NCBI GenBank assembly: GCA_022825855.1
Contig: JAJDWB010000021.1
Coordinates: 1-64,000 of the forward strand
DNA from: Dehalococcoidia bacterium
GTDB lineage: Bacteria; Chloroflexota; Dehalococcoidia; Bin125
DNA: 64,000 nucleotides
Reading direction: 5' to 3'
Below, in pieces: positions 1 to 64,000 of this stretch; the first letter of the stretch is position 1; each line of letters starts with the position of its first letter. A model generated the notes under the pieces. That model saw only the letters and a program-made list of their open reading frames with translations. It had not been told where the DNA came from and ran no database searches. The position numbers and the translations under genes are program-made.

Positions 1-276
1 CAAGCCGACGAAGCGGCGGAACGAGATCCGGTCCCAGAGCGCCTGCTCCAACTGCTCGTCCGAGAGCTCGTACCACTGGGCCAACAGCATCGCCTTGACC
101 ATCAGCAGCGGCGGATAGGCCGGCCGCCCGCGCGGCGCGGCATAGACCACCGAGACGATCTCCGCCAACGGCGCCCAGTCGACCAGCGCCGTAATCCGCT
201 CCAACTGCGCGTTGCGCCCCATCCGCTGCGGGACCAATGCCTCAATGAACGTCTCGCCGCCGCTCTCGCGATGCAT
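1..276 (-). mobile_element. IS5-family transposase, N-terminal part (runs off the window)
   Basis: The reverse strand reads in one open frame from ATG at 276 to the window edge (92 codons), starting MHRESGGETFIEAL. The part RPAYPPLLMVKAMLLAQWYE followed by LSDEQLEQALWDRISFRRF is the N-terminal DUF772-type domain of IS5-group DDE transposases, which pairs with a catalytic DDE domain that would lie outside the window. A strong ribosome site, GGGGGAGGACGACC, precedes the ATG. The insertion sequence's end should lie between about 290 and 340, but I could not define a terminal inverted repeat without the other end. Whether the element is intact cannot be told. Confidence 0.85.
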
Positions 277-340
277 GGTCGTCCTCCCCCACTATGCTCT
301 GCTGCTGCCCATCCTCCCATACCGCCCGATTTACGCGCAG

Positions 341-363
341 GTCTCCTCGGGGAGAGGGGACCG
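341..363. repeat. Possible partial copy of the REP-like palindrome seen at 1549-1587
   Basis: The stretch GTCTCCTCGGGGAGAGGGG resembles the hairpin half of the repeat at 1561-1581 (CCCTCTCCC-TCA-GGGAGAGGG) with a few differences. It lies between the insertion sequence and the first CoA-transferase gene. The match is short and could be chance in GC-rich DNA. Confidence 0.3.
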
Positions 364-404
364 GAGGGAGACGATCTACCCTGCGGGGACGCGGGGGAGG
401 GACT

Positions 405-2849
405 ATGACTACTGCGTTGGGCGGACTTCGCGTGCTGGATATGTCCGAGGGGCTGGCTGCGCCGTTTGCGGCGAAGCTGCTGGGGGATCTGGGCGCGGAC
501 GTGATCAAGCTGGAACCGCCTGAGGGAGACGAAGCGCGGCGGCGGGGGCCGTTCGCGGACGCCGACGACATCGAAGCTTCTGCGCCGTTCCTGTACGCCA
601 ACACGTCCAAGCGCAGCGTGATCATCGACTCGGCGAATCCCGACGACCTGGCCCTGCGCGCCAGGTTGCTCGAACGCGCCAACCTGGTGGTCTCGCACGA
701 GATCGAACCGGCGCTCGCGGCCAAGGGCCTGGGATACGAGCAACTGGCGGAGCGCAATCCCGGAATCGTGCTGGCGACGGTGACCGGCTTCGGCTCGGAG
801 GGGCCCTACGCGGGCTGGCAGTGGAACCACCTGATTGCCGGGGCGCTGGGCGGATTCACGCACCTCTGCGGGCGCCCCGAGCGGGAGCCGATCCAGATGG
901 GCGCGACGGTGACCGAGACGCTGACCGGCGCGTATGCCGCCGTGGGGTCGCTGATTGCGGTTCGCGCGGCGCGGGAGCACGGTCGCGGCGACCATGTGGA
1001 TGTCTCGGCGATGGAGACGGCGATCAACGCGGCGCTGCTGCCGGTGCAGCGTTATGACTACACGGGCGTGATCGGCGCGCGCAGCGCCGATGTGGGCCCG
1101 GCGCCGTCGTTCATCCTGCCCACGGCGGACGGCTATGTCGGCGCCAACGTGCTGACGCAGGCGCAGTGGGAGATGATGTGCCAGTTCTTCGGGCGGCCGG
1201 AGTTGATCGACGATCCGCTGTTCTCGGACGCGTGGTCGCGGATGTCGAACTCACGCGAGCTGGCCAACGAGTTGGCCGAGCAGACCCGGCCGCGGACTTC
1301 CGAGGATGTGTTCCACGACGCGCAGACCTGGCGCATTCCGTTCGGGTTGATTCCCGACATGGCGGGGGTGCTTAACCTGCTGCCGCACCGGGAGCGCGAT
1401 TTTATCTTCGAGTTCGAGCATCCTCGGGCCGGTCGAGTGCGGATGCCGGGGGTGCCGTGGATGTTTGGGGATGAGCGGGCGGTGGGCAGGAGGACGCCGT
1501 TGCTGGGGGAGCACACTGAGGAGGTGCGGTCGAGGGAGTGGGGAGAGCCCTCACCCCAGCCCTCTCCCTCAGGGAGAGGGGGTCAGATTGGGAGCGGGCG
1601 TGTTGACGCGCGGCGGCCGTTGGAGGGGTTGCGGGTGATTGATCTGTCGATGTTTATGTCAGGGCCAATGACGTCGCTGATCTTTGCGGATGCCGGGGCG
1701 GATGTGATCAAGATCGAGTCGGTGCAGCGGATTGACGGCTGGCGGGCGGGCGGATCGAGCGAGGAGTACTGGTGGGAGTGGGCGCCGCAGTTCAACTGGG
1801 TCAATCGCAACAAGCACGGGATCACGCTGAATCTCAACGATCAGCGCGGCTCCGATGTGGTGCGCCATATGGTCCGCGAGGCGGACATCCTGGTGGAGAA
1901 CTACACGCCGCGGGTGATGGGCAACTTCGGCCTGAGCTATGAGGAACTGCGCGAGATCAATCCGGAGCTGATCATGATCTCGATGCCGGGCTTCGGGCTG
2001 ACGGGGTCGTGGTCGCACTACACCGCGTTTGCGAACACGACCGAGCAGATGTCGGGCTTGCCGCACCTGACCGGCTATTCCGACGACCAGCCGATCTTCA
2101 GCGGCACGACCGGCGGCGATCCGCTGGCCGGCGTGATGGGGGCGCTGGCGTTGCTCTCGGCCCTGGAGCGCCAGCGTCGGCTGAATGCCGAGGGCGAGCC
2201 GGGCGGATGCCACATCGACCTGTCGCAGACGGAAACGGCGACCAGCTTCACCGGCGAAGCAGTGACCGCCTACTCGATTTCGGGCAAGGATCCGGGCCGG
2301 GTCGGCAACTTCCACCCGCGGATCGCTCCGCATCGCACCTATCCCTGCCGGGACCACCAGTGGATCGCGATCGCTTGCGAGACGGACGCGCAGTTTGCCG
2401 ACCTCGCGCGGCTGATGGGTCGCGACGACTGGCTCGAGATGGCATCGGACTTCGTCCATCGCGACGCCGCACGCGAGGCGATCGACGCCGCGATCGCCGG
2501 GTGGACGCGCGAGCGGGACTGCAAAGAGCTGATGGGGCAGTTGCAGGCGTTGGGGATCCCGGCGGGCGCGGTGTACGACGGTCGCGACCTGCTGGAGGAT
2601 CCGCACCTGGCGGCGCGCGAGTTCTTCATTACCCAGCAGCACACCTACGCCGGCGCGCGGCGCTATCCGCTGCAGCCCTACCGTTTCGCGCACTGGGCCG
2701 GACCGGAGGTTGACCGGCCGTCGCCGACGCTGGGCCGGGATACGCGCGAGGTGCTGGCGCGGCTGACGGCGCTGACCGAATCGGATATTGATCAGATGGA
2801 GGCCGACGACGTGATCGGCACGATTCCGCTGGCCGCGCGCGGCGACTAG
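405..2849 (+). CDS. Double-domain CaiB/BaiF family (family III) CoA-transferase
   Basis: This 814-residue protein holds two complete family III CoA-transferase units in one chain. Single-domain members are usually about 400 residues and form interlocked dimers, so the fusion may dimerise within itself. Unit 1 starts GLRVLDMSEGLAAPFAAKLL with GADVIKLEPPEGD, and unit 2 starts near residue 405 with GLRVIDLSMFMSGPMTSLIF and GADVIKIES. The helix that carries the catalytic Asp in formyl-CoA transferase reads VDVSAMETA and IDLSQTETA here, with Glu in the likely Asp position. The linker (about residues 380-398, EPSPQPSPSGRGG) is encoded by a REP-like palindrome. ATG 405 is chosen because GGGGGAGGGACT precedes it; the frame extends upstream without another good site. 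A paralogue of the same design lies at 22387-24840. The CoA donor and acid are unknown. Confidence 0.9.
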   Translation: MTTALGGLRVLDMSEGLAAPFAAKLLGDLGADVIKLEPPEGDEARRRGPFADADDIEASAPFLYANTSKRSVIIDSANPDDLALRARLLERANLVVSHEIEPALAAKGLGYEQLAERNPGIVLATVTGFGSEGPYAGWQWNHLIAGALGGFTHLCGRPEREPIQMGATVTETLTGAYAAVGSLIAVRAAREHGRGDHVDVSAMETAINAALLPVQRYDYTGVIGARSADVGPAPSFILPTADGYVGANVLTQAQWEMMCQFFGRPELIDDPLFSDAWSRMSNSRELANELAEQTRPRTSEDVFHDAQTWRIPFGLIPDMAGVLNLLPHRERDFIFEFEHPRAGRVRMPGVPWMFGDERAVGRRTPLLGEHTEEVRSREWGEPSPQPSPSGRGGQIGSGRVDARRPLEGLRVIDLSMFMSGPMTSLIFADAGADVIKIESVQRIDGWRAGGSSEEYWWEWAPQFNWVNRNKHGITLNLNDQRGSDVVRHMVREADILVENYTPRVMGNFGLSYEELREINPELIMISMPGFGLTGSWSHYTAFANTTEQMSGLPHLTGYSDDQPIFSGTTGGDPLAGVMGALALLSALERQRRLNAEGEPGGCHIDLSQTETATSFTGEAVTAYSISGKDPGRVGNFHPRIAPHRTYPCRDHQWIAIACETDAQFADLARLMGRDDWLEMASDFVHRDAAREAIDAAIAGWTRERDCKELMGQLQALGIPAGAVYDGRDLLEDPHLAAREFFITQQHTYAGARRYPLQPYRFAHWAGPEVDRPSPTLGRDTREVLARLTALTESDIDQMEADDVIGTIPLAARGD
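1549..1587. repeat. REP-like palindromic repeat inside the CoA-transferase gene
   Basis: CCCTCACCCCAG is followed by a 9-bp perfect hairpin, CCCTCTCCC-TCA-GGGAGAGGG (1561-1581), and GGTCAG. This is the layout of short palindromic repeats usually found between genes in many bacteria. Here it is read in frame and forms the linker between two enzyme domains. A related, interrupted copy lies at 28822-28929. Confidence 0.75.
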
Positions 2850-2887
2850 GCTGAGACCGACGAGGCTGGAGATCGAGAGGATCCCTG

Positions 2888-3772
2888 ATGCGACTGGCCA
2901 GTTTTTCCTTCGATGACACCGTCCGGATCGGCGTGGTGGTCGATGACGAGATCGTCGACCTGTACCTGGCCGAGCCCGAGGCGCCCACGGAGATGAACGA
3001 GTTCCTGGCGCTGGGCGAGGAAGGCCGGGTGATGGCCGAGGTGGCGACTGAGCGGGGCGGGAATCGCAGGCCGCTGTCGGACGTGACCTTGCTGGCGCCG
3101 GTGCCGCATCCGCAGAAGTTTCTGGCCGTGGGCCTGAACTACGGCGATCACATCGCCGAGACCGGGGCGCAGACGCCGCGGATGCCGACGATTTTCACCA
3201 AGCAGGTGAGCTGCGTGCAGCATCCCGGCGGCGGCATTCAGATCCCGCACGTGTCGCGGATGGTCGACTACGAGGGCGAATTGGGCGTCGTGATCGGCGC
3301 ATCCTGCCGGCACGTCTCGGCTGCGGACGCGGCGTCGGTGATTGCCGGCTACACGATCGTCAACGACGTCTCGGTGCGCGATTTCCAGCGGCACACGCCG
3401 CAGTTCACGATGGGCAAGTCGTTCGACACGCACGGTCCCGTCGGTCCGGTGATTGTCACGCCGGACGAGCTAGGCGATCCGCACAGGCTGGACATCCAGA
3501 CGCGGGTCAACGGTGAGTTGCGCCAGGACTCGAACACGAAGCACCTGATCTTCAATTGCTACGACATCATCGAGTACGTGAGCCAGGCGATGACGCTGGA
3601 GCCAGGCGACATCATTGCGACGGGTACGCCATCGGGCGTGGCGGCGGCGATGAATCCGCAGCGCTGGCTGGTGGCGGGCGACGAGGTCAGCATCACGATC
3701 GCGGGGATCGGAACGCTGACGAATCCGTGCGTTGTGGAGCCGGAGGCGTCAGGGGACGACGAGCATCACTAG
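2888..3772 (+). CDS. Fumarylacetoacetate hydrolase (FAH) family protein
   Basis: The 294-residue protein has the FAH fold of hydrolases, hydratases and decarboxylases acting on 2-keto acids or beta-dicarbonyl compounds. The metal and substrate signature is present: DYEGELGVVIG supplies the acidic ligands, followed by VSVRDFQ, GKSFDTHGPVGP and ATGTPSGV near the C-terminus. Length fits the soluble bacterial FAH/HpcE-type members. It follows the double CoA-transferase by 38 bases on the same strand, so the two are probably one transcript for acyl or aromatic catabolism. The start has GAGAGG about eight bases upstream. The exact substrate cannot be given. Confidence 0.88.
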   Translation: MRLASFSFDDTVRIGVVVDDEIVDLYLAEPEAPTEMNEFLALGEEGRVMAEVATERGGNRRPLSDVTLLAPVPHPQKFLAVGLNYGDHIAETGAQTPRMPTIFTKQVSCVQHPGGGIQIPHVSRMVDYEGELGVVIGASCRHVSAADAASVIAGYTIVNDVSVRDFQRHTPQFTMGKSFDTHGPVGPVIVTPDELGDPHRLDIQTRVNGELRQDSNTKHLIFNCYDIIEYVSQAMTLEPGDIIATGTPSGVAAAMNPQRWLVAGDEVSITIAGIGTLTNPCVVEPEASGDDEHH

Positions 3773-3807
3773 CCGGAGCCGACGATGCCGACTACTTCGC
3801 TCACGGT

Positions 3808-4068
3808 TCAGAGAGTGCCGATGATTCGCTCATACTCGTCGTGGCGGCCAATCCAGAACCAGGAGTAGTCTGGCCCGTTTGAGATGGCCAATGCCCGCCA
3901 CTCGCGTCCAACTCGAACCGACCAATACTGGCCTCTGAGCTTCTTGAATCGTAGAGCTGGGTAGGACGGATTCTCCACCAACATGCGAAAGTCCCGTACT
4001 GCTTCTCTCTGAACCGATATGGGAAGTCGCTCATACTCCGTCCAGAAACGGGGCGTCGTACGGTGCAC
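3808..4068 (-). CDS. RelE/ParE-superfamily toxin
   Basis: This 86-residue basic protein has the size and pattern of RelE/HigB-like toxins: an N-terminal helix pair, then ALRFKKLRGQYWSVRVGREW, RALAI and WFWIGRHDEYERII. The 'W.xRIGxxxRaL ... iGxHdeY' ending is typical of this superfamily, whose members usually cleave mRNA on the ribosome. It starts at GTG directly after the TAA of the upstream small gene (4069-4293), so the two are translated together in the antitoxin-then-toxin order. Toxicity is inferred from family and arrangement. Confidence 0.78.
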   Translation of the reverse strand: MHRTTPRFWTEYERLPISVQREAVRDFRMLVENPSYPALRFKKLRGQYWSVRVGREWRALAISNGPDYSWFWIGRHDEYERIIGTL

Positions 4069-4293
4069 TTACGAGCTCTCGAAGCCAGGCAGATTCCTGA
4101 GCCTGCCTAGTCGACGGTCCCGTTCAGCTTCTTCAGCCAGAAAGTCAAGCCGGCCTGCCTCGATATCCGCGACGATCTGTCGGTCCCAGTCATCCCAGGC
4201 GTCTTCACATTCGATCATCCAGTCGTGCAATCGACCGCGATCTTCGCTGGACAGCGACACTATCGCCTGCTGAATCTCTTCGACCGTGAGCAT
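4069..4293 (-). CDS. Probable antitoxin partner of the RelE-like toxin
   Basis: A 74-residue acidic protein begins MLTVEEIQQAIVSLSSEDRG and ends in the charged stretch EEAERDRRLGRLRNLPGFES. Short helical acidic proteins of this type commonly sit just upstream of RelE-family toxins. The ATG at 4293 is preferred because GGAGG lies five bases before it; a GTG start 15 bases upstream is possible. No DNA-binding motif is obvious. The toxin gene starts at the next base after this stop codon. Confidence 0.65.
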   Translation of the reverse strand: MLTVEEIQQAIVSLSSEDRGRLHDWMIECEDAWDDWDRQIVADIEAGRLDFLAEEAERDRRLGRLRNLPGFESS

Positions 4294-4335
4294 GATCGCC
4301 TCCGGCACGTCGGGGTCTGGCCTCCCCAGGCGATG

Positions 4336-4944
4336 TCATCGTAACGCTTCGGCGACCGGCGGCCACATGCGGGCGAGGGCTGGGGTGATGCCGGGCGGCG
4401 TTGGGCGGGCGCTGAAGAAGCGGCCTCCGGGTCTCGTGAAGAGCTGGATCAAGGTGGGGCCGTCGGCGGCCAGCAGCTCGTCGAGGGCAGCGTCGAACTC
4501 CTCGGCATCGCCGAACGAGGCGGTCTGGGCGTAGCCCGCGCCTTCGGCCATTTTGGCGAAGTCGACTTGTTGCTGAGAGGGCAGGGGCTGCGAGCCGCTG
4601 GTCTCGTAGACGCCGTTGTGGATCACGATGTGGAGGAAGTTGCTGGGTCCCGCGCCGGCGATCGTGCCCAGCGATCCGAGCTGCATCATCAGCGAGCCGT
4701 CGCCGTCGATTACCCAGACATCGCGCTCGGGTTGTGAGAGGGCGACGCCCAGCGCCAGGGTCGAGGCGCCGCCCATGAATCCGATGCAGGCGAGATTGAG
4801 GTCGTGGGGCGACTTGTCTCGCCAGACGCCGTTGGCGGTCATCGTGCCGACCACGACCTGATCGTCGCGGCGGCGGGCGAGCACGTCGAGCGCCGATTCG
4901 AGGGACATGCGTTGGATCTCGGAGTTGTTGGTGGTGTCGGTCAT
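4336..4944 (-). CDS. TPP-dependent decarboxylase, beta subunit (sulfopyruvate/phosphonopyruvate type)
   Basis: The 202-residue protein is the thiamine-diphosphate-binding half of a 2-oxoacid decarboxylase. The TPP/Mg motif is clear: GDGSLMMQLGSLGTIAGAGP followed by NFLHIVIHNGVYETSGSQ. Split alpha/beta enzymes of this size correspond to sulfopyruvate decarboxylase (ComD/ComE); phosphonopyruvate decarboxylase carries both halves in one chain. The start overlaps the stop of the alpha gene in ATGA, so the subunits are coupled. Sulfonate or phosphonate metabolism is a reasonable inference, but no other gene of either pathway is adjacent. Confidence 0.82.
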   Translation of the reverse strand: MTDTTNNSEIQRMSLESALDVLARRRDDQVVVGTMTANGVWRDKSPHDLNLACIGFMGGASTLALGVALSQPERDVWVIDGDGSLMMQLGSLGTIAGAGPSNFLHIVIHNGVYETSGSQPLPSQQQVDFAKMAEGAGYAQTASFGDAEEFDAALDELLAADGPTLIQLFTRPGGRFFSARPTPPGITPALARMWPPVAEALR

Positions 4945-5447
4945 GATGTCGGCGCTCCTACAAACAGGGCGACGGGGCCGCCGCGCTCTGCGGCCTCGTC
5001 GAAGGCGGCTGCGACGTGATGCAGATCGTCGGGTCCATCGAGCAGATGCGAGGGGATGCCCAGCGTGTCGAGCAACGGCTCGCAGAGCCGGACCATCGAG
5101 GATCCGTCATCGCGCGGATCGAGTTCGGGGTCGCGGCCCAGCAGGCCGATCAACATGACGATGGGAAACTGACCGTCGAGCCCGACTCCGCGCAGGTTGT
5201 TGACCGAGGCGTACAATCCGGCGTGCTGAATCTGCATCATGGGTCGGCGGCCGCCGATGATCAGACCGGCCGAGACGGCGATTGCCTCGTCCTCGGTCGA
5301 GCAGTGGACGGTGCGGATCTGATCGTCGTCCATGAGCAGGTCGAGCACCGTACGCTGATGCGTGTCGGGCACGAGCACCACGTCCTGGACGCCCGCCTCG
5401 CGGATCGCCGAGAGCAGCAAGTCCGCCGGAATCGACTGGGCCGTCAT
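4941..5447 (-). CDS. TPP-dependent decarboxylase, alpha subunit (sulfopyruvate/phosphonopyruvate type)
   Basis: This 168-residue protein is the pyrimidine-binding half of the decarboxylase. VVLVPDTHQRTVLDLLMDDD and the conserved glutamate region CSTEDEAIAVSAGL match ComD-type subunits; the Glu activates the TPP ring in this superfamily. IQHAGLYASVNNLRGVGL is the usual flavour of sulfopyruvate and phosphonopyruvate decarboxylases. It is first in a two-gene unit with the beta subunit. The upstream region (5448-5509) is shared with the divergent thioredoxin-like gene and should hold both promoters. Confidence 0.8.
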   Translation of the reverse strand: MTAQSIPADLLLSAIREAGVQDVVLVPDTHQRTVLDLLMDDDQIRTVHCSTEDEAIAVSAGLIIGGRRPMMQIQHAGLYASVNNLRGVGLDGQFPIVMLIGLLGRDPELDPRDDGSSMVRLCEPLLDTLGIPSHLLDGPDDLHHVAAAFDEAAERGGPVALFVGAPTS

Positions 5448-5509
5448 AGGCTGCCTCCTACCGAATCAAGGATCTCAGCAATCGCACCTTCGGGGCGCGC
5501 TCAACCGTC

Positions 5510-6568
5510 ATGAATGATACCGACGCCTCCCGGGAACCGGCCGAACTGCCCGACGAGAATCCGAATCGTCCGCGCGAGTACCACGGCGCGCGCACGGTGA
5601 TCGCAGGCGCCGGAGTCGTGCTCGCGGTCGCGGCGGCGCTGTGGCTGACGCTGCTGCAACCGTCGGAGGGCGGCGACGGCGGGGTCGTGGAGCTTCCCTA
5701 CTGGCTGCCGGCGAACGGCCTGGAGGTCGGTTCGAACCTCGGCCAGCTCGCTCCCGACTTCGAGCTCGAGACGCTCGACGGCGGCCGATTCCGGCTCTCC
5801 GACTGGCGCGGACAGCCGGTCCTGATTAACTTCTGGGCCTCGTGGTGCGGGCCCTGCCGACGCGAGGTTCCGGCGCTGATCCGAGCCTTGGACAGCCATG
5901 GATCGAAGGGGCTGACGGTCGTCGGCGTCAACATCGAGGAGTCGACTTCCGTTGCGCAGGATTTTGTGGGCGAGTTTGGCGTCGAGTATGCAATCCCGAT
6001 GGATTTTGACGGCGCGGTCTTCCGCGCCTACGGCGGGGGCGGACCGAGCGGTCCGCCGCGCTCGTTCTTCATCGATCCGGATGGCGTGATCGTCCGCATC
6101 TGGGCCGGGCAGGCGCCGGATGAGATCGTCGAGGAGCATACGGCCGAGTTTGCCGATACGTATGCGACGGGTCATGTGGGACAGCTTCTCGGTATCAAGT
6201 CGCCACCGCCCGCCGATACGGAGGAGGACATCGGCATAGGTCTGGCAGTCGGCTCGCTCGCGCCCGACATGTTGCTGACGCGGGCGGAGGAGCCCGACCA
6301 ACACTGGTTACTGAGCGGCGAGCGAGGCCGGCTGGTCACGATTGCGATCGTGCCGCCTGGTTGCATGCGCTGCGCGGTCGCGCTCGGTCTGAAAGAGGCG
6401 AGGCTGGATGGCGCGGTCTTGCTACTCGGCGATGACCAGGGAACAGAACGACTGGAACTGGCCTGGACGCACGACCTTGTTCGCGTCTATGGCTCGGACG
6501 GCGATTTACAGTTGATAGAGATAGATGAGCGGGGCGTGATTCGCAGCATTTCGGACACGCTCGAGTAG
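5510..6568 (+). CDS. Membrane-anchored TlpA/ResA-like thioredoxin with a second CxxC region
   Basis: The 352-residue protein has a cytoplasmic N-terminus, one membrane anchor at about residues 28-48 and an extracytoplasmic TlpA-type thioredoxin domain. The active site is WCGPC (Cys113 and Cys116) after NFWAS. The later PRSFFIDPDGVIV contains the cis-proline segment of the fold. Such proteins reduce disulfides during cytochrome or other exported-protein maturation. The C-terminal 110 residues hold a second CxxC (GCMRC, Cys285 and Cys288) in a weakly thioredoxin-like context, VTIAIVPPGCMRC, which is unusual for TlpA. The partner of the second motif is unknown. Confidence 0.82.
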   Translation: MNDTDASREPAELPDENPNRPREYHGARTVIAGAGVVLAVAAALWLTLLQPSEGGDGGVVELPYWLPANGLEVGSNLGQLAPDFELETLDGGRFRLSDWRGQPVLINFWASWCGPCRREVPALIRALDSHGSKGLTVVGVNIEESTSVAQDFVGEFGVEYAIPMDFDGAVFRAYGGGGPSGPPRSFFIDPDGVIVRIWAGQAPDEIVEEHTAEFADTYATGHVGQLLGIKSPPPADTEEDIGIGLAVGSLAPDMLLTRAEEPDQHWLLSGERGRLVTIAIVPPGCMRCAVALGLKEARLDGAVLLLGDDQGTERLELAWTHDLVRVYGSDGDLQLIEIDERGVIRSISDTLE

Positions 6569-6606
6569 CCCAACGGCCGGCAACCAGCCAGGTGGAGAGG
6601 TGAGAC

Positions 6607-7653
6607 ATGGCCGAGCTTCGCACTGTCGCCGACGAACGCTTCGAGCAGATCGCTCACTGGCGCGATCCCGAGGCCGGACTCGAAGCGATCTGCGCCATTC
6701 ACTCGACCGTCCGCGGCCCGGCGATCGGCGGCACCCGTTGGCAGCCGTACTCGGACTTCGACGCCGCGCTCTCCGACGTGCGCCGGCTGGCTGCAGCGAT
6801 GACGCTGAAGTCGTCGGCGGCGCGTCTGCCGTTCGGCGGCGGCAAAGCGGTCGTGATTGGGGATCCGGCGGCCAAGTCCGAGGCTCAACTGCGCAGCTAC
6901 GCCGAGTTCGTCAATCGCTTCGAGGGCCGCTACCTGACCACGACCGATGTCGGCACGACGACCGAGGAGATCGACCGGCTGGCGCAATGGACGCCGCATG
7001 TCGTCGGCACGTCGCCGGAGCTTGGCGGTTCGGGCGACACCTCGGCGTTGACCGCCGTTACGGTGCTCAGCGGTATCCAGGCCACGCTCGAAGCGCTGGA
7101 CGCCGATCCCAGCCCGGCCGGCAAGACGATCGTGGTCATCGGCGTGGGCAAGGTCGGTTCGAAAGTCGCCCGATCCCTGGCCCAAGACGGCGCCGACGTG
7201 CTGGTCGCCGACATCCGGGCGATTGCGGCCGCCGTGCTGGCGGCGGAGATCGGCGCCCGTACCGTCTCGGTCGACGAGGCGTTCGTGCTGCCATGCGACC
7301 TACTCTCGCCGAACGCGCTCGGCGGGGTCTTTGGAGCGGAGACGATTCCTGCGCTGCAGTGCCGCGCGATCTGCGGCGGGGCCAACAACCAGCTCGTCCG
7401 CGATCCAGAAGACGCTGAACTGATTGCCGCGCGCGGCATCCTCTACGCGCCCGATTACGTGGTCAACTCCGGCGGCGTGATCTCGGTCGCCCAGGAAGTC
7501 GCCGGCTGGAGCTACGACGAGGCGGTCGAGCACGCACAAGGCGTGTACGAGACGACCCGGGAGATCTTCGAGATTGCCGGGCGCCGCAAGATCACCACGG
7601 CCGAGGCCGCGCGGGCATACGCCGTCGATCAGCTCGCCGCGTTACGGGCATAG
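6607..7653 (+). CDS. Leucine/valine dehydrogenase family (Glu/Leu/Phe/Val dehydrogenase)
   Basis: The 348-residue enzyme should deaminate a branched-chain or related amino acid to its 2-oxo acid using NAD+. The substrate-binding region GGTRWQPY and the two lysines in MTLKSSAARLPFGGGKAVV (Lys68 and Lys80, the same numbers as in Bacillus leucine dehydrogenase) are present. The Rossmann motif is VVIGVGKVGSKVARSL. Length matches leucine dehydrogenase rather than glutamate dehydrogenase. A ribosome site GGTGGAGAGGTGAGAC precedes ATG 6607. Leucine versus valine versus phenylalanine preference cannot be decided by eye. The window also has ilvBNC and ilvE. Confidence 0.87.
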   Translation: MAELRTVADERFEQIAHWRDPEAGLEAICAIHSTVRGPAIGGTRWQPYSDFDAALSDVRRLAAAMTLKSSAARLPFGGGKAVVIGDPAAKSEAQLRSYAEFVNRFEGRYLTTTDVGTTTEEIDRLAQWTPHVVGTSPELGGSGDTSALTAVTVLSGIQATLEALDADPSPAGKTIVVIGVGKVGSKVARSLAQDGADVLVADIRAIAAAVLAAEIGARTVSVDEAFVLPCDLLSPNALGGVFGAETIPALQCRAICGGANNQLVRDPEDAELIAARGILYAPDYVVNSGGVISVAQEVAGWSYDEAVEHAQGVYETTREIFEIAGRRKITTAEAARAYAVDQLAALRA

Positions 7654-7712
7654 GCCGCTACAACGGATTAGCATGCAGGGGAACCACTGGACACACCCTG
7701 CAGGAGATCATC

Positions 7713-8909
7713 ATGTCCCTCACCGTTCATGGCATTCCCGTCATCGACATCGACTCGCACTACACCGAGCCGCCCGACCTCTGGACCTCGCGCGCGCCGG
7801 CCAAGTACAAGGACGCCGTTCCGCACATCACCCTCAACGACGAGGGTCAGCAGCGCTGGACGGTGCTTGACGACATCGACTTCGGCCCGCCCGGCTTCAC
7901 CGTGGTCCGCGACGACGGCAAGAAGGAGTACGGGACGATCTCGCTGGACAGCTTCGAGAACATGTCCAAGGCAGCGACCGAGCCCAAGGCGCGGCTGAAG
8001 ATGATGGACAGCCTCGGCGTCGCGCAGCAGATCGTCTATCCCAACGTGGCCGGCTTCGGCTCGCAGAACTTCGTGCGGATCGAGGACACCGAGCTGCGCA
8101 ACGTCTGCTGCACGATCTACAACGACGCGATTGCCGAGTTCCAGGCCGAAGGCGAGGGCCGTCTCTACCCGCAGGGCCTGGTGCCATTCTGGGACATTCC
8201 GGCGGCGGTTGACGAACTGCAGCGGATCAAGGACCTGGGCATGACCGGGATCACGATGTGCGACACGCCGGAGGCGTTTGGTCTGCCGCATCTCGGCGAC
8301 GCAGCCTGGGACCCGTTCTGGGACGCTTGCCAGGACATGGAGATGCCGGTCAACTTCCACATTGGCGCCGGCGCCGGGGTGGCCGACAAGCTGCTCTGGC
8401 CGGGCTACGGCCCGCAGCGCCGCCTGGCGCTCACGTCGATCAGCCTGTTCATCACCAATTTCAAGGTGATCATGAACCTGATCTTCTCCGGCCTCTGCGA
8501 GCGCTACCCGAAGATCAACTTCGTTTCGGTTGAGTCGGGGATCGGCTGGGTGCCGTTCCTGCTGGAGGCGATGGATTACCAGTTCGAGGAGACCGTCCCG
8601 ACCGAGCGCGAGGGCCTGACGATGAAGCCGTCGGAGTACTTCCGCCGCCAGATCTTCGCCTCGTTCTGGTTCGAGGACTTCGGTCCTCGGGCCACGATCT
8701 CGGCAATCGGCGAGGACAACGTGATGTTCGAGACCGATTTCCCGCACCCGACCTGCCTCTACCCCCGGGCGCAGGAGCACGTGACCGAGGTCCTGACCGA
8801 CCTGGACGAGGGCATCCGCGAGAAGGTTCTGCGGACCACGGCCGAGCGCATCTACCACCTGCCGCCGGCCCCGGCGGCGATCTACGAAAGCGCCGCCGCA
8901 GGCGGGTAG
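7713..8909 (+). CDS. Amidohydrolase family 2 metal-dependent hydrolase
   Basis: This 398-residue TIM-barrel protein belongs to the amidohydrolase-2 group (ACMSD and LigY-like hydrolases/decarboxylases). The first metal motif is changed: DIDSHYTEP in place of the usual D.H.H..P. NFHIGAGAG gives a later histidine, and FETDFPHPTCLYP contains the conserved Asp near the end. Members of this subgroup are common in catabolic clusters of marine and soil bacteria, with unassigned substrates. ATG 7713 has GGAGATC upstream. Next comes a small two-gene unit that seems unrelated. Confidence 0.83.
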   Translation: MSLTVHGIPVIDIDSHYTEPPDLWTSRAPAKYKDAVPHITLNDEGQQRWTVLDDIDFGPPGFTVVRDDGKKEYGTISLDSFENMSKAATEPKARLKMMDSLGVAQQIVYPNVAGFGSQNFVRIEDTELRNVCCTIYNDAIAEFQAEGEGRLYPQGLVPFWDIPAAVDELQRIKDLGMTGITMCDTPEAFGLPHLGDAAWDPFWDACQDMEMPVNFHIGAGAGVADKLLWPGYGPQRRLALTSISLFITNFKVIMNLIFSGLCERYPKINFVSVESGIGWVPFLLEAMDYQFEETVPTEREGLTMKPSEYFRRQIFASFWFEDFGPRATISAIGEDNVMFETDFPHPTCLYPRAQEHVTEVLTDLDEGIREKVLRTTAERIYHLPPAPAAIYESAAAGG

Positions 8910-8923
8910 CGAGAGAGCTTCTG

Positions 8924-9226
8924 ATGGAAGAGCAGAACGTGACCGACCCGATCAAAGTGGAGCCTCGCGAGGGCTTCTCAATATGGATCGAGTTTGCCGA
9001 CGGTTCGAGCGGGATCCTAGACCTGTCCGATCTTGCCGACAAACCGGCGTTTGTCGGTTGGTCGGACCGGGCGTACTTTGAGTCTCTTCACATCAACCAC
9101 GATCTGGACGTCATCGAGTGGGGAGACAATCTTCAACTGTGCCAGGACGCCCTGTACCTGAAACTCACGGGCAAAAGCGCGGAGGACATGTTTCCAGCAC
9201 TACAGGCCTCAATGGCGGATGCCTGA
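8924..9226 (+). CDS. DUF2442-type protein (possible antitoxin)
   Basis: The 100-residue protein matches the DUF2442 pattern: a short beta-rich domain with KVEPREGFSIWIEFADGSSG followed by a motif around ESLHINHDLDVIEWGDNLQL. These genes usually stand next to DUF4160 genes, as here (8-base overlap). The pair has been proposed to be toxin-antitoxin-like because of its size, overlap and scattered distribution. It follows the amidohydrolase by 14 bases, perhaps sharing its transcript. No activity can be assigned from the sequence. Confidence 0.72.
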   Translation: MEEQNVTDPIKVEPREGFSIWIEFADGSSGILDLSDLADKPAFVGWSDRAYFESLHINHDLDVIEWGDNLQLCQDALYLKLTGKSAEDMFPALQASMADA

Positions 9227-9470
9227 AATCTGCCGCATCGGGTCCGTCAGGGTGTACATGTGGATCGATGACCATGGCCCTCCCCATGTCCATTTGAGAG
9301 ACGGTAGCCGCAAAGACAAACTGTACTTTGAGCAGTTCCTGTTCGACGCGGGCAGATTGCAGGCTCGCCAGCAACGGGAGGTACTGAGTTGGGCAAGGGC
9401 GCATCAAGCCGAGTTGCGACGCGCCTGGAGACAAGCGTCAGCGGGCCAACAGCCTGACCGTATCGAATAG
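9219..9470 (+). CDS. DUF4160-type small protein (possible toxin)
   Basis: This 83-residue protein has the DUF4160 signature MWIDDHGPPHVHLRDG near its N-terminus (the 'H.PPHxH' motif), then a basic helix ending LSWARAHQAELRRAWRQA. It overlaps the upstream DUF2442 gene by eight bases (ATGGCGGATGCCTGA), an arrangement seen for this pair in many genomes. The histidines suggest metal or nucleic-acid contacts, but this is inference. Confidence 0.74.
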   Translation: MPEICRIGSVRVYMWIDDHGPPHVHLRDGSRKDKLYFEQFLFDAGRLQARQQREVLSWARAHQAELRRAWRQASAGQQPDRIE

Positions 9471-9487
9471 CGAAAGGCAACAGATTC

Positions 9488-10249
9488 ATGCCGGGACGAC
9501 TTGAAGGCAAGGTTGCGATTGTGACCGGCGGCGGGGCGGGGATGGGCGCGGCGGAGTGCCGGCTGTTTGCCCGCGAGGGAGCGGCGGTCGTGATCGCGGA
9601 TCTGTATGAGGAAGGCGGCCGGGAGGTCGAGGAACAGATCAGATCCGAGGGCGGCGCGGCCGACTTCGTGCAGATGGATGTCACCGCGGAGGAGGAGTGG
9701 AACGCGTTGCTCGCCTCTACGCTGGATCGACACGGCGGGCGGCTGGATGTACTGGTCAACAACGCCGGACTCTCCTCGACCTCGGTGGACGATCCCGAAT
9801 CGACCGAGGGCTGGCAGCGAATCATGAACGTCAATGCGACCGGGGTCTTCCTGGGCACCAAACTCGCTTCGGCCGCGATGCGGGCAGCCGGCAACGGCGG
9901 GTCGATCGTCAACATCTCTTCGATCTACGGATTCGTCGGTTCGGACGGCGGACATCCCGCCTACCACGCCTCGAAGGCGGCCGTGCGCAACTACTCCAAG
10001 GCGATGGCCGTCCGGCTGGGACCCGCGGGCATCCGTGTCAACACGGTGCATCCGGGCTTCATGCCGCCGATGCGCTCGAGCGTGGGGATGAACGAGGACG
10101 CGCGCCGCCGGCTCGAACGGGCGATTCCGCTGCGCCGCACCGGGGAGGTCGACGAAGTCGCCTACGGGGTGCTGTTTCTCGCTTCGGACGAGTCGTCTTA
10201 TGTGACGGGCGCCGAGCTCAAGATCGACGGCGGATTCCTCGCCCGCTGA
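9488..10249 (+). CDS. Short-chain dehydrogenase/reductase (SDR)
   Basis: A 253-residue classical SDR. The cofactor motif is TGGGAGMGAAE, the structural motif NNAGLSS, and the active site is Ser in NISSIYG with YHASK. The C-terminus VTGAELKIDGGFLA is typical. It probably oxidises or reduces a small alcohol or keto acid with NAD(P); the substrate is not predictable. It follows the DUF4160 gene by 17 bases on the same strand. Five other SDRs lie in the window and this one is not an especially close copy of any. Confidence 0.88.
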   Translation: MPGRLEGKVAIVTGGGAGMGAAECRLFAREGAAVVIADLYEEGGREVEEQIRSEGGAADFVQMDVTAEEEWNALLASTLDRHGGRLDVLVNNAGLSSTSVDDPESTEGWQRIMNVNATGVFLGTKLASAAMRAAGNGGSIVNISSIYGFVGSDGGHPAYHASKAAVRNYSKAMAVRLGPAGIRVNTVHPGFMPPMRSSVGMNEDARRRLERAIPLRRTGEVDEVAYGVLFLASDESSYVTGAELKIDGGFLAR

Positions 10250-10464
10250 CCCGGCGGAGACTGGGCGGTCGGCGAACCTTTGCTGCCGCCAGCGCGGAAA
10301 GGTCCTTGACCGCACGTCAACTGCTTGAGAGATTGGCATCGCCGACTGCGTTAGCGGAGCGCAAAATCGGTAAGTGCAGGTCATTGCCCGGGAATCAAAG
10401 CGATCACCCGCGATAAACTGTGGTCAACTAACACCAGGGCGGGCGGTCACAAGGAGAAGCTGCA

Positions 10465-11316
10465 ATGCATCAACCTCTGTTGGACACCTCTGCGCGGCGC
10501 TGGTTGCTCGGCGTCGCGCTCCTGGCCGGCCTGGCCGCACTGATCGTGTCGTTCGCGCCGTCGATCGATGCGCAGAATCAACCGAGGCCGCCGCAGTGGT
10601 TCTGGGGCGTGGACGCGGACGCTTACGCGGGCGCCACGATCAAGGCCATCAATCAGAACGGCGTCGAACTGTCCATCGACGAGGACGAGGACAATGCGGT
10701 GGTGTCCGCGCAGGGCGAGTGGTCCTACGTGATCGACACCGACGAGGCCTCGAGGGTGACCTTCCGTCTGATCGGCAGCGACGTCACGCTTGAGACCAGC
10801 CCAATCACCGTCGTCGGCGACGGCGAGTTCACGGAGGTGTCGATTGCCGACTTCCGGCACGACGTCACCGCAGTCGAGCCAGAAGCCACCTTGCCCGTCC
10901 AGATTCGGGCGCGGGTCTACCCCAGCAGCGAGAATCCGGCGATCCCGTTCCGCTCAATTGAGTTCAATCTCAGCGTTGACGGTGTGCCGGAGGCGTTGAA
11001 TGACAATCCTCGCGAGCGGACGATCCGCCCGAACCATGCGAGTGGTCGCTGGTACCGCAGCAACTGGTTCGACCTGGGCGACGGCTTCCGGGCCGCGATC
11101 ATCGCCTGCAAGGATCAGAGTGGCGGAGTCCGATTTGGTGTCCGAGTCGATGGACGTGATGACATCATTCCGCGACTGAACCTGCTCCCAGCAAGTCGCA
11201 CATCCACCCGATGGGCGGTCAGCAATGAAGTCGATATCATGCAACCCGGCAACGATGCCAATCCGAGTCGGGCAGGCCGCGGCGACGACAACTGCCGTTT
11301 CGGCAAGGACAACTGA
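10465..11316 (+). CDS. Secreted protein with a novel tandem repeat
   Basis: The 283-residue protein has a signal sequence (residues 12-36, RRWLLGVALLAGLAALIVSF, cleavage likely near IDAQ). Residues 45-130 look like a small beta-sandwich domain (GVDADAYAGATIKAINQNG ... GEWSYVIDTD). The C-terminal part holds two copies of a repeat: residues 166-205 and 221-258, each with a 'FxLxVDG ... PR ... RW..SN..D' pattern. The same repeat occurs twice in the secreted DsbA-like protein at 51917. I do not recognise the family. A good ribosome site (AAGGAG) precedes the ATG, and a hairpin follows the gene. Confidence 0.75.
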   Translation: MHQPLLDTSARRWLLGVALLAGLAALIVSFAPSIDAQNQPRPPQWFWGVDADAYAGATIKAINQNGVELSIDEDEDNAVVSAQGEWSYVIDTDEASRVTFRLIGSDVTLETSPITVVGDGEFTEVSIADFRHDVTAVEPEATLPVQIRARVYPSSENPAIPFRSIEFNLSVDGVPEALNDNPRERTIRPNHASGRWYRSNWFDLGDGFRAAIIACKDQSGGVRFGVRVDGRDDIIPRLNLLPASRTSTRWAVSNEVDIMQPGNDANPSRAGRGDDNCRFGKDN

Positions 11317-11350
11317 CCGCGCAGGCCAACGGCTCAAGCACCGACCGACG

Positions 11351-11377
11351 CGAAGCCCCTCCTCCGGAGGGGCTTCG
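11351..11377. terminator. Hairpin between convergent genes
   Basis: CGAAGCCCCT and AGGGGCTTCG form a 10-bp perfect stem with a 7-base loop. It lies between the stop of the secreted protein (11316) and the stop of the MFS gene (11380, opposite strand), so it may end transcription from both sides. No long T-run follows. Confidence 0.7.
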
Positions 11378-11379
11378 AC

Positions 11380-12729
11380 TTACACACGCTTCTGTTCGGC
11401 GACTCGCGCCGCGGGATTGGTTGATGGCGTGATCAGTGCGGCCACTCGACGGACGAGCGCTGCCAGCGGAGCGCGGCGCTTGGCCGGCAGGCGCAGCATC
11501 AGGCAGAGCAGCGCCGAGAACGCCCAGAACGCTGCACAGGTGTAGAAGGCGTAGTCGTATGTGCCGACGACGTCGTATGACAGCGCCACGGCCAGGGGCG
11601 TGATCGCGTTGATTCCCATCGCAATCGGGAAGCCAATGCTGCGCACCGCGCCCAGATAGCGGCGGCCGAAGTACTCGGCCCAGAACATGTCCTGGATCGG
11701 GATATTGCCACCGATCCCGAAGCCCATGACGGCGAGTGCGCCTGCGATCAAGGTCCAGTTGCCTGTGGGGGCGGCCTGAATCACGAGCACGAACCCGAAG
11801 GCTCCCAGGGCGAACGAGGCGAATCCGACCACGCGAGTATCGAACTTGTCCAGCATCCACCCCCAGGGCGGCTTGGTCAGCATGGACATCAGTGAGAACG
11901 CCGCCACGGCGGCCGCAGCCTCGACGGACGTAAATCCATGCTCGCGCAGGTAGAGCACGCCATTGAGCAGGATGGCGAAGATGCCGACCACGGAGATGCC
12001 GAAGATCAGCACGATCAGATAGAAGCAGGTCGTACGCAGCGCCTCACGGCGGGTCAGCGATGTTTCCTCGTCGTGGCGGCCCGCCTCGATCTGTTGCGGC
12101 GTGAGTTGGGTCGGTCCGCCGTCGGGCAGCATGCCGTAGTCCTCGGGTCGACGGCGCATGAGTAACGCGGAAGGAATCAGGATGGCCGCCACACAGCCCG
12201 CCAGGACCATCCAGGCAGTGCGCCATCCGAGAGGTTCGATCAGCACTCCGGCAGTGAACGTGGGCCAGAAGAAGCCGGCCATTGAGACACCCATCGAGGT
12301 CCAGCCGAGCGCCTGTCCCCGCTTGGCGACAAACCACTGGGACACGGCGATCGAGACCACCAGGAATCCGGCTACCGATGCCGAGGTGACCAGGAACACA
12401 CCACGGACCACGACGTATTGCCAGTACTCCTCGACCTGGCTCATGAAGAACAAGGCGGGGATGCAGATCGCGGCGGCGGTGAGCATGATCGGGCGCGCGC
12501 CGAACCGATCGATTCTCGGGCCGAGGGCGAGCCCGATCACCATCAGCAGTGCTTGTCCAATCGAATCGGCTGCGAAGAACTGGGTTCTCGACCAGCCGAA
12601 CTCTTCGATGAACTCCGGGGCAAAGACGGCCACGACCGAGGTTTGCACGCCGACCGTGACGAACTGCGCGGTGAACGCCGCCGCTACTACGACCCAGCCG
12701 TAGAACACCGGCCGGCCAAAGATGGTCAT
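11380..12729 (-). CDS. MFS transporter (oxalate:formate antiporter/monocarboxylate-like)
   Basis: A 449-residue integral membrane protein with about 12 hydrophobic segments. It starts MTIFGRPVFYGWVVVAAAFTA, a usual opening for MFS members related to oxalate:formate antiporters and monocarboxylate permeases. The loop after helix 2 has ALGPRIDRFGARPIML, which fits the MFS 'D-R-x-G-x-R' motif. There is a cytoplasmic loop of about 40 residues between helices 6 and 7. It probably moves a small organic anion. The SDR gene upstream on the same strand (39 bases away) may be in the same operon. Confidence 0.85.
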   Translation of the reverse strand: MTIFGRPVFYGWVVVAAAFTAQFVTVGVQTSVVAVFAPEFIEEFGWSRTQFFAADSIGQALLMVIGLALGPRIDRFGARPIMLTAAAICIPALFFMSQVEEYWQYVVVRGVFLVTSASVAGFLVVSIAVSQWFVAKRGQALGWTSMGVSMAGFFWPTFTAGVLIEPLGWRTAWMVLAGCVAAILIPSALLMRRRPEDYGMLPDGGPTQLTPQQIEAGRHDEETSLTRREALRTTCFYLIVLIFGISVVGIFAILLNGVLYLREHGFTSVEAAAAVAAFSLMSMLTKPPWGWMLDKFDTRVVGFASFALGAFGFVLVIQAAPTGNWTLIAGALAVMGFGIGGNIPIQDMFWAEYFGRRYLGAVRSIGFPIAMGINAITPLAVALSYDVVGTYDYAFYTCAAFWAFSALLCLMLRLPAKRRAPLAALVRRVAALITPSTNPAARVAEQKRV

Positions 12730-12768
12730 GAAGGAACGCGCTTCGCGGGCGTGACGTGTCAGGGGCGG

Positions 12769-13623
12769 CTAGGTCGTGGGGACTTCGAGGCCGAGCGCGG
12801 CAAACATCTGCTCCATACCCTCGCCGAAGCTGCCATCGCGCGGACGTCCCAGGGTCGCGCCGCCATCGACCACCAGCGCATGGCCGGTGACGAACGACGC
12901 ATCGTCGCTCGACAGCCAGAGCGCCGCGTGCGCGATGTCGGACGGCTGACCGGAGCGCTTGATCGGCTGGAACCGGCCCATGATCTGCCCGACCGCCTCG
13001 ACCGTTTTGTCCGCTTCCTCCGCTGAGAGCCCGAGCGACTTGGCGAAGATCGGCGTCGCGATCCCGCCCGGGCAGATGCAGTTGACGCGGATGCCGAACT
13101 CGCCCAGGTCGTACGCGGCGACCTTGGTCAGATGCATCACCGCCGCCTTGGCGACGCTGTAGACGGCGGGTCCGTTGCCGGCGCCTACGCCGGCGATCGA
13201 TGCGGTCGACACGATTGAACCGCCGTCGCCCTGCGCCTGCATCGCCCTCGCGGCGTGCTTGATGCCGAAGAACACGCCCTTGAGCAACCCGTCCATCGTC
13301 TGGTCGTACTCAGCCTCTTCGACCTCCGTCAGGCCGCCCAGGGCGCCCGCGTATCCGGCGTTGTTGAAGATGGCGTCGATCCGGCCGAAGCGGTCGACGG
13401 CGTGCGCGACCGCAGCTTGCACATCGGACTCGACCGAGACGTCGGCGTGGACATAGCTCGTGTCTCCGCCGATCGACTCGACCAGCGCTTGCCCGCGATC
13501 GTCCTGGATGTCTGACACGACCACGCGTCCGCCCTCTTCGGCGAAGAGCCGCACCGAACCCTCGCCGATCCCGCTGGCGCCGCCCGTGATCACCGCCACC
13601 TTGCCGTCGATTCGTCCTGCCAT
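12769..13623 (-). CDS. Short-chain dehydrogenase/reductase (SDR)
   Basis: A 284-residue classical SDR with TGGASGIGEGSVRLF, NNAGYAG and the active-site pair STASIAG / YSVAKAAV. The C-terminus VTGHALVVDGGATLG is followed by a 25-residue tail, making it slightly longer than usual. ATG 13623 is chosen because AGGAG lies six bases before it; the open frame extends 23 codons upstream without support. It is divergent from another SDR at 13750, and the 126-base gap must hold both promoters. The MFS transporter downstream may supply its substrate. Confidence 0.87.
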   Translation of the reverse strand: MAGRIDGKVAVITGGASGIGEGSVRLFAEEGGRVVVSDIQDDRGQALVESIGGDTSYVHADVSVESDVQAAVAHAVDRFGRIDAIFNNAGYAGALGGLTEVEEAEYDQTMDGLLKGVFFGIKHAARAMQAQGDGGSIVSTASIAGVGAGNGPAVYSVAKAAVMHLTKVAAYDLGEFGIRVNCICPGGIATPIFAKSLGLSAEEADKTVEAVGQIMGRFQPIKRSGQPSDIAHAALWLSSDDASFVTGHALVVDGGATLGRPRDGSFGEGMEQMFAALGLEVPTT

Positions 13624-13749
13624 TGTTGACTCCTGACCCGATCGGATTGCTTCGCGTCTGCGTAGGATACGCACGTTGCCGCCGCCGGCCACTGTCTAGA
13701 CTGCCCATCCAACGACAACCGCAGGCTGGCAACGCGAAGGGACAACGTC

Positions 13750-14493
13750 ATGGTCGACCGGCTCAAGGACAAGGTCGCATTGATCACGGGCGGGTCGCGG
13801 GGACAGGGAGCGGCCGAAGCCGAGCTCTTTGCGTCCGAGGGCGCGCGGGTCGTGATCGCGGACGTGCTGGACGACGACGGCGCACAGACGGCGGCGGCGA
13901 TCGGCGACGCGGCCAGCTACCACCACCTCGACGTGACCGACGAGGACGCCTGGCACGCGCTCGTCGCCGAGATCGTGGAGCAGCACGGTCGGCTCGATGC
14001 GCTGGTCAACAACGCCGGCATCTACCGCAATGCGCCGATTGTCGAGATGACGCAGGAGATGTACCGGCAGGTGATCGAGATCAATCAGATCGGCGTTTGG
14101 CTGGGCATGAAGGCGGTCGGACCGCAGATGATGGCGCAGGAGTCGGGCTCGGTCGTCAACATCTCGTCAACCGCGGGATTCCGCGGCGGCCCGGGGTCGA
14201 TCGCCTACACGGCGAGTAAGTTCGCCGTGCGCGGGATGACCAAGGTCGCCGCGCGCGAGTGGGGCCGCTACAACATCCGGGTGAACAGCATTCATCCCGG
14301 CCCGATCGACACGATGATGCTCCACCAGGTCCCGGGGTTCGAGGCGGACAGCGAGCGGTTCCTGCGGAACACGCCGCTGCGGAGAGCGGCGGATCCGTCG
14401 GAGGTGGCCTACCTGGCGCTGTACCTGGCGTCGGACGAGTCCAGCTTCAGCACCGGCGCAGAGTTCGTCGTCGACGGAGGCGGCTTGGCCTAA
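13750..14493 (+). CDS. Short-chain dehydrogenase/reductase (SDR)
   Basis: A 247-residue SDR with the variant glycine motif TGGSRGQGAAEAELF, NNAGIYRN, and Ser in NISSTAGF with YTASK. The 'RGQG' form of the cofactor motif is shared with the two SDRs at 53850 and 54653, suggesting one subfamily. The end STGAEFVVDGGGLA is standard. Substrate unknown. Its stop lies three bases from the end of the DUF4411 gene on the other strand. Confidence 0.88.
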   Translation: MVDRLKDKVALITGGSRGQGAAEAELFASEGARVVIADVLDDDGAQTAAAIGDAASYHHLDVTDEDAWHALVAEIVEQHGRLDALVNNAGIYRNAPIVEMTQEMYRQVIEINQIGVWLGMKAVGPQMMAQESGSVVNISSTAGFRGGPGSIAYTASKFAVRGMTKVAAREWGRYNIRVNSIHPGPIDTMMLHQVPGFEADSERFLRNTPLRRAADPSEVAYLALYLASDESSFSTGAEFVVDGGGLA

Positions 14494-14496
14494 GCT

Positions 14497-15000
14497 CTAC
14501 ACAGATAAATCACCAGCGTCGCAATCGATCGCCTCTACAAAGGCGCGTTCATCACATGTGCTGATGTTGAAGCGACTACATGCTTCAGCCACCGAGATGT
14601 GATCGGCATAATCCGACCGATCCCGAGTAACGACGACCACTTGGCGTCCTAGGCCCTGAAGGTCTAGCGCCTGCGCGATCACATAGGGATCAGCATCGTC
14701 TTCTTCATCTTCTGGATCCACAACATCGCCAGCGACGCGCATGACCTGTGCACGAGACTCTTCCGTTGGGTCATAGCACTGTTGGACCTTCTGCCTGATG
14801 CCATAGGCCCAAGCCCCTGGTGCATCGGGATGTTCAACCTTCATTTCACGCACCGCAGGTCGGCAGATGTACAGGGCTCCTTCTTCAACCATTCGTTCCA
14901 AGCATCGAAAAAACTCCCATTGACTCTCGATTCTGACCAACCGTTTGAATTGGATCAACGCTGACGGGTCAAGCACCCAAGCGGTTGGATGGAAGATCAC
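14497..15000 (-). CDS. DUF4411 PIN-like protein, likely toxin of an ImmA/XRE-linked module
   Basis: The 167-residue protein opens AWVLDPSALIQFKRL, the DUF4411/PIN-like motif with its first conserved Asp. Later acidic positions occur in EEDDADPYVIAQAL and VVTRDRSDYADHI. PIN-like domains are Mg-dependent RNases. The start is GTG, overlapping the stop of the upstream XRE-peptidase gene as GTGA, so the two are translated together. DUF4411 genes are known to follow genes with an XRE domain plus an IrrE-like peptidase domain in predicted type II toxin-antitoxin pairs. Function is inferred from this arrangement. Confidence 0.78.
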   Translation of the reverse strand: MIFHPTAWVLDPSALIQFKRLVRIESQWEFFRCLERMVEEGALYICRPAVREMKVEHPDAPGAWAYGIRQKVQQCYDPTEESRAQVMRVAGDVVDPEDEEDDADPYVIAQALDLQGLGRQVVVVTRDRSDYADHISVAEACSRFNISTCDERAFVEAIDCDAGDLSV

Positions 15001-16142
15001 CTGTCGGCCACTTCACTTGCCAACACATCAAGTTCGTAGCCATCCAGTCGCAAGGCTCTTCGAGCAGTCAGTTCGGAGAGTCTATCGGCCGCCACGGCAT
15101 CGGTGACGATGCGAGCAGCCACAGTACCGATCTCGCGTAGCCGCTGCACTGGACGCGGCTGTCCACCACCTCCCCCTCCGCCCCTCTTTTCGTAGTCTGC
15201 AGATTGTGCCTGCTGGTCAATGAAGGCGAAGAGGTCTCCGTGCCGATCACTCACTCGCTCAATTGAGATTGCCATCGCGCGCAAACTCGAACAAAAGCGT
15301 TTGGAACCCTCTCTAACCAGTTCGAAGTCATCAAGATGTCCGTGTTCTTCGAGAAATGCAAGAACCTCCCTGGGGGGCATTAGAACTGCGCTCGCCACCT
15401 GGTCACACCAACGCTCGACGGCGGACGATGGATCAAGCGATGGATCAAGACAGGACGCTCCTGCTTCAAGTGACAGATGTGCTACTTCGTGCCACAGCGT
15501 GAACGTTCTCGCAGCATGATTCGTGGCAGTGTTCACTGCTACGACCGGCGCGGTCTCATGATAGATTGCAAACCCACGCAACCCGTTTCTCTTCAAACTG
15601 AGTTCCATGACTAGCACTCGCTTGTCCTCGAGCACCGCCTTCCAGGCTGCGTAGGCCGATTCGTTGCTCTTCCACTCCATCTGATCGTCGAAGCTGACAT
15701 TCGACCAGCTTCGCAACAGGTCAGCAAACGCAAGGGGGTCTTGCGTAGTCGAACCGTCAGGGATATCAATTCGGCTATCGTCCTCTGGAAGCAGTCTGGC
15801 GACGAGTTGTTGTTGTCGCCTGGCGCGCCGCAAGGCCAAGCGTTCCTCGGGCAACAGCTCTCGCTGCGCCGTGCCCTGTGCCACACGGAGGTTGGCAGGT
15901 AGTGCCTTGCCTACAGGTGGCCTAGCACCGTAAAACAGCGCCTTAGGGCGGTGCAGGGCCTTGGCCAGCCGCGTCAGCTGACCCTTGGTGGGAGTAGTCC
16001 TAGCAGATAACCAGTCCTCAATCAGCGACTCGGAAACGCCAACACCCTCGAGCTTCTCCGCCAGACCAGGCAAGTCGTACCCTGACTCCTCAATCGCCCA
16101 CGCGATTACGGCGGGATTCGTCTGGGTCAGTTGAGCCGGCAT
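14997..16142 (-). CDS. XRE-family regulator fused to ImmA/IrrE metallopeptidase domain (antitoxin-type)
   Basis: The 381-residue protein has an N-terminal helix-turn-helix region (about residues 15-60, LPGLAEKLEGVGVSESLIED ... LTRLAKALHRP) and a central ImmA/IrrE zinc peptidase domain with TLWHEVAHLSLE (HExxH). GAxCLDPSLD and WCDQVASAVLMP follow as in family members. A run of seven glycines (GGGGGGG) occurs near residue 325, before a C-terminal region. ATG 16142 is preferred over the GTG two codons upstream, since AGGAG sits nine bases before it. It precedes and overlaps the DUF4411 gene. It probably represses its own promoter and controls the partner. Confidence 0.82.
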   Translation of the reverse strand: MPAQLTQTNPAVIAWAIEESGYDLPGLAEKLEGVGVSESLIEDWLSARTTPTKGQLTRLAKALHRPKALFYGARPPVGKALPANLRVAQGTAQRELLPEERLALRRARRQQQLVARLLPEDDSRIDIPDGSTTQDPLAFADLLRSWSNVSFDDQMEWKSNESAYAAWKAVLEDKRVLVMELSLKRNGLRGFAIYHETAPVVAVNTATNHAARTFTLWHEVAHLSLEAGASCLDPSLDPSSAVERWCDQVASAVLMPPREVLAFLEEHGHLDDFELVREGSKRFCSSLRAMAISIERVSDRHGDLFAFIDQQAQSADYEKRGGGGGGGQPRPVQRLREIGTVAARIVTDAVAADRLSELTARRALRLDGYELDVLASEVADR

Positions 16143-16169
16143 CGCCACTCTCTCCTGATAAGTCCGACT

Positions 16170-16886
16170 CTACGCCAACAACTGCCTAGACAGGTCGGCG
16201 AAGTCGGTGGCGTTGACCGTGAATGCGGGGTCGGGCGAGAGATCGGGATCGTTGCCCTCGCCGCGCTCGCCGACGACGGGGACGTAGGCGGTGGGCATGC
16301 CGGCTCGGGCGGCGGCCTGGAGGTCTCCCTTGTGGGCGGCGCACATCATGACCTCGGAGATGTCGAGGCCAAGGTATCTGGCGCTGGCCTGGTAGGCCTC
16401 GGGCTCAGGCTTGTAGTGGCCGAGGAACTCGCAGGAGAGGATGCCGTCCCAGCTAATCTCGTTGTGCTTGCTGCAATCGACGGCGATCGCCCAGGACATC
16501 ACGGTCAGGACGGTCACCTTGTAGCGCGAGCGCAGCGCCTCAAGGCACTCGGCGGATCCGGGCCAGCAGTTCATGCGGTGCCAGACCTGGTTGAGCTCGT
16601 CGCGCTCGTTCATGTCGAGCTTGAGCTGCGGGTGGGCGTCCATGACCTCGTCAAGGACGCGTCGGTGGAGCTGATCGGCGTTGAGCCAGGGCAGGTCGCC
16701 GCGGCGCACGAGTTGCAGCCGCCTGAACATGGTGAAGCGCCACATGTTGGTGAAGGCGGCGGCGTCGAGTTCGACGCCCTGCGCCTCGGCAATCGCCGAG
16801 ACCTCGCCCTTGATCGTGTGGTGCCAGTCGAAGATCGTCCCGCCGACATCCCAGGCCAGCGCCTTGACGTTGCTCAGATCGGTCAT
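16170..16886 (-). CDS. HAD-superfamily hydrolase, type II haloacid-dehalogenase-like
   Basis: The 238-residue protein starts ALAWDVGGTIFDWHHTI, where the Asp is the expected nucleophile; the usual second Asp (DxDGT) is replaced, as in L-2-haloacid dehalogenases. Conserved Ser/Thr lies in VTVLTVMSWAI, the lysine in CEFLGHYKPEPEAYQ, and the last acidic motif is AAHKGDLQAAARAGM. Activity could be dehalogenase or phosphatase. ATG 16886 has GGAG six bases upstream. It is probably the last gene of a unit with the LLM enzyme and D-aminoacylase (16917-19700). Confidence 0.83.
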   Translation of the reverse strand: MTDLSNVKALAWDVGGTIFDWHHTIKGEVSAIAEAQGVELDAAAFTNMWRFTMFRRLQLVRRGDLPWLNADQLHRRVLDEVMDAHPQLKLDMNERDELNQVWHRMNCWPGSAECLEALRSRYKVTVLTVMSWAIAVDCSKHNEISWDGILSCEFLGHYKPEPEAYQASARYLGLDISEVMMCAAHKGDLQAAARAGMPTAYVPVVGERGEGNDPDLSPDPAFTVNATDFADLSRQLLA

Positions 16887-16916
16887 GTTCAACTCCAGTC
16901 TCGCTTCTTCAATCGT

Positions 16917-17984
16917 TCAGGACATCGAGGCTAGCCGCTCCCTCACTCGGGGCAGAATCTCACGTGCGACGCGAACGGTGTAGCCGTCTTCCGCGTCGTC
17001 CGGAGAGGGTGGATTGGGGATCGGATGCAGCACGACGTGCTCAAACTCGATCCCGTTGGAGGCGGCCGCGCTGAGCACGGCGAGCAGTTGTTCGGCGACA
17101 TCGTCCGACGTGCCGCGCAGGCAGAACGCGTCGGCGTGCGCATCGGAGAGGAAGTCGACCGCCCGGCCGGCCTTGAGCAGGTCGGGATCGTGGTGGAAGT
17201 CGGGCCAGACTCCGCGCTCGTGCTTGAGGATTTCGGGGTCGGGTCCATTCCAGGTCAGACCTGAGGGCTCGAACAGCATTGGCGAGTACTCGTAGTAGCC
17301 GGCTGCCATCGCCCGGGCCATAGTCAGTGCGTCGTCTGGATCGTCGACGAATACGGTATGGAAGATGATTCCCAGCGGGATCGACAACGGATCTCGACCG
17401 GCATCCTCCGCCCCGCGCCTGATCTTCGATACCGTGTCCGCGATCGTGGCCTGATCCGTGCCCACTCGCATGAACACGCCGTCGGCGACGCGTCCGCCCA
17501 TCTCGAGCGTGCGGGGACCGCCCGCCGTCAGCCAGACCGGCACCGGTCGGTGGAAGGGGAGATACGACGGTCGCTCGGCCCCGACCTCGATCTGATCTCC
17601 GGCCAACAACCCGCGCATCAGGACGATCGCGTCCTCCATCTCGGCGACGCGCGCGGGGCGTAATCCGCTGAGACGCACCGCGGTGTCGCCGGCTCCGAAT
17701 CCGAGCGCGACGCGGCCGGGCGCGAGTTCGTCGATCGTGGCAATTGACGAGGCCGTCACCGACGGATGCCGTGTGATCGGGTTGACCAACAGCGTGCCGA
17801 GGTGGATTGACTCGGTCGCCTGCGCCGCTGCCGCCAGCAGGACATAGGTGTCACGCCGCCGGAGCTGCGAGTCCGGCAGCCAGGCGCAATCCCAGCCCAG
17901 CGACTCGATCCGGGCGATATCGGCGGCGAACCTGGCGGGCGACTCGGCGTCCTGCCGGTTGATGCCGAACTTCGGTGAACGCAC
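16917..17984 (-). CDS. LLM-class flavin-dependent oxidoreductase (F420- or FMN-dependent)
   Basis: A 355-residue luciferase-like monooxygenase with the TIM-barrel pattern RIESLGWDCAWLPDSQL, IHLGTLLVNPITRHPSVTAS, LAPGRVALGFGAGDTAVRL and a late VWLTAGGPRTLEMGGRVADG. The last motif is typical of the F420-dependent methylenetetrahydromethanopterin-reductase-like branch. The start is GTG, six bases after the stop of the upstream D-aminoacylase gene, indicating one operon. Substrate unknown. Two other LLM genes lie at 50531 and 56167. Confidence 0.85.
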   Translation of the reverse strand: MRSPKFGINRQDAESPARFAADIARIESLGWDCAWLPDSQLRRRDTYVLLAAAAQATESIHLGTLLVNPITRHPSVTASSIATIDELAPGRVALGFGAGDTAVRLSGLRPARVAEMEDAIVLMRGLLAGDQIEVGAERPSYLPFHRPVPVWLTAGGPRTLEMGGRVADGVFMRVGTDQATIADTVSKIRRGAEDAGRDPLSIPLGIIFHTVFVDDPDDALTMARAMAAGYYEYSPMLFEPSGLTWNGPDPEILKHERGVWPDFHHDPDLLKAGRAVDFLSDAHADAFCLRGTSDDVAEQLLAVLSAAASNGIEFEHVVLHPIPNPPSPDDAEDGYTVRVAREILPRVRERLASMS

Positions 17985-17990
17985 GACGCC

Positions 17991-19700
17991 TTACACCGAG
18001 GCCAGTACTTGACCCGTCGTTACACCGGTCGGCTCGCCGTCGCGCATGGTGATCCCGCCGTTGACGATCGACATGTGGTAGCCCCGGGCCTTCTGCACCA
18101 GGCGGCGCTGACCGGCGGGCAGATCGTGCTCGACCGTCGGGCGCTCCGGACCAACCGTGTCGAGGTCGAAGAGGATCAGGTCGGCCTTGTAGCCGCGGCG
18201 CAGCAGACCTCGGTCGGGCAGCTCCCAGGCGGTCGCCATGTCCCAGGTCAGGTACTTGATGCCTTGCTCCAGCGTGACCTCGCCCGAGTTGCGCACCCAG
18301 TGCGACAGCACGTGCGTCTGCAGCGACGAGTCCATGATCTGGGACACGTGCGCGCCGCCGTCGGAGAAGGTGACCAGCGAGCGCGGCTCGCGCATGATCT
18401 CGAGCACGGTGTCCTGGTTCTCGTTGGCCAGCGGCACCATGTAGAGCGTGTCCAGCTCCTGCTCGACGCCCACGTCGATCATCGTCTTGACCGGGTCTTC
18501 CTCGCGCTCGCGGGCGACCTCGCCCAGACGCCGGTTGGGCGTGCCGTCGACATGGTCGAGGATGAACACCCAATCCCAGTCGGAGGGCTTGCGCGCCTGC
18601 GCCGGCATCACCCTGGAGAAGTCCTCTTCCTCGGTGTTGGCGATGTGGACGAGTCGCTCCACGATCTCGGGATCGCTGAGCTGCTTCATCTGCTCGTCCA
18701 GCGGCAGCTTGCGCAGGTCACGCCACATCGAGAGCCGGTCGAACGGCATTTCCGTCCGCCACGACCAGTTCGTTGCCAACTCGCGCGAGTGCGCCTGACC
18801 GAACATGCGCCCGCCCTCGCCGGCCGCCTCCTGCGCTCGGTCGAAGAACCGGCGCCAGGTGTCGGGCGCGGCCCGACGGCTGTGCAGGGCCGGGAAGAAC
18901 ATCGGCCGCCCCGACTCGATCGCGAGGTCGCGGAAGCGCCGTTCGTAGTGATTGGGATCGTCCGGGTCCTGGCCGATCGTCGGCTCGCCGCTGATCTCGA
19001 CCGCGCCGCGGTTGATCTCGCCCAGCGCGAGCACGAGCTGCCGCACCTCGTCCCAACTCGCCAGTCGCGACGGCACCGGCGCACCCTCGCGCGTCTTGTG
19101 CGCCGGCGAGCGCGTGGTCGAGAAGCCCATCCCGCCGGCCAGGACGCCTTCCTTGAGAATCTCCGCCATCTCGGCGATCTCGTCGTCCGAGGCCGGGTCG
19201 GTGAAGGCGCGCTCGCGCATCACGTACGTGCGCAGCGCGGTGTGTCCCAGGTAGCCGCCGTAGTTGAGGCCCTTGGGCTTGTCCTGCAGGAACTGCATGA
19301 ACTCGGGGAAGGTCTGCCAGGTCCAGTCGACGCCGGCCCGCTGCGCCGCGGCGGGAATGTCCTCGACCGCCTCCAGCGTGCGCATCAGGATGTCCTGATC
19401 GTCGGGATGGCAGGGCGCCAGGGTGAATCCGCAGTTGCCCATGATCACCGAGGTCACGCCGTGATAGCAGCTCGACGTCCCGTACGGGTCCCAGGAAATC
19501 TGCGCATCGAAGTGCGTGTGTCCGTCGATAAAGCCCGGCGAGACGATCAGTCCGCGAGCGTCGACCTCTTCCTTGCCCCGCTCCGGGATCCGCCCGATCG
19601 AGGCAATGCGGTCGCCCTCGATGGCGATGTCCGCCTGGTATCGGGGAGCCCCGGAACCGTCCACAATGGTCCCGCCCCGGATCACGATGTCGTAGGTCAT
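17991..19700 (-). CDS. N-acyl-D-amino-acid deacylase / amidohydrolase-3 family
   Basis: A 569-residue metal-dependent amidohydrolase that begins MTYDIVIRGGTIVDGSG and has the metal site SPGFIDGHTHFDAQISWDP. SVIMGNCGFTLAP is a hallmark of D-aminoacylases, with Cys as a zinc ligand. FSDGGAHVSQ holds the late Asp. The family removes acyl groups from D-amino acids or hydrolyses related cyclic amides. Length is in the usual 480-580 range. It is first in an operon with the LLM enzyme. The opposite strand has a 583-codon open frame that is a codon-bias shadow. Confidence 0.88.
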   Translation of the reverse strand: MTYDIVIRGGTIVDGSGAPRYQADIAIEGDRIASIGRIPERGKEEVDARGLIVSPGFIDGHTHFDAQISWDPYGTSSCYHGVTSVIMGNCGFTLAPCHPDDQDILMRTLEAVEDIPAAAQRAGVDWTWQTFPEFMQFLQDKPKGLNYGGYLGHTALRTYVMRERAFTDPASDDEIAEMAEILKEGVLAGGMGFSTTRSPAHKTREGAPVPSRLASWDEVRQLVLALGEINRGAVEISGEPTIGQDPDDPNHYERRFRDLAIESGRPMFFPALHSRRAAPDTWRRFFDRAQEAAGEGGRMFGQAHSRELATNWSWRTEMPFDRLSMWRDLRKLPLDEQMKQLSDPEIVERLVHIANTEEEDFSRVMPAQARKPSDWDWVFILDHVDGTPNRRLGEVAREREEDPVKTMIDVGVEQELDTLYMVPLANENQDTVLEIMREPRSLVTFSDGGAHVSQIMDSSLQTHVLSHWVRNSGEVTLEQGIKYLTWDMATAWELPDRGLLRRGYKADLILFDLDTVGPERPTVEHDLPAGQRRLVQKARGYHMSIVNGGITMRDGEPTGVTTGQVLASV

Positions 19701-19862
19701 GTTCTGCTCTATCCGTCGAACGTTGAGGTTGCGCCCATGCTAGCCAATGCCGGCCGCTGACACTCTGTTCCCGGTCTGATCGGGGGCAGTAGACGGTTCC
19801 GGCGCGTCGATGCGGTCGCTGGGCTACCATCCCCTACGACAACGCCCCGCTACCGGACCGGA

Positions 19863-20282
19863 ATGCACGCCATGGTCAACCGCTCACCGCTGATCTTGCC
19901 GCCCGGCGCGGTGCCGACCGCGCCGAGTCCCTCGCCGTCCGGCCCGCCCTTCGACCGCAACTTCTTCGAGGCGGTCTTGCCCAGCGCGATCCAGTCCTAC
20001 TGCACGCAGGTCGCCTGCACGATGCCGCTGGTCCAGGTCTTCACGACCGACGGCGCGCGACACTACATCCGCGCCATTTCGGGCGTTACCGATCAGTGGG
20101 TCGCGCTGCACACACAGGAAGAGCTGAACGAGCAGCCGGTCCAGGTCTTCATTCCCTACGCCACGGTGATCCGCGTCGAGATTCACCCCGACCTGAGCCC
20201 CGACCTGCGCCGCTTCGGCTTCATCACCGATATCCCGGCATCGGCGGCACTTGATGCGGGTGAGCAAGAGTCCACTGAGTAG
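19863..20282 (+). CDS. Small conserved-looking protein of unknown function
   Basis: This 139-residue protein is not recognised. It has a proline-rich N-terminus (PPGAVPTAPSPSPSGPP) and a beta-rich core: VQVFTTDGARHYIRAISG, WVALHTQEE and VQVFIPYATVIRVEIHPD. The core resembles Sm-like or SH3-like small barrels, but this is only an impression. It is divergent from the D-aminoacylase (162-base gap) and its end is 43 bases from the convergent MDR gene. A second ATG three codons in is an alternative start. Codon use is like its neighbours. Confidence 0.65.
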   Translation: MHAMVNRSPLILPPGAVPTAPSPSPSGPPFDRNFFEAVLPSAIQSYCTQVACTMPLVQVFTTDGARHYIRAISGVTDQWVALHTQEELNEQPVQVFIPYATVIRVEIHPDLSPDLRRFGFITDIPASAALDAGEQESTE

Positions 20283-20324
20283 TCCTGCTGGTCGCGCACG
20301 GGCCGCGCGCCGAGAGGCTGCGCG

Positions 20325-21353
20325 TCAGATCGCGTTGTCCTGGTGCGGGGTGACGATGATCTTGCAGTGCACCTCGGGATTGCCGAGGGTCTGGAAGGCA
20401 CCCTCGACTCCGTCGAGACCGACCTTGCCGGTGATGATCGGGTCGGGATTGATTGTTCCGGCGGCGATCGCATCGAGCGTTTCGGCGAATTCCTGGGGGG
20501 TGTAGCCGAGCACGAACTTGAGCTCCAGCTCCTTTTCGATCCCGGCCATCGGCGTAATCGTGTCGTCCTGCATGCAGACGCCGACGACCACGATGCGCGC
20601 GCCCCGCTGCGGCGCCTCGCGCATCGCCATCGCGATCGTCCCCCGCACGCCGACGGCGTCGAAGATCACGACATCGGCGCCGTCCTGGTAGCCCTGCCCG
20701 CGGAGCGCGTCGACCGGCGGCGTCTCGCGCGGGTCGACGACGATGTCGGCACCCATGATGCCGGCCAGTTCGCGCCGGGCGGGGGAGAAGTCGGAGGCGA
20801 CGATCGTGCCTGCGCCCTCGTTGCGCAGGCTGGCGATTGTGGCCAGCCCGACCGGTCCGCAGCCGTAGACCACGACCGGCTCGCCGCCGGTGAAGCGGCC
20901 GGCGCGGACCGCGTGCAGGCCGACCGCCATGGGCTCGGTCGTCGCGGCCTGTTCGGTGGAGACGTGGTCGGGCACCGGCAGCGTCATGCCGGCGTCGAGC
21001 ACCATGTACTCGCTGTAGGCGCCGGGATAGATATTGCTGTAGGCGCCCTTGCTCGGCACCGAGGTGATGCGCGAGCCGACCGGCAGCCGCTCGGGCGTGT
21101 TCGGTCCGTAGCCCACGATCTCACAGCAGAACTCGTGCCCCATCACGATATCGCGGGAGAAGTCGGGGGCGAACTGAGCGTTGCCCGACTGCGACGAGCC
21201 CTGCATCATCTCTTCGCCGTAGAGCATGAAGTGCAGGTCCGAGCCGCAGATGCCGCAGGCCAGGTTCTTGACCAGCACCTCGCCCTCGGCAGGTTCCGGT
21301 TGGGGGATATCGACCATTCGCAGTTGTCCGCTCCGTGCCGCGACTGCTCGCAT
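20325..21353 (-). CDS. Zinc-dependent alcohol dehydrogenase (MDR superfamily)
   Basis: A 342-residue medium-chain dehydrogenase. The catalytic zinc site is visible as ACGICGSDLHF and MGHEF, and the NAD(P) motif as VVVYGCGPVGLATIASL. The usual structural-zinc loop with four cysteines is missing; the segment instead reads SVPSKGAYSNIYPGAYSEYM. It acts on an unknown alcohol. It is divergent from the small CaiB-like gene at 21447. Confidence 0.87.
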   Translation of the reverse strand: MRAVAARSGQLRMVDIPQPEPAEGEVLVKNLACGICGSDLHFMLYGEEMMQGSSQSGNAQFAPDFSRDIVMGHEFCCEIVGYGPNTPERLPVGSRITSVPSKGAYSNIYPGAYSEYMVLDAGMTLPVPDHVSTEQAATTEPMAVGLHAVRAGRFTGGEPVVVYGCGPVGLATIASLRNEGAGTIVASDFSPARRELAGIMGADIVVDPRETPPVDALRGQGYQDGADVVIFDAVGVRGTIAMAMREAPQRGARIVVVGVCMQDDTITPMAGIEKELELKFVLGYTPQEFAETLDAIAAGTINPDPIITGKVGLDGVEGAFQTLGNPEVHCKIIVTPHQDNAI

Positions 21354-21446
21354 TGCCGGTTCCTTTCCAGGTTCAGCGCTGTTCCTGTAAGGGAAGGCTA
21401 GCCGCTAGCCTGAGCCCAGGCTGAGGCACGGAGGAGGAAGACACGC

Positions 21447-21839
21447 ATGGCCGACTTCGACGCGCTGCAACGGGCCTACCGCGCCACCGACGGTTGGCTG
21501 CACCTGACGATCAGCACGGACGACGAGTGGCGGCGTCTTCGGGACACGCTGGGGGAGGCGGCGCTCGCAGATCATATGTGGGACCACCACGAGCGGCATC
21601 CCGCCGACGGCGAGGCTTACTTGCCCGAGTTCCAGCTTCAGATTGAAGATGATCCGCGCTTCGTCACGGCCGAACTGCGGCGGGAGCATGCGGCCGAGCT
21701 CTCCACTGTGATCGCCGAGGCGCTGCGCAACCGGACCCAGCGAGAGTGGGCCGACCTGTTCAGCGCGCGCGGCGTTCCTTATGAAGTGCGCACTCCGGCC
21801 CAGCCGTCCTCGCCGCTGAGCAGGGGGGAGCGCGCATGA
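21447..21839 (+). CDS. Orphan C-terminal domain of a CaiB/BaiF-type CoA-transferase
   Basis: The 130-residue protein resembles only the small C-terminal part of family III CoA-transferases: RATDGWLHLTISTDDEWRRL, then DDPRFVTAELRREHAAELST and ALRNRTQREWADLFSARGVP. Compare PCRDHQWIAIACETDAQF ... LQALGIPAG in the gene at 405. No CoA-binding N-terminal part is present, and about 25 residues are inserted before DDPRF. A strong ribosome site (GGAGGAGGAAG) suggests it is made. Its stop overlaps the start of the Panacea gene (ATGA). It may be a decayed remnant or a reused domain, possibly the partner of the Panacea protein. Confidence 0.62.
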   Translation: MADFDALQRAYRATDGWLHLTISTDDEWRRLRDTLGEAALADHMWDHHERHPADGEAYLPEFQLQIEDDPRFVTAELRREHAAELSTVIAEALRNRTQREWADLFSARGVPYEVRTPAQPSSPLSRGERA

Positions 21840-22336
21840 CCACGCTCGGGAGCTTCACCCCAGGACTGGTCGACGCGAAGCTGCGGGAGCTGATCATCTA
21901 CCTCTGCGAGCGGCGGATCACGGCCCGCTCGTTCGGCACGAGCCAGTTGAACACGCTGCTCTGCCTGAGCGATTTCCTCCACTACCGCCGGCACGGCGAG
22001 TCGATCACCGGCGCCGAGTATGTCGTGGCCGAGCACGGGCCCTGGCTGGTCAAGTTCGAGCTGTACCTGGATCCGCTGATCGACGACGGCAGCATCGTGA
22101 TTCAGCCTTCGGACCTGGGCGGCTACACGCAGTACCGCCCGATGGCGCTGAGCAGCGCCGACCTGTTCGGATTCAACGGCGCGGAGATCGCGACCGCGGA
22201 GCAGGTCCTGCGGGCGACCGAGGGTCAGTCGGCGTCGGAGCTTGGCGACCTCGCCCACTCACTCACCCGCTGGCGCGACGGAGACCTCGGCTCGCCGCTG
22301 CCTTATGAGCTTGCCCTTGACCATCAACCGGGTTGA
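21836..22336 (+). CDS. Panacea-domain (DUF4065/SocA-like) protein, antitoxin type
   Basis: The 166-residue protein carries the Panacea pattern: LRELIIYLCERRITARSFGT, LNTLLCLSDFLHYRRHG, ITGAEYVVAEHGPW. Panacea proteins are antitoxins paired with very varied toxins, and SocA is a proteolytic adaptor-dependent antitoxin in Caulobacter. Here it overlaps the stop of the orphan CaiB-like gene by four bases, and no other candidate partner is adjacent. It ends 50 bases before the end of the convergent CoA-transferase gene. Confidence 0.75.
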   Translation: MTTLGSFTPGLVDAKLRELIIYLCERRITARSFGTSQLNTLLCLSDFLHYRRHGESITGAEYVVAEHGPWLVKFELYLDPLIDDGSIVIQPSDLGGYTQYRPMALSSADLFGFNGAEIATAEQVLRATEGQSASELGDLAHSLTRWRDGDLGSPLPYELALDHQPG

Positions 22337-22386
22337 GCGGCACGGACGCTGCGTCCATCTCGGCGAGACGTTGTCGGTCGTGAGAT

Positions 22387-24840
22387 TCACTTTAGAGCGC
22401 CGGCGAGGGCGAATCGCTCGATCTCGGCGTCGCTGAATCCGAGCGCCTCGCTGAGTACCTCGTAGGTGTCTTCGCCGAGGAGGCGGGCTCGTTCGAGGTT
22501 GCAGGGCGCGTCGGAGAGGCGGAAGGAGGCCTGCGGGGCTCGATATGAGCCGAGGGCCGGGTGGTCGAGGCGCTGGTAGAAGTTGCGGTGGCGAAGCTGG
22601 GGGTCGTGTTCGAGGATGTCTTCGCCGGTCTGGACAACTCCTGCGGGCACGCCGCGGCTCTGCAGGATGTGCATGATCTCGTAGGCGTCGCGTTGCCTGG
22701 TCCAGTCCTCGACGAGGGCGTCGAGCTGGTCTTCGTTGGCCTTGCGTTGCCGAAGCGTGGCGAAGCGGGGGTCGTCGGCGAGCGTGGGAGCTTCCATTGC
22801 CTGGCAGAGCGAACTCCACTGGTTGTCCGTGACAACGGCGATGGCGATCCAGCGGTCGGATTGCTGGTCGGGCTTGCAGCGGTAGGCGCCGTGTGGAGCG
22901 GCGTCGGGCTGGCGGTTGGCGCCGCGATTGGGGACGCGATCGTTGATGGTGTACTCGAGGATTGAGGGCGTGAGCCAGTGGACTCCGGCCTCGTACTGGG
23001 AGACGTCGAAGTACTGTCCCTCGCCGGTGCGGCGGCGATGGTCGAGCGCGGCGAGCAGCAGGGGGATGTTGAAGCGAGGGGCGATGAAGTCGGTGTAGGC
23101 GCTGAGGTAGCCGGGCTCGCCTTCGGGCCAGCCGGTGAGTTCGTTGAATCCGGCGAGGGCGGCGTAGTGTCCGCCGCCGCCTTTGCCGTGGGCGTGGGGG
23201 CCGTGCTGTCCCTGTCCGCTGCTGCTGAGCACGATCAGGCCAGGGTTCAACTCACGCAGCGCGTCATGGCCCAATCCCATGCGTTTCATTGCGCCGGCCG
23301 AGAAGTTGTCGAAGACGATGTCGGCCCACTCGACGAGTCTGCGTGCTATGGCCATGCCTTCCTCAGTGCTGAGGTCGACGTTGAGCGCTTGAGCCCCGGT
23401 GCGAACCTGGGCGTATTCGCCGCAGCGTTCGGGATCGGCCACGTCGTCCTGAAAGGGGCCTACCAGCCGAAGCGCGTCGAGGCGGGCCGTGCTTTCGACT
23501 CGGATGACGTCTGCGCCGAAGTCGGAGAACGGCTTGATCGTTTGCGGTCCGACCATGAACCAGCCGAAGTCGGCGACCTTGACGCCGGCCAGCGGCCCTG
23601 CGCCGGACCGGGCGGGAGCAGCGCCGATGGTCGACGCGGAGTTGCGCTTGAGGTTGGCAAAGACCTCCTCGTTGTGTTGTCCGATCGTCGGAGCGGGGCG
23701 TGTCTCGGCCGGCACGGCGCGATCGCCGGCGGCGATCGGGCCGGGGAAGCGGATGCTGCGGCCAAGCTGCGGATGGTGGACGTCGCGCCAGAAGTCTCGG
23801 GCCCGGAGCTGGTCGTTGGCGAGCGTGTCGGCGGCGGTCGCGTAGACGAAGAGCGCGAAGTCGTACCGGACGGCGGCTTCGTACAGCTCTCGCTTGGTTC
23901 GATTGACGAAGATTTCGGCGTGGAGCTGTTGGAGGTGTTGCCAGTCGGCTGCGGAGAGCTGCTCGGGGTCCAGGTGTTCCCAGTCGAGCGAGCGCAACTC
24001 GTGTCCTTCGTCGATCGCGTCGAGCCAGTTGAGGAAGCCGCTGAGACGCCGGGCGGCTCCCGGACCGATGGGCGACAGCCACATCACGTGTCCGTCGCGG
24101 CAGGGCCAGGTCCAGGGCAGTTTGCCGTCGCCGACCGAGGGACGGCTCTCGCGAGGCAGGTTGCGGCCGGTCATGTCCCAGCTGCCGGTGATCTGATAGA
24201 GACCGCGGGAAGTTGCCTCCTGGATGGAGAGATCGACGTGCTGACCGCGCCCGCTGCGTGCTCGTTGAGTCAAGGCGATCAGTGCGCCGATGGCGGCGTC
24301 GCCACCGGCGTGCAGATAGGACTGGCAGTCGTCGCTGACGTGCGCGGGCGGCCCTGCGGACTCTCCCGTGATCGACATGTTGCCGCTCATGGCCCAGAGG
24401 ACGATGTCGGTGGCCTGGAACTCGCGATACGGTCCGGTCTGGCCAAAGGGGGAGATGGAGACGAGGATCAGGCCGGGATTGGCTCTCGACAGCGCCTCGT
24501 ATCCGAGGCCCAGGTCATCGAGCTGGCCGGGGGCGAAGGATTCGAAGACGATGTCGGCAGATTGGGCCAGCCGGCGGAATCGGTCCTGTCCGGCGGGGTC
24601 GGAGAGATCGATGGAGACGCTGCGCTTGTTGGTGTTCCAGGCGAGCCAGCGAATGCTGCGCTCAGGGCCGGGGAGGTCCTCGACGAACGGGCCGCGACGG
24701 CGCGCCGGGTCACCCTCCGGCGGTTCGATCTTGATCACGTCGGCGCCGAGGTCGGCGAGCAGTTTGCCGGCGAAGTGACCGTGCTCGTTGGTGAGGTCGA
24801 GGACTCGGTATTGGGCGAGCATGTCTGCGTGATCGGTCAT
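22387..24840 (-). CDS. Double-domain CaiB/BaiF family CoA-transferase (second copy)
   Basis: An 817-residue protein with the same two-unit design as the gene at 405. Unit 1 starts YRVLDLTNEHGHFAGKLLAD and GADVIKIEPPEGDPARRRGP; unit 2 starts near residue 415 with GVKVADFGWFMVGPQTIKPF. The positions matching the catalytic Asp helix read VDLSIQEATSR and FDVSQYEAGVHW, again with Glu. Its linker (NSASTIGAAPARSGAGP) has no palindromic repeat, unlike the first copy. The two genes are diverged paralogues, not a recent duplication. It likely transfers CoA between carboxylic acids in catabolism. Confidence 0.9.
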   Translation of the reverse strand: MTDHADMLAQYRVLDLTNEHGHFAGKLLADLGADVIKIEPPEGDPARRRGPFVEDLPGPERSIRWLAWNTNKRSVSIDLSDPAGQDRFRRLAQSADIVFESFAPGQLDDLGLGYEALSRANPGLILVSISPFGQTGPYREFQATDIVLWAMSGNMSITGESAGPPAHVSDDCQSYLHAGGDAAIGALIALTQRARSGRGQHVDLSIQEATSRGLYQITGSWDMTGRNLPRESRPSVGDGKLPWTWPCRDGHVMWLSPIGPGAARRLSGFLNWLDAIDEGHELRSLDWEHLDPEQLSAADWQHLQQLHAEIFVNRTKRELYEAAVRYDFALFVYATAADTLANDQLRARDFWRDVHHPQLGRSIRFPGPIAAGDRAVPAETRPAPTIGQHNEEVFANLKRNSASTIGAAPARSGAGPLAGVKVADFGWFMVGPQTIKPFSDFGADVIRVESTARLDALRLVGPFQDDVADPERCGEYAQVRTGAQALNVDLSTEEGMAIARRLVEWADIVFDNFSAGAMKRMGLGHDALRELNPGLIVLSSSGQGQHGPHAHGKGGGGHYAALAGFNELTGWPEGEPGYLSAYTDFIAPRFNIPLLLAALDHRRRTGEGQYFDVSQYEAGVHWLTPSILEYTINDRVPNRGANRQPDAAPHGAYRCKPDQQSDRWIAIAVVTDNQWSSLCQAMEAPTLADDPRFATLRQRKANEDQLDALVEDWTRQRDAYEIMHILQSRGVPAGVVQTGEDILEHDPQLRHRNFYQRLDHPALGSYRAPQASFRLSDAPCNLERARLLGEDTYEVLSEALGFSDAEIERFALAGALK

Positions 24841-25038
24841 GGACTGGCGGCTCGCGTTGAGAACGTGGTGTCGCAGAGGCTAGCCGTTGGTTGAGGGGAT
24901 GTGTCGTGGGGGTTGGCCATGATCAGTCCTCGCTGCGGGGAGGGGGGGCGTTGGGGCGGCATAGCCTGCCAACTGAGCGACGGGGCGCGGGCCTATCATG
25001 ACTGCAGCCCTTCGAGCGATTGCGAGGAGGCTGAGCAG

Positions 25039-25323
25039 ATGCTACTCACGAGAGCCGACCCGGAGGTGCAGGCGCGCTGGTTGCATCTACTCGAGGAGAT
25101 GCCGATGGGCACGCGCGAAGTATGGCTCGGCGACAACCGCCGGATACTTCGTCTGGCCAGTTTCGCCGGATTCACCATCCTCGGTCAGACGGACTACGCG
25201 ACGGTGTTCTTCGTTGACGACGATGTCGAGCCAATCCTGGGCCTAACCGTGCTGGAGTCGGTTGGTCTCCTGATCGACCCGGCGCGCGAACGGCTGTTAC
25301 CGCCCAGCGTGGTCTCTGACTAG
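25039..25323 (+). CDS. Retropepsin-like (clan AA) protease fragment, C-terminal half
   Basis: A 94-residue protein starting at ATG 25039, with GAGGAGG eight bases upstream. ILGLTVLESVGLLIDPARER near the end is the conserved C-terminal strand pattern of bacterial clan AA aspartic proteases ('LG...L...gl.id'). The N-terminal half with the catalytic D-T/S-G triad is absent, so it should not be an active protease unless a partner supplies it. The last 40 codons are repeated in decayed form at 26262-26395. An upstream frame extension to 24901 lacks support. Confidence 0.55.
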   Translation: MLLTRADPEVQARWLHLLEEMPMGTREVWLGDNRRILRLASFAGFTILGQTDYATVFFVDDDVEPILGLTVLESVGLLIDPARERLLPPSVVSD

Positions 25324-25513
25324 CGGCGCTGCGGCCGGCACTACATATCTGGTGGACCGGGGAACAGTGATTGCGGATGTCTCCGACCGCGCTTACTGGC
25401 CATTACCTGCATCGGGCTCAGCGGACCCGGCGGTAAGCTAGCGCCTAAGGATCGGTCGTTGGCGACAAGCGCTGCCTCGCCTGCTCTAGCTATCAAACGG
25501 GGGATCATCCCAG

Positions 25514-26239
25514 ATGGAACGGGGATCAGAGAGATTCGAATACCTGTTTGGGAACCTGCCGGCATTCTTGCTGTTTCTCTTTATCTTCTTGACCTTCGGC
25601 GTCATCGCCATCAATGGCAACTACCTGAGCATGTACTTTGGCCAGTTCCCCGATACCGGCGTGTTCGATCTCGTCCCGCGGGTCGAAGTAGCGCCGCTGA
25701 AGGGCATTGAACTCCTGCTGGTCCCGCTCACGGCATTCGTCGTCGCGCGTTGGCCCGTTGGCGCCGACAGGTTTCCGGCGATGCGGACGGGTAAGCTTGG
25801 GGAACTGCGTCCGTTCCTGTTCTTCGTTTCGCTGCTTGCCGTCTTTGGGTACTTCGTAGTCTCGGTGCAAGAGCCGCTAGTCAGCGACTGGCCGCAGCAG
25901 TTCAGCGCGCCGCGCTGGTTCGGGGCTCTCTTGCTCGTCTTGTTCACCTGGTATTGGCAGCCACTGTATCCACGCTTGACGGCGAACTTGGCGGCGATGG
26001 TCGTTGGGCCCGCGGTGATCGCCGTAATCGGCTATGCGTTCTATGATTCGTACTCGACGTATCAGTACTCGCCAGACTCGTATCGCGAGTCCGGCCCCAT
26101 GGAAGTGTTGTTCTTGGTCCCGCTCATGATCGCCGAAGCGCCACTGTTGCGCATCTCGTCGGCTCGCACGCATGCCATCTGGACCGGCACGGTGATGACC
26201 GGTGCGGCGCTGATTGGGCTCGCCATACTGGCCGACTGA
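25514..26239 (+). CDS. Multi-pass membrane protein, copy 1 of a tandem pair
   Basis: The 241-residue protein has about six hydrophobic segments, beginning LPAFLLFLFIFLTFGVIAI. I do not recognise the family. The C-terminal part (RWFGALLLVLFTWYW ... VGPAVIAVIGYAF) is clearly related to the next gene, 26422-27348 (RWFGALLAGAFAFVL ... GGPALFAVIGYGL). Both are preceded by copies of the same retropepsin-like 3' end, so gene and upstream segment were duplicated together. No enzymatic motif is seen. Confidence 0.75.
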   Translation: MERGSERFEYLFGNLPAFLLFLFIFLTFGVIAINGNYLSMYFGQFPDTGVFDLVPRVEVAPLKGIELLLVPLTAFVVARWPVGADRFPAMRTGKLGELRPFLFFVSLLAVFGYFVVSVQEPLVSDWPQQFSAPRWFGALLLVLFTWYWQPLYPRLTANLAAMVVGPAVIAVIGYAFYDSYSTYQYSPDSYRESGPMEVLFLVPLMIAEAPLLRISSARTHAIWTGTVMTGAALIGLAILAD

Positions 26240-26261
26240 GTTTGACTGACTTGTTGCTCGC

Positions 26262-26395
26262 CAGACGACGCGCCTGTCTTGTTCGTTGACGGCGATGTCG
26301 AGCCGATGCTAGCTCCGACGGTGCTGGAGTCGCTAGGCCTCCTGATCGACCAGGCGCGCGAACGGCTGTTTCCCCCTAACGTGGTCTCCGATTAG
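26262..26395 (+). pseudogene. Remnant of a second retropepsin-like gene (duplicated 3' end)
   Basis: Bases 26276-26395 translate as 39 residues plus a stop (VLFVDGDVEPMLAPTVLES, GLLIDQARERLFPPNVVSD) and match the last 39 residues of the gene at 25039 at about three quarters of positions. The rest of that gene is missing upstream. It marks the left end of the second unit of a tandem duplication with the membrane-protein gene at 26422. Confidence 0.8.
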
Positions 26396-26421
26396 CGCCG
26401 CGACGGGCAGCGGGTCCCAAT

Positions 26422-27348
26422 GTGTTGCCAGCGCTGCTACGCGGGCTGGTCCCGTCTTCAGCTAATCCAGAGCTGAACGGATTCAGGGAAGCAAGGGACA
26501 TCTCGCTGGCGAGAAGGCAGGTTCAGGTGTTGCAAGACGAGCGAACCCTGATTGAGTTGGTCATCGAACGGTCGAGCTTGGCCGTGCTCACGCTGTTCAC
26601 CGCTGTGTTGTTGTGGCTCTCGGCAATACTTGTGCTCGACCTGGGGGTGGATGGTCTTATCCATCGAATCGATGAAGAGTACCCGTCGCCCTTGCGAGTC
26701 AATCCAGTGACTGGCATCGAAGAGCGGGTCTGGATGCGGTACGGCGTCGAGTTGCTGATTGTGCCGGTTGCCGCGCTCGCGGCTGCGGTCTTCGGTTCGG
26801 TCCGGGCCAAGATCGCGCGGCTCCAATCGTCTGTGGTCAGGCCGTTCCTGCCGGCGATAGCGATCGCGGCGTTGATCCTGATCTTCTACGGCCACATTCT
26901 GCAATCGTGGCAGACGTCTGATATGGACGGGGGACCAGTGCCGGAGTTCGCGGTCGCGCGCTGGTTCGGAGCCTTGCTTGCGGGTGCGTTCGCGTTTGTG
27001 CTGGCAGCGCTGTTTCCGCGCGTTGCGGGGATCTTGGCCGGGATGATCGGCGGCCCAGCCCTGTTCGCCGTTATCGGATATGGCCTCTTTCCCTCGTTCA
27101 TGTCGCCTGTTGAGACGATGGCGTCAGACATGGCATCAACGGGCGCATTTCCCGTGGTCTTGGTCGCGACGCTGGTGCCGGTCTTGAGTTGGATCGTGCT
27201 CTGGGTGTTTCGTGAGCCCAAGAGTTGGCGCTGGTGGCTGCTGGGCCGAGGTGAGGTGCCGTCGCGGGCGTCCTTACTGACCTACGCCTTCTGGAGCGGC
27301 GCTGTGCTGTTTGGTTTGGCGCTATGGGGCACCAACAATGCGGCGTAG
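26422..27348 (+). CDS. Multi-pass membrane protein, copy 2 of a tandem pair
   Basis: A 308-residue protein with about seven hydrophobic segments (LAVLTLFTAVLLWLSAILVL, VELLIVPVAALAAAVFGSV and others). It is a diverged paralogue of 25514-26239 but about 65 residues longer, with an extra C-terminal tail before a last membrane helix. The start is uncertain: GTG 26422 gives the longest frame and no ATG occurs until well into the hydrophobic part. Function unknown. Confidence 0.72.
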   Translation: MLPALLRGLVPSSANPELNGFREARDISLARRQVQVLQDERTLIELVIERSSLAVLTLFTAVLLWLSAILVLDLGVDGLIHRIDEEYPSPLRVNPVTGIEERVWMRYGVELLIVPVAALAAAVFGSVRAKIARLQSSVVRPFLPAIAIAALILIFYGHILQSWQTSDMDGGPVPEFAVARWFGALLAGAFAFVLAALFPRVAGILAGMIGGPALFAVIGYGLFPSFMSPVETMASDMASTGAFPVVLVATLVPVLSWIVLWVFREPKSWRWWLLGRGEVPSRASLLTYAFWSGAVLFGLALWGTNNAA

Positions 27349-27379
27349 CTCGGAAGTCAACGCGGAACGGCTCGACGGG

Positions 27380-27403
27380 ATTCCCGCGACGGAGCGCGGG
27401 AAT
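27380..27403. repeat. Palindromic repeat downstream of ilvC
   Basis: ATTCCCGCG and CGCGGGAAT form a 9-bp stem around ACGGAG, followed by GACGG. The 'GGGAATGACGG' ending is a common bacterial intergenic repeat and also appears as GGGAACGACGG at 29618-29630. It lies between the convergent ends of the membrane protein gene and ilvC and could act as a terminator. Confidence 0.65.
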
Positions 27404-27428
27404 GACGGTAGTGGACCGGGCGGGGCGG

Positions 27429-28433
27429 CTAGTCGGCTTCTTCGTTGAGCCAGGACATCATGCCTCGGAGTTCGGCTCCTACTTCTTCGCTGGGGTGGCT
27501 GGCGGCTCGGGCTCGGAGCTTGTCGAAGCCGGGGCGGCCGGTCTGGTTTTCCATGATCCACTCGCGGGCGAAGGTGCCGTCCTGGATGTCGGAGAGGATC
27601 TGCTTCATTTTGGCTTTGACCGATTCGTCGACGATCCTGGGGCCGCGGGTCAGGTCGCCGTACTCGGCCGTGTCGGAGACGGAGTAGCGCATGTTGGCGA
27701 AACCGCCCTCGTAGATCAGGTCGACGATCAGCTTGACCTCGTGGATCGTCTCGAAGTAGGCGGACTCTGGCTGATAGCCGGCCTCGACCAGGGTCTCGAA
27801 ACCGGCCTGCATCAGCGCGGTGATACCGCCGCAGAGGACGGACTGCTCGCCGAACAGGTCAGTCTCGGTCTCTTCGAGAAACGTGGTTTCGAGCACGCCG
27901 GCGCGGGTGCCGCCGATGCCCTTGGCGTAGGCGAGGGCGACCTCGCGGGCGGTCTCGGAGGCGTCCTGGTGGATGGCGAGCAGCGCGGGCACGCCGCCAC
28001 CCTCTTCGAAAACGCGGCGGACGAGGTGGCCGGGGCCCTTGGGCGCGATCATGGTGACGTCGACCTCGGGCGGGGGCATGACCTGGTTGAAGTGGATGGC
28101 GAAGCCGTGGGCGAACATCAGGGTCTTGCCCTCGGTCATGGAGGGGGCGATGTGCTGGTCGTAAATCGACTTCTGGACGTGGTCGGGCGCGAGGACCATG
28201 ACGATGTCGGCGGCGGCGGCCGCGTCGGCGACGGTGTCGACCTGGAGTCCGGAGTCCTGGACCTTGTTCCAACTGCGCGAGCCGGGGTAGAGGCCGACGA
28301 TCACGTCGCAGCCGGAGTCGCGCAGATTGAGGGCGTGCGCGTGTCCCTGCGAGCCGAAGCCGATCACGGCGATCTTCTTGCCCTTGAGCAAATCAAGGTC
28401 GGCGTCGGCGTCGTAGTACATCTGGGCGGGCAT
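27429..28433 (-). CDS. ilvC: Ketol-acid reductoisomerase (class I)
   Basis: The 334-residue enzyme carries out the second step of valine, leucine and isoleucine synthesis: isomerisation and NADPH reduction of acetolactate or acetohydroxybutyrate. The cofactor site is [18 protein letters not shown], followed by [10 protein letters not shown]. The knotted domain shows [23 protein letters not shown] and the metal ligands in [12 protein letters not shown]. Size fits the short class I enzymes. It is the last gene of ilvB-ilvN-ilvC but is separated from ilvN by 502 bases, so it may also have its own promoter. Confidence 0.96.
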
Positions 28434-28935
28434 ACCGGTCTCCTGCGGATTGGGGTGGTGTCTGGTGTTCTTGCCTGAGTGTAGGCGGGGACGGCGTATT
28501 GGGCAGTTGCAGGCGAGTTTCAGGTTTTCGGGGAGTTTTTTTTCGGGGCCGAAACACGGGATATCCGGGGAGGATCTCCAGCGTATTGCTGAAGATCGTG
28601 ATTTCGGGAGTTTCAGCTTTTTTCAGGTTTTTTCAGGTGATTGGAGCGTTCGGTTTGTTCGGGTTTGTTCGATTCCGTTCGGCTTTGAGGGAGAAGCGGC
28701 CGCGGAGTTTTGGCGGAGGAAAACAGGCATGGCTGCTCCTTTGCGGCGCGCGGCGTGGTTGGTCAGGAGGTTGATGGTATATGGACAGGTGTTCGGATTG
28801 TGTATTGCGGTTGACGGAAGGGGACCCTCACCCCCCGCCTACGCGGGGGCAGGCTCTAGCCCCCCGTGTCCCCTGTTCAAGCCAGGGGCAGGCAAGCACG
28901 GGGCAGGCTTCTCCCAGAGGGAGAGGGAAACAGAG
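28434..28935. other. Long ilvN-ilvC spacer with A/T tracts and a repeat
   Basis: I see no gene in this 502-base gap. The ilvC-proximal part (28510-28680) is much richer in T on the + strand than its surroundings, with a run of eight T (28536-28543) and repeated TTTCAG units (28518-28523, 28611-28637), so the ilv transcript would have A-tracts there. A short direct repeat CGGTTTGTTCG/GGGTTTGTTCG follows at 28650-28671. The ilvN-proximal part is a REP-like element, listed separately. A promoter or processing site for ilvC could lie here. Confidence 0.5.
28822..28929. repeat. REP-like element interrupted by a second palindromic block
   Basis: The left part GACCCTCACCCC and the right part TCTCCCAGAGGGAGAGGG (28910-28927) together resemble the intact repeat at 1549-1587. 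Between them are about 75 bases with their own hairpins: CCCCCGC-CTAC-GCGGGGG (28832-28849) and CCCCTG-TTCAAGC-CAGGGG (28870-28888). This looks like one repeat inserted into another. It lies directly after the ilvN stop. Confidence 0.6.
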
Positions 28936-29523
28936 CTAGTCGCTGGCGAAGGGGAGGACGCCTTCGGGGCGGCGGCCGAGCATGGCGCGGATGGCGGCGG
29001 CGGCCTGCTGCGAGTCGGAGATGGCCGGCGGCTTGGTCGTCTCGGTGCCCCGGCGCATGGCGACGCGGCCGGTGCGGACCATCTCGAGGATGCCGAACTG
29101 CTCGAACATCTTGACGGCGGCGTCGACCTTGCCCTCGTCGCCGAGCACCTGGATGATCAGGGCTTCGGCGTGGACATCGACGACATCGGCGCGGAAGACC
29201 TCGACCACGTCGAGCACCTCGCGTCGGTTGAAGTTGGAGGCGGAGACCTTGATCAAGGCGAGTTCGCGGTCGACCATCGGCGTGTAGGTGATGTCCTGGA
29301 CGGAAACGACGTCGATCAGCTTGAAGAGCTGGCGGCAGACCTGGTCAACCTGGTGGTCGTCGCCGTCGACGACGATGGTCATGCGGCTGAGGCCGGGTTC
29401 CTCGCAATGGCCGACGGTGAGCGACTCGATGTTGAATCCGCGGCGGCGGAACAGCGAAGCCACGCGGGCAAGGACGCCGGGCCGGTCTTCGACGTGGGCG
29501 ACGATGGTGTTGCGGGACGCCAT
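28936..29523 (-). CDS. ilvN: Acetolactate synthase small (regulatory) subunit
   Basis: The 195-residue protein has the N-terminal ACT domain (NTIVAHVEDRPGVLARVASL, then NIESLTVGHCEEPGLSRMTI) that binds valine for feedback inhibition, and the C-terminal domain of IlvH/IlvN (ELALIKVSASNFNRREVLDV). It is about 30 residues longer than most, because of a C-terminal tail rich in A, R and G. It activates the IlvB catalytic subunit, encoded upstream. The start has GAGGAG upstream. Confidence 0.95.
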   Translation of the reverse strand: MASRNTIVAHVEDRPGVLARVASLFRRRGFNIESLTVGHCEEPGLSRMTIVVDGDDHQVDQVCRQLFKLIDVVSVQDITYTPMVDRELALIKVSASNFNRREVLDVVEVFRADVVDVHAEALIIQVLGDEGKVDAAVKMFEQFGILEMVRTGRVAMRRGTETTKPPAISDSQQAAAAIRAMLGRRPEGVLPFASD

Positions 29524-29558
29524 GGGATGAGTCTCCTCTGTCTCGTTCCAGGTTCGTC

Positions 29559-29632
29559 ATTCCAGGCTCGACCTGGAATCTCGCTGCTTGCGGTGCGCCA
29601 GCCGGGTTCCCGCCTGCGCGGGAACGACGGCG
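29559..29632. repeat. Palindromic repeat element between ilvB and ilvN
   Basis: Two hairpins lie side by side: ATTCCAGG-CTCGA-CCTGGAAT (29559-29579) and GTTCCCGC-CTGC-GCGGGAAC (29606-29625), flanked by CGTC and GACGG. The outer CGTCATTCC and GGAACGACGG are imperfect inverted copies, so the whole may be one mobile repeat unit of about 75 bases. The hairpin at 27380 belongs to the same family. Confidence 0.65.
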
Positions 29633-29644
29633 GGTGGGTTGGCT

Positions 29645-31324
29645 CTAGAGATCCTCAGCCGACTCGATGGTCTCGGAGAGGGCGGCGCCGGCCGGGACCA
29701 TGGGCCAGACGTTCTCCTCGCGCTCGAGCTGGAAGTCGATCACGACGGGTCCGTCGTAGCTTTCGAGATCGCGGAAGAGTTGCATCGCCTCGGCGCGGGT
29801 CGTAGCGCGGACGCCCTTGATGCCGTAGGCCTCGGCCAACTTGACGAAGTCGGGTTGGCCGAGGTCGACCGAGTGGTAGTTGTGCTCGTAGAAGAGCTCC
29901 TGCCACTGGCGGACCATGCCGAGGAAGCCGTTGTTGAAGATGGCGAAGCGGACCGGCAGGTTGTGATCGGCGACGGTCTGCAGCTCCTGCGAGGTCATCT
30001 GGAAGCCGCCGTCGCCGCAGATCGACCAGATCGGTTCGTCCTGGGCGAACTGGGCGCCCATCGCGGCGGGGACCTCGTAGCCCATGGTGCCGAGTCCGCC
30101 GGAGGTGACCCACTGGCGCTGTTTGGTGTAGGGGTAGTACTGGGCGGCCCACATCTGGTGCTGGCCGACGCCGGTGACGATCGTCGACTCGCCCTGGGTC
30201 GCTTCGGCCAGTGCCTGGATCAGCCAGGGACCGCTCAGCTCGGTGCCTTCCTCGACGTAGTCGGTCGGGTGCTGGTCCATGATCTGATCGATCTCGGCGC
30301 GCCATTCCGGATGACGGTTCAGCTCGACCTGCGGCAGCAGGCGGGAGAGGGTTTCCTTGACGTCGCCGTTGACCGGCGCGTGGGTCTTGAAGTTCTTGCC
30401 GATCTCGGCTGGATCGATGTCGATGTGGACGATCTTCGCAGTCGGGTTGAAGTCGCTGAAGCGTCCCATGGCGCGGTCGTCGAAACGCATGCCGATGCCG
30501 ATCACGACATCGGCGCGGTCGGCGGCCATGTTGGCGTAGAAGTGGCCGTGCATGCCGAGGAACCCATAGGAGAGTTCGTGGTCTTCGGGCATGCCCGAGA
30601 TGCCGAGCAGGGTGGTCAGCACCGGCGTGTCGGAGCGCTCGGCGAACTCGACCAGCTCGTGCTGCGCCTCGGACTGGACGACGCCGTGTCCGGCGATGAT
30701 GATCGGCTTGCGGGCTGCGTTGATGATCTCGGCTGCCTTGTCGACCTCCTCCTCGCGCGGGACATCCATGATCGGGTAGCCGCGCAGCGAGACGCCCTGC
30801 GGGTAGCCGTCCCATTCGGCCTCCTCGATGAAGACGTCCTTGGGGATGTCGACGAGGACCGGGCCCTTGCGGCCGGTCGAGGCGATGTGGAAGGCCTCCT
30901 TGACGGCGGGAGCGATCTCGGAGGCGCGCATCAGCAGATAGTTGTGCTTCGTGATCGGCAGGGTGATGCCGGTGATGTCGGCCTCCTGGAAGCCGTCGCG
31001 GCCGATCAGGTCGCGGGCGACGTTGCCGGTGAGCACGACCATCGGCACGGAGTCCATGTAGGCGGTGGTGATCCCGGTGACCAGGTTGGTTGCGCCGGGG
31101 CCGGAGGTGGCGAGGCAGACGCCGGTGCGTCCGGCGACGCGGGCGTAGCCGTCGGCGGCGTGGGCGGCGGCCTGCTCGTGGCGGACGAGCACGTGCTTGA
31201 TGTCGGGGTATTCGCCCAGCGTGTTGTAGAGGGGCAGGACGACGCCGCCGGGGTAGCCGAAGAAGACTTCGACTCCCTCCGCGCGCAAGCATTCCATCAG
31301 GATTCGGGCGCCGGTCAGACGCAT
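29645..31324 (-). CDS. ilvB: Acetolactate synthase large (catalytic) subunit
   Basis: The 559-residue TPP enzyme makes acetolactate from pyruvate, the first common step of branched-chain amino acid synthesis. It starts MRLTGARILMECLRAEGVEV with FGYPGGVVLPLY and the TPP-activating Glu in LVRHEQAAAHAADGYAR. SGPGATNLVTGI and the TPP/Mg motif CGDGGFQMTSQELQT ... NNGFLGMVRQW are complete. Length fits bacterial AHAS. It is first of ilvB-ilvN-ilvC; GAGGAGA precedes the ATG. Confidence 0.96.
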   Translation of the reverse strand: MRLTGARILMECLRAEGVEVFFGYPGGVVLPLYNTLGEYPDIKHVLVRHEQAAAHAADGYARVAGRTGVCLATSGPGATNLVTGITTAYMDSVPMVVLTGNVARDLIGRDGFQEADITGITLPITKHNYLLMRASEIAPAVKEAFHIASTGRKGPVLVDIPKDVFIEEAEWDGYPQGVSLRGYPIMDVPREEEVDKAAEIINAARKPIIIAGHGVVQSEAQHELVEFAERSDTPVLTTLLGISGMPEDHELSYGFLGMHGHFYANMAADRADVVIGIGMRFDDRAMGRFSDFNPTAKIVHIDIDPAEIGKNFKTHAPVNGDVKETLSRLLPQVELNRHPEWRAEIDQIMDQHPTDYVEEGTELSGPWLIQALAEATQGESTIVTGVGQHQMWAAQYYPYTKQRQWVTSGGLGTMGYEVPAAMGAQFAQDEPIWSICGDGGFQMTSQELQTVADHNLPVRFAIFNNGFLGMVRQWQELFYEHNYHSVDLGQPDFVKLAEAYGIKGVRATTRAEAMQLFRDLESYDGPVVIDFQLEREENVWPMVPAGAALSETIESAEDL

Positions 31325-31491
31325 GGCGGTCTCCTCAACCGTGGCTCGGCGTGGTCATCGAGCGTTGGATACTCATTGTGCTGACTGGGTGCCGACTGGG
31401 TCTGTTGTCTGAATGGTCTGGATCATTCGGCGCGTGTGTCGGGCGGTGTCGGCGGCGCTGGCTCCGTACCTGTACCAAGAGCGCCGGACGC

Positions 31492-31641
31492 TCAGGCGCG
31501 GAGCGCGAGGCCGCCGGATACAAGGACCGGTACGCGCCGGACGGCCATCGCCTCGACCCCGACGCCGGTTGGACGCGCTGGCTCGGGGCTCGCGAACGGC
31601 GCGAAGACTGGCTCGGTCGTCACGGTTGCCGTATCGGTCAT
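31492..31641 (-). CDS. Possible 49-codon leader ORF upstream of ilvB
   Basis: In the 382-base gap upstream of ilvB, one short frame begins MTDTATVTTEPVFAPF and ends VEAMAVRRVPVLVSGGLALR. Third codon positions are G or C about three times in four, and it contains eight valines and three leucines. An amino-acid-sensing attenuator peptide is conceivable, with a weak stem (GGCGCT/AGCGCC) after its stop. The ribosome site is weak and I see no terminator with a U-run. Nothing else is seen in this gap. Confidence 0.22.
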   Translation of the reverse strand: MTDTATVTTEPVFAPFASPEPARPTGVGVEAMAVRRVPVLVSGGLALRA

Positions 31642-31706
31642 GATTGCCCACGAGCCTACTATGTCGGGCAAGCCCGGTCTGTTACCGCAGTGATCACAAT
31701 GCCGGT

Positions 31707-32351
31707 TCAGGCGCCGGCTTTGGCTGCTTCGATCAAGGCCTGATCGTAAGCCAGCTCGAGCTCTTCGTAGTCGTTGTAGCGCTCGCGCAGCAGCTTGACG
31801 ATGTCGCGGGAGGGGAAGAACCGCCTGGCCCACTCGTTGTCCTCGGCCAGATCGTGCGGCTCGCCGGCCTCGGCGGTCACGATCATCTCGTAGCGGCGTG
31901 AGCCCGGCTCGATCTTGTCCTGCAACTCCTTGGCCGTCATCTGCACGCGCGTGTGCTGGGACCACTCCGCGACCGGCACTTGCCAGGTGTCTTCGACCAC
32001 CGCACCGATCGTCTGGGTCAGCGAGGCATGCCGTGCCGCCTGATCCATCTCCGGATCGAGCGGTTCGGGCCGCGGTTCGATGTCGAACTCGAGGATCGGC
32101 AGGACCCAGGGCTGATGACGATCGCCGTGGCGCACGACGAGGCAGCGCTCGCCGCGCATCACGATCAGGAAGATGCGCTCGACCAAGTCCGGCTCGGGCA
32201 GCTCCTCGGTGCGGTCGCGGTATTGCAGGTAGGCTTCGTCGACCAGTTTTTCCTGCCGCCAGAGCTTGCGCCGCGGCTTGGGAATGTACTTGGCCATTTC
32301 GGCGGGATCCATCATCGGATCGCCGCCGCCGCCAATGCCTCCTAGTGCCAT
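31707..32351 (-). CDS. Uncharacterised protein, possibly Nudix-like fold without a Nudix box
   Basis: This 214-residue protein is not recognised. A glycine/methionine-rich start (MALGGIGGGGDPMMDP) is followed by an acidic/basic helical region, then a mixed alpha/beta part: IFLIVMRGERCLVVRHGDRH, WVLPILEFDIEP, TIGAVVEDTWQVPV, YEMIVTAEAG. The order of strands is reminiscent of Nudix hydrolases, but no GX5EX7REUXEEXGU box is visible. It is 45 bases downstream of the metallo-beta-lactamase-fold gene and likely co-transcribed with it. Confidence 0.7.
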   Translation of the reverse strand: MALGGIGGGGDPMMDPAEMAKYIPKPRRKLWRQEKLVDEAYLQYRDRTEELPEPDLVERIFLIVMRGERCLVVRHGDRHQPWVLPILEFDIEPRPEPLDPEMDQAARHASLTQTIGAVVEDTWQVPVAEWSQHTRVQMTAKELQDKIEPGSRRYEMIVTAEAGEPHDLAEDNEWARRFFPSRDIVKLLRERYNDYEELELAYDQALIEAAKAGA

Positions 32352-32397
32352 GTCGTTGACCTCTGCGCTTTCTCGGTCTGATACGTCGGCTTCGGTG

Positions 32398-33312
32398 TCA
32401 GTTTGTGGGAACGGCGGTCTCGGGCTCAGCAGCGGTCCCGGCGACGGCGTGGGGCGGTTCGGAGGCCCAGATATTGCGACCGCGCTCGCCGGCGGTCAGA
32501 CGTCCGACGCCGGGGAACGGATTGTGCACCGCGACCAGCAGGGACTGGTTCTTGATCGCGTCCGCGATCAGCCGCTTCTTGGTTTCCAGGTTGACCAGGG
32601 GCAGGACGTCGAAGGCCGAGAGCCAGGCGACCCGCTCCAGTTGCACCTGGTGCTGGATCATGTCGCCCAGATAGATGGCCGTCTCGCCGCCATTGGCGAT
32701 GACAACGGAGGCGTGCTCGGCGGTGTGGCCGGGGGTCTCGATCACGGTGATGTCCGAGGTGACCTGGGTCTCGCCGTCGATGAACTCGATCTGGCCCGCC
32801 GCCTCGACCGGCAAGAGGTTCTCGGGCAGGTAGGTGGCGCGGGTGCGCTCGTTGGGGTGCGTCGCGTCCTCCCACTCGCCGCGCTGGATGTAGTAGCGGG
32901 CGTTGGGGAAGGTGACGGCGAGGTCGTCGCCCTGTTGAATGGTGTTCCAGCCGGTGTGGTCGTTGTGCAGGTGCGTGTTGATCACGATGTCGACATCGGC
33001 GGGCTGGACGCCGTTGCGGGCGAGGTCGTCGATGAGCTTGCCGTGGTCGGGTTCCCAGCCTCGGCGGCGGGTCTGCTCGAAGTCCTTGTTGCCCTGGCCG
33101 GTCTCGATCAGGACGGTCTTGCCGTCGGACTCGAGCAGGAGGCAGTTGAGGGCGAGCGGGATCTGGTTGAGTTCGTTAGTCTCGCCGGTGACGCGCTGCC
33201 ACATGATCTTGGGCACGAGACCGAAGACGGCTCCGGCGTCGAGCCAGATCACGCCGTCGGAGAGCACGCGGATCTCTCGCGAACCGACCCGATAGATTGG
33301 CGTAGCGTCCAT
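32398..33312 (-). CDS. Metallo-beta-lactamase-fold hydrolase
   Basis: A 304-residue MBL-fold protein with the zinc motif NTHLHNDHTGWN (HxHxDH), later ETPGHTAEHASVVI with the next His, and IYLGDMIQHQ with the bridging Asp. The spacing fits the lactonase-like branch (AHL lactonases and related hydrolases). It may open a lactone or thioester; no quorum-sensing gene is near. It is divergent from the thioesterase gene at 33379 across a 66-base gap. Confidence 0.87.
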   Translation of the reverse strand: MDATPIYRVGSREIRVLSDGVIWLDAGAVFGLVPKIMWQRVTGETNELNQIPLALNCLLLESDGKTVLIETGQGNKDFEQTRRRGWEPDHGKLIDDLARNGVQPADVDIVINTHLHNDHTGWNTIQQGDDLAVTFPNARYYIQRGEWEDATHPNERTRATYLPENLLPVEAAGQIEFIDGETQVTSDITVIETPGHTAEHASVVIANGGETAIYLGDMIQHQVQLERVAWLSAFDVLPLVNLETKKRLIADAIKNQSLLVAVHNPFPGVGRLTAGERGRNIWASEPPHAVAGTAAEPETAVPTN

Positions 33313-33378
33313 GGCATGACGTTATCACGCGATGTCGGCTTGATTCAGCGGGACCACGTCCGATGAGAGGGTCAGCGA

Positions 33379-33792
33379 ATGTCCGATGCAGCTTCTCTGG
33401 ATAGTGAGCCGTTTCGCCGGGGGTTTCGCGGCCTGCTGCCGGAGCACATTGGGGTGCGGCTGGTGTCGGTGGAGCCCGAGCTGGTTGTTGCCGAGATTGA
33501 TGTCACGCGGGAACTGTGTACCGCACCGGGGCTGATGCATGGGGGTGCGATCATGGCCTTTGCCGACACGCTGGGGGCGGTCGGCACGGGCGCCAATCTG
33601 CCGGCGGGCGCGGGTACGACGACGATTGAATCGAAGACCAACTTCTTCCGCGGCGGGGTCGAGGGGACGACGCTGCGCGGCGAGTGCCGGCCGATGCATC
33701 GCGGCCGGCGCACGCAGGTCTGGCAGACGACGATCCTCGATCCGGAGGGCAAGCTGGTCGCGCAAGTAACGCAGACCCAGATGGTGCTGTGA
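33379..33792 (+). CDS. PaaI-type hotdog thioesterase
   Basis: A 137-residue single hotdog domain. The motif ELCTAPGLMHGGAIMAFADT ('HGG...A.aD') is the PaaI/YdiI signature with the active-site helix. It should hydrolyse acyl- or aryl-CoA thioesters, perhaps releasing CoA from stalled catabolic intermediates. 1,4-dihydroxy-2-naphthoyl-CoA thioesterase is a special possibility, because menaquinone genes are in the window (10 kb away), but this is speculative. Confidence 0.86.
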   Translation: MSDAASLDSEPFRRGFRGLLPEHIGVRLVSVEPELVVAEIDVTRELCTAPGLMHGGAIMAFADTLGAVGTGANLPAGAGTTTIESKTNFFRGGVEGTTLRGECRPMHRGRRTQVWQTTILDPEGKLVAQVTQTQMVL

Positions 33793-33859
33793 GCGCTTGA
33801 CGGCGCGAGGAATCTGCATAGGCTGGTTGCGTCCAAGACGACACAAGTGGAAGATGCGT

Positions 33860-34861
33860 ATGCGCTACCGACGATTGGGAAGCACGGGACTGCGGGTGTC
33901 GGAGATTTGCCTAGGGACGATGACGTTCGGCTCGCGTACCGACCAGGATGAAGCGCATCGAATCCTGGACACCGCGTTCGATGCCGGCGTGACCTTCCTC
34001 GACACCTCCGACGCCTACCCGGCGGGACGCGCCGAGATTGGCGGGACCGAAGAGATCATCGGCCGCTGGCTTGGCGGCCGCCCTCGCGACCAGGTCATCG
34101 TGGCGACCAAGTGCTTCGTGCCGACCGGTCCGTTGCCGCACCAGCGGGGCAACTCGCGCCAGCACATCCTCTCCGCGGTAGACGATTCCTTAAGGCGCCT
34201 GGGTACCGACTACATCGACCTCTATCAGCTTCATGGCCCGGATCCGCGCACGCCTATTGAGGAGACGATGCAGGCTCTGGACGATCTCGTGCGCTGGGGC
34301 AAGGTGCGCTACGTGGGCGCGTCCAACTTCCGCGCCTGGCAACTGGCGATGGGGCTGAGGGCGTCGGACGTGGCCGGGATCACGCGATTCGTCTGTGATC
34401 AGCCGCGCTACAACATTCTCTGGCGCGACATCGAGGACGACTTGCTGCCGCTCTGCCGCGACCAGGGCGTCGGCGTGATCTGCTTCAATCCGCTCGCCGG
34501 AGGATTCCTGACCGGCCGCTACCGAAACAGCGAGGAGCTGCAGGGAGAGAATTGGTTCACGAACCGCATGACCTCGCAGCTCTACCAAGGCCGCTACTGG
34601 GACGACATCCAGCGTGAACAGGTGGCGCGGCTGCAGGATTACTTCGCCGAGCGCGATCAGAGCATCACGCATGCGGCCATCTCCTGGGTGCTGGCGCAGG
34701 ATGGGATCACCTCGGCCATCGTGGGCGCGTCACGGGCGGAGCAGATCGCGGACTCGCTGCGCTACGAGGAGGTCGAGCTGACGTCGGAGGATCTCGAGTT
34801 CTGCGACCAGCCCTGGTACCAGATTCCACGGCCGACCGACCCCGCAGTCGCCATGCGCTAG
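33860..34861 (+). CDS. Aldo/keto reductase
   Basis: A 333-residue aldo/keto reductase with the barrel start RYRRLGSTGLRVSEICLGTM. The catalytic residues are visible: Asp and Tyr in FLDTSDAYP, Lys in VIVATKCF and His in LYQLHGPDP. Cofactor-binding segments GVICFNPLAGGFLTGRY and AIVGASRAEQI near the C-terminus indicate NADPH. ATG 33860 is chosen because GGAAG ends six bases before it; an in-frame ATG two codons upstream also exists. Confidence 0.88.
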   Translation: MRYRRLGSTGLRVSEICLGTMTFGSRTDQDEAHRILDTAFDAGVTFLDTSDAYPAGRAEIGGTEEIIGRWLGGRPRDQVIVATKCFVPTGPLPHQRGNSRQHILSAVDDSLRRLGTDYIDLYQLHGPDPRTPIEETMQALDDLVRWGKVRYVGASNFRAWQLAMGLRASDVAGITRFVCDQPRYNILWRDIEDDLLPLCRDQGVGVICFNPLAGGFLTGRYRNSEELQGENWFTNRMTSQLYQGRYWDDIQREQVARLQDYFAERDQSITHAAISWVLAQDGITSAIVGASRAEQIADSLRYEEVELTSEDLEFCDQPWYQIPRPTDPAVAMR

Positions 34862-34878
34862 AAGCAGTTGACGACTGG

Positions 34879-35499
34879 TCAACGGGTCGCGTCGAGGCTG
34901 ATCATGGCTCTGCCGCTGCCCTTGACCAGGCGGCCGGCCCAGGTTGAGGGTGGGGCTTGGTCGGGGTCGAGCCAGTCGGCCTGCGTGATGCGGAAGGCGG
35001 CGGCGGTCAGCGGCGCCTCCAGCGACTCGCGCACGGACTTCGGCGTCGGCGGCTCGAAGCCGTCGGGCGGGGCTTCGGCGTTGAGTACCACGCTGAAACG
35101 CGATCTGGGCCGGCAGAGGAATCGCAGCAGCTCGCCGATCTGTTCGTCGCCTCCGAGGATCAGGCGCAGCAGCGCCGACCAAGGAAAGTAGACGGTCAAC
35201 CAGTCGGCCGACTCGCGCAGCTCGGGCGGCAGCGACTCGGCGCTGGCGGCGACGTAGAGGGCATTGGGGGCGCCGCCTCGGGCTGGCTTGCGTTCGGCGA
35301 GCTTGGCCGCCTCGCGCAGCGCGGAGCGATCCGGATCGATCCCGACCGCGAAGCAGTTGTCGAAGTCGCGGGCGAATCTGCGCGGCCAGGCGCCGTCGCC
35401 GGTGCCCAGGTCGATCAGCGTTGACGAGTAGCGCGCGCGCAGGTCGCCGAACTCGGCGGCCTCAAGTTGTTTCGGGCCGCGGCGCGTGACGATCTCCAT
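34879..35499 (-). CDS. KamB/NpmA-type 16S rRNA (adenine-1408-N1)-methyltransferase homologue
   Basis: The 206-residue SAM-dependent methyltransferase reads LIDLGTGDGAWPRRFARDF, AVGIDPD, RKPARGGAPNALYVAASAES, LPPEL, VYFPWSALLRLILG, CRPRSRFSVVLN and STWAGRL. This is the pattern of the KamB/NpmA family, which methylates N1 of A1408 in 16S rRNA and blocks aminoglycosides such as kanamycin and apramycin. Asp30, Asp55 and Trp107 fall at the same numbers as in NpmA, and Trp187 matches the later tryptophan that stacks on A1408. The start has GGGGAAG upstream. No antibiotic biosynthesis or mobile gene adjoins it. The actual target is not proven. Confidence 0.8.
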   Translation of the reverse strand: MEIVTRRGPKQLEAAEFGDLRARYSSTLIDLGTGDGAWPRRFARDFDNCFAVGIDPDRSALREAAKLAERKPARGGAPNALYVAASAESLPPELRESADWLTVYFPWSALLRLILGGDEQIGELLRFLCRPRSRFSVVLNAEAPPDGFEPPTPKSVRESLEAPLTAAAFRITQADWLDPDQAPPSTWAGRLVKGSGRAMISLDATR

Positions 35500-35567
35500 C
35501 GGCTTCCCCCAGGGGCAGACTAGAATCCCTCTAGCACTCGATTCAGTGCAAGTAAGGAAACGCCATC

Positions 35568-36674
35568 ATGCCGACTCCCGCGCGCGTAGTTTTTCTCCCA
35601 GAGGCCGACGAACCGCTGGCCGTGGAACACGTCGAGCTGCCCGACCCCAGCGACTTCCAGGTGGTCGTGCGACAGTTCGCGTCAGGCATCTGCCACTCGC
35701 AGTTGCATCAGATGCACAATCCTCGCAACGGCGACCAGATCCTAGGCCACGAAGCGACCGGCGAAGTGATCAAGGTCGGCTCGCAGGTGACCAACGTGCA
35801 GGTTGGCGACATCGTTTTCGTGACCTGGGTTCCGCGCAGTCCCGACACGGCGACGCGTGAAGTGGACGCGATCGTGGTCGAGCGGCCCAATGGCCGCACG
35901 GCGACGACGCGCAACGTGTTCACCTGGGCAGATACGACGATTGCCGACGAGAAGTACGTGGTCAAGGTGCCCCAGGACACGCGCCGCGACGTGACCTCGA
36001 TCATCGGCTGCGCGGTGCTGACCGGCTCGGGCGCCGTCTACAACACGGCGGCCGTGCGCGCGGGGCAGAGCGTGGTGATCTTCGGTGTCGGCGGCGTGGG
36101 ACTCTCCGCAGTGGTCGCGGCGTCGGTGGTCAACGCCGACCCGATCATTGCTGTTGATCTCGACGACGAGAAGCTGGACTTCGCCAAGCGCTTCGGAGCG
36201 ACGCACGGGGTCAACGCCTCGGGCGGCGACGCGATTGAGCAGGTCCACGCGCTGACCCAGGGCGAGGGACTGACCAGTTTCGGCGAGCCGGTGTCGGGCG
36301 CCGACTTCGCCTTCGACTGCATCGGCCGAGAGGTGACGATGGGCCAGATCCTGCGCGCCGTGCGCCCCGGCATCCTCGGGGCCGAGACCGGCGGCACGGC
36401 GGTCCTGGTCGGCGTGCCGCAATCGGGTGTGACCTTCAGCGAGGTCGACATGCGCGGCATGCTGATCAACGAGAAGAAGTACATCGGGTCGATCGGTGGG
36501 AGCTGCCATCCCGATCGCGACTTCCCCATGTTCCTCGCCTGGGCCGAGGACGGCGCGCTTGACCTCGACGCGATGGTCACCGAACGCTTCAAGATTGGGC
36601 AGATCAACGAGGCGACCGCCGCGCTCGAGCACGGTGAGATCTTCGGTCGGGCGATCATGGAGTTCGACGACTAG
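35568..36674 (+). CDS. Zinc-dependent alcohol dehydrogenase, class III-like (MDR)
   Basis: A 368-residue medium-chain dehydrogenase. Catalytic zinc ligands are in SGICHSQLHQ, LGHEATGEV and IIGCAVLTGSGAVYNTA, the last being typical of class III/NDMA-dependent-like enzymes. The Rossmann motif is VVIFGVGGVGLSAVVAAS. The structural-zinc cysteine cluster is absent: that stretch reads WVPRSPDTATREVDAI. Ribosome site AAGGAA precedes the ATG. Substrate unknown. Confidence 0.87.
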   Translation: MPTPARVVFLPEADEPLAVEHVELPDPSDFQVVVRQFASGICHSQLHQMHNPRNGDQILGHEATGEVIKVGSQVTNVQVGDIVFVTWVPRSPDTATREVDAIVVERPNGRTATTRNVFTWADTTIADEKYVVKVPQDTRRDVTSIIGCAVLTGSGAVYNTAAVRAGQSVVIFGVGGVGLSAVVAASVVNADPIIAVDLDDEKLDFAKRFGATHGVNASGGDAIEQVHALTQGEGLTSFGEPVSGADFAFDCIGREVTMGQILRAVRPGILGAETGGTAVLVGVPQSGVTFSEVDMRGMLINEKKYIGSIGGSCHPDRDFPMFLAWAEDGALDLDAMVTERFKIGQINEATAALEHGEIFGRAIMEFDD

Positions 36675-36702
36675 GCGCGAGACCGCCGGACTGTCTTGAG
36701 GC

Positions 36703-37911
36703 TTACGCCAGCAGCAGCGGGATCTCCATCTCCTCGGCGCGAAGCCCGGCGTGGTAGCCGTTGAGGGCGGAGACCTTGTTGCCGGCCTCGCCGTAGACGA
36801 GCACGTTCTTGGTCGCGGACAGAGCCAGATGGCTGCCGACCCGTTCGGCGGTGATCGGGCTCATCGGCTCGGGACCGAAGAGCCGCATCTCTTCCGCCTC
36901 GGCTCGCGTGAGCAGCGCCCAATCGCGGCCCCAGCGTTCCCGGAACTCACCCTCGAAGGTATCCTCGCGGCCGCGCTGGACGCAGAACATCGGCACCCGA
37001 GGCTCCCCATGCGGCGGCGTGTGCAGATCATCGAGCAGGGGATCGTCAGGCAGGAACAGCCCTTTTTCCGATGCCGTGACGTGCAACTCGCCATGGTCGG
37101 CACTGATCGCGATGCGGGCGCGACCGTCCAGTTGCTCGGCGATCAGTCCCAGCGCCCGGTCGACAGCTTCCAGTGCCCGCAGCGTGGCCGAGGACTCGGG
37201 TCCGTCGCGATGCGAGGCAGAGTCGAGCATGGGCAGATAGAGATAGTGAATGCCCGGCTCGTCCTGCTCGACGATCCGAGTCACGACCGTCGCGACGGCG
37301 TCGCGGAGGTGATCGTATGGATCCGTGGGCGCCGAACCTCTCTGGTAGCTCGTGAACTCGCTGTTGGAGATCGCGCGTGGGTGGTAGGTGCGGAAGCGAC
37401 TCTCGATCAACGCCATGCGCGACGGATAGACGAAGGCTTCGCTGGGCCGGATGCCGAATTCCTGCAGCTTGCGCTCGGAGTCCCGCTCTACGAACGGCAG
37501 GATCGTCGCCGTCAGGTCGTGGTTATGCAGATGCGTGTACCAGGAGGGCACCCCGTGTTGAGACGGCCAGGCGCCGGTGGCCAACGTGGTTAGCGCGGCC
37601 GCGGTCGTTGAGGGAAACACCGAGCGGAGCTGAATCCCCTCAGCACCGGCGAGCAAGCCCCCCGGTCTGGCGAGTTCGTCGAAGACGCAACCGAGACCGT
37701 CGACCAACACGAAGAGCAACGGGCGATCACGACCGATTCGCTCGGCAAGTTCGGCGGCGCGATCATCGGTGTCGGACAACGGGACGCCGCCAATCGACGC
37801 CACCGCTCGGGCGAGATCGACAGTTGATGGCGGGGCGTCGCCTTCGCAGGGGTGGAGGAGATCGCCGTCGCGGAACCAGCGCTCGACGCGCTCGACATCA
37901 ACGGAGGTCAC
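36703..37911 (-). CDS. Alkaline-phosphatase-fold phosphodiesterase/nucleotide pyrophosphatase-like protein
   Basis: A 402-residue protein with the type I phosphodiesterase/nucleotide pyrophosphatase pattern: LLFVLVDGLG supplies a metal Asp, SVFPSTTAAALTTLATG the nucleophile Thr/Ser, SQHGVPSWYTH, IHYLYLPMLDSASHRDGP and ISADHGELHV the remaining Asp/His metal ligands. No signal peptide is seen, so it acts in the cytoplasm. Start is GTG at 37911. It stands alone between convergent and same-strand neighbours. Confidence 0.85.
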   Translation of the reverse strand: MTSVDVERVERWFRDGDLLHPCEGDAPPSTVDLARAVASIGGVPLSDTDDRAAELAERIGRDRPLLFVLVDGLGCVFDELARPGGLLAGAEGIQLRSVFPSTTAAALTTLATGAWPSQHGVPSWYTHLHNHDLTATILPFVERDSERKLQEFGIRPSEAFVYPSRMALIESRFRTYHPRAISNSEFTSYQRGSAPTDPYDHLRDAVATVVTRIVEQDEPGIHYLYLPMLDSASHRDGPESSATLRALEAVDRALGLIAEQLDGRARIAISADHGELHVTASEKGLFLPDDPLLDDLHTPPHGEPRVPMFCVQRGREDTFEGEFRERWGRDWALLTRAEAEEMRLFGPEPMSPITAERVGSHLALSATKNVLVYGEAGNKVSALNGYHAGLRAEEMEIPLLLA

Positions 37912-37961
37912 GGCAAGGCCTGACTAGATCACCACGGCCTGAGTGGACGGCCCGGCGGCGA

Positions 37962-38819
37962 TTAGATCTGAGAGTAGCCCGAACCCGGGGTCGTCACGCC
38001 GGTGCCGGCCGGCGTCTTGCTGCCCATGTCCCAGCCGAACTCCTTGAGGATTTCCTGGGAGTAGGTGACCCGGCCCGAGACCTTGTCCAGCGGCTCGGTG
38101 GCGAGCAGGAGCGCCGCCTGGGCCATGATCTCGACGCTCTCGGCGTCGTTGGGGTCGCGGCCTTCCATCAACCGGTGGTGGACGACGCCGGGCGTCGGCA
38201 CGATCTGCGACGGGCTGTAGCAGGTGACCGAGACGCCGTACTGGTGCACCTCGGAGGCGAGACCCTGAGTGAAGCGCTCGAGCGCGGCCTTCTCTGCGCC
38301 GTAGAGCGTGCCGCCGCCGCCGTCGCCCTCGTACGGGCCGCGGCCGGGGCCGATGGCGGCGGCCGAGGAGACGTTGACGATGGCGCCCGAGCCGCGCTCG
38401 ATCATCCCGCCTTCGTTCAGACAGAGCTGGCTCATGTAGAACGGCCCGTGGAAGTTGACGGCCGTCGAGCGCAGCCAGCGGCGCACGGGGAAGTCCTTGA
38501 CCGGGATGAAGTAGGTCAGCGCCGCGTTGTTGACCAGCACGTCGGGCTGGCCGTAGGTGTCAATCGTCTGCTGGACGATGCCGGCGCACTCTTCGTACTC
38601 GGAGACGTTGCCGGCCACCGCGGAGGCTTCGCCGCCGGCGTCGCGGATGTTCTTGATGGTCATTTCCAGCGAGCCCGGCAGCGGGTGCGTACCCTCCTGC
38701 ACGGTGCGCGCCGTGGCGATCACTTTCGCGCCCTCGGCCGCGAAGCACTCGGCGATTGCCGCGCCGATGCCGCGGCTCGCGCCGGTCACGATGGCTACCT
38801 TGCCGTCCAACTTGCCCAT
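37962..38819 (-). CDS. Short-chain dehydrogenase/reductase (SDR)
   Basis: A 285-residue SDR with TGASRGIGAAIAECF, NNAALTYF and the active-site tyrosine in LYGAEKAAL. The region before it has a glycine run (EGDGGGGTLY). The C-terminal 40 residues (EILKEFGWDMGSKTPAGTG) differ from the classical ending, so it belongs to another subgroup than the SDRs at 9488-13750. GGAG lies six bases before the ATG. It is divergent from the FAD oxidoreductase at 38937. Confidence 0.86.
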   Translation of the reverse strand: MGKLDGKVAIVTGASRGIGAAIAECFAAEGAKVIATARTVQEGTHPLPGSLEMTIKNIRDAGGEASAVAGNVSEYEECAGIVQQTIDTYGQPDVLVNNAALTYFIPVKDFPVRRWLRSTAVNFHGPFYMSQLCLNEGGMIERGSGAIVNVSSAAAIGPGRGPYEGDGGGGTLYGAEKAALERFTQGLASEVHQYGVSVTCYSPSQIVPTPGVVHHRLMEGRDPNDAESVEIMAQAALLLATEPLDKVSGRVTYSQEILKEFGWDMGSKTPAGTGVTTPGSGYSQI

Positions 38820-38936
38820 TGCTTGCTCCAGTCTCAGGGTTGACTCGTTGCTGAGTGTCGATTTCCGATATCGCTTGCATCATAGCGAAGCACCTCGCAA
38901 ATCAGACCGGATGTGATCCCGCGATACCCTCTGCCC

Positions 38937-40172
38937 ATGCAACACGTCGTCATCGTCGGCGCTTCGCTGGCCGGCCTCAACGCCGCCGAGACGCTGCGCA
39001 GCGAGGGTTATGCCGGTCGAATCAGCTTGATCGGCGACGAAGCGGAGGATCCGTACGATCGACCGCCGCTGTCCAAGCAGCTCCTGACCGGCGAATGGGA
39101 CGCGGACCGCTTGCCGCTGCGCACGTCCGATGAACTCGCCGACCTCGACCTGCACATGCTGGGCGGACGGCGGGCGACTGGGCTTGATTCCCGAAGCCGC
39201 CTATTGCGGCTCGACCAGGATGAGTCGCTCGACTTCGACGGTCTGATCATCGGGACCGGGGCGCGTCCGATCTCGCTGCCGTTCGGGGCCGAACTCCAGG
39301 GTGTACACACACTGCGCAGCCGGTCCGACGCGCTGCGAATCCGCAGCGACCTGGAGACGAGCCGTCGAGTGGCCGTGATCGGGGCGGGGTTCATCGGCGC
39401 CGAAGTGGCGTCGTCGGCCCGAGCGCGGGGACTCGACGTGACCATGATCGAGGCGCTCGGTGCGCCGATGCTGGGACCACTGGGCGCGGAATTGGCCGAG
39501 TGGGCGAAAGGCCTCCACGCGGAGGCCGGCGTGCAGATGCGATTCGACGCCAGGGTTGCCGACCTGGTCGGCGAGGGCCGCGTGGAGGCGGCGGTGCTGG
39601 AGGACGGATCACGGATCGAGGCCGATACCGTCGTCGTCGGCATCGGGGTTCGGCCGAACGTGGAGTGGTTGGCTGACTCGGGCTTGACGATCGGCGACGG
39701 ACTGATCTGCGACCAGTACTGCCGCGCGGCGCCGCAGATCTACGCGGCCGGCGACGTCGCCCGCTGGCCGAACGGATTGTTCGCCCACTTTCAGTATGCG
39801 CAGCCGCAGCGCACGATGCGGATCGAGCACTGGACCAACGCGGTCGAACAGGGCATGGCCGCGGCCCGCAACCTGATCCTGGAGAGCCGCGGGGAGCCGC
39901 TGGAGGCCTTCACTCCCGTGCCCTACTTCTGGTCGGATCAGCACGGGCTCAGCATCATGGCTTCGGGCATCACCTCGCCGCGCGACGAGTTTCGGCTGGT
40001 GCACGGGTCGCTGGACTCGAACCGCTTCGCCGCCATCTATGGCCTGCGCGGCTACCTGACCGGCGTGGTCGCGGTTGGCTGGCCTCGAATGCTGCGCCGT
40101 TACCAAGCCATGATCCGTGACCAGGTGACCTGGGAAGAAGCCCTCGCCTCGGCGCGCGAACTGGAGCAGTAG
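38937..40172 (+). CDS. FAD-dependent NAD(P)H oxidoreductase (ferredoxin reductase type)
   Basis: A 411-residue two-dinucleotide-binding flavoprotein. The FAD motif is VVIVGASLAGLNAAETL, then DRPPLSKQLLTGE, the NAD motif VAVIGAGFIGAEVASSAR, and the second FAD motif IYAAGDVARWPN. This is the layout of reductases for ferredoxins of cytochrome P450 or dioxygenase systems; no ferredoxin or oxygenase component adjoins it. Neither ATG 38937 nor the in-frame GTG 38913 has a clear ribosome site. Its stop is one base from that of the convergent gene. Confidence 0.87.
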   Translation: MQHVVIVGASLAGLNAAETLRSEGYAGRISLIGDEAEDPYDRPPLSKQLLTGEWDADRLPLRTSDELADLDLHMLGGRRATGLDSRSRLLRLDQDESLDFDGLIIGTGARPISLPFGAELQGVHTLRSRSDALRIRSDLETSRRVAVIGAGFIGAEVASSARARGLDVTMIEALGAPMLGPLGAELAEWAKGLHAEAGVQMRFDARVADLVGEGRVEAAVLEDGSRIEADTVVVGIGVRPNVEWLADSGLTIGDGLICDQYCRAAPQIYAAGDVARWPNGLFAHFQYAQPQRTMRIEHWTNAVEQGMAAARNLILESRGEPLEAFTPVPYFWSDQHGLSIMASGITSPRDEFRLVHGSLDSNRFAAIYGLRGYLTGVVAVGWPRMLRRYQAMIRDQVTWEEALASARELEQ

Positions 40173-40173
40173 C

Positions 40174-41355
40174 TCAGGCGCTTGCTTGCCACTTCGCCGC
40201 CCTGCGGGCGCGACGTTCGGCGACCGCCGCTGCCGCGTCCACGAACACTTTTGCCGGTCCGAGCCGGGACTGGAACTGGGTGTACGTCGACTCGCCGCGG
40301 ACGATGCGGCAGAAGGCAGTCCAGAACCGATCCGAGTGCCGCAGAAGCTGGACGTACGGCCACGGACACTGATGGAAGAGCGCCTGGAGCTGGCGCGCCA
40401 CGCGCAACTCCGGTTCGATCTCCTCCTCAACGCGGTCCCGATAGGCCGACATGTCCGACGCCTCGCCCGCCAGCAGTTCGAGCGCGGCCTCAGCCGCCAA
40501 CTGCCCGCTGCGGATCGCATTCCCGATCCCCTCCCCCGACAGCGGATCGATCAGCCCCGCCGCATCGCCCACGAACGCAACCCGATCTCGGACCAGCGCG
40601 CTGTCCGGATCGCGCAGCGGCAGATGATGACCGCGCAGTTGGGTCAGGGAGCCGCCGTCGAACGACTCGGTGCTCGCGTAACGCGAAAGTTCGCCCCGCA
40701 ATGTGGGGCCCGCAGCGGGGAAGCCGCCCAGTCCGACGTTGCAGTGGTCGCCCTTGGGAAAGACCCAGCCATAGCCGCCAGGCATCGAGCCGAGCTCGAG
40801 GCCGACCGCGTCGTCCCAGCGCGCGCCGGCGGGCTGCTCCTCGCGGCCGGCGTTGCCCTCCAGCGCGACGGCTCCGCGTAGCCTAGGCAATCCCAGCGCT
40901 TGCCTGACCACGCCGTTGGCGCCGTCGGCGGCCATGATTGCCTGTGCCTCATGCGTGTCGCCGTTTGCCAGCGTGACGGTTGCGTCGTCAATGCTCCGCA
41001 CTGCCGAGGCGTCGCGAAATTCCGCTCCCATGTCCACCGCCCGCTCGGCCATGTACGCGTCAAGCCGCGAACGCTGGGTCATGATCGCCAGCGTCTCGTG
41101 ATAGCGATGCTCGAACTCCCAGGTGCGCTTGTAGCGCACGCGGAACGAGGTGATCGTGCGCTCGGTGACCGGGTCAAGGTCGTAGGGCAGCAGCTTGAGC
41201 GCGGAGACGAGCACGCCGCCGCCGCAGGGCTTGTCGCGCGGGAAGCTTGCCCGATCGATCAACAGCACGTCGGCGCCGGCGGCGGCCAGATCGTAGGCCG
41301 CCGTCGATCCTCCCGGTCCGGCGCCGACGACTACTGCGTCCCAGCTTCGCGCCAT
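40174..41355 (-). CDS. Geranylgeranyl reductase family FAD enzyme (possible MenJ-type menaquinone reductase)
   Basis: A 393-residue flavoprotein with the FAD motif AVVVGAGPGGSTAAYDLAAA, the family motif SFPRDKPCGGGV and the second FAD motif VAFVGDAAGLIDPLSGEGIG. The family reduces double bonds in isoprenoid chains: chlorophyll side chain, archaeal lipids or the menaquinone tail (MenJ in mycobacteria). menG, menB and menA lie 3-6 kb away, so tail saturation is a plausible role. The gene overlaps the end of plsY by 25 bases. Start 41355 is preferred over the in-frame start three codons upstream. Confidence 0.82.
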   Translation of the reverse strand: MARSWDAVVVGAGPGGSTAAYDLAAAGADVLLIDRASFPRDKPCGGGVLVSALKLLPYDLDPVTERTITSFRVRYKRTWEFEHRYHETLAIMTQRSRLDAYMAERAVDMGAEFRDASAVRSIDDATVTLANGDTHEAQAIMAADGANGVVRQALGLPRLRGAVALEGNAGREEQPAGARWDDAVGLELGSMPGGYGWVFPKGDHCNVGLGGFPAAGPTLRGELSRYASTESFDGGSLTQLRGHHLPLRDPDSALVRDRVAFVGDAAGLIDPLSGEGIGNAIRSGQLAAEAALELLAGEASDMSAYRDRVEEEIEPELRVARQLQALFHQCPWPYVQLLRHSDRFWTAFCRIVRGESTYTQFQSRLGPAKVFVDAAAAVAERRARRAAKWQASA

Positions 41356-41900
41356 TTGTCCCACACCGTCTTGAGTCCGGCCGCGATCGGCGCGGCAAAG
41401 CAGAAGATGATCGCCTCAATCGGCTCGCCGAAGGCGATCGCCAGGAAGGGCAGCGGCGCGGCGACGAGCAGGATACCGAGCTCGGCGATGCGGGTGACGA
41501 GGTAGGTCAACCCGCCGACAACAAACGTCAGGCCGAATTGCCAGGGCAGAAATGCGCCGGCCGCGCCGAGTCCGGTCGCGGCTGCGCGGCCGCCGTCGAA
41601 ACGCAGGAAGATCGGCCACATGTGTCCCACCATGGAGAGACCGCCAGCGGCCATCCACCAACCGAGATCCAGCCCCCACCAGCGCGCAATCGAGACGGCG
41701 AGCAATCCCTTGCCGATGTCGGTCACGATGATTACGGCGCCGAAGAAGTGTCCCGCGCCCATTCGCGCGGCATTGGCGGCGCCCACGTTGCCGTCGCCGA
41801 CCAGCCTCAGATCCTGGCCTGTGCGCCAGCGAAACACGAGCCACGAGACCGGGATCGAGCCCAGCAGGTAGGCGAGGACGAGTGTGATCGCCTCGGCCAT
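41331..41900 (-). CDS. plsY: Glycerol-3-phosphate acyltransferase PlsY
   Basis: A 189-residue integral membrane protein with about five helices. The PlsY motifs are present with variations: YLLGSIPVSWLVFRWRTGQD, GDGNVGAANAARMGAGHFFG (usually GSGNxGATN) and VGHMWPIFLRFDGGRAAATG (usually HxxPxFLxFxGGKGVAT). It would acylate glycerol-3-phosphate from acyl-phosphate in phospholipid synthesis. The start lies 14 bases after ilvE, and its end overlaps the isoprenoid reductase. The changed residues make a diverged acyltransferase likely. No plsX is in view. Confidence 0.85.
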   Translation of the reverse strand: MAEAITLVLAYLLGSIPVSWLVFRWRTGQDLRLVGDGNVGAANAARMGAGHFFGAVIIVTDIGKGLLAVSIARWWGLDLGWWMAAGGLSMVGHMWPIFLRFDGGRAAATGLGAAGAFLPWQFGLTFVVGGLTYLVTRIAELGILLVAAPLPFLAIAFGEPIEAIIFCFAAPIAAGLKTVWDKWREAGTQ

Positions 41901-41914
41901 TGGCCGCTCCCGGC

Positions 41915-42844
41915 TCAGTCGTCCGTGTAGATCGGCGTCAGCCAGTGCGCATAGGCATCGCGGTTGCCGATGATCGCATCGAAGTAGAGACGTTCAAGCT
42001 GCGCGGTCACGGGACCGGTCTCGCCGCCGTTGATCTCGCGCCGGTCGACCGAAGCGATCGGCGTGACGTGCGCGGCTGTGCCGGTCATGAACACCTCATC
42101 CGCCAACCAGAGCTCGGAACGGTCCAGCGTTCGCTCCACGGTGGGAATGCCCAATTCCTGCTCGGCCAGCTCGATCACCGTGTTGCGCGTAATCCCGACG
42201 AGGATGTTGTCGCTGCTCGGCGGCGTGTAGATCACGCCGTCGTTGACGATGAAGATGTTCTCGCCCGAACCCTCGGAGACATGCCCGTCTTCGTTGAGCA
42301 TGATCGCCTCGTCGAAGCCGGCCGTCTCCGCTTCGGTCTTGGCCAGTGCCGAGTTGATGTAGGCGCCGGTCACCTTGGCGCGCACCGGAATCGACTGATC
42401 CTCGGTGCGGCGCCAGGACGAGGTCACTACGTGGACGCCGCCGGTGGTGTCGAGATACGCGCCCCAGGGAATCAGAAAGCAGAGAAAGTCGTCGGCGATG
42501 CCGTGCAGCCGCACGCCCAACTGCTCGGCCGACTTGTAGACCATCGGCCGGATGTAGACGTCCTGCTTGAACCCGCTGCGGCGGACCAGGTCGAGCGTGA
42601 TCGCGCAGAGTTCGTCGTCCGAGAGCGGCAGGTCCATCATCAGCGCGTGCGCCGACTTGCGCAGCCGCTCGTAATGCTCCCGCATGCGGAAGAGGTAGAG
42701 CTGCTCGTGCTCGGCGTTCCAGTTGGCGCGGATGCCCTCGAATACGGCGGTGCCGTAATGCAGGGCATGGGTCATGATGCTGATCTTGGCATCGGCCAGG
42801 GGCATGACCTGTCCCTGGAGATAAGCCATCTCAGTGCCGGACAT
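41915..42844 (-). CDS. ilvE: Branched-chain amino acid aminotransferase
   Basis: A 309-residue class IV PLP aminotransferase. It has THALHYGTAVFEGIRANWN, the PLP lysine in GAYINSALAKTEAE, EGSGENIFIVNDGVIYTPP and GITRNTVIELAEQELG, all typical of IlvE. It carries out the last step of valine, leucine and isoleucine synthesis. ATG 42844 is chosen because GGGAG lies six bases before it and gives the usual length; the frame runs on upstream without support. It heads an unusual unit ilvE-plsY-geranylgeranyl reductase. Confidence 0.94.
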   Translation of the reverse strand: MSGTEMAYLQGQVMPLADAKISIMTHALHYGTAVFEGIRANWNAEHEQLYLFRMREHYERLRKSAHALMMDLPLSDDELCAITLDLVRRSGFKQDVYIRPMVYKSAEQLGVRLHGIADDFLCFLIPWGAYLDTTGGVHVVTSSWRRTEDQSIPVRAKVTGAYINSALAKTEAETAGFDEAIMLNEDGHVSEGSGENIFIVNDGVIYTPPSSDNILVGITRNTVIELAEQELGIPTVERTLDRSELWLADEVFMTGTAAHVTPIASVDRREINGGETGPVTAQLERLYFDAIIGNRDAYAHWLTPIYTDD

Positions 42845-43094
42845 CGCGCGCTCCCAGATTGCTGGCTGCGGGGTCGTCTCCATACCTCGAAGGCGAGACG
42901 TACCCCGCCACGATACACGCGAGTCCGGCGCGGACACAGTGCCAGAGCGTCTGCGACCCCCAGCATGTTGGCTGCGCCACTGGTGCAACGATCATCGCGA
43001 CCGCCCGGCCCAGGGCCACAACAACGCGATGCTCAGGGTGGATGCTCAGCGCTGATGCCACCAATGGCTACAATTGACTTCGCCGGAGAGTCCC

Positions 43095-43820
43095 ATGAGC
43101 AGCGACATCACACAGCACCAGTCAGCTACGGGTTCGATGTCGTCGCGCCTGGTGGCGGCGCTGGCGGGCGTGACCGCGCATCGGCTGCGGCAGTGGCGTC
43201 GCTCGGGCATCGTGGTGGCGAGTGCACTACCTCCCCGTCGGGGCGTGCAGTGTGCGTACCGCTGGGACGAGTACCGGCGGGCGAGGGTGGCGGCGCTCTT
43301 GCTGACGCATGGGCTGCAGCCACGCAATCTACGCGGGGTACTCGATGAGTACTGTGAGGTCATTGCGCCGAATTCGGAATTGCCGACCACGGTCGCGGGA
43401 CAGAGAGCGATCGTGAAGCCCGAAAATGGGCGCGGGCACACAGCAGAGCGCGAGCGGCAAGGAACAGCGTTCGACTTTGTGTCGGCGGCGTCACTTGATG
43501 AAGAAATGATTGCGAGGAGGCTGGGTGCACAGATGCCGGATGGAGTTGCGCCGATTGATGTGCTCAAGGAGTTCAGCCGAGGGTGGCCATTGGGACAGTT
43601 GCAGGAGTATGCGGATGTAGTGGACGTGCGCCCTGACGTGATGGGCGGTGCGCCCACGCTCAAGGGCCGCAGACTCGAGACTGCAGCCTTGTCCTCGCTG
43701 CATCAAGCCGGCGACTCTATCGATACGATCGGCGATGCCTACGAGCTGCCCTCCTCCACTGTCAAACGAGTGATCGCATTCGAGCGCGCTCTGGACCAGC
43801 ATGCGTCTGCTGCTGGATGA
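43095..43820 (+). CDS. DUF433 antitoxin with MerR-like N-terminus (VapB45-type)
   Basis: A 241-residue protein with an N-terminal winged helix-like region (LVAALAGVTAHRLRQWRRSG ... YRWDEYRRARVAALL) and a C-terminal DUF433 domain (DVRPDVMGGAPTLKGRRLET, then DSIDTIGDAYELPSSTVKRV). This is the VapB45 layout, where the antitoxin binds its own promoter and its PIN-like partner. CGGAGAG precedes ATG 43095, and a TACAAT box lies at 43069-43074. It overlaps the toxin gene by 20 bases. Confidence 0.83.
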   Translation: MSSDITQHQSATGSMSSRLVAALAGVTAHRLRQWRRSGIVVASALPPRRGVQCAYRWDEYRRARVAALLLTHGLQPRNLRGVLDEYCEVIAPNSELPTTVAGQRAIVKPENGRGHTAERERQGTAFDFVSAASLDEEMIARRLGAQMPDGVAPIDVLKEFSRGWPLGQLQEYADVVDVRPDVMGGAPTLKGRRLETAALSSLHQAGDSIDTIGDAYELPSSTVKRVIAFERALDQHASAAG

Positions 43821-44208
43821 AAACGCCCCTAAGCAGTGGCTACAGCTACTCCGTGAGCACGGTCACGACGCGGTGCATGTCATCGATCGCGGCTGGGCCA
43901 GCGCCAGCGACGATGTCGTGTTTGAACACACGCAACGAGAGGGACGAGTGCTCCTCACACGTAACGGATTCAAGAGAAACCCGGCGCGGCGTGACTCTCT
44001 GATCGCCATGTCGGAAGGACTACGCATCATCCGCATCTCGGCCAGGGGACTTGCCCATCAAACACAAGGGTTACAAACACGAATCATTGACGTGGAAGCT
44101 GCGTTTGCGTCTCAGGAATCGTTGCGTCGAGTGACGATCATGAATGACCTAACCCTCAGATTCGAGTTTGAATCAGACATTCACACCGCACTCGGAGCAC
44201 CGCAGTGA
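43801..44208 (+). CDS. DUF5615 PIN-like toxin (VapC45-type)
   Basis: The 135-residue protein begins MRLLLDENAPKQWLQLLREH, the DUF5615/Mut7-C PIN-like opening with Asp6 and Glu7, and continues HDAVHVIDRGWASASDDVVF and RVLLTRNGFKRN. Family members usually have TRDxDF at the last position; here it is TRNGF, so one expected acidic metal ligand is Asn. This might weaken or abolish nuclease activity. It overlaps the antitoxin gene by 20 bases. Confidence 0.8.
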   Translation: MRLLLDENAPKQWLQLLREHGHDAVHVIDRGWASASDDVVFEHTQREGRVLLTRNGFKRNPARRDSLIAMSEGLRIIRISARGLAHQTQGLQTRIIDVEAAFASQESLRRVTIMNDLTLRFEFESDIHTALGAPQ

Positions 44209-44218
44209 ACGCGGCCCC

Positions 44219-44920
44219 TCACTCTCTCCGACCCACATGCAATGCCACCGCGCCCATCGACATCCTCCGATACGACACGTCCACCAGGCCCGCCGACTCC
44301 AGCATTCGCGACAGTTCGTCCGCGGTGGGATAGCCGCTGAGCGAGTTCGGCAGGTAGCGATACGCCGAGCGGTCGCCCGACAGTAGCCCCGCCACGCGCG
44401 TTACGCCTTCTTCAAAGCCGACGCGCAGCAACTTGCCCCAGGCAGAGTCCGGTGGATGCGTAATGTCCAGACCGATCAGCCGCCCGCCCGGCTTCAACAC
44501 GCGCGACATCTCCGCGAACGAACCCGCCAGATCGGGCAGGTTGCGCAGCACGAAGGCCGACGCGACCACATCGAACGAGCCGTCGCCGAACGGCAGGTGC
44601 AGCGCGTCGCCCTGCAACCAGTCGATGCCGTCGGCGCCGAACTTCTGCTCGGCCCGCGACAGCATCGCAGCCGATACATCGAGTCCCGCAACCCGCTCCG
44701 CTCCCTGCCGTCGGAACTCCGCGCTCAGATCGCCCGTCCCCGCCCCAAGGTCCAGCACCACCGCGCCGCGAGGCTGCGAGCAATCAACCGCCAACGTTCG
44801 CCATCGACCGTCGCGGCCGCCCGTCATCAATCGGTTCATGCGGTCGTAGTGAGGGACCAGGCGACTGAACATCTCGCCGATCGTGCGCGTCCGCTCCTGT
44901 GCCGTGGTCTGGTCAGACAT
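44219..44920 (-). CDS. menG: Demethylmenaquinone methyltransferase (UbiE/MenG)
   Basis: A 233-residue SAM methyltransferase for the last step of menaquinone synthesis. The UbiE signature is clear: EMFSRLVPHYDRMNRLMTGG near the start, VLDLGAGTGDLSAEFRRQ, FDVVASAFVLRNLPDL and VLKPGGRLIGLDI. The real start is ATG 44920; a much longer open frame upstream is an antisense shadow of tetR. It is transcribed away from tetR-menB-menA across a 57-base gap. Confidence 0.93.
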   Translation of the reverse strand: MSDQTTAQERTRTIGEMFSRLVPHYDRMNRLMTGGRDGRWRTLAVDCSQPRGAVVLDLGAGTGDLSAEFRRQGAERVAGLDVSAAMLSRAEQKFGADGIDWLQGDALHLPFGDGSFDVVASAFVLRNLPDLAGSFAEMSRVLKPGGRLIGLDITHPPDSAWGKLLRVGFEEGVTRVAGLLSGDRSAYRYLPNSLSGYPTADELSRMLESAGLVDVSYRRMSMGAVALHVGRRE

Positions 44921-44938
44921 GCTGATACAGTACAGAAA

Positions 44939-44954
44939 CCGACCGCGCAGTCGG
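44939..44954. promoter_or_regulatory. Candidate TetR operator between menG and tetR
   Basis: CCGAC and GTCGG form an inverted repeat around the six bases CGCGCA in the 57-base gap between the divergent menG and tetR genes. GATAAT (44954-44959) just after it could be a -10 box for tetR. The position suits a regulator controlling both men units. No binding data exist, and short GC-rich inverted repeats can arise by chance. Confidence 0.4.
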
Positions 44955-44977
44955 ATAATTCTTGCTCGGATGGGCCA

Positions 44978-45628
44978 GTGACGACCAGCGAACCGAAGCA
45001 GGCCAGGGCCATCGAACGCCGCGAGCATCTGCTCGACGCCGCCGCCCAGGTCTTCGCCAATCGAGGCTACGCCGACGCCCAGATGGACGAAATCGCCGCC
45101 GCCGCCGACACCTCCAAGGGCGGCCTCTACTTCCATTTCGCCAACAAGGAGACGCTGATCGCCGCCGTCATCGGCCGCGCCGGCGACATCCTGCGCCGCC
45201 GCATCGCGCGTGCCATGGACGCCGCCGGTCCTGACCCGGTCGACCGCGCGGACGCGGCGCTCTCGACCCTCGTCGAGACGCTCTCGGCCCACCGAACGCT
45301 GGCCAGAGTGCTGGCCGCCGAGCGGCTGGGCGGTTCCGTCGCCGCCCGCGAGCGAATCGCCGAGATCGAGGACGAGTACGTCGAGATCATCGCCGCCGAA
45401 CTGCGCCGCGCGCTCGAGGAGGGCCGCCTCGAGCATCTCGAGGCACCGCTCGATCCCGACCTCACCGCCCGAGCCTGGGTCGGCATGGTCCGCTCGATGC
45501 TCTCGGCCTGGGCGGCGGGCCGGGTCTCGGCCCCGCTGGATGCGATCTACCCGGAACTGCGCCGGCTGCTGTTGCGCAGCGCCGGTGTCCGTCTCGGAAC
45601 ACACAACACACACTCAGCAAAGGAGTAA
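44978..45628 (+). CDS. TetR/AcrR-family transcriptional regulator
   Basis: A 216-residue regulator with the TetR DNA-binding domain: RREHLLDAAAQVFANRGYAD, MDEIAAAADTSKGGLYFHFA and NKETLIAAVI. The C-terminal domain is helical and would bind an unknown ligand. The start is GTG 44978, as no in-frame ATG is near. It is the first gene of tetR-menB-menA: its stop overlaps the menB ribosome site (AAAGGAGTAACGAGTC). It probably regulates menaquinone genes, which is unusual. Confidence 0.9.
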   Translation: MTTSEPKQARAIERREHLLDAAAQVFANRGYADAQMDEIAAAADTSKGGLYFHFANKETLIAAVIGRAGDILRRRIARAMDAAGPDPVDRADAALSTLVETLSAHRTLARVLAAERLGGSVAARERIAEIEDEYVEIIAAELRRALEEGRLEHLEAPLDPDLTARAWVGMVRSMLSAWAAGRVSAPLDAIYPELRRLLLRSAGVRLGTHNTHSAKE

Positions 45629-45634
45629 CGAGTC

Positions 45635-46486
45635 ATGTCCAGACCCACCGTCACCGTCGAACGAACCGAATTGCCCGACTGGCAACGCTCGGGCGACTAC
45701 GGCGACATCCACTACGACGTCGCCGAAGGCATCGCCAAGATCACCATTGCCCGACCGGAAGTCCGCAACGCCTTTCGGCCCAAGACGCTCTTCGAGCTCC
45801 TGGACGCCTTCCAGCGCGCGCACGAGGACATGACAGTCGGCGTGATCATCCTCACGGGCGAGGGCAAGGAAGCCTTCTGCTCCGGCGGCGACCAGCGCAT
45901 TCGCGGCGACGGCGGGTACGTCGGCGACGACGGCGTCCCTCGACTCAACGTGCTCGACCTGCACCGCTACATGCGCTCGATCCCCAAGCCCGTGATCGCC
46001 ATGGTCGCCGGTTACGCGATCGGCGGCGGCAACGTGCTCGCGACCGTCTGCGACCTGACCTACGCCGCCGACAACGCCTGGTTCGGCCAGACGGGACCCA
46101 AGGTCGGCTCGTTCGACGCCGGCTACGGAACGATGCTGCTTGCCCGGCTCGTCGGTCACAAGAAGGCCGCCGAGATCTGGATGCAGTGCCGCCAGTACTC
46201 GGGCGAGGAAGCAGCCGCGATGGGCCTCGCCTGCGACGTCTTCCCGGTGGACGAGCTTGAGCTCGAGGTCGTCAACCGCTGCCGCGAAATTCTCTGCATG
46301 TCCCCGACCGCGCTGCGCTTCATCAAGCGCGCTCTCGTCGCCGACACCGACGGCCTCTCCGGGATGCAGATGTTCGCCGGCGACTCGACCTTGCTCTACT
46401 ACCTCTCCGAGGAAGCCAAGGAAGGCAAGAACGCCTTCCTCGAGAAGCGCAAGCCCGACTTCAGCAAGTACCCGCGCTTCCCCTGA
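45635..46486 (+). CDS. menB: 1,4-dihydroxy-2-naphthoyl-CoA synthase
   Basis: A 283-residue crotonase-fold enzyme closing the second ring in menaquinone synthesis. MenB-specific motifs are present: [75 protein letters not shown], and the C-terminal [20 protein letters not shown]. These separate it from ordinary enoyl-CoA hydratases. The stop TGA shares its last base with the ATG of menA (TGATG). menD, menE and menF are not in the window. Confidence 0.95.
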
Positions 46487-47397
46487 TGTCGGCTGCAACG
46501 TCTCCGGTTCCCGGCAAACGCCGGGCCTGGCTCCTCGCGATTCGCCCGCCCACTCTGCCGGCGGCCGTCTCACCGGTACTGGCCGGGACCGGAATCGCCG
46601 CCGTTGACGGCGACTTCGAGGCCGGCCGCTTCTTCCTCGCCATGATCGGCGCGATCTTCACTCAGATCGTCGTCAACTTCGCCAACGACCTCTCCGACTT
46701 CCGCCGCGGCGCCGACACGCCCGATCGTCTCGGCCCGCCGCGCGCCGTTGCCCAGGGCTGGCTCTCGCAGCGTGAGATAACGGTCGGCATCACTCTGGCC
46801 GCTGCGGCGGCGCTGATCGTCGGCATCGCCCTCACGCTGATCGTGGGCTGGCCGATCCTGATCATCGGCGGCGCGTCGCTGATCGCGGCTGTCACCTACA
46901 CCGGCGGACCGCTGCCCTACGGCTATCGAGGCCTCGGCGACGTGATCTGCTTCCTCTTCTTCGGATTCGTCGCCGTCATGGGCGCGGGTTATGTGCAGAT
47001 CGAGGAGTTGACCTGGGAACTCGCCGCTGCCTCGGTCCCTGTCGGATGCCTTGTCACCGCAATCCTCGTCGTCAACAACCTGCGCGACATCCGCACCGAT
47101 GCGGCCAGCGACAAGCGCACGCTTGCGGTCCTGATCGGCGAACGCAACACGCGGATCGAGTACGCGCTGCTGACGATCGCCGCCTTCGCCAGCATCTCCG
47201 CCTTCATCTCGGTCGGACTGCTGCCCAGCTACTGCTACCTCGCCTGGATCGGCCTGCCGCCGGGCATGTGGTTGATCCGCGAGATCGTCAACGGACGCTC
47301 AGGTGTGGCACTGAATCCCATGCTCAAGCGCACCGCTCAACTCCACCTGCTGGTCGGCGCGATGATCGGCTTGGGAGGGGTTCTGGCAACGCTCTAG
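46486..47397 (+). CDS. menA: 1,4-dihydroxy-2-naphthoate polyprenyltransferase
   Basis: A 303-residue membrane prenyltransferase of the UbiA superfamily, attaching the isoprenoid tail to dihydroxynaphthoate. It starts RRAWLLAIRPPTLPAAVSPV, and has the two Asp-rich motifs NFANDLSDFRRGADTPDR and NNLRDIRTDAASDKRTLAV, with eight or so hydrophobic helices. It is coupled to menB. Its stop overlaps that of the convergent small membrane gene (CTAG). Confidence 0.94.
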   Translation: MSAATSPVPGKRRAWLLAIRPPTLPAAVSPVLAGTGIAAVDGDFEAGRFFLAMIGAIFTQIVVNFANDLSDFRRGADTPDRLGPPRAVAQGWLSQREITVGITLAAAAALIVGIALTLIVGWPILIIGGASLIAAVTYTGGPLPYGYRGLGDVICFLFFGFVAVMGAGYVQIEELTWELAAASVPVGCLVTAILVVNNLRDIRTDAASDKRTLAVLIGERNTRIEYALLTIAAFASISAFISVGLLPSYCYLAWIGLPPGMWLIREIVNGRSGVALNPMLKRTAQLHLLVGAMIGLGGVLATL

Positions 47398-47699
47398 CCG
47401 AGCACCGCGATCAGGACCGCGACTGCGACTGCGAGCGCCGTCAACTGAATTGCAATCAGCAGCCCAGCCACGACGGCAACCACCCGCCACACCCGCGCTT
47501 CAATCTGATCAACGAGACCCGAGATCATCATCTGTATCTCGTCCCTGGTCATCAGTGGAGCCATCTCGTCCTGCAGCGCATCGGTGAAGTCCCTCGACAC
47601 CTGGTCACCCAGACGCTCGCGCAACGTGTCCACGAATCGCAGCCGATTGATGATCGCCACACCACTCTCCTCACGTTCTCCGTAATCTTGAATCAGCAT
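47394..47699 (-). CDS. Small coiled-coil membrane protein, DUF1640/CCDC90-like
   Basis: A 101-residue protein with a helical, charged region (RLRFVDTLRERLGDQVSRDF ... RDEIQMMISGLVDQIEARVW) and one C-terminal hydrophobic helix (AGLLIAIQLTALAVAVAVLI). This 'coiled coil plus terminal membrane anchor' resembles DUF1640/CCDC90-type proteins; function unknown. Convergent with menA, sharing its stop region. The start ATG has no clear ribosome site. Confidence 0.62.
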   Translation of the reverse strand: MLIQDYGEREESGVAIINRLRFVDTLRERLGDQVSRDFTDALQDEMAPLMTRDEIQMMISGLVDQIEARVWRVVAVVAGLLIAIQLTALAVAVAVLIAVLG

Positions 47700-47704
47700 A
47701 TCGA

Positions 47705-48220
47705 TTGGATCGTAGGTTGCCGATCTACCGACTTGAAGCGTCTCAGACCCTGGCCACCGACATCGAGGCCGCCTGGACGTTCTTCTCCGACCCTCACAAC
47801 CTCGCGGTGATCACGCCGCCCGAGATGCGCTTCCAGATCACCGGCGACCCTCCCGTGGTCGTGCATCCGGGACTGATCATCACCTACCGGCTGACGCCGC
47901 TGCCGATCCTGCCGCTGCGCGTCTCCTGGGCCACCGAGATCACGCGGGTCGACGCACCGCACTTCTTTGCCGACGACCAGATCGCCGGACCGTACGCGCT
48001 CTGGCGTCACGAGCACCACTTTCAGGAGGTCGACGGCGGCGTGCTCGCGACCGACCAGGTGCACTGGTCTCTGCCCCTCGATCCGCTCTCCTCGCCGCTT
48101 GCCAGCCTCGCCGTGATCCCTCAGCTCCGGCACATCTTCAGCTTCCGCGCGGCGAAGCTGCAGGAACGCTTCGGACAGCTCGACAGCACAGCCCCGAGCC
48201 TCCGCATCCGAGCACTGTGA
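47705..48220 (+). CDS. SRPBCC/START-like ligand-binding protein
   Basis: A 171-residue protein with the SRPBCC pattern: IYRLEASQTLATDIEAAWTF, FSDPHNLAVITPPEM, then alternating strands with GPYALWRHEHHFQEVDGGVL and ATDQVHWSLPLDPL. The C-terminal helix is FSFRAAKLQERFGQ. Such proteins bind lipids or polyketides or act in cyclase/coenzyme-Q-like roles. Start is TTG (47705 or 47717), since no ATG occurs in the first 40 codons. It is divergent from the small coiled-coil membrane gene by five bases. Confidence 0.8.
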   Translation: MDRRLPIYRLEASQTLATDIEAAWTFFSDPHNLAVITPPEMRFQITGDPPVVVHPGLIITYRLTPLPILPLRVSWATEITRVDAPHFFADDQIAGPYALWRHEHHFQEVDGGVLATDQVHWSLPLDPLSSPLASLAVIPQLRHIFSFRAAKLQERFGQLDSTAPSLRIRAL

Positions 48221-48304
48221 GCGGATCGCGAGATCCGCTCGATCCGATCAAGCCGTTCGCAAATCTCTAGCATTCCACCTATCAGGTCGAATGCGAGGAA
48301 CACC

Positions 48305-50311
48305 ATGACCGAACGACAGAACTACTGGCAGCGCATGCGGCGCAAGAGGATGACCCGGCGCACACTCCTGCGAGCCTCGTCCCGCGCCGGGGTCGGCGCG
48401 GCCGGCCTCGCACTGGTCGGGTGCGGCGACGACGACGACGACCAGTCCATCGCCTCAGTTCAGCAACAGCAGCAGGCGCAACAACAGCAGGCGCAGCAGC
48501 AGGCCATGCAGCAACAGCAGCAACAGGCCATGCAACAGCAACAGCAGCAGCAATCCGACCAGCAAGCGGCGCAGGCCGACCAGCAGGAACAAACACAGCA
48601 GGAGCAGGCCGAACAGGCGCAACAGGCGGCGGCCGAGGCCTCGGCAGTGACCCGAGGCGGGACCCTACGCTTCTCGACCCCGGCCGCTACCCACGACTAC
48701 TTCGACCCGCACCGAGGCGTCTTTGGGCCCACTCAGTTCTGGATGGGGTTCTACATGAACTACCTCATCCGCTGGCGGAACAAAGAGAAGGGGATGATGG
48801 AAAGCGACATCGCCTCGCTGCCGGAGATTCCCGACAACACGACTTATATCTTCTCCGTCGATCAGGGCGCCCGCTTCTGGGATCGCTACCCGACCGAGGG
48901 CGGCCGGCTCGTCACGGCTGAAGACATTGCTTTCAACGCGCAGCGACAGATCGACTCGGTTGACGCAGACGGCGTTGAGGACACGTCGTTCCTGACAGCC
49001 AGCAAGTACCAGCAGACCGACACGATGGAAGTCGTCGACGAGACGACGATCAAGTTCACCACGGCGGAGCCGGACTCCACCTATCTCGGGGCGCACCTGA
49101 GTCCGTTCTCCTGGATCACCTCACCTGAGGCGATCAACGAGTTCGGCAATCGATGGCGCGACGAGCAGACCAATGTGGAGTTGTCGTCTGGCACCGGGGC
49201 GTACATCCCGCTGGACTACGACCCCGATCTCGGGATCAACCTCGATGTCAACCCGGACTACTGGAAGAACGGCGTCGACGGCGCTCCGCTGCCATTCCTC
49301 GACCGCGTGGAGTTCACGAACTTGCTCGACGCGACCGCAGTCGATGCGGCGTACCGCGGCAAAGGCATTGACATCGGCGGATTCCCGCTGTCCAGTCTGC
49401 AGGTCGAGGGGATTCTTCAGGACTTCCCCGAGCACAATTCATTCGACGTGCCGTTCGGGTTCACGATCCAGATCCGCTACAACTTCAATCCGGACTGGCC
49501 CGGCGAGGACGGGCTGGGCAACCCCTGGGCCGACCGACGGCTGGCCTATGCCTTCCACGTCGCCACGGACCGCTACCTGCTGATTGACGCCGTCTACCTC
49601 GGCTCGGCCAAGATCAGTGCGATCGCGCAGGCGCCTTGGTTCAACCAGGCCTGGACCGTTCCGCAGGAGGAACTTGCCACCTGGCCCGGCTACCGGCCCA
49701 ACCGAGACGACGACATCCAGATGGCCAATGAACTCCTGGATGCTGCCGGCGTCGACCGCGATAGCCGCACCTTCTACTGGATCACACCGGACGTCTGGGA
49801 ACAGACCTACCCAGGTATCACCGAGACCGTCCGCTCGATGTACGAGCAGGCGCTCGGCGTGTCCCTCTCGATGGACATCCAGCCCTACACCGTGATCCTC
49901 CAGCGACTGCTCGAAGGTACGCATCCCGGTCAGACGCCTGCCTGGACCAATCCGCCGCAGGACCTCGACCCGACCGGTGAGTGGAACATCACGCACGTCG
50001 CCGGCGGCAGTTCGAACTTCTCGCAGTACAACTACCCGCCGGCGGAGGAGATGATCAAAGGCATGCGCTCCGAGCTCGATGTCGAGGCGCGCATGGATAC
50101 CGCGACCGAACTGCTGCAGATCTTCCTCGGCGTCCATCCCGACCACGGTGTCGAGGGCATGACCGGACAGCCGTCGGTGATGAACGCGATTTCGCCGCAG
50201 GTCGAGTGGCCCTACGTGCACAACTCGGAGGATGTCTACCAGTTCGCCCACGCCTCGCATCGTTACGACGACACGTGGCTGGACAGCAACCACCCGGACT
50301 ACTCGGCCTAG
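48305..50311 (+). CDS. Extracellular solute-binding lipoprotein (ABC family 5) with a glutamine-rich linker
   Basis: A 668-residue family 5 (peptide/oligosaccharide-type) substrate-binding protein. It has a twin-arginine signal (MTRRTLLRASSRAG) and a lipobox LALVGC (Cys40), so it is Tat-exported and lipid-anchored. Then come Asp5 and about 60 residues that are mostly Gln (residues 53-108). The binding domain starts RGGTLRFSTPAATHDYFDPH and includes GTGAYIPLDYDPD, a family 5 feature. No permease or ATPase gene follows, so this is an orphan binding protein. A 13-bp hairpin lies downstream. Confidence 0.88.
   Translation: MTERQNYWQRMRRKRMTRRTLLRASSRAGVGAAGLALVGCGDDDDDQSIASVQQQQQAQQQQAQQQAMQQQQQQAMQQQQQQQSDQQAAQADQQEQTQQEQAEQAQQAAAEASAVTRGGTLRFSTPAATHDYFDPHRGVFGPTQFWMGFYMNYLIRWRNKEKGMMESDIASLPEIPDNTTYIFSVDQGARFWDRYPTEGGRLVTAEDIAFNAQRQIDSVDADGVEDTSFLTASKYQQTDTMEVVDETTIKFTTAEPDSTYLGAHLSPFSWITSPEAINEFGNRWRDEQTNVELSSGTGAYIPLDYDPDLGINLDVNPDYWKNGVDGAPLPFLDRVEFTNLLDATAVDAAYRGKGIDIGGFPLSSLQVEGILQDFPEHNSFDVPFGFTIQIRYNFNPDWPGEDGLGNPWADRRLAYAFHVATDRYLLIDAVYLGSAKISAIAQAPWFNQAWTVPQEELATWPGYRPNRDDDIQMANELLDAAGVDRDSRTFYWITPDVWEQTYPGITETVRSMYEQALGVSLSMDIQPYTVILQRLLEGTHPGQTPAWTNPPQDLDPTGEWNITHVAGGSSNFSQYNYPPAEEMIKGMRSELDVEARMDTATELLQIFLGVHPDHGVEGMTGQPSVMNAISPQVEWPYVHNSEDVYQFAHASHRYDDTWLDSNHPDYSA
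48461..48628 (+). repeat. Polyglutamine-coding CAG/CAA tract
   Basis: About 37 of 55 codons are CAG or CAA, interrupted by Ala, Met, Ser and Asp codons in loosely repeated units (QQQQQAQQQQAQQQAMQQQQ). CAG and CAA are mixed, so it is not a simple triplet slippage tract. It encodes a flexible spacer between the lipid anchor and the binding domain. Confidence 0.9.
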
Positions 50312-50385
50312 CGAGCAGTCCCGTGCTTCTGACTGCGGGCAGCCTGTGGTGAGGCGATCGAGCTCACCGTCGATTGACTCGCGTT

Positions 50386-50416
50386 GTCCTGGCCCGGACC
50401 AGATCCGGGCCAGGAC
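50386..50416. terminator. Strong hairpin after the solute-binding protein gene
   Basis: GTCCTGGCCCGGA and TCCGGGCCAGGAC form a 13-bp perfect stem with loop CCAGA, 75 bases after the stop codon. There is no T-run, so termination without Rho is uncertain, but it may also protect the 3' end of the transcript. No gene is seen in the rest of 50312-50530. Confidence 0.7.
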
Positions 50417-50530
50417 TCGTCAACCGCTGTCCAGAGTCACTTGATTGACACCGACGCTGCAGGTTCAATACCTTGCCACGGAGACCGCCCGTCTGACGGG
50501 CTCTGACGCCGTACACGAACGGAGTAGACC

Positions 50531-51823
50531 GTGAAGTTTGAGTTTTTCCACCTGATGCCTTATCGGGACCTGCCGCCCGACTTCGCCGAGACCAACAACT
50601 CGGTCTGGGTTGACGTGCCCTCGCACCTCTTCGACCCGGCCAAGGCCCACCAGATGTACAACGACGGCCTGGACGAGCTCGAGGCCGCCGCCGCCGCCGG
50701 TTACGACGGCATCTGCGTCAACGAGCACCATCAGAACGCCTACGGCCTGATGCCGTCGCCCAACCTGATGGCCGCCAACCTCTGCCGGCGCACCAGGGAC
50801 GTCGCCATCGTCGTGCTGGGCAACTCGATCGCGCTCTACAATCCGCCGGTCCGCGTCGCCGAAGAGTTCGCGATGCTCGACTGCATCTCTGGCGGCCGTC
50901 TCGTTGCCGGTTTCCCCGTCGGTACGCCGATGGACGACTGCTTCGCCTACGGCTCCAACCCGTCGCACCTGCGCGACAAGTACTACGAGGCCGCCGACCT
51001 GATCACCCAGGCCTGGACCCGGCCGGAGATGTTCTCGTACAACGGCCGCTACAACCAGCTCCGCTACATCAACATCTGGCCGCGGCCCCTACAGGACCCG
51101 CACCCGCCCGTCTGGATCCCCGGCGGCGGCTCGGTCGAGACCTGGGAGTGGTGCGCCGAGCACAACTACGTCTACTGCTACCTGTCCTACGGCGGCTACA
51201 AGGCCGGTCAGAAGAACGTGGACGGATTCTGGCGCACGATGCAGCAGCGCGAGAAGCCGCTCAACCCGTACCACGCCGGATTCCTCCAGCTCGTCGCCGT
51301 CGGCGAGACCGAGCAGGAAGTCGCCGACAAGTTCGGCCCGCACGCGGAGTACTTCTACAACAAGATGCTCCACATCGACGCCCGCTACGCCGACCCGCCC
51401 GGCTACCGCACTGTGCGCACGATCGAACAGGGATTCACCCGCAGCCAGGGCCTCAAGCCCGTCTTCGGCGACTCCAAGAAGTTCGAGGGCGAGAAGACGG
51501 CCGAGAAGATGGTCGAGTCCAAGGCGAACTCCGAGATCACCTGGAACGACTTGATTCGCGAAGGCAACATCGTCGCCGGTACGCCCAGCCAGGTCACCGA
51601 GCAGCTCGAGGAAGTGATCCGCACGCTCCACGTGGGACACCTGATGATCCTCAACCAGTTCGGCTCGATTCCCAAGGAACTGGCCATCCCGAACATCGAG
51701 ATGACCGCCCAGCAGGTGCTGCCCAACCTCAAGCACATCTGGGACGACGAAGGCTGGGAAGACCACTGGTGGCCGCAGGGCCTCGAAGGTGGACAGGCGA
51801 AGCCCGCCGCGTTGAGCTTCTAA
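50531..51823 (+). CDS. LLM-class flavin-dependent monooxygenase
   Basis: A 430-residue luciferase-family protein: MKFEFFHLMPYRDLPPDFAE, YDGICVNEHHQNAYGLMPSP, VVLGNSIALYNPPVRVAEEF, MLDCISGGRLVAGFPVGTPM and PPVWIPGGGSVETWEW. It is longer than the F420-type LLM at 16917 and belongs to the bacterial luciferase-like FMNH2 branch. Such enzymes oxidise aromatic, alkyl or sulfonate compounds. Start is GTG with GGAG upstream. A strong hairpin follows. Confidence 0.87.
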   Translation: MKFEFFHLMPYRDLPPDFAETNNSVWVDVPSHLFDPAKAHQMYNDGLDELEAAAAAGYDGICVNEHHQNAYGLMPSPNLMAANLCRRTRDVAIVVLGNSIALYNPPVRVAEEFAMLDCISGGRLVAGFPVGTPMDDCFAYGSNPSHLRDKYYEAADLITQAWTRPEMFSYNGRYNQLRYINIWPRPLQDPHPPVWIPGGGSVETWEWCAEHNYVYCYLSYGGYKAGQKNVDGFWRTMQQREKPLNPYHAGFLQLVAVGETEQEVADKFGPHAEYFYNKMLHIDARYADPPGYRTVRTIEQGFTRSQGLKPVFGDSKKFEGEKTAEKMVESKANSEITWNDLIREGNIVAGTPSQVTEQLEEVIRTLHVGHLMILNQFGSIPKELAIPNIEMTAQQVLPNLKHIWDDEGWEDHWWPQGLEGGQAKPAALSF

Positions 51824-51849
51824 TACTCAGGCGCGGTTCGAACCAGATC

Positions 51850-51885
51850 AAGCGCGGGGCGGGAGACACAATCCGCCCCGCGCTT
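51850..51885. terminator. Hairpin after the LLM gene
   Basis: AAGCGCGGGGCGG and CCGCCCCGCGCTT form a 13-bp stem around a 10-base loop, 27 bases after the LLM stop codon and just upstream of the DsbA-like gene. It separates the two transcription units; no T-run follows. Confidence 0.7.
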
Positions 51886-51916
51886 GCTTGTCCGGAGCAT
51901 CGTGTTTCGGGGCATA

Positions 51917-53038
51917 ATGAAACGGATGATGCTGAACACGAACCGGATCGCCGTACTCGCCGTCGCCGCCTTGCTGGCCGTCGCGGCGCTCCTCGGCTGG
52001 TCGCTCGATCAAGGGCAGCCCACGGCCTCGGCCCAGTCGGGTCGGAGCGAGTCGGTCCAGGTACGGGCGCAACTGCTCGAGAGCGGCCGGATCGAGCTCA
52101 GTCTGCGCACCCGCACGGGCGACCTTTCGCCCAGGCAGCGTCTCTTTCCCGTCGGTACGCGGGAGACCGGCTGGCTGGTCAGTACGCCGGTCGAACTACC
52201 CAACGGCGCCGAGGTCCTGATCATCGCGCGCCGCCAGGCGGACCGCGATCTCGAATTCGGCGTGCGCACGCTCGATCCGCGTGAGGACTACCTGCCCAGG
52301 GGCCGTGTCTTCCCCGCCTCCACCCCGGTCGGCCGCCGGCTGATCAGTACGCCGGTCCGCATCCCTGCGCCCCCGGCGCAGGATGACGCACAGCAGCAGG
52401 CCGACGAGCCTCAGCCGCAGCCAGAGCCGACACCGGAACCCGAACCCGAGTCGTCGACCGATGACGAGGGAGGCAGCGACGAGACCACCGAGAGCGTCGA
52501 GCGCATCTCCGGCGGTCACCGCGACGGCCTGATCGTCGAAAACGGTGTGCTTGGCGACCCGTCCGCGCCGGTCCTGATCAGCGAATACGGCGATCCGTTT
52601 TGACCCGCTTGCCGCAGCTTCGCAGCTCAGGTTGAGCCGCGAGTGATTCGAGAGCTCGTACAGACCGGACAGGCACGGTACGAGTTTAAGGTGCTCTCCT
52701 ACATCGGCCCGCAGTCCGACCGCGTCGGCCTTGGCATGATCTGCGCCCTCCAGCAGAGCGGCGCCGCGTTCTGGGAGTTCTACGATCGCTTCCTCGTCGA
52801 TCGCAGTTCGGCCCACCGACGCGAGCAATTGATCAGCTTCGCCACCGACATCGGCCTCGACTCCGACCAGTTCACGCAGTGCTACAACGATCCAGCGACG
52901 CGCCGGCAGTTGAATGACGAGCTCAACGCCGCACGCGCGCTCGGCATCAGCCATGGCCCCCGAACCCGCGTCGACGACCAGAGCGGCGGCACGACGTTCA
53001 CTTCCATCCAGCGGGCCGTCGAACGCGCGATCCCCTAG
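51917..53038 (+). CDS. Secreted DsbA-like thiol-disulfide oxidoreductase, probable selenoprotein (in-frame TGA = Sec229)
   Basis: Read through TGA 52601-52603, the gene encodes 373 residues. Residues 1-40 are a signal peptide (IAVLAVAALLAVAALLGWSL). Residues 57-150 hold two copies of a repeat shared with the protein at 10465. A Pro/Glu/Gln linker (QPQPEPTPEPEPE) follows. From residue 210 comes a DsbA-family domain: GVLGDPSAPVLISEYGDPF, then TGA, then PACRSFAAQVEPRVIRELV. Family members have CPxC here, so TGA replaces the first active-site Cys, giving U-P-A-C. The same frame stays open for 145 codons with DsbA features (ICALQQSGAAFWEFYD, DIGLDSDQFTQCY, LGISHGP). A candidate SECIS stem-loop follows the TGA. 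A nonsense mutation or read error would look the same. Two thioredoxin-fold genes are in the window; the TlpA-like one is ordinary. Confidence 0.72.
52607..52637 (+). promoter_or_regulatory. Candidate bacterial SECIS stem-loop after the in-frame TGA
   Basis: Three bases after TGA 52601-52603 a hairpin can be drawn: GCTTG pairs with TGAGC (52633-52637, two G-U), CC with GG, then a 2x2 internal loop, then AGCT with AGCT around loop TCGC (52620-52623). A single T (52632) is bulged. The apical loop begins 17 bases after the TGA, in the range for bacterial SECIS elements. The loop lacks the G usually found in its first two positions, so the match is only partial. Confidence 0.42.
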
Positions 53039-53058
53039 TCCGCCGGTACGCTGAGCGC

Positions 53059-53469
53059 ATGAAGCCGAAGATCAGCATCATCACCCTGGGCGTGAGCGAT
53101 CTGGCCGAATCCGTGCGCTTCTACCGAGACGGCCTCGGCCTGCCCGCGCCCAGCTACAACGAGGGCGACGACATCTGTTTCCTCGAGCTTGAGGGCGCCT
53201 GGCTGTCGCTCTACCGCCGGGAGAAGTTCCCTGGCGAGGCCGATGTCGACTTTGCCGACACGTCCGCCGGCACGCCGACCGTCACGCTGGCCCACAACCT
53301 GCCCTCGGCCGACGCGGTCGACGCCGCCATGCAGGAAGCCGTCGACGCCGGCGCGACGCTGGTCAAGAAACCTGAGGAGGTCTTCTGGGGCGGCTACAGC
53401 GGATACTTCAGCGATCCCGACGGCTACCTGTGGGAACTCGCCTACAACCCGTTCACCGACCTGACCTGA
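53059..53469 (+). CDS. VOC (glyoxalase/bleomycin-resistance fold) protein
   Basis: A 136-residue vicinal-oxygen-chelate domain pair: ISIITLGVSDLAESVRFYRD in the first half and GYSGYFSDPDGYLWELAYNP in the second, with Glu as a likely metal ligand near the end. It begins 20 bases after the DsbA-like gene and may share its transcript. A second VOC gene follows by 13 bases. The substrate is unknown. Confidence 0.86.
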   Translation: MKPKISIITLGVSDLAESVRFYRDGLGLPAPSYNEGDDICFLELEGAWLSLYRREKFPGEADVDFADTSAGTPTVTLAHNLPSADAVDAAMQEAVDAGATLVKKPEEVFWGGYSGYFSDPDGYLWELAYNPFTDLT

Positions 53470-53482
53470 GAGCGCGCTTGCA

Positions 53483-53860
53483 ATGCCCAGGGTCACCCAT
53501 CTCAGCGCCGTCACGCTGGTGGTCGCCGAGATGGCACGCTCGACCGCCTTCTACGAGTCCCTGGGCTTCGAGCGAATCTACGGAGGACCCGAGGCCAGCT
53601 TCAGCTCCTTCCACGCCGGAGAGAGCTATCTCAACCTGATGCTCGGCAATCCGGGCGCGCGGAGCGAGATCAACTTCCGGGCCATCTTCTACGTCGACGA
53701 CGTGGACGCCTTCCACGCCAACGCCGTCGCCGCCGGCATCGAACCGCTCTTCGCACCCCGGGACGCGCCCTGGAACGAGCGCTACTTCCATATTGCCGAC
53801 CCAGACGGCCACGAAGTTTCGTTCGCCAAGCCCCTGGAGCGCTCGGACGTTAGCGGCTGA
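53483..53860 (+). CDS. VOC (glyoxalase/bleomycin-resistance fold) protein
   Basis: A 125-residue VOC protein: HLSAVTLVVAEMARSTAFYE, SLGFERIYGG, and the C-terminal YFHIADPDGHEVSFAKPL with the metal-ligand Glu. It follows the first VOC gene but is not a close copy of it. Its end overlaps the end of the convergent SDR gene by 11 bases. Substrate unknown. Confidence 0.86.
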   Translation: MPRVTHLSAVTLVVAEMARSTAFYESLGFERIYGGPEASFSSFHAGESYLNLMLGNPGARSEINFRAIFYVDDVDAFHANAVAAGIEPLFAPRDAPWNERYFHIADPDGHEVSFAKPLERSDVSG

Positions 53861-54614
53861 GGTTGCTGGCCGCGGTCAGCCCGCCGTCGATGATGAACTC
53901 GGATCCCGTGCTGTAGGTGGCGTCGGCGGCGATGAAGAGCATCATCTTGGCGACCTCCTCCGCTCGGCCCATGCGGCTGATCGGAATCCTCATCGGGCGG
54001 TCGCCCTGCTCGTTGCGCTTGGCGTCGGGATTGGCCAGCATCTCCGTGTCGACCGGGCCAGGATGGACCGAGTTGACCCGGATGTTGTCGCCGCCCAGCT
54101 CCACGGCGGCGACCTTGGTCAGTCCGCGCACGCCGAACTTGCTCGACACGTATGCCCCCAGACCGGGGTAGCCCTGAATGCCGGCCGTCGAGGAGGTGTT
54201 GATGATGCAGCCGCCGCCCGCCTCGCGCATCGCTGGAATCACCGCGCGCATGCCAAGGAACACGCCAACCAGGTTCACATCGATGACCTGGCGGAAGTGC
54301 TCGAGCGTGGCCTGCTCGATCGGAGCCACAGGAAGAATCCCGGCGTTGTTGAGCAGGAAGTCCACGCGACCGAACTCGGCCACGGTCTTGTCGACGATGT
54401 CGCTCCAGTCGGTCTCGCTGGTCACGTCGAGATGCACGTAGAGGGCCTGGCCTCCCGTGTCGACGATGCTGTTGGCGACGCGCTGACCTGCTTCATCGAG
54501 GATGTCGCCGAGCACCACTGCTGCGCCCTCGCGGGCGAACAGCCGGGCCTCTTCCTCACCCTGCCCGCGTGCGCCGCCCGAGATGATGGCAACCTTACCG
54601 TCGAGCTGTCCCAT
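53850..54614 (-). CDS. Short-chain dehydrogenase/reductase (SDR), tandem copy
   Basis: A 254-residue SDR with ISGGARGQGEEEARLFAREG, NNAGILPV, Ser in NTSSTAGIQGYPG and YVSSKFGV, ending YSTGSEFIIDGGLTAAS. It is a close paralogue of the next gene upstream, 54653-55435, which reads ISGGARGQGEAEARLF and YVSSKFAV. The two arose by tandem duplication. Substrate unknown, perhaps a hydroxyacyl or steroid-like alcohol. Confidence 0.89.
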   Translation of the reverse strand: MGQLDGKVAIISGGARGQGEEEARLFAREGAAVVLGDILDEAGQRVANSIVDTGGQALYVHLDVTSETDWSDIVDKTVAEFGRVDFLLNNAGILPVAPIEQATLEHFRQVIDVNLVGVFLGMRAVIPAMREAGGGCIINTSSTAGIQGYPGLGAYVSSKFGVRGLTKVAAVELGGDNIRVNSVHPGPVDTEMLANPDAKRNEQGDRPMRIPISRMGRAEEVAKMMLFIAADATYSTGSEFIIDGGLTAASNLSR

Positions 54615-54652
54615 GTGGTTCTCCGTGTCTAGTCCGCAGAGTTGTTACTGGA

Positions 54653-55435
54653 TTACTCAATCAGTTGGCCGATGTTGCCGCCGATGGTCAGCCCGCCGTC
54701 AATGACGAACTCGGCGCCCGTGCTGTAGGAGGCGTCGGAGGCGATGAAGAGCATCATCTTGGCCACCTCATCGGCTGTGCCGATGCGCGGGATGGGACCG
54801 GCGAAGCTGAAGTCATCGTCCGCGCGCTGGGAGCGCTGGGTGAGCTCCGGGTCGCGGATCATCGGCGTATCGATCGGGCCGGGATGCACCGAGTTGACGC
54901 GGATGTTGTAGGGGCCGAACTCGACGGCGGCCGACTTGGTCATGCCGCGCACGGCGAACTTGGAGGAGACGTAGGCGCTGAGCCCGGCGTAGCCTTCGAG
55001 CCCTGCGGTCGAGGACGTGTTGATGATGCAGCCGCCGCCGGCTTCCTTCATCGGCTTCACCGCCGCGCGCATGCCCAACCAGACGCCGACCTGGTTGATC
55101 CGAATGACCTCCAGATACTCCTGCAACGAGGAGTCTTCGATCATCTTGACCCGCGCGATGCCGGCGTTGTTGATCAGGATGTCCAGGCGGCCGTACTGCT
55201 CGACTGTTCGGTCGATTATCTCGGCCCAGTTCGACTGCTCGGAGACGTCGAGCTTGGCAAACGTCGCCTGCCCGCCGGTGTCGATGATGCTCTCGGCGAC
55301 GCGCCTGCCTTCCTCCTCAAGGACGTCACCGAGGACGACGGCAGCGCCCTCGCGGGCGAACAGCCGCGCCTCCGCCTCGCCCTGTCCGCGCGCGCCGCCG
55401 GAGATCAACGCGACCATTCCGTCCAGCTTGCCCAT
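54653..55435 (-). CDS. Short-chain dehydrogenase/reductase (SDR), tandem copy
   Basis: A 260-residue SDR with the 'GARGQG' cofactor motif, NNAGIARV, Ser in NTSSTAGLEGYAG and YVSSKFAV; it ends YSTGAEFVIDGGLTIGG. Its neighbour downstream is a close paralogue with the same strand and only 38 bases between them. The GGAACMS-like cupin gene at 55474 lies 38 bases upstream and may be in the same operon. Confidence 0.89.
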   Translation of the reverse strand: MGKLDGMVALISGGARGQGEAEARLFAREGAAVVLGDVLEEEGRRVAESIIDTGGQATFAKLDVSEQSNWAEIIDRTVEQYGRLDILINNAGIARVKMIEDSSLQEYLEVIRINQVGVWLGMRAAVKPMKEAGGGCIINTSSTAGLEGYAGLSAYVSSKFAVRGMTKSAAVEFGPYNIRVNSVHPGPIDTPMIRDPELTQRSQRADDDFSFAGPIPRIGTADEVAKMMLFIASDASYSTGAEFVIDGGLTIGGNIGQLIE

Positions 55436-55473
55436 AATGCTGCTCCTCGGTCTCTAGCGCTTCAGCAGGGAGA

Positions 55474-56049
55474 TTACTTGCCGCTCAGGTCGCGGCGGGT
55501 GCGCATGGCGAATGGTTCGACGCGACCGCTCTCCAGGTCGAAGCGGTACCGCCACTGCCGCAGCAGGTCGAGGCCGTAGACGTGAATCGCCAGCGTCTTG
55601 CCCTCGTTGATCTCGACCGCGTGGATATCCGCCGGCGGCTCGGAGATCACCGTGGTGGTGCCGGTCGGCACGCGGGTCGGCTCCAGCTCCTCCAGCTCCG
55701 CGTACCAGGGCGTCGCCCCGTCGTCGACGCGCTGGTAGTTGCGGTTGAACTCGACCCCGGAGATCACGCCCTCCATCGCCCAGCCGTTGTGGTTGTGGAC
55801 CGGCGCGCCCGCATCCGGCTGCCAGACGACGGCCATCACCGTCAGGTTGTCCGCGCGGTGGATGACAAAGCCCTTGTCAGGGTCCGGATCGTCATTCTCA
55901 GGCAGGTCGAGCAGCAGGTCTCGGCGCTGAATGATTCGCTCCAGCGGATCGGAGATCTGCGCGATCTGGCGCTCAGCCGAGTCGCCCCGGTCGGCGATCC
56001 GCTGCGCGTCCTTGACAAAGTCCATCAGTGTGTACGTCGAGGTCGTCAT
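55474..56049 (-). CDS. Cysteine-dioxygenase-type cupin
   Basis: A 191-residue cupin of the cysteine dioxygenase/3-mercaptopropionate dioxygenase group. The iron ligands are in APVHNHNGWAMEGVISG (two His) and DIHAVE (third His), with the beta-strands LTVMAVVWQPDAG and LAIHVYGLDLLRQWRYRF around them. It would oxidise a thiol such as cysteine or mercaptopropionate to a sulfinate with O2. No sulfur-metabolism gene is adjacent. Confidence 0.82.
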   Translation of the reverse strand: MTTSTYTLMDFVKDAQRIADRGDSAERQIAQISDPLERIIQRRDLLLDLPENDDPDPDKGFVIHRADNLTVMAVVWQPDAGAPVHNHNGWAMEGVISGVEFNRNYQRVDDGATPWYAELEELEPTRVPTGTTTVISEPPADIHAVEINEGKTLAIHVYGLDLLRQWRYRFDLESGRVEPFAMRTRRDLSGK

Positions 56050-56166
56050 CGTTCGACCCTTTCATCGTGCTGGCGCACTGGAGTCGATTATAGGTCCGCC
56101 GTGCCGGCATTCGGGATGGTCGGCTAGCCTGCTCAGACGAGCAAGCGCGACCTGTGGAGAGCGTCA

Positions 56167-57240
56167 ATGGCGTCGCAACGAGCGGAGTTCGGCCTCTTCT
56201 ATCAGCTGCCGCAGGCCGACGGTCAAGACGTGCCGCAGCGATACCGCGACACGATCGCGCAGGTCGTGCATGGCGATCGGATCGGCTGGGACGCCGCCTG
56301 GCTCGCCGAAATGCACTTCGTTCGCGAGTTCTCGGTCCTGCCCTCGCCAATGCTGACCATGGCCGCCATCGCCGCACAGACGGAACGCATCCGCCTTGGC
56401 ACCGGCGTCGCGCTCTTGCCGCTGGTCGATCCGATCCGCACCGCCGAGGATGCCGCGACGCTCGATATCATCTCCAACGGCCGGCTCGAGTTCGGCGTCG
56501 GACGCGGCAGCATCGGCGAGCACTTCGCCGGTTTCAACGTCAACATCGCCGATCGGGCCAGCCGCTTCGAAGAGGCGTTGACCGTGATCCGCCAGGCCTG
56601 GCTGGACGGTCCGGTTAACTTCGAGGGCGACCACTTCCGCTACCGCAACGTCCCGGTCGTGCCCAAGCCGATCCAGCGCCCGGGCCCGCCCATTCGCATC
56701 GCCGCCAACAGCGACGAGTCATTCGTCCGCGCCTCGACCGACGACTGGCGCGTCTTTGCCAGCCCGATCACCGCCTTCGCCGAAGACCTCGACCGCCGCT
56801 TCGCCATGTACCACCAGGCGAGGCCCGATGCGCCCGCCACGGACGCCGGCATCCTGCTGCCCGTTCACGTTCATGAGTCCTCGGAGACGGCCAGGGAAGA
56901 GGCTCGCGCCAGCCTGCAGAGCTACCTCAAGGTCGTCAGCGACACCGGGATCAGGAGTTGGACCCGGCGCGGCGGCGACCCCGACGACCTGCCGCCCCTG
57001 CTCAATCGAAATCGCAACTCTAGCTACGAGGACGTACTGGATCAGATGTGCGCGATCGGCAACCCGGACGAAGTCATCGACAAGCTCAACGCCGTCGGCG
57101 AGCGCTACGGCGTCGGCCACTTCATCACCTGGTGCAACGCCGGCGGAATGATCCCGCACGAGCAGGTCACGCGCTCGATGAGCCTGTTCATGGAACAGTG
57201 CGCGCCCAACATTACGATTCCGCAGCGTCCGGCGAGCTGA
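56167..57240 (+). CDS. LLM-class flavin-dependent oxidoreductase
   Basis: A 357-residue luciferase-family enzyme: FGLFYQLPQADGQDVPQRYR, AAWLAEMHFVREFSVLPSP, IRLGTGVALLPLVDPIRTAE, LDIISNGRLEFGVGRGSIGE and PPIRIAANSDESFVRA. It is of the alkanal-monooxygenase-like branch. GGAG precedes ATG 56167. The end overlaps the convergent DNA methyltransferase gene by 29 bases. Substrate unknown. Confidence 0.87.
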   Translation: MASQRAEFGLFYQLPQADGQDVPQRYRDTIAQVVHGDRIGWDAAWLAEMHFVREFSVLPSPMLTMAAIAAQTERIRLGTGVALLPLVDPIRTAEDAATLDIISNGRLEFGVGRGSIGEHFAGFNVNIADRASRFEEALTVIRQAWLDGPVNFEGDHFRYRNVPVVPKPIQRPGPPIRIAANSDESFVRASTDDWRVFASPITAFAEDLDRRFAMYHQARPDAPATDAGILLPVHVHESSETAREEARASLQSYLKVVSDTGIRSWTRRGGDPDDLPPLLNRNRNSSYEDVLDQMCAIGNPDEVIDKLNAVGERYGVGHFITWCNAGGMIPHEQVTRSMSLFMEQCAPNITIPQRPAS

Positions 57241-58069
57241 CGACCTCCGCAGTCGGCAGCCGGTTCCGCATCACGTTGATCGCCTCCGGATTGTCGTCGA
57301 TCAGCAGATATCTGCGACCCAGCGTCTGCGCCGCCGCGCCGACGGTGCCGCTGCCCGCGAACGGATCCAGGACCAGTTCGCCCTCGTCGCTCGACGCTCG
57401 CAGGATGCGCTCGGCCAGGGCGACCGGTTTCTGCGTCGGATAGCCGGTGCGCTCTCTCGCATTGGTGCCGACAATCGTTTGCCACCAGACATCGGTCGGC
57501 AGCTTGCCGCGCTCCGCCTTCTCCTTCCCGACCAGGCCGGGCGCGAGATAGGGAACGCGGTCTATCGCGTCCCGGTTGAAGACGTAGCGATCACGATCCT
57601 TGGCGTATACGAGAATGTTGTCATGCTTGGCCGGCCAGCGGCGCTTCGGCCTTCCGCCGTAGTCGTACGCCCAGACGATCTCGTTGAGAAAGCAATCGCG
57701 GCCGAAGATGTTGTCCAGCGCCACTTTGACGTAGTGCACTTCGCGCGCATCCAGGTGCAGATACAAGCTGCCGTCGTGGCGCAGGACCCTCCAGAGTTCC
57801 ATTAATCGAGGCGCGAGGAAGTCGAGGTACTGCTCGAACGCATCGCCGTACGCATGCTCGGAGACCTGCCTGGAGCGATATCTGCGCCCGCCGAAGCCGA
57901 CTCGTTCTCCTTCTCGGTCCTGCGTCGTTTGCAATCGCTGATACGTCCGCGACCGGCCGGTGTTGAATGGCGGATCGGTATAGACGAGTTGTACGCTCTC
58001 GGTTTGCATCGAACGCAGGACGGCGAGGTTGTCGCCTGCAACGATCCGGCCTGGAGAGTCCGAACTCAC
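57212..58069 (-). CDS. Site-specific DNA methyltransferase (N4-cytosine/N6-adenine, beta-type order)
   Basis: A 285-residue DNA methyltransferase. The catalytic motif is YTDPPFNTGRSRTYQRL (DPPF) near the N-terminus, and the SAM-binding motif LVLDPFAGSGTVGAAAQTLG is at the C-terminus, the order found in the beta group. ARERTGYPTQKPVALAERIL is typical just before the SAM motif. No restriction nuclease is nearby, so it is an orphan methyltransferase. It starts at GTG overlapping the stop of the flavin reductase gene (GTGA). Confidence 0.9.
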   Translation of the reverse strand: MSSDSPGRIVAGDNLAVLRSMQTESVQLVYTDPPFNTGRSRTYQRLQTTQDREGERVGFGGRRYRSRQVSEHAYGDAFEQYLDFLAPRLMELWRVLRHDGSLYLHLDAREVHYVKVALDNIFGRDCFLNEIVWAYDYGGRPKRRWPAKHDNILVYAKDRDRYVFNRDAIDRVPYLAPGLVGKEKAERGKLPTDVWWQTIVGTNARERTGYPTQKPVALAERILRASSDEGELVLDPFAGSGTVGAAAQTLGRRYLLIDDNPEAINVMRNRLPTAEVVSSPDAAES

Positions 58070-58803
58070 GCTTCCGGCAACTCACGCGGCAGGCTCGAAG
58101 TCGTCGGCTCGACTTCGCCTCGCCGTTCCTCTTCCTCGCGGCGTTCCGCCTCTTCCTCACGCTTGATTCGCCGCTCGGCCTCAGCCTCTTCCAGTTCGCG
58201 ACCGATGCCTTCCTCAATCATCTGCTCGACCGGACGCTGCTCCACCGTGGCGTCGAAGCCGTCGTCAAGCACGCTGTAACTTCGCCCGCCCATGTACATC
58301 AAGGGCTTGAATTCGTCGTCGTCCAGGGACCACATGCCGGTGTTGAAGTCAAACCCGTCCGTGTCGGCCTGGGCGGAGACGACCTTGCCGATGAACAACG
58401 TGTGATCGCCCATCGTGTAGAAGTCGTGCAGCGTGCATTCGATCCAGCCGATACAGCCTTCGAGCAAGGGCGAGTCGATCTCCTTGCCCTTGAACGTCGG
58501 CACCCTTGAGGCTTCCAGCTTGTCGCCGATCGTGTTCGAGACCATCCCCAGCCACTGCGTGTGGTTGAGCAGCACCTTGGAGGGGATATTGATCGCGAAC
58601 TCCTCGCCGAACTTGATCATGTCGTGGGTGCGGCGCGAGGGATGCACGGCAATCGCGACCAGCGGGGGATTGACCGACACGGGCATCGACCAGGCGATCG
58701 GCGCCGCGTTGCCTACGCCGCGCCAGTTGGTGCTCACGATCGCCACCGGCGATCCGCCCAGCAGCCGCCGCGCGTCATCTTCAAGCATGCGTTTGCGAAC
58801 CAT
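58066..58803 (-). CDS. Flavin reductase-like FMN-binding protein with a charged C-terminal tail
   Basis: A 245-residue protein with the flavin reductase (split-barrel FMN) pattern: RRLLGGSPVAIVSTNWRGVG, SVNPPLVAIAVHPSRRTHDM, FAINIPSKVLLNHTQWLG and ECTLHDFYTMGDHTLFIGKV. It should supply reduced flavin, for instance to the LLM monooxygenases, or bind FMN itself. The last 45 residues are an E/R-rich predicted helix (ELEEAEAERRIKREEEAERR) that most family members lack. Its stop overlaps the start of the DNA methyltransferase gene. Confidence 0.85.
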   Translation of the reverse strand: MVRKRMLEDDARRLLGGSPVAIVSTNWRGVGNAAPIAWSMPVSVNPPLVAIAVHPSRRTHDMIKFGEEFAINIPSKVLLNHTQWLGMVSNTIGDKLEASRVPTFKGKEIDSPLLEGCIGWIECTLHDFYTMGDHTLFIGKVVSAQADTDGFDFNTGMWSLDDDEFKPLMYMGGRSYSVLDDGFDATVEQRPVEQMIEEGIGRELEEAEAERRIKREEEAERREEEERRGEVEPTTSSLPRELPEA

Positions 58804-58865
58804 GCCGAAAGTCTATCTCGCAGGTGGAGTACGCTGCGATGCAATGATCCGGATGGAGACGCAAG

Positions 58866-60050
58866 ATGGTTGACTTTCACGACAACGGCGAAGAGGCTGC
58901 CTTCCGCACCGAGGTGAAATCGTTCATCCAGAACGAATTCCAACCGCGCCGCGAGCGGATGCGCGAAGAAGCGCGGTCGGCGCAACCGTTCGACCGCCCG
59001 CCCACCCAGCGCGAGTGGGAGAAGGAACTGGCCAATCGCGGCTGGGTCGCTCCCGCCTGGCCCAAGCAGTACGGCGGGGCCGGACTCTCGGTCATGCAGC
59101 AGTTCATCTTCAACGAGGAAATGGCCGAGGCCCGCGCGCCCCGGCCGGGAGGTATCGCGATCGGCATGGCCGGTCCGACGATCATCACGATCGGCACCGA
59201 CGAGCAGCAGCAGGAGCACCTGCCGCCGATCCTCAGCGGCGATGCGATCTGGTGTCAGGGCTACTCAGAACCCGGTTCCGGCTCCGACCTTGCCTCGCTC
59301 CAGACCCGCGCCGTCAAGGACGGCGACGACTTCGTCGTCAACGGCCAGAAGATCTGGACCTCGGGCGCGCACCGCTCCGACTGGATGATCCTGCTCGCCC
59401 GCACCGACCCCGACGCGCCCAAGCACAAGGGAATCACCTACTTCGTGCTCGACATGCACTCGCCAGGAGTCTCGACCCGGCCGCTGGTCAACATGGCCGG
59501 CACGCACGAGTTCAACGAGGTCTTTTTCGAGGATGTCCGCATCCCCCAGCGCAACGTGCTGGGAGAGGTCAATCGAGGCTGGTACGGCGCCGTGACCACG
59601 CTCGACTTCGAGCGCTCCAGCATCGGCTCCGCCGTCGGCATGCAGCAGTCGGTCGAGGATGTCATCCGCTACGCCAAGGAGAACCGCGGCAGCGGCTTCT
59701 CATCGGTTGACCGGCGTGAGACCCAGATCGCCCTCACCGACCGCTACATCGAGACCCAGACCGCGCGGATGATCTCGTACCGCATCGTCTCGATGCAGAA
59801 CCAGGGTCTGATTCCCAACCATGAGGCGTCAATGGCCAAGCTGTTTGCCATGGAACTCAACCAGCGGATCACGGCGACCGCCGTCAAGGTGCTCGGACTG
59901 CACGGCCAGCTCCAGGGCAAGAACGCCCCGCGCCGGGGCCGGCACGCCTACGGATTCATCCGATCGATCGCCAACACGATCGAGGGCGGTACCTCCGAGA
60001 TCCAGCGAAACATCATCGCCACCCGCGGACTCGGCCTGCCTCGCGGCTAG
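58866..60050 (+). CDS. Acyl-CoA dehydrogenase
   Basis: A 394-residue FAD enzyme: WCQGYSEPGSGSDLASLQTR (flavin and substrate site), VVNGQKIWTSGAHRSDWM, and the C-terminal YGFIRSIANTIEGGTSEIQR with the FAD-binding pattern. It oxidises an acyl-CoA to the 2-enoyl-CoA, passing electrons to ETF. The catalytic Glu is probably in the IEGGTSE region, as in the long-chain-like branch. It is divergent from the flavin reductase gene (62 bases) and its stop overlaps that of the convergent gene at 60047 (CTAG). Confidence 0.9.
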   Translation: MVDFHDNGEEAAFRTEVKSFIQNEFQPRRERMREEARSAQPFDRPPTQREWEKELANRGWVAPAWPKQYGGAGLSVMQQFIFNEEMAEARAPRPGGIAIGMAGPTIITIGTDEQQQEHLPPILSGDAIWCQGYSEPGSGSDLASLQTRAVKDGDDFVVNGQKIWTSGAHRSDWMILLARTDPDAPKHKGITYFVLDMHSPGVSTRPLVNMAGTHEFNEVFFEDVRIPQRNVLGEVNRGWYGAVTTLDFERSSIGSAVGMQQSVEDVIRYAKENRGSGFSSVDRRETQIALTDRYIETQTARMISYRIVSMQNQGLIPNHEASMAKLFAMELNQRITATAVKVLGLHGQLQGKNAPRRGRHAYGFIRSIANTIEGGTSEIQRNIIATRGLGLPRG

Positions 60051-60505
60051 CCGCTCAGCACCACATCGGCGTCGAGGTCGTCTGCCTGCAATCGAGCAGG
60101 CGCGTTGAACCACGCGCTCAGCCCAACGAGCACCCGCTTCGGCTCGCCGCAAGCGATCCGCACCCCGGCCGATTGCCAGGCATGATTGAGATAGATACCG
60201 CCCCGGCGTTGGCCCGGCTGCCGGCGTTGAAACGTCAGATCGTCAGGTTCTCGAGCGTCGTGGACAATCAACCGCGCTCCGTCCAGGCGATCGGAGATGG
60301 CCGCAGCAGCAGCGGCGGCCGCTTCGTCGTCGCCCCGCGTCGCAATGATCCATGTCCGCCGATCGCGCGGCACCGCCGCTGCTCTCAGCCGTTCCGAGAT
60401 CTGCTCGGCAAGCTCGCCAGCGATATCGGCCGCAAGCCGATCGGACACCGCGATGGCGACCAAGTCGTCCGGCCCGACCCCTAACGCCTGCAACTCCGCG
60501 CGCAT
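60047..60505 (-). CDS. Uncharacterised protein in the esterase operon
   Basis: A 152-residue protein starting MRAELQALGVGPDDLVAIAV, with an Ala-rich alpha/beta region (ADIAGELAEQISERLRAAAV, TWIIATRGDDEAAAAAAAAI) and a C-terminal part with ARLIVHDAREPDDL and GIYLNHAWQSAGVRI. Family not recognised. ATG 60505 lies two bases after the stop of the upstream gene (TGACGATG). Third gene of the unit 63060-60047. Confidence 0.65.
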   Translation of the reverse strand: MRAELQALGVGPDDLVAIAVSDRLAADIAGELAEQISERLRAAAVPRDRRTWIIATRGDDEAAAAAAAAISDRLDGARLIVHDAREPDDLTFQRRQPGQRRGGIYLNHAWQSAGVRIACGEPKRVLVGLSAWFNAPARLQADDLDADVVLSG

Positions 60506-60507
60506 CG

Positions 60508-61083
60508 TCACTTCCGCTCCTGCATCCACTGCACGATACGCGCCGACTCCATCGCATCCGCCATGTGCAGCAGCGGAAGGCCGCCGCACTCGACCGGCGG
60601 ACCGCCAACGATCACGACTCCCGACCATCCGTCCGGGCTCAGTTCGCCGCTCTCACAGATCAACGAAACGGGCTCGCCGGCGAATGCGGCCAGGAAGACC
60701 CCATTGACGGCCACGAACTCGGTCGGCAACCGGGCCAACTCCGTAAGCTGCTCTGGCGTCTGATCGCCCACAATAGGCACCATGGCCAACGCCGCACCCT
60801 CGACATGCTCCAGGAGACCCAACGCACGCACCGCCGACCAGACGTGACGCTCGTCGTCGGGCAAGATCACGACCACGATGACCGATTCCGGCGGCTCGCG
60901 GGGGACGACCATCGCCGCCGGCGGGTCGTCCCGCAGTCGGACCACCGTGTGATCTCTGGCCAGTTCGCTAGCCGCCGCCTCAAACGTTGGTTCCGACGTG
61001 CCGAAGAAGGAGAGGTAGATCAGCCCGGCAAAGACGGCCGCGAGCGGAATAGCCAGACCGACGATGCCCAGCCTGCGCAGCAT
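60508..61083 (-). CDS. Uncharacterised membrane-anchored protein
   Basis: A 191-residue protein with an N-terminal anchor or signal (LGIVGLAIPLAAVFAGLIYL) followed by an exported region with alternating strands: ESVIVVVILPDDERHVW, FVAVNGVFLAAFAGEPVSL and WSGVVIVGGPPVECGG. I do not recognise it. It is six bases downstream of the double esterase gene, and 152 residues of another unknown protein follow. The three probably work together outside the membrane. Confidence 0.68.
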   Translation of the reverse strand: MLRRLGIVGLAIPLAAVFAGLIYLSFFGTSEPTFEAAASELARDHTVVRLRDDPPAAMVVPREPPESVIVVVILPDDERHVWSAVRALGLLEHVEGAALAMVPIVGDQTPEQLTELARLPTEFVAVNGVFLAAFAGEPVSLICESGELSPDGWSGVVIVGGPPVECGGLPLLHMADAMESARIVQWMQERK

Positions 61084-61089
61084 CGGGCG

Positions 61090-63060
61090 TCAGTTCGTCC
61101 GCGACTCGTCGAACAGCCAGTCCAACAGCAGATCGGTCCAGTCGTCCTGGAAGAACGGCAGATGGTCTCCCTCGGCGATCGTCCACAGCTCGATCGTCAC
61201 GCCCTGCTCGCAGCCCTCGCGAATCCGCTGCACGCTGGTCTCCGCGCCGTCAATTGTCGCCTCCAGGTCAAGCGCCGCGGTCACTTCGACCGCCTCGGCG
61301 TCGCAGCCCGCCCGCTCGGCCCAACGCCGCACCAGCGTCTCCGCGCCCGGATAGCGGCCGGCGTACTCCCCGGTCCCCGCAAAGGGGATGTCGAGGTCGG
61401 CCGTCCCATGAATCTGCAGCACCGAGACCGGCGCCGCGTCCGCGCAGCGCTCGGGATCGCCGAAGGACGACCCGGCCAAGCTGACAATCGAGACCAAACC
61501 CTCCAGCCCGTCGCAGGCCAACCGGTAGGCCATGAATCCACCGTTCGAGTAGCCGACCACGTGCACACCCGAGACATCAACGATCTCCCGTGCCTCAGCA
61601 ACCAGCGCGCTGAGCCAGCCGTAGTCGTCGATGTCGCTGCCATCGAAGTTGCAGCATGCGTCGGTCGCGTTCCAGAACGCGTTGCCGCGCGAGTCGGTCG
61701 TTCCCTGCGGCGTGATCAGCGCGAAGCGATACTCCATGATGCGCTCGGACAGTCCGAAGTACCAATCGTGCGCCGCAGCCTCGCCGGAGTAGCCGTGCAA
61801 GGACAGCACCAGCGGAATCGACTCGCCCTCGGCTCCCGGCGGGAACTGCAGGCGAGCGGTCCGCTCCCCGCCGATCACGCGCTCCTGGACTTCCAATGCC
61901 GCCCGCGTTGCCGCTACATACCGTTCGTCGATCCAGTCGAGGATGCCGGGCGTAAAGTCCGTCTGCCAGACCAGCGGGATGTGCCCACCGCCTTCAATCG
62001 TCCACAGCTCCATCACGGTTCGGTTGACGCATCCTTGCTCGTACCGTTTGAGCGTCGTCTCCTTCCCCTCGACCGCCATGTCGGTATCGATCGGAGCAAG
62101 CTCGGCAATCGCCGCCGCATCGCACCCGGCCCGCTCGGCCCAGCGGGTCACCGACGCCCACGCGCCCGGCACCGGCTGCCGATCCTGGTCCGGATGCGTC
62201 GGCAACCGGCCACCCTCGTACAGCACCAGTTCGTCTTCGGTTCCGTGGATCTGCAGGACCGATAGCGGCGTCGGCACACGGCAGTCCTCCGCCTCTGAGT
62301 GCGCACCGCCGGCCAAGCTCACGATCGCCGTCAGGCCGGGCACGTCCTCGCAAGCCAGCCGATACGCCATGAACCCGCCGTTCGAGTGGCCTACGGCAAA
62401 CACCTGGTCAAACGCCGCAATCTCGCGCGCCTCGGCGATCAGCGACGTGAGATAGCCGACATCGTCGATCTGCGCATCAAAGATGTCGCAACATTCGTTG
62501 GTGCCGTTCCAAAACCGCGCCCCGATATGGTCAACCGTGCCCTCGGGATAGAGCACGCTGAATCCGCGTTCGTCAATCCACTGCGAGAGCCGGAAGTACT
62601 CGTCAGCCTGTCTCGCGTAGCTGCCGTATCCATGCAGCAGCAGAATCAGCGGCCGCGGCGTCGTCAGATCGGCCCCGGCCGGCACGACCAGCGACGCCGG
62701 CCGCTCGCTGCCAAGCGTGAACTTGGTCTGCGCCGCTTTCTCCTGCTCGGCAGTTGCCTCAGCCGGCTGCGCCGAGGCCTCTTGTTCGGACTCTTGTTGC
62801 GACTCGGCGAGGGAGTCCTGTGGCTCCGGCGACGACTCCTCCGTGTCAGCCTCCTGGGCCGCGAGCGTCGGCTCCGCCTCCTGTGCCGGTTCTGCCTCAG
62901 CCGTCTCCTCTCCCTGCTCCTGATGCTCCTGCTGCTCCGACACAGGCTGAGGATCCGCCTCCTGGGCCACGGGCAGCGTCTGCTGCGACTCGCCGCTGCA
63001 GGCGAACATCAACAGGCCCAATACGGACACCACGACGGCAAGCACGGACAGTCGGCGCAT
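61090..63060 (-). CDS. Lipoprotein with two tandem LpqC/PHB-depolymerase-type esterase domains
   Basis: A 656-residue lipoprotein: signal RLSVLAVVVSVLGLLMFAC with lipobox Cys21, then an E/Q/A-rich linker of about 100 residues. Domain 1 has ILLLHGYGSYARQADEYF, FAVGHSNGGFMAYRLACEDV, the Asp in IHGTEDELVLYEGG and His in GGGHIPLVW. Domain 2 repeats this: LVLSLHGYSGEAAAHDWYF, VVGYSNGGFMAYRLACDG, IHGTADLDIPF and EGDHLPFFQ. Both catalytic triads look intact. Family members hydrolyse polyhydroxybutyrate, feruloyl or acetyl esters. ATG 63060 fits the signal peptide; the longer frame is not supported. First gene of a three-gene unit. Confidence 0.88.
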   Translation of the reverse strand: MRRLSVLAVVVSVLGLLMFACSGESQQTLPVAQEADPQPVSEQQEHQEQGEETAEAEPAQEAEPTLAAQEADTEESSPEPQDSLAESQQESEQEASAQPAEATAEQEKAAQTKFTLGSERPASLVVPAGADLTTPRPLILLLHGYGSYARQADEYFRLSQWIDERGFSVLYPEGTVDHIGARFWNGTNECCDIFDAQIDDVGYLTSLIAEAREIAAFDQVFAVGHSNGGFMAYRLACEDVPGLTAIVSLAGGAHSEAEDCRVPTPLSVLQIHGTEDELVLYEGGRLPTHPDQDRQPVPGAWASVTRWAERAGCDAAAIAELAPIDTDMAVEGKETTLKRYEQGCVNRTVMELWTIEGGGHIPLVWQTDFTPGILDWIDERYVAATRAALEVQERVIGGERTARLQFPPGAEGESIPLVLSLHGYSGEAAAHDWYFGLSERIMEYRFALITPQGTTDSRGNAFWNATDACCNFDGSDIDDYGWLSALVAEAREIVDVSGVHVVGYSNGGFMAYRLACDGLEGLVSIVSLAGSSFGDPERCADAAPVSVLQIHGTADLDIPFAGTGEYAGRYPGAETLVRRWAERAGCDAEAVEVTAALDLEATIDGAETSVQRIREGCEQGVTIELWTIAEGDHLPFFQDDWTDLLLDWLFDESRTN

Positions 63061-63139
63061 GGCTGCCAGCCTATCGCGGGAGCCCGACCGCGGCGCGCCC
63101 CGACTGTTAGCCTTCCAGCGCACCGATTGGAGCCGAACG

Positions 63140-64000
63140 ATGCGACGCGCTGCATGGAACACCGACCGTACCCTGAGCGTCCTCGACGACCCCAAGCGCG
63201 CGCCGGCCGAGGGCGAAGTGCGCGTGCAGGTCGTTAACGCCGGCATCTGCGGCTCCGATTTGCACTGGTATCGCGGCGACTTCGTGCCCCAGGCGATGCG
63301 CACCCCCGGTCACGAGATCGGCGGCATCGTCGCTGCCGTGGGCACCGGCGTCGAACACGTCCAGGAAGGCGATGTCGTCGGCGTCGAGCCGCTGCTGCGC
63401 TGCGGCGAGTGCGGGTACTGCATCTCCGGCCACTACAACCAGTGCCAGGTTGCCGGCGGACTGATCGGCATCGCCGTGGACGGGGGCATGGCCCAGGACG
63501 TCTTCGCCCCAGGCGTCGCCGTGTTCAAGGCCCCGCCGGGCATCGACGGGGAGGTCGCCGCGATGGCCGAACCGCTTGCCTGCGGCGTTCACGGCTACAA
63601 CATGGCCACCCTCAGCCAGGGCGAGACCGTGCTCGTCATCGGAGCGGGCACGATCGGACTCACGGCCCAGCTCGCTGCCCAGGCCGCCGGCGCCAACGTC
63701 GTCGTCCTCGCCCGACACCCGCACCAGCAGGCAGCCGCCCGACACCTCGGCGCGGCGGAAGTGATCGGCGAAGACGAAGCCGGCCAGCGCCGCCTCAAGG
63801 AACTCACCGACGACGACGCCATTGACGTTGTCGCCGAGTGCGTCGGGGGGCATGCCGACACCATCCGCCAGTCGGTCGATGTCGTCCGCCGCCTCGGACG
63901 CGTCATCGTGCTCGGCGTCTTCGCCATCGACAACGCCGGACTTAACCCGCTCACTTTGCTGGGCAAGGAAATCACCATCGTCGGCGCCGTCACCTATGGC
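63140..64000 (+). CDS. Zinc alcohol dehydrogenase (sorbitol/threonine dehydrogenase-like), partial at window end
   Basis: The frame is open from ATG 63140 to the window edge (287 codons). It is a medium-chain dehydrogenase with catalytic zinc ligands in NAGICGSDLHWYRG and PGHEIGG and, unlike the two other MDR genes here, the structural zinc cluster LLRCGECGYCISGHYNQCQ. The Rossmann motif is VLVIGAGTIGLTAQLAAQ. A polyol or threonine dehydrogenase role is likely. The last 60 or so residues are missing. Confidence 0.88.
   Translation, partial: MRRAAWNTDRTLSVLDDPKRAPAEGEVRVQVVNAGICGSDLHWYRGDFVPQAMRTPGHEIGGIVAAVGTGVEHVQEGDVVGVEPLLRCGECGYCISGHYNQCQVAGGLIGIAVDGGMAQDVFAPGVAVFKAPPGIDGEVAAMAEPLACGVHGYNMATLSQGETVLVIGAGTIGLTAQLAAQAAGANVVVLARHPHQQAAARHLGAAEVIGEDEAGQRRLKELTDDDAIDVVAECVGGHADTIRQSVDVVRRLGRVIVLGVFAIDNAGLNPLTLLGKEITIVGAVTYG

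Follow-up and report, generated by a model that had tools for sequence, protein, structure and literature searches.

The locus considered here raises the question of whether an in-frame TGA ends a gene or is read as selenocysteine (Sec, U) in the active site of a redox protein. The window analysed, i.e., the whole stretch of 64,000 nucleotides from a Dehalococcoidia bacterium (assembly GCA_022825855.1, contig JAJDWB010000021.1, positions 1 to 64,000), carries on its forward strand a frame at 51917–53038 that, when translated with TGA as Sec, gives 373 residues in one frame with only one internal TGA (52601–52603) and a terminal TAG stop (53036–53038). The residues around this TGA read EYGDPF-U-PAC and then RSF, so that U229 opens a UPAC active site exactly where homologues have the first Cys of their DsbA-type CPxC; the orthologues are of similar length and in the same frame. 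Our results indicate that this internal TGA is almost certainly decoded as selenocysteine and that the product would have a thiol-disulfide role. Listed without recoding, the region yields two ORFs (51884–52603 and 52643–53038), as foreseen by the first-pass annotation, which had placed the TGA exactly at the first Cys of CxxC in a frame open beyond it and expected automated callers to make two false genes of it. Indeed, standard annotation cuts such selenoprotein genes into false halves.

Orthologues were compared in a set of 100 genomes (the source genome and 99 relatives), in which those relatives that carry names in the public set are MAGs from Dehalococcoidia or Chloroflexota; a sponge host, read from some of their isolate names, is only a guess. 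The gene was found at the same place in 12 of the 14 other genomes of the genus, with 45–58% identity, and each copy has TGA at the codon in question and none has Cys. Since all 13 orthologues keep TGA at that codon, with a conserved frame after it, the TGA is not there by chance. A single match spans both halves of the gene in every case except G007, where the match is split in two, and two genomes of the same genus, G003 (a 470-contig assembly) and G014, gave no match to the full protein. Distant homologues in the class carry Cys (TGC/TGT) at the Sec site, and the alignment of homologues proposed in the first pass thus returned TGA in orthologues and TGC/TGT farther away. In addition, gene order is kept, with two glyoxalase-like genes downstream and, wherever the contigs of relatives are long enough to show it, a luciferase-like gene upstream that is 95% identical.

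A selenocysteine insertion signal was located just behind the TGA. The hairpin starts ~18 nt 3′ of the TGA (GCRGCUCAGGUUGAGCCGC, with a GGU loop) and, in the source sequence, occupies 52619–52643 on the forward strand, with pairs reaching beyond a conserved core at 52622–52640 and the apical GGU loop at 52630–52632. A stem-loop had first been drawn at 52607–52637; a hairpin does exist downstream, but that placement was only rough. The alignment of 63 distinct sequences, gapless from the TGA (the T of TGA being column 1), showed one hairpin common to all of them at columns 22–40, with the consensus GCGGCUCAGGUUGAGCCGC. Standard pairs filled 93.8% of the cells over the 63 sequences, compared with 27–39% when the pairing was slid by 1–3 columns, and two-sided changes occurred in 14 cells against 1.2 in shuffles (0 of 500 shuffles reached as many). 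Examples of these compensatory changes are found at columns 27/35 (UA to CG or to GC) and 29/33 (AU to GC); pair 25/37 is often unpaired. RNAalifold returned the same hairpin minus one pair. Codon usage is also constrained, as codon +8 is NCT in 13/13 orthologues (GCT and ACT make up 9–10% of Ala and Thr codons in the background) and codon +10 is GTT in 11/13 (background 14% of Val codons). The Cys homologues have no such hairpin. According to the published bacterial SECIS model (PMC13188914), the loop has 3–9 nt with a G in its first two positions, the stem 4–16 bp, and the distance from the UGA is 16–37 nt; the present hairpin, with a 3-nt loop beginning with G, an 8-bp stem and 26 nt from UGA to loop, fits this model, as the proposal of a downstream SECIS required. 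Note that the folding energy of the source hairpin alone is ordinary (z = −0.35), and the case for the SECIS is one of conservation and covariation, not of stability.

The covariance model (CM) built on the aligned SECIS sequences and run on the genome gave exactly four matches with E < 1e-13, all in UxxC DsbA-like genes, namely the present gene and three genes in tandem elsewhere in the genome. All four sites belong to the training set, and therefore what the CM search adds is only the absence of a fifth strong site. For the genus, the SECIS is now described by a sharp model. The next-best match (E = 0.009) was judged to be chance, as it falls in an unrelated stretch, though a UGSC selenoprotein lies ~600 bases away.

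The selenocysteine machinery, for which the first pass had suggested a search, is complete in this genome (2.8 Mb, 96% complete): selA (513 bits), selB (344 bits) and selD (352 bits) were all found, together with a tRNA-Sec gene (selC, 70 bits) whose anticodon is UCA according to ARAGORN. A UGA at the Cys position of homologues, a SECIS hairpin and selA/selB/selC/selD, by which bacterial selenoproteins are recognized, are hence found together here. Two further observations concern selenoproteins of other kinds. The selD gene (L011, 1501–2442) has its own in-frame TGA in the GGUGSK motif (GG-U-GSK), and SelD itself is for this reason probably a selenoprotein. A UGSC-family selenoprotein is encoded at L090 (603–1127), with TGA at GD-U-GSC and a Pfam UGSC match of 7.4e-46.

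Other explanations of the TGA were weighed and rejected on the TGA of the orthologues, on dN/dS and on terminal TGA stops. The two ORFs obtained by standard gene calling would also be expected of a pseudogene, that is, a former CxxC DsbA-like gene broken by a nonsense mutation at its Cys codon. However, such a history is extremely improbable for a TGA held by all orthologues down to 45% identity in a genome with complete sel machinery. Codon-position differences and dN/dS point to selection on both halves of the gene (median dN/dS ~0.32 before the TGA and ~0.28 after it, rough values as dS is high), and C232, C276 and C322, all located past the TGA, are invariant among the orthologues. The absence of decay downstream, which the selenoprotein reading called for, is thus observed, the frame being intact without frameshift and under similar purifying selection on both sides. 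An assembly or sequencing error at 52601–52603 is so unlikely as to be negligible, because the same TGA is shared by twelve other assemblies.

The frame open across the TGA would equally suit a TGA read as an amino acid other than Sec, through a code change or general readthrough. Yet TGA also serves as the final stop in 7 of the 13 orthologues and is therefore not reassigned; moreover, the site is that of the catalytic Cys, and both a SECIS and the Sec machinery are present, all of which leaves this explanation very improbable. We consequently retain the decoding of this codon as selenocysteine.

The product combines parts that the first pass had named from the letters alone, and its signal peptide, Pro-rich linker and repeat region were all recovered from the translation, the structural model and self-alignment. 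The signal peptide covers residues 1–39 (51917–52033, forward strand as for all features of this gene), with a hydrophobic helix at residues 6–26 in the model and a probable signal peptidase I cleavage between ASA and QS; there is no lipobox Cys, and the translation has no Cys at all ahead of the active-site Cys232. An N-terminal beta domain follows (residues 43–155; 52043–52381), formed by two tandem repeats of ~52 residues each (self-alignment score of 63 versus at most 49 over 500 shuffles). Modelled alone, this front domain reached a pLDDT of 91 and a pTM of 0.84; it had no Pfam match, and the PDB fold search gave no match at E ≤ 0.001. A similar beta domain occurs at three other places in the source genome. 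At one of them, L109 (1375–2370), the encoded protein joins a beta repeat domain of the same kind to an AhpC/TSA-type thioredoxin-fold domain with CYNC. Within the window, a 283-residue protein encoded on the forward strand at 10465–11316 shows a signal-like start and a region resembling the beta repeat domain, with no Pfam match.

A disordered linker rich in Pro, Glu and Asp (residues 156–192; 52382–52492; pLDDT below 50) leads to a DsbA/BdbD-like thioredoxin-fold domain (residues 208–371; 52538–53029), assigned by Pfam and Foldseek. The Pfam matches are Thioredoxin_4 (PF13462; 1.3e-19, 71.4 bits against a cut-off of 23.2) and DSBA (PF01323; 7.3e-7, 29.6 bits against a cut-off of 25.6). The full-length model (pLDDT 80) displays the signal helix, the beta domain, the disordered linker and a thioredoxin fold with inserted helices, and a DsbA fold with an inserted helical domain is borne out by this predicted model and by Foldseek, in which the C-terminal domain matched BdbD (3eu3, E 2.7e-9) and also Wolbachia alpha-DsbA1. 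Besides Cys232 (52610–52612), the resolving Cys of the U-x-x-C motif, the other two invariant Cys are Cys276 (52742–52744), which aligns with one of the two non-active-site Cys of alpha-DsbA1, and Cys322 (52880–52882), which aligns with a Cys of the same protein; together they probably form a second, structural disulfide, and a C97A/C146A mutant is among the solved structures of alpha-DsbA1. Pro348, a candidate for the cis-Pro of the loop facing the active site, is invariant and stands where such a residue is expected.

Computation supplies the signals for recoding, the extent to which they are conserved and a predicted fold, and from these the following course may be proposed. The UGA would be decoded by SelB and tRNA-Sec, guided by the hairpin ~18 nt downstream, and the signal peptide would send the protein out of the cytoplasm, where the two-repeat beta domain and the flexible, Pro- and acid-rich linker may hold or aim the C-terminal BdbD/DsbA-like domain. 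Sec229 would act as an exposed nucleophile resolved by Cys232, with a selenenylsulfide in place of the disulfide. Given the fold and the motif, export and Sec229/Cys232 thiol-disulfide exchange are most likely.

This gene is not the only one of its type in the genome. Three DsbA-like selenoprotein genes lie in tandem on the minus strand at L053 (7027–9284; G000:C13, ~242.0–244.3 kb), with UPFC, UPSC and UGGC, and every genus member examined has such an array, made of three or four DsbA-like genes that carry TGA at this motif. They share the domain and the SECIS with the fusion protein; for the first two the start was also read, and it is lipobox-like, with no front domain behind it. A tree of 81 domains groups the fusion proteins in one clade (support 99/95) and largely separates the Sec forms from the Cys forms, the latter belonging to other families; note that two Sec forms from other families fall among the Cys forms. 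There is a strong sequence case that these bacteria use selenocysteine in several exported disulfide enzymes in each genome.

How these UxxC enzymes exchange electrons without a recognizable DsbB or VKOR is a puzzle. The partner that a DsbA-DsbB/VKOR system should have in its genome was missing, as neither VKOR nor DsbB was found in the source genome or in 12 others of the genus (13 genomes searched), and a gene for a CcdA/DsbD_TM-type membrane protein is present in the source genome. Taken together, these two results tilt the case slightly away from a classic DsbA-type oxidase and towards a reductase, an isomerase or a peroxide-coupled role. An oxidase that forms disulfides as DsbA/BdbD does, and that a membrane partner re-oxidises, nevertheless has in its favour that BdbD and alpha-DsbA1 are the nearest solved structures by fold and sequence, and that VKOR genes were found elsewhere in the class, in other families, where three of them share a contig with a DsbA homologue and lie close to it. 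With no such partner found in the 13 genomes of the genus, we consider this function somewhat unlikely, an unrecognized oxidant being possible. There is about an even chance that the protein acts mainly as a disulfide reductase or isomerase fed by the CcdA/DsbD-type protein, or as a thiol peroxidase. The latter roles agree with the presence of CcdA/DsbD_TM without oxidase partners and with the L109 protein, in which an AhpC/TSA-type domain is fused to a front domain of similar kind; however, the fold is that of DsbA/BdbD and not of a peroxiredoxin, and the tie to CcdA is one of co-occurrence only. We thus lean towards an extracytoplasmic disulfide reductase/isomerase or a peroxide-coupled enzyme, and away from an oxidase of the classic DsbA-DsbB kind. 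A broader and more doubtful suggestion is that the genus swapped the DsbA-DsbB/VKOR route for a selenium-based extracytoplasmic thiol system, in which each genome has four or five DsbA-like enzymes with UxxC and lacks DsbB/VKOR, one of these enzymes carrying a beta domain of unrecorded fold as an anchor or substrate selector.

A VKOR-family gene of a related genome deserves separate mention. At L046 (G026:C216:23543-26162), this gene follows immediately on a DsbA-like gene with UPYC and has an in-frame TGA (2406–2408) at its CPWC motif, giving UPWC. A GCGAU-GGUC-AUCGC hairpin can be drawn ~23 nt after the TGA; its loop is included in a 48-nt fold, but a shorter piece folds otherwise. The gene looks like a selenocysteine form of VKOR, seen in one genome only, with 9% contamination; if so, both members of a disulfide-forming pair may have acquired selenium in the class. 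VKOR is absent from the 2026 review of selenoproteins (PMC13188914), and neither Sec-VKOR nor Chloroflexota DsbA-like fusions were found in the open-access literature, to which the search was limited (subscription papers being outside its scope).

Among known proteins, Bacillus subtilis BdbD and Wolbachia alpha-DsbA1 have in common with the present protein the fold and the active-site position, as well as, for alpha-DsbA1, the second Cys pair, but they carry Cys where Sec stands here and lack a front domain. The partner of BdbD is the DsbB homologue BdbC, and nothing related to BdbC was found here. As for selenoproteins, DsbA-like proteins with UxxC are a known type: the Sargasso Sea and Global Ocean Sampling (GOS) sets contain such proteins (PMC1088965, PMC2398784), and the Rcas_1661 family is listed as DsbG-like UxxC (PMC13188914). 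The Sargasso Sea and GOS families (DsbA 1, pfam01323) likewise show a DsbA-like domain, UxxC and a downstream SECIS, the comparison with them being one of domain and motif. NF041057 (Rcas_1661 family thioredoxin-like (seleno)lipoprotein) is the best NCBIfam match not only of our protein but also of the two tandem paralogues that were scanned; however, the score of 116.4 bits is below the equivalog cut-off of 190, and our protein lacks the lipobox and has the extra two-repeat front domain and linker. The first-pass remark that the combination of parts was not known from described selenoproteins is therefore fair where it concerns fusion to the repeat domain but not for the DsbA-like UxxC selenoprotein itself. 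Altogether, as far as our searches show, what is new is the presence of four to five UxxC enzymes without DsbB/VKOR, and the fusion of one of them to a two-repeat beta domain at a fixed place in one genus.
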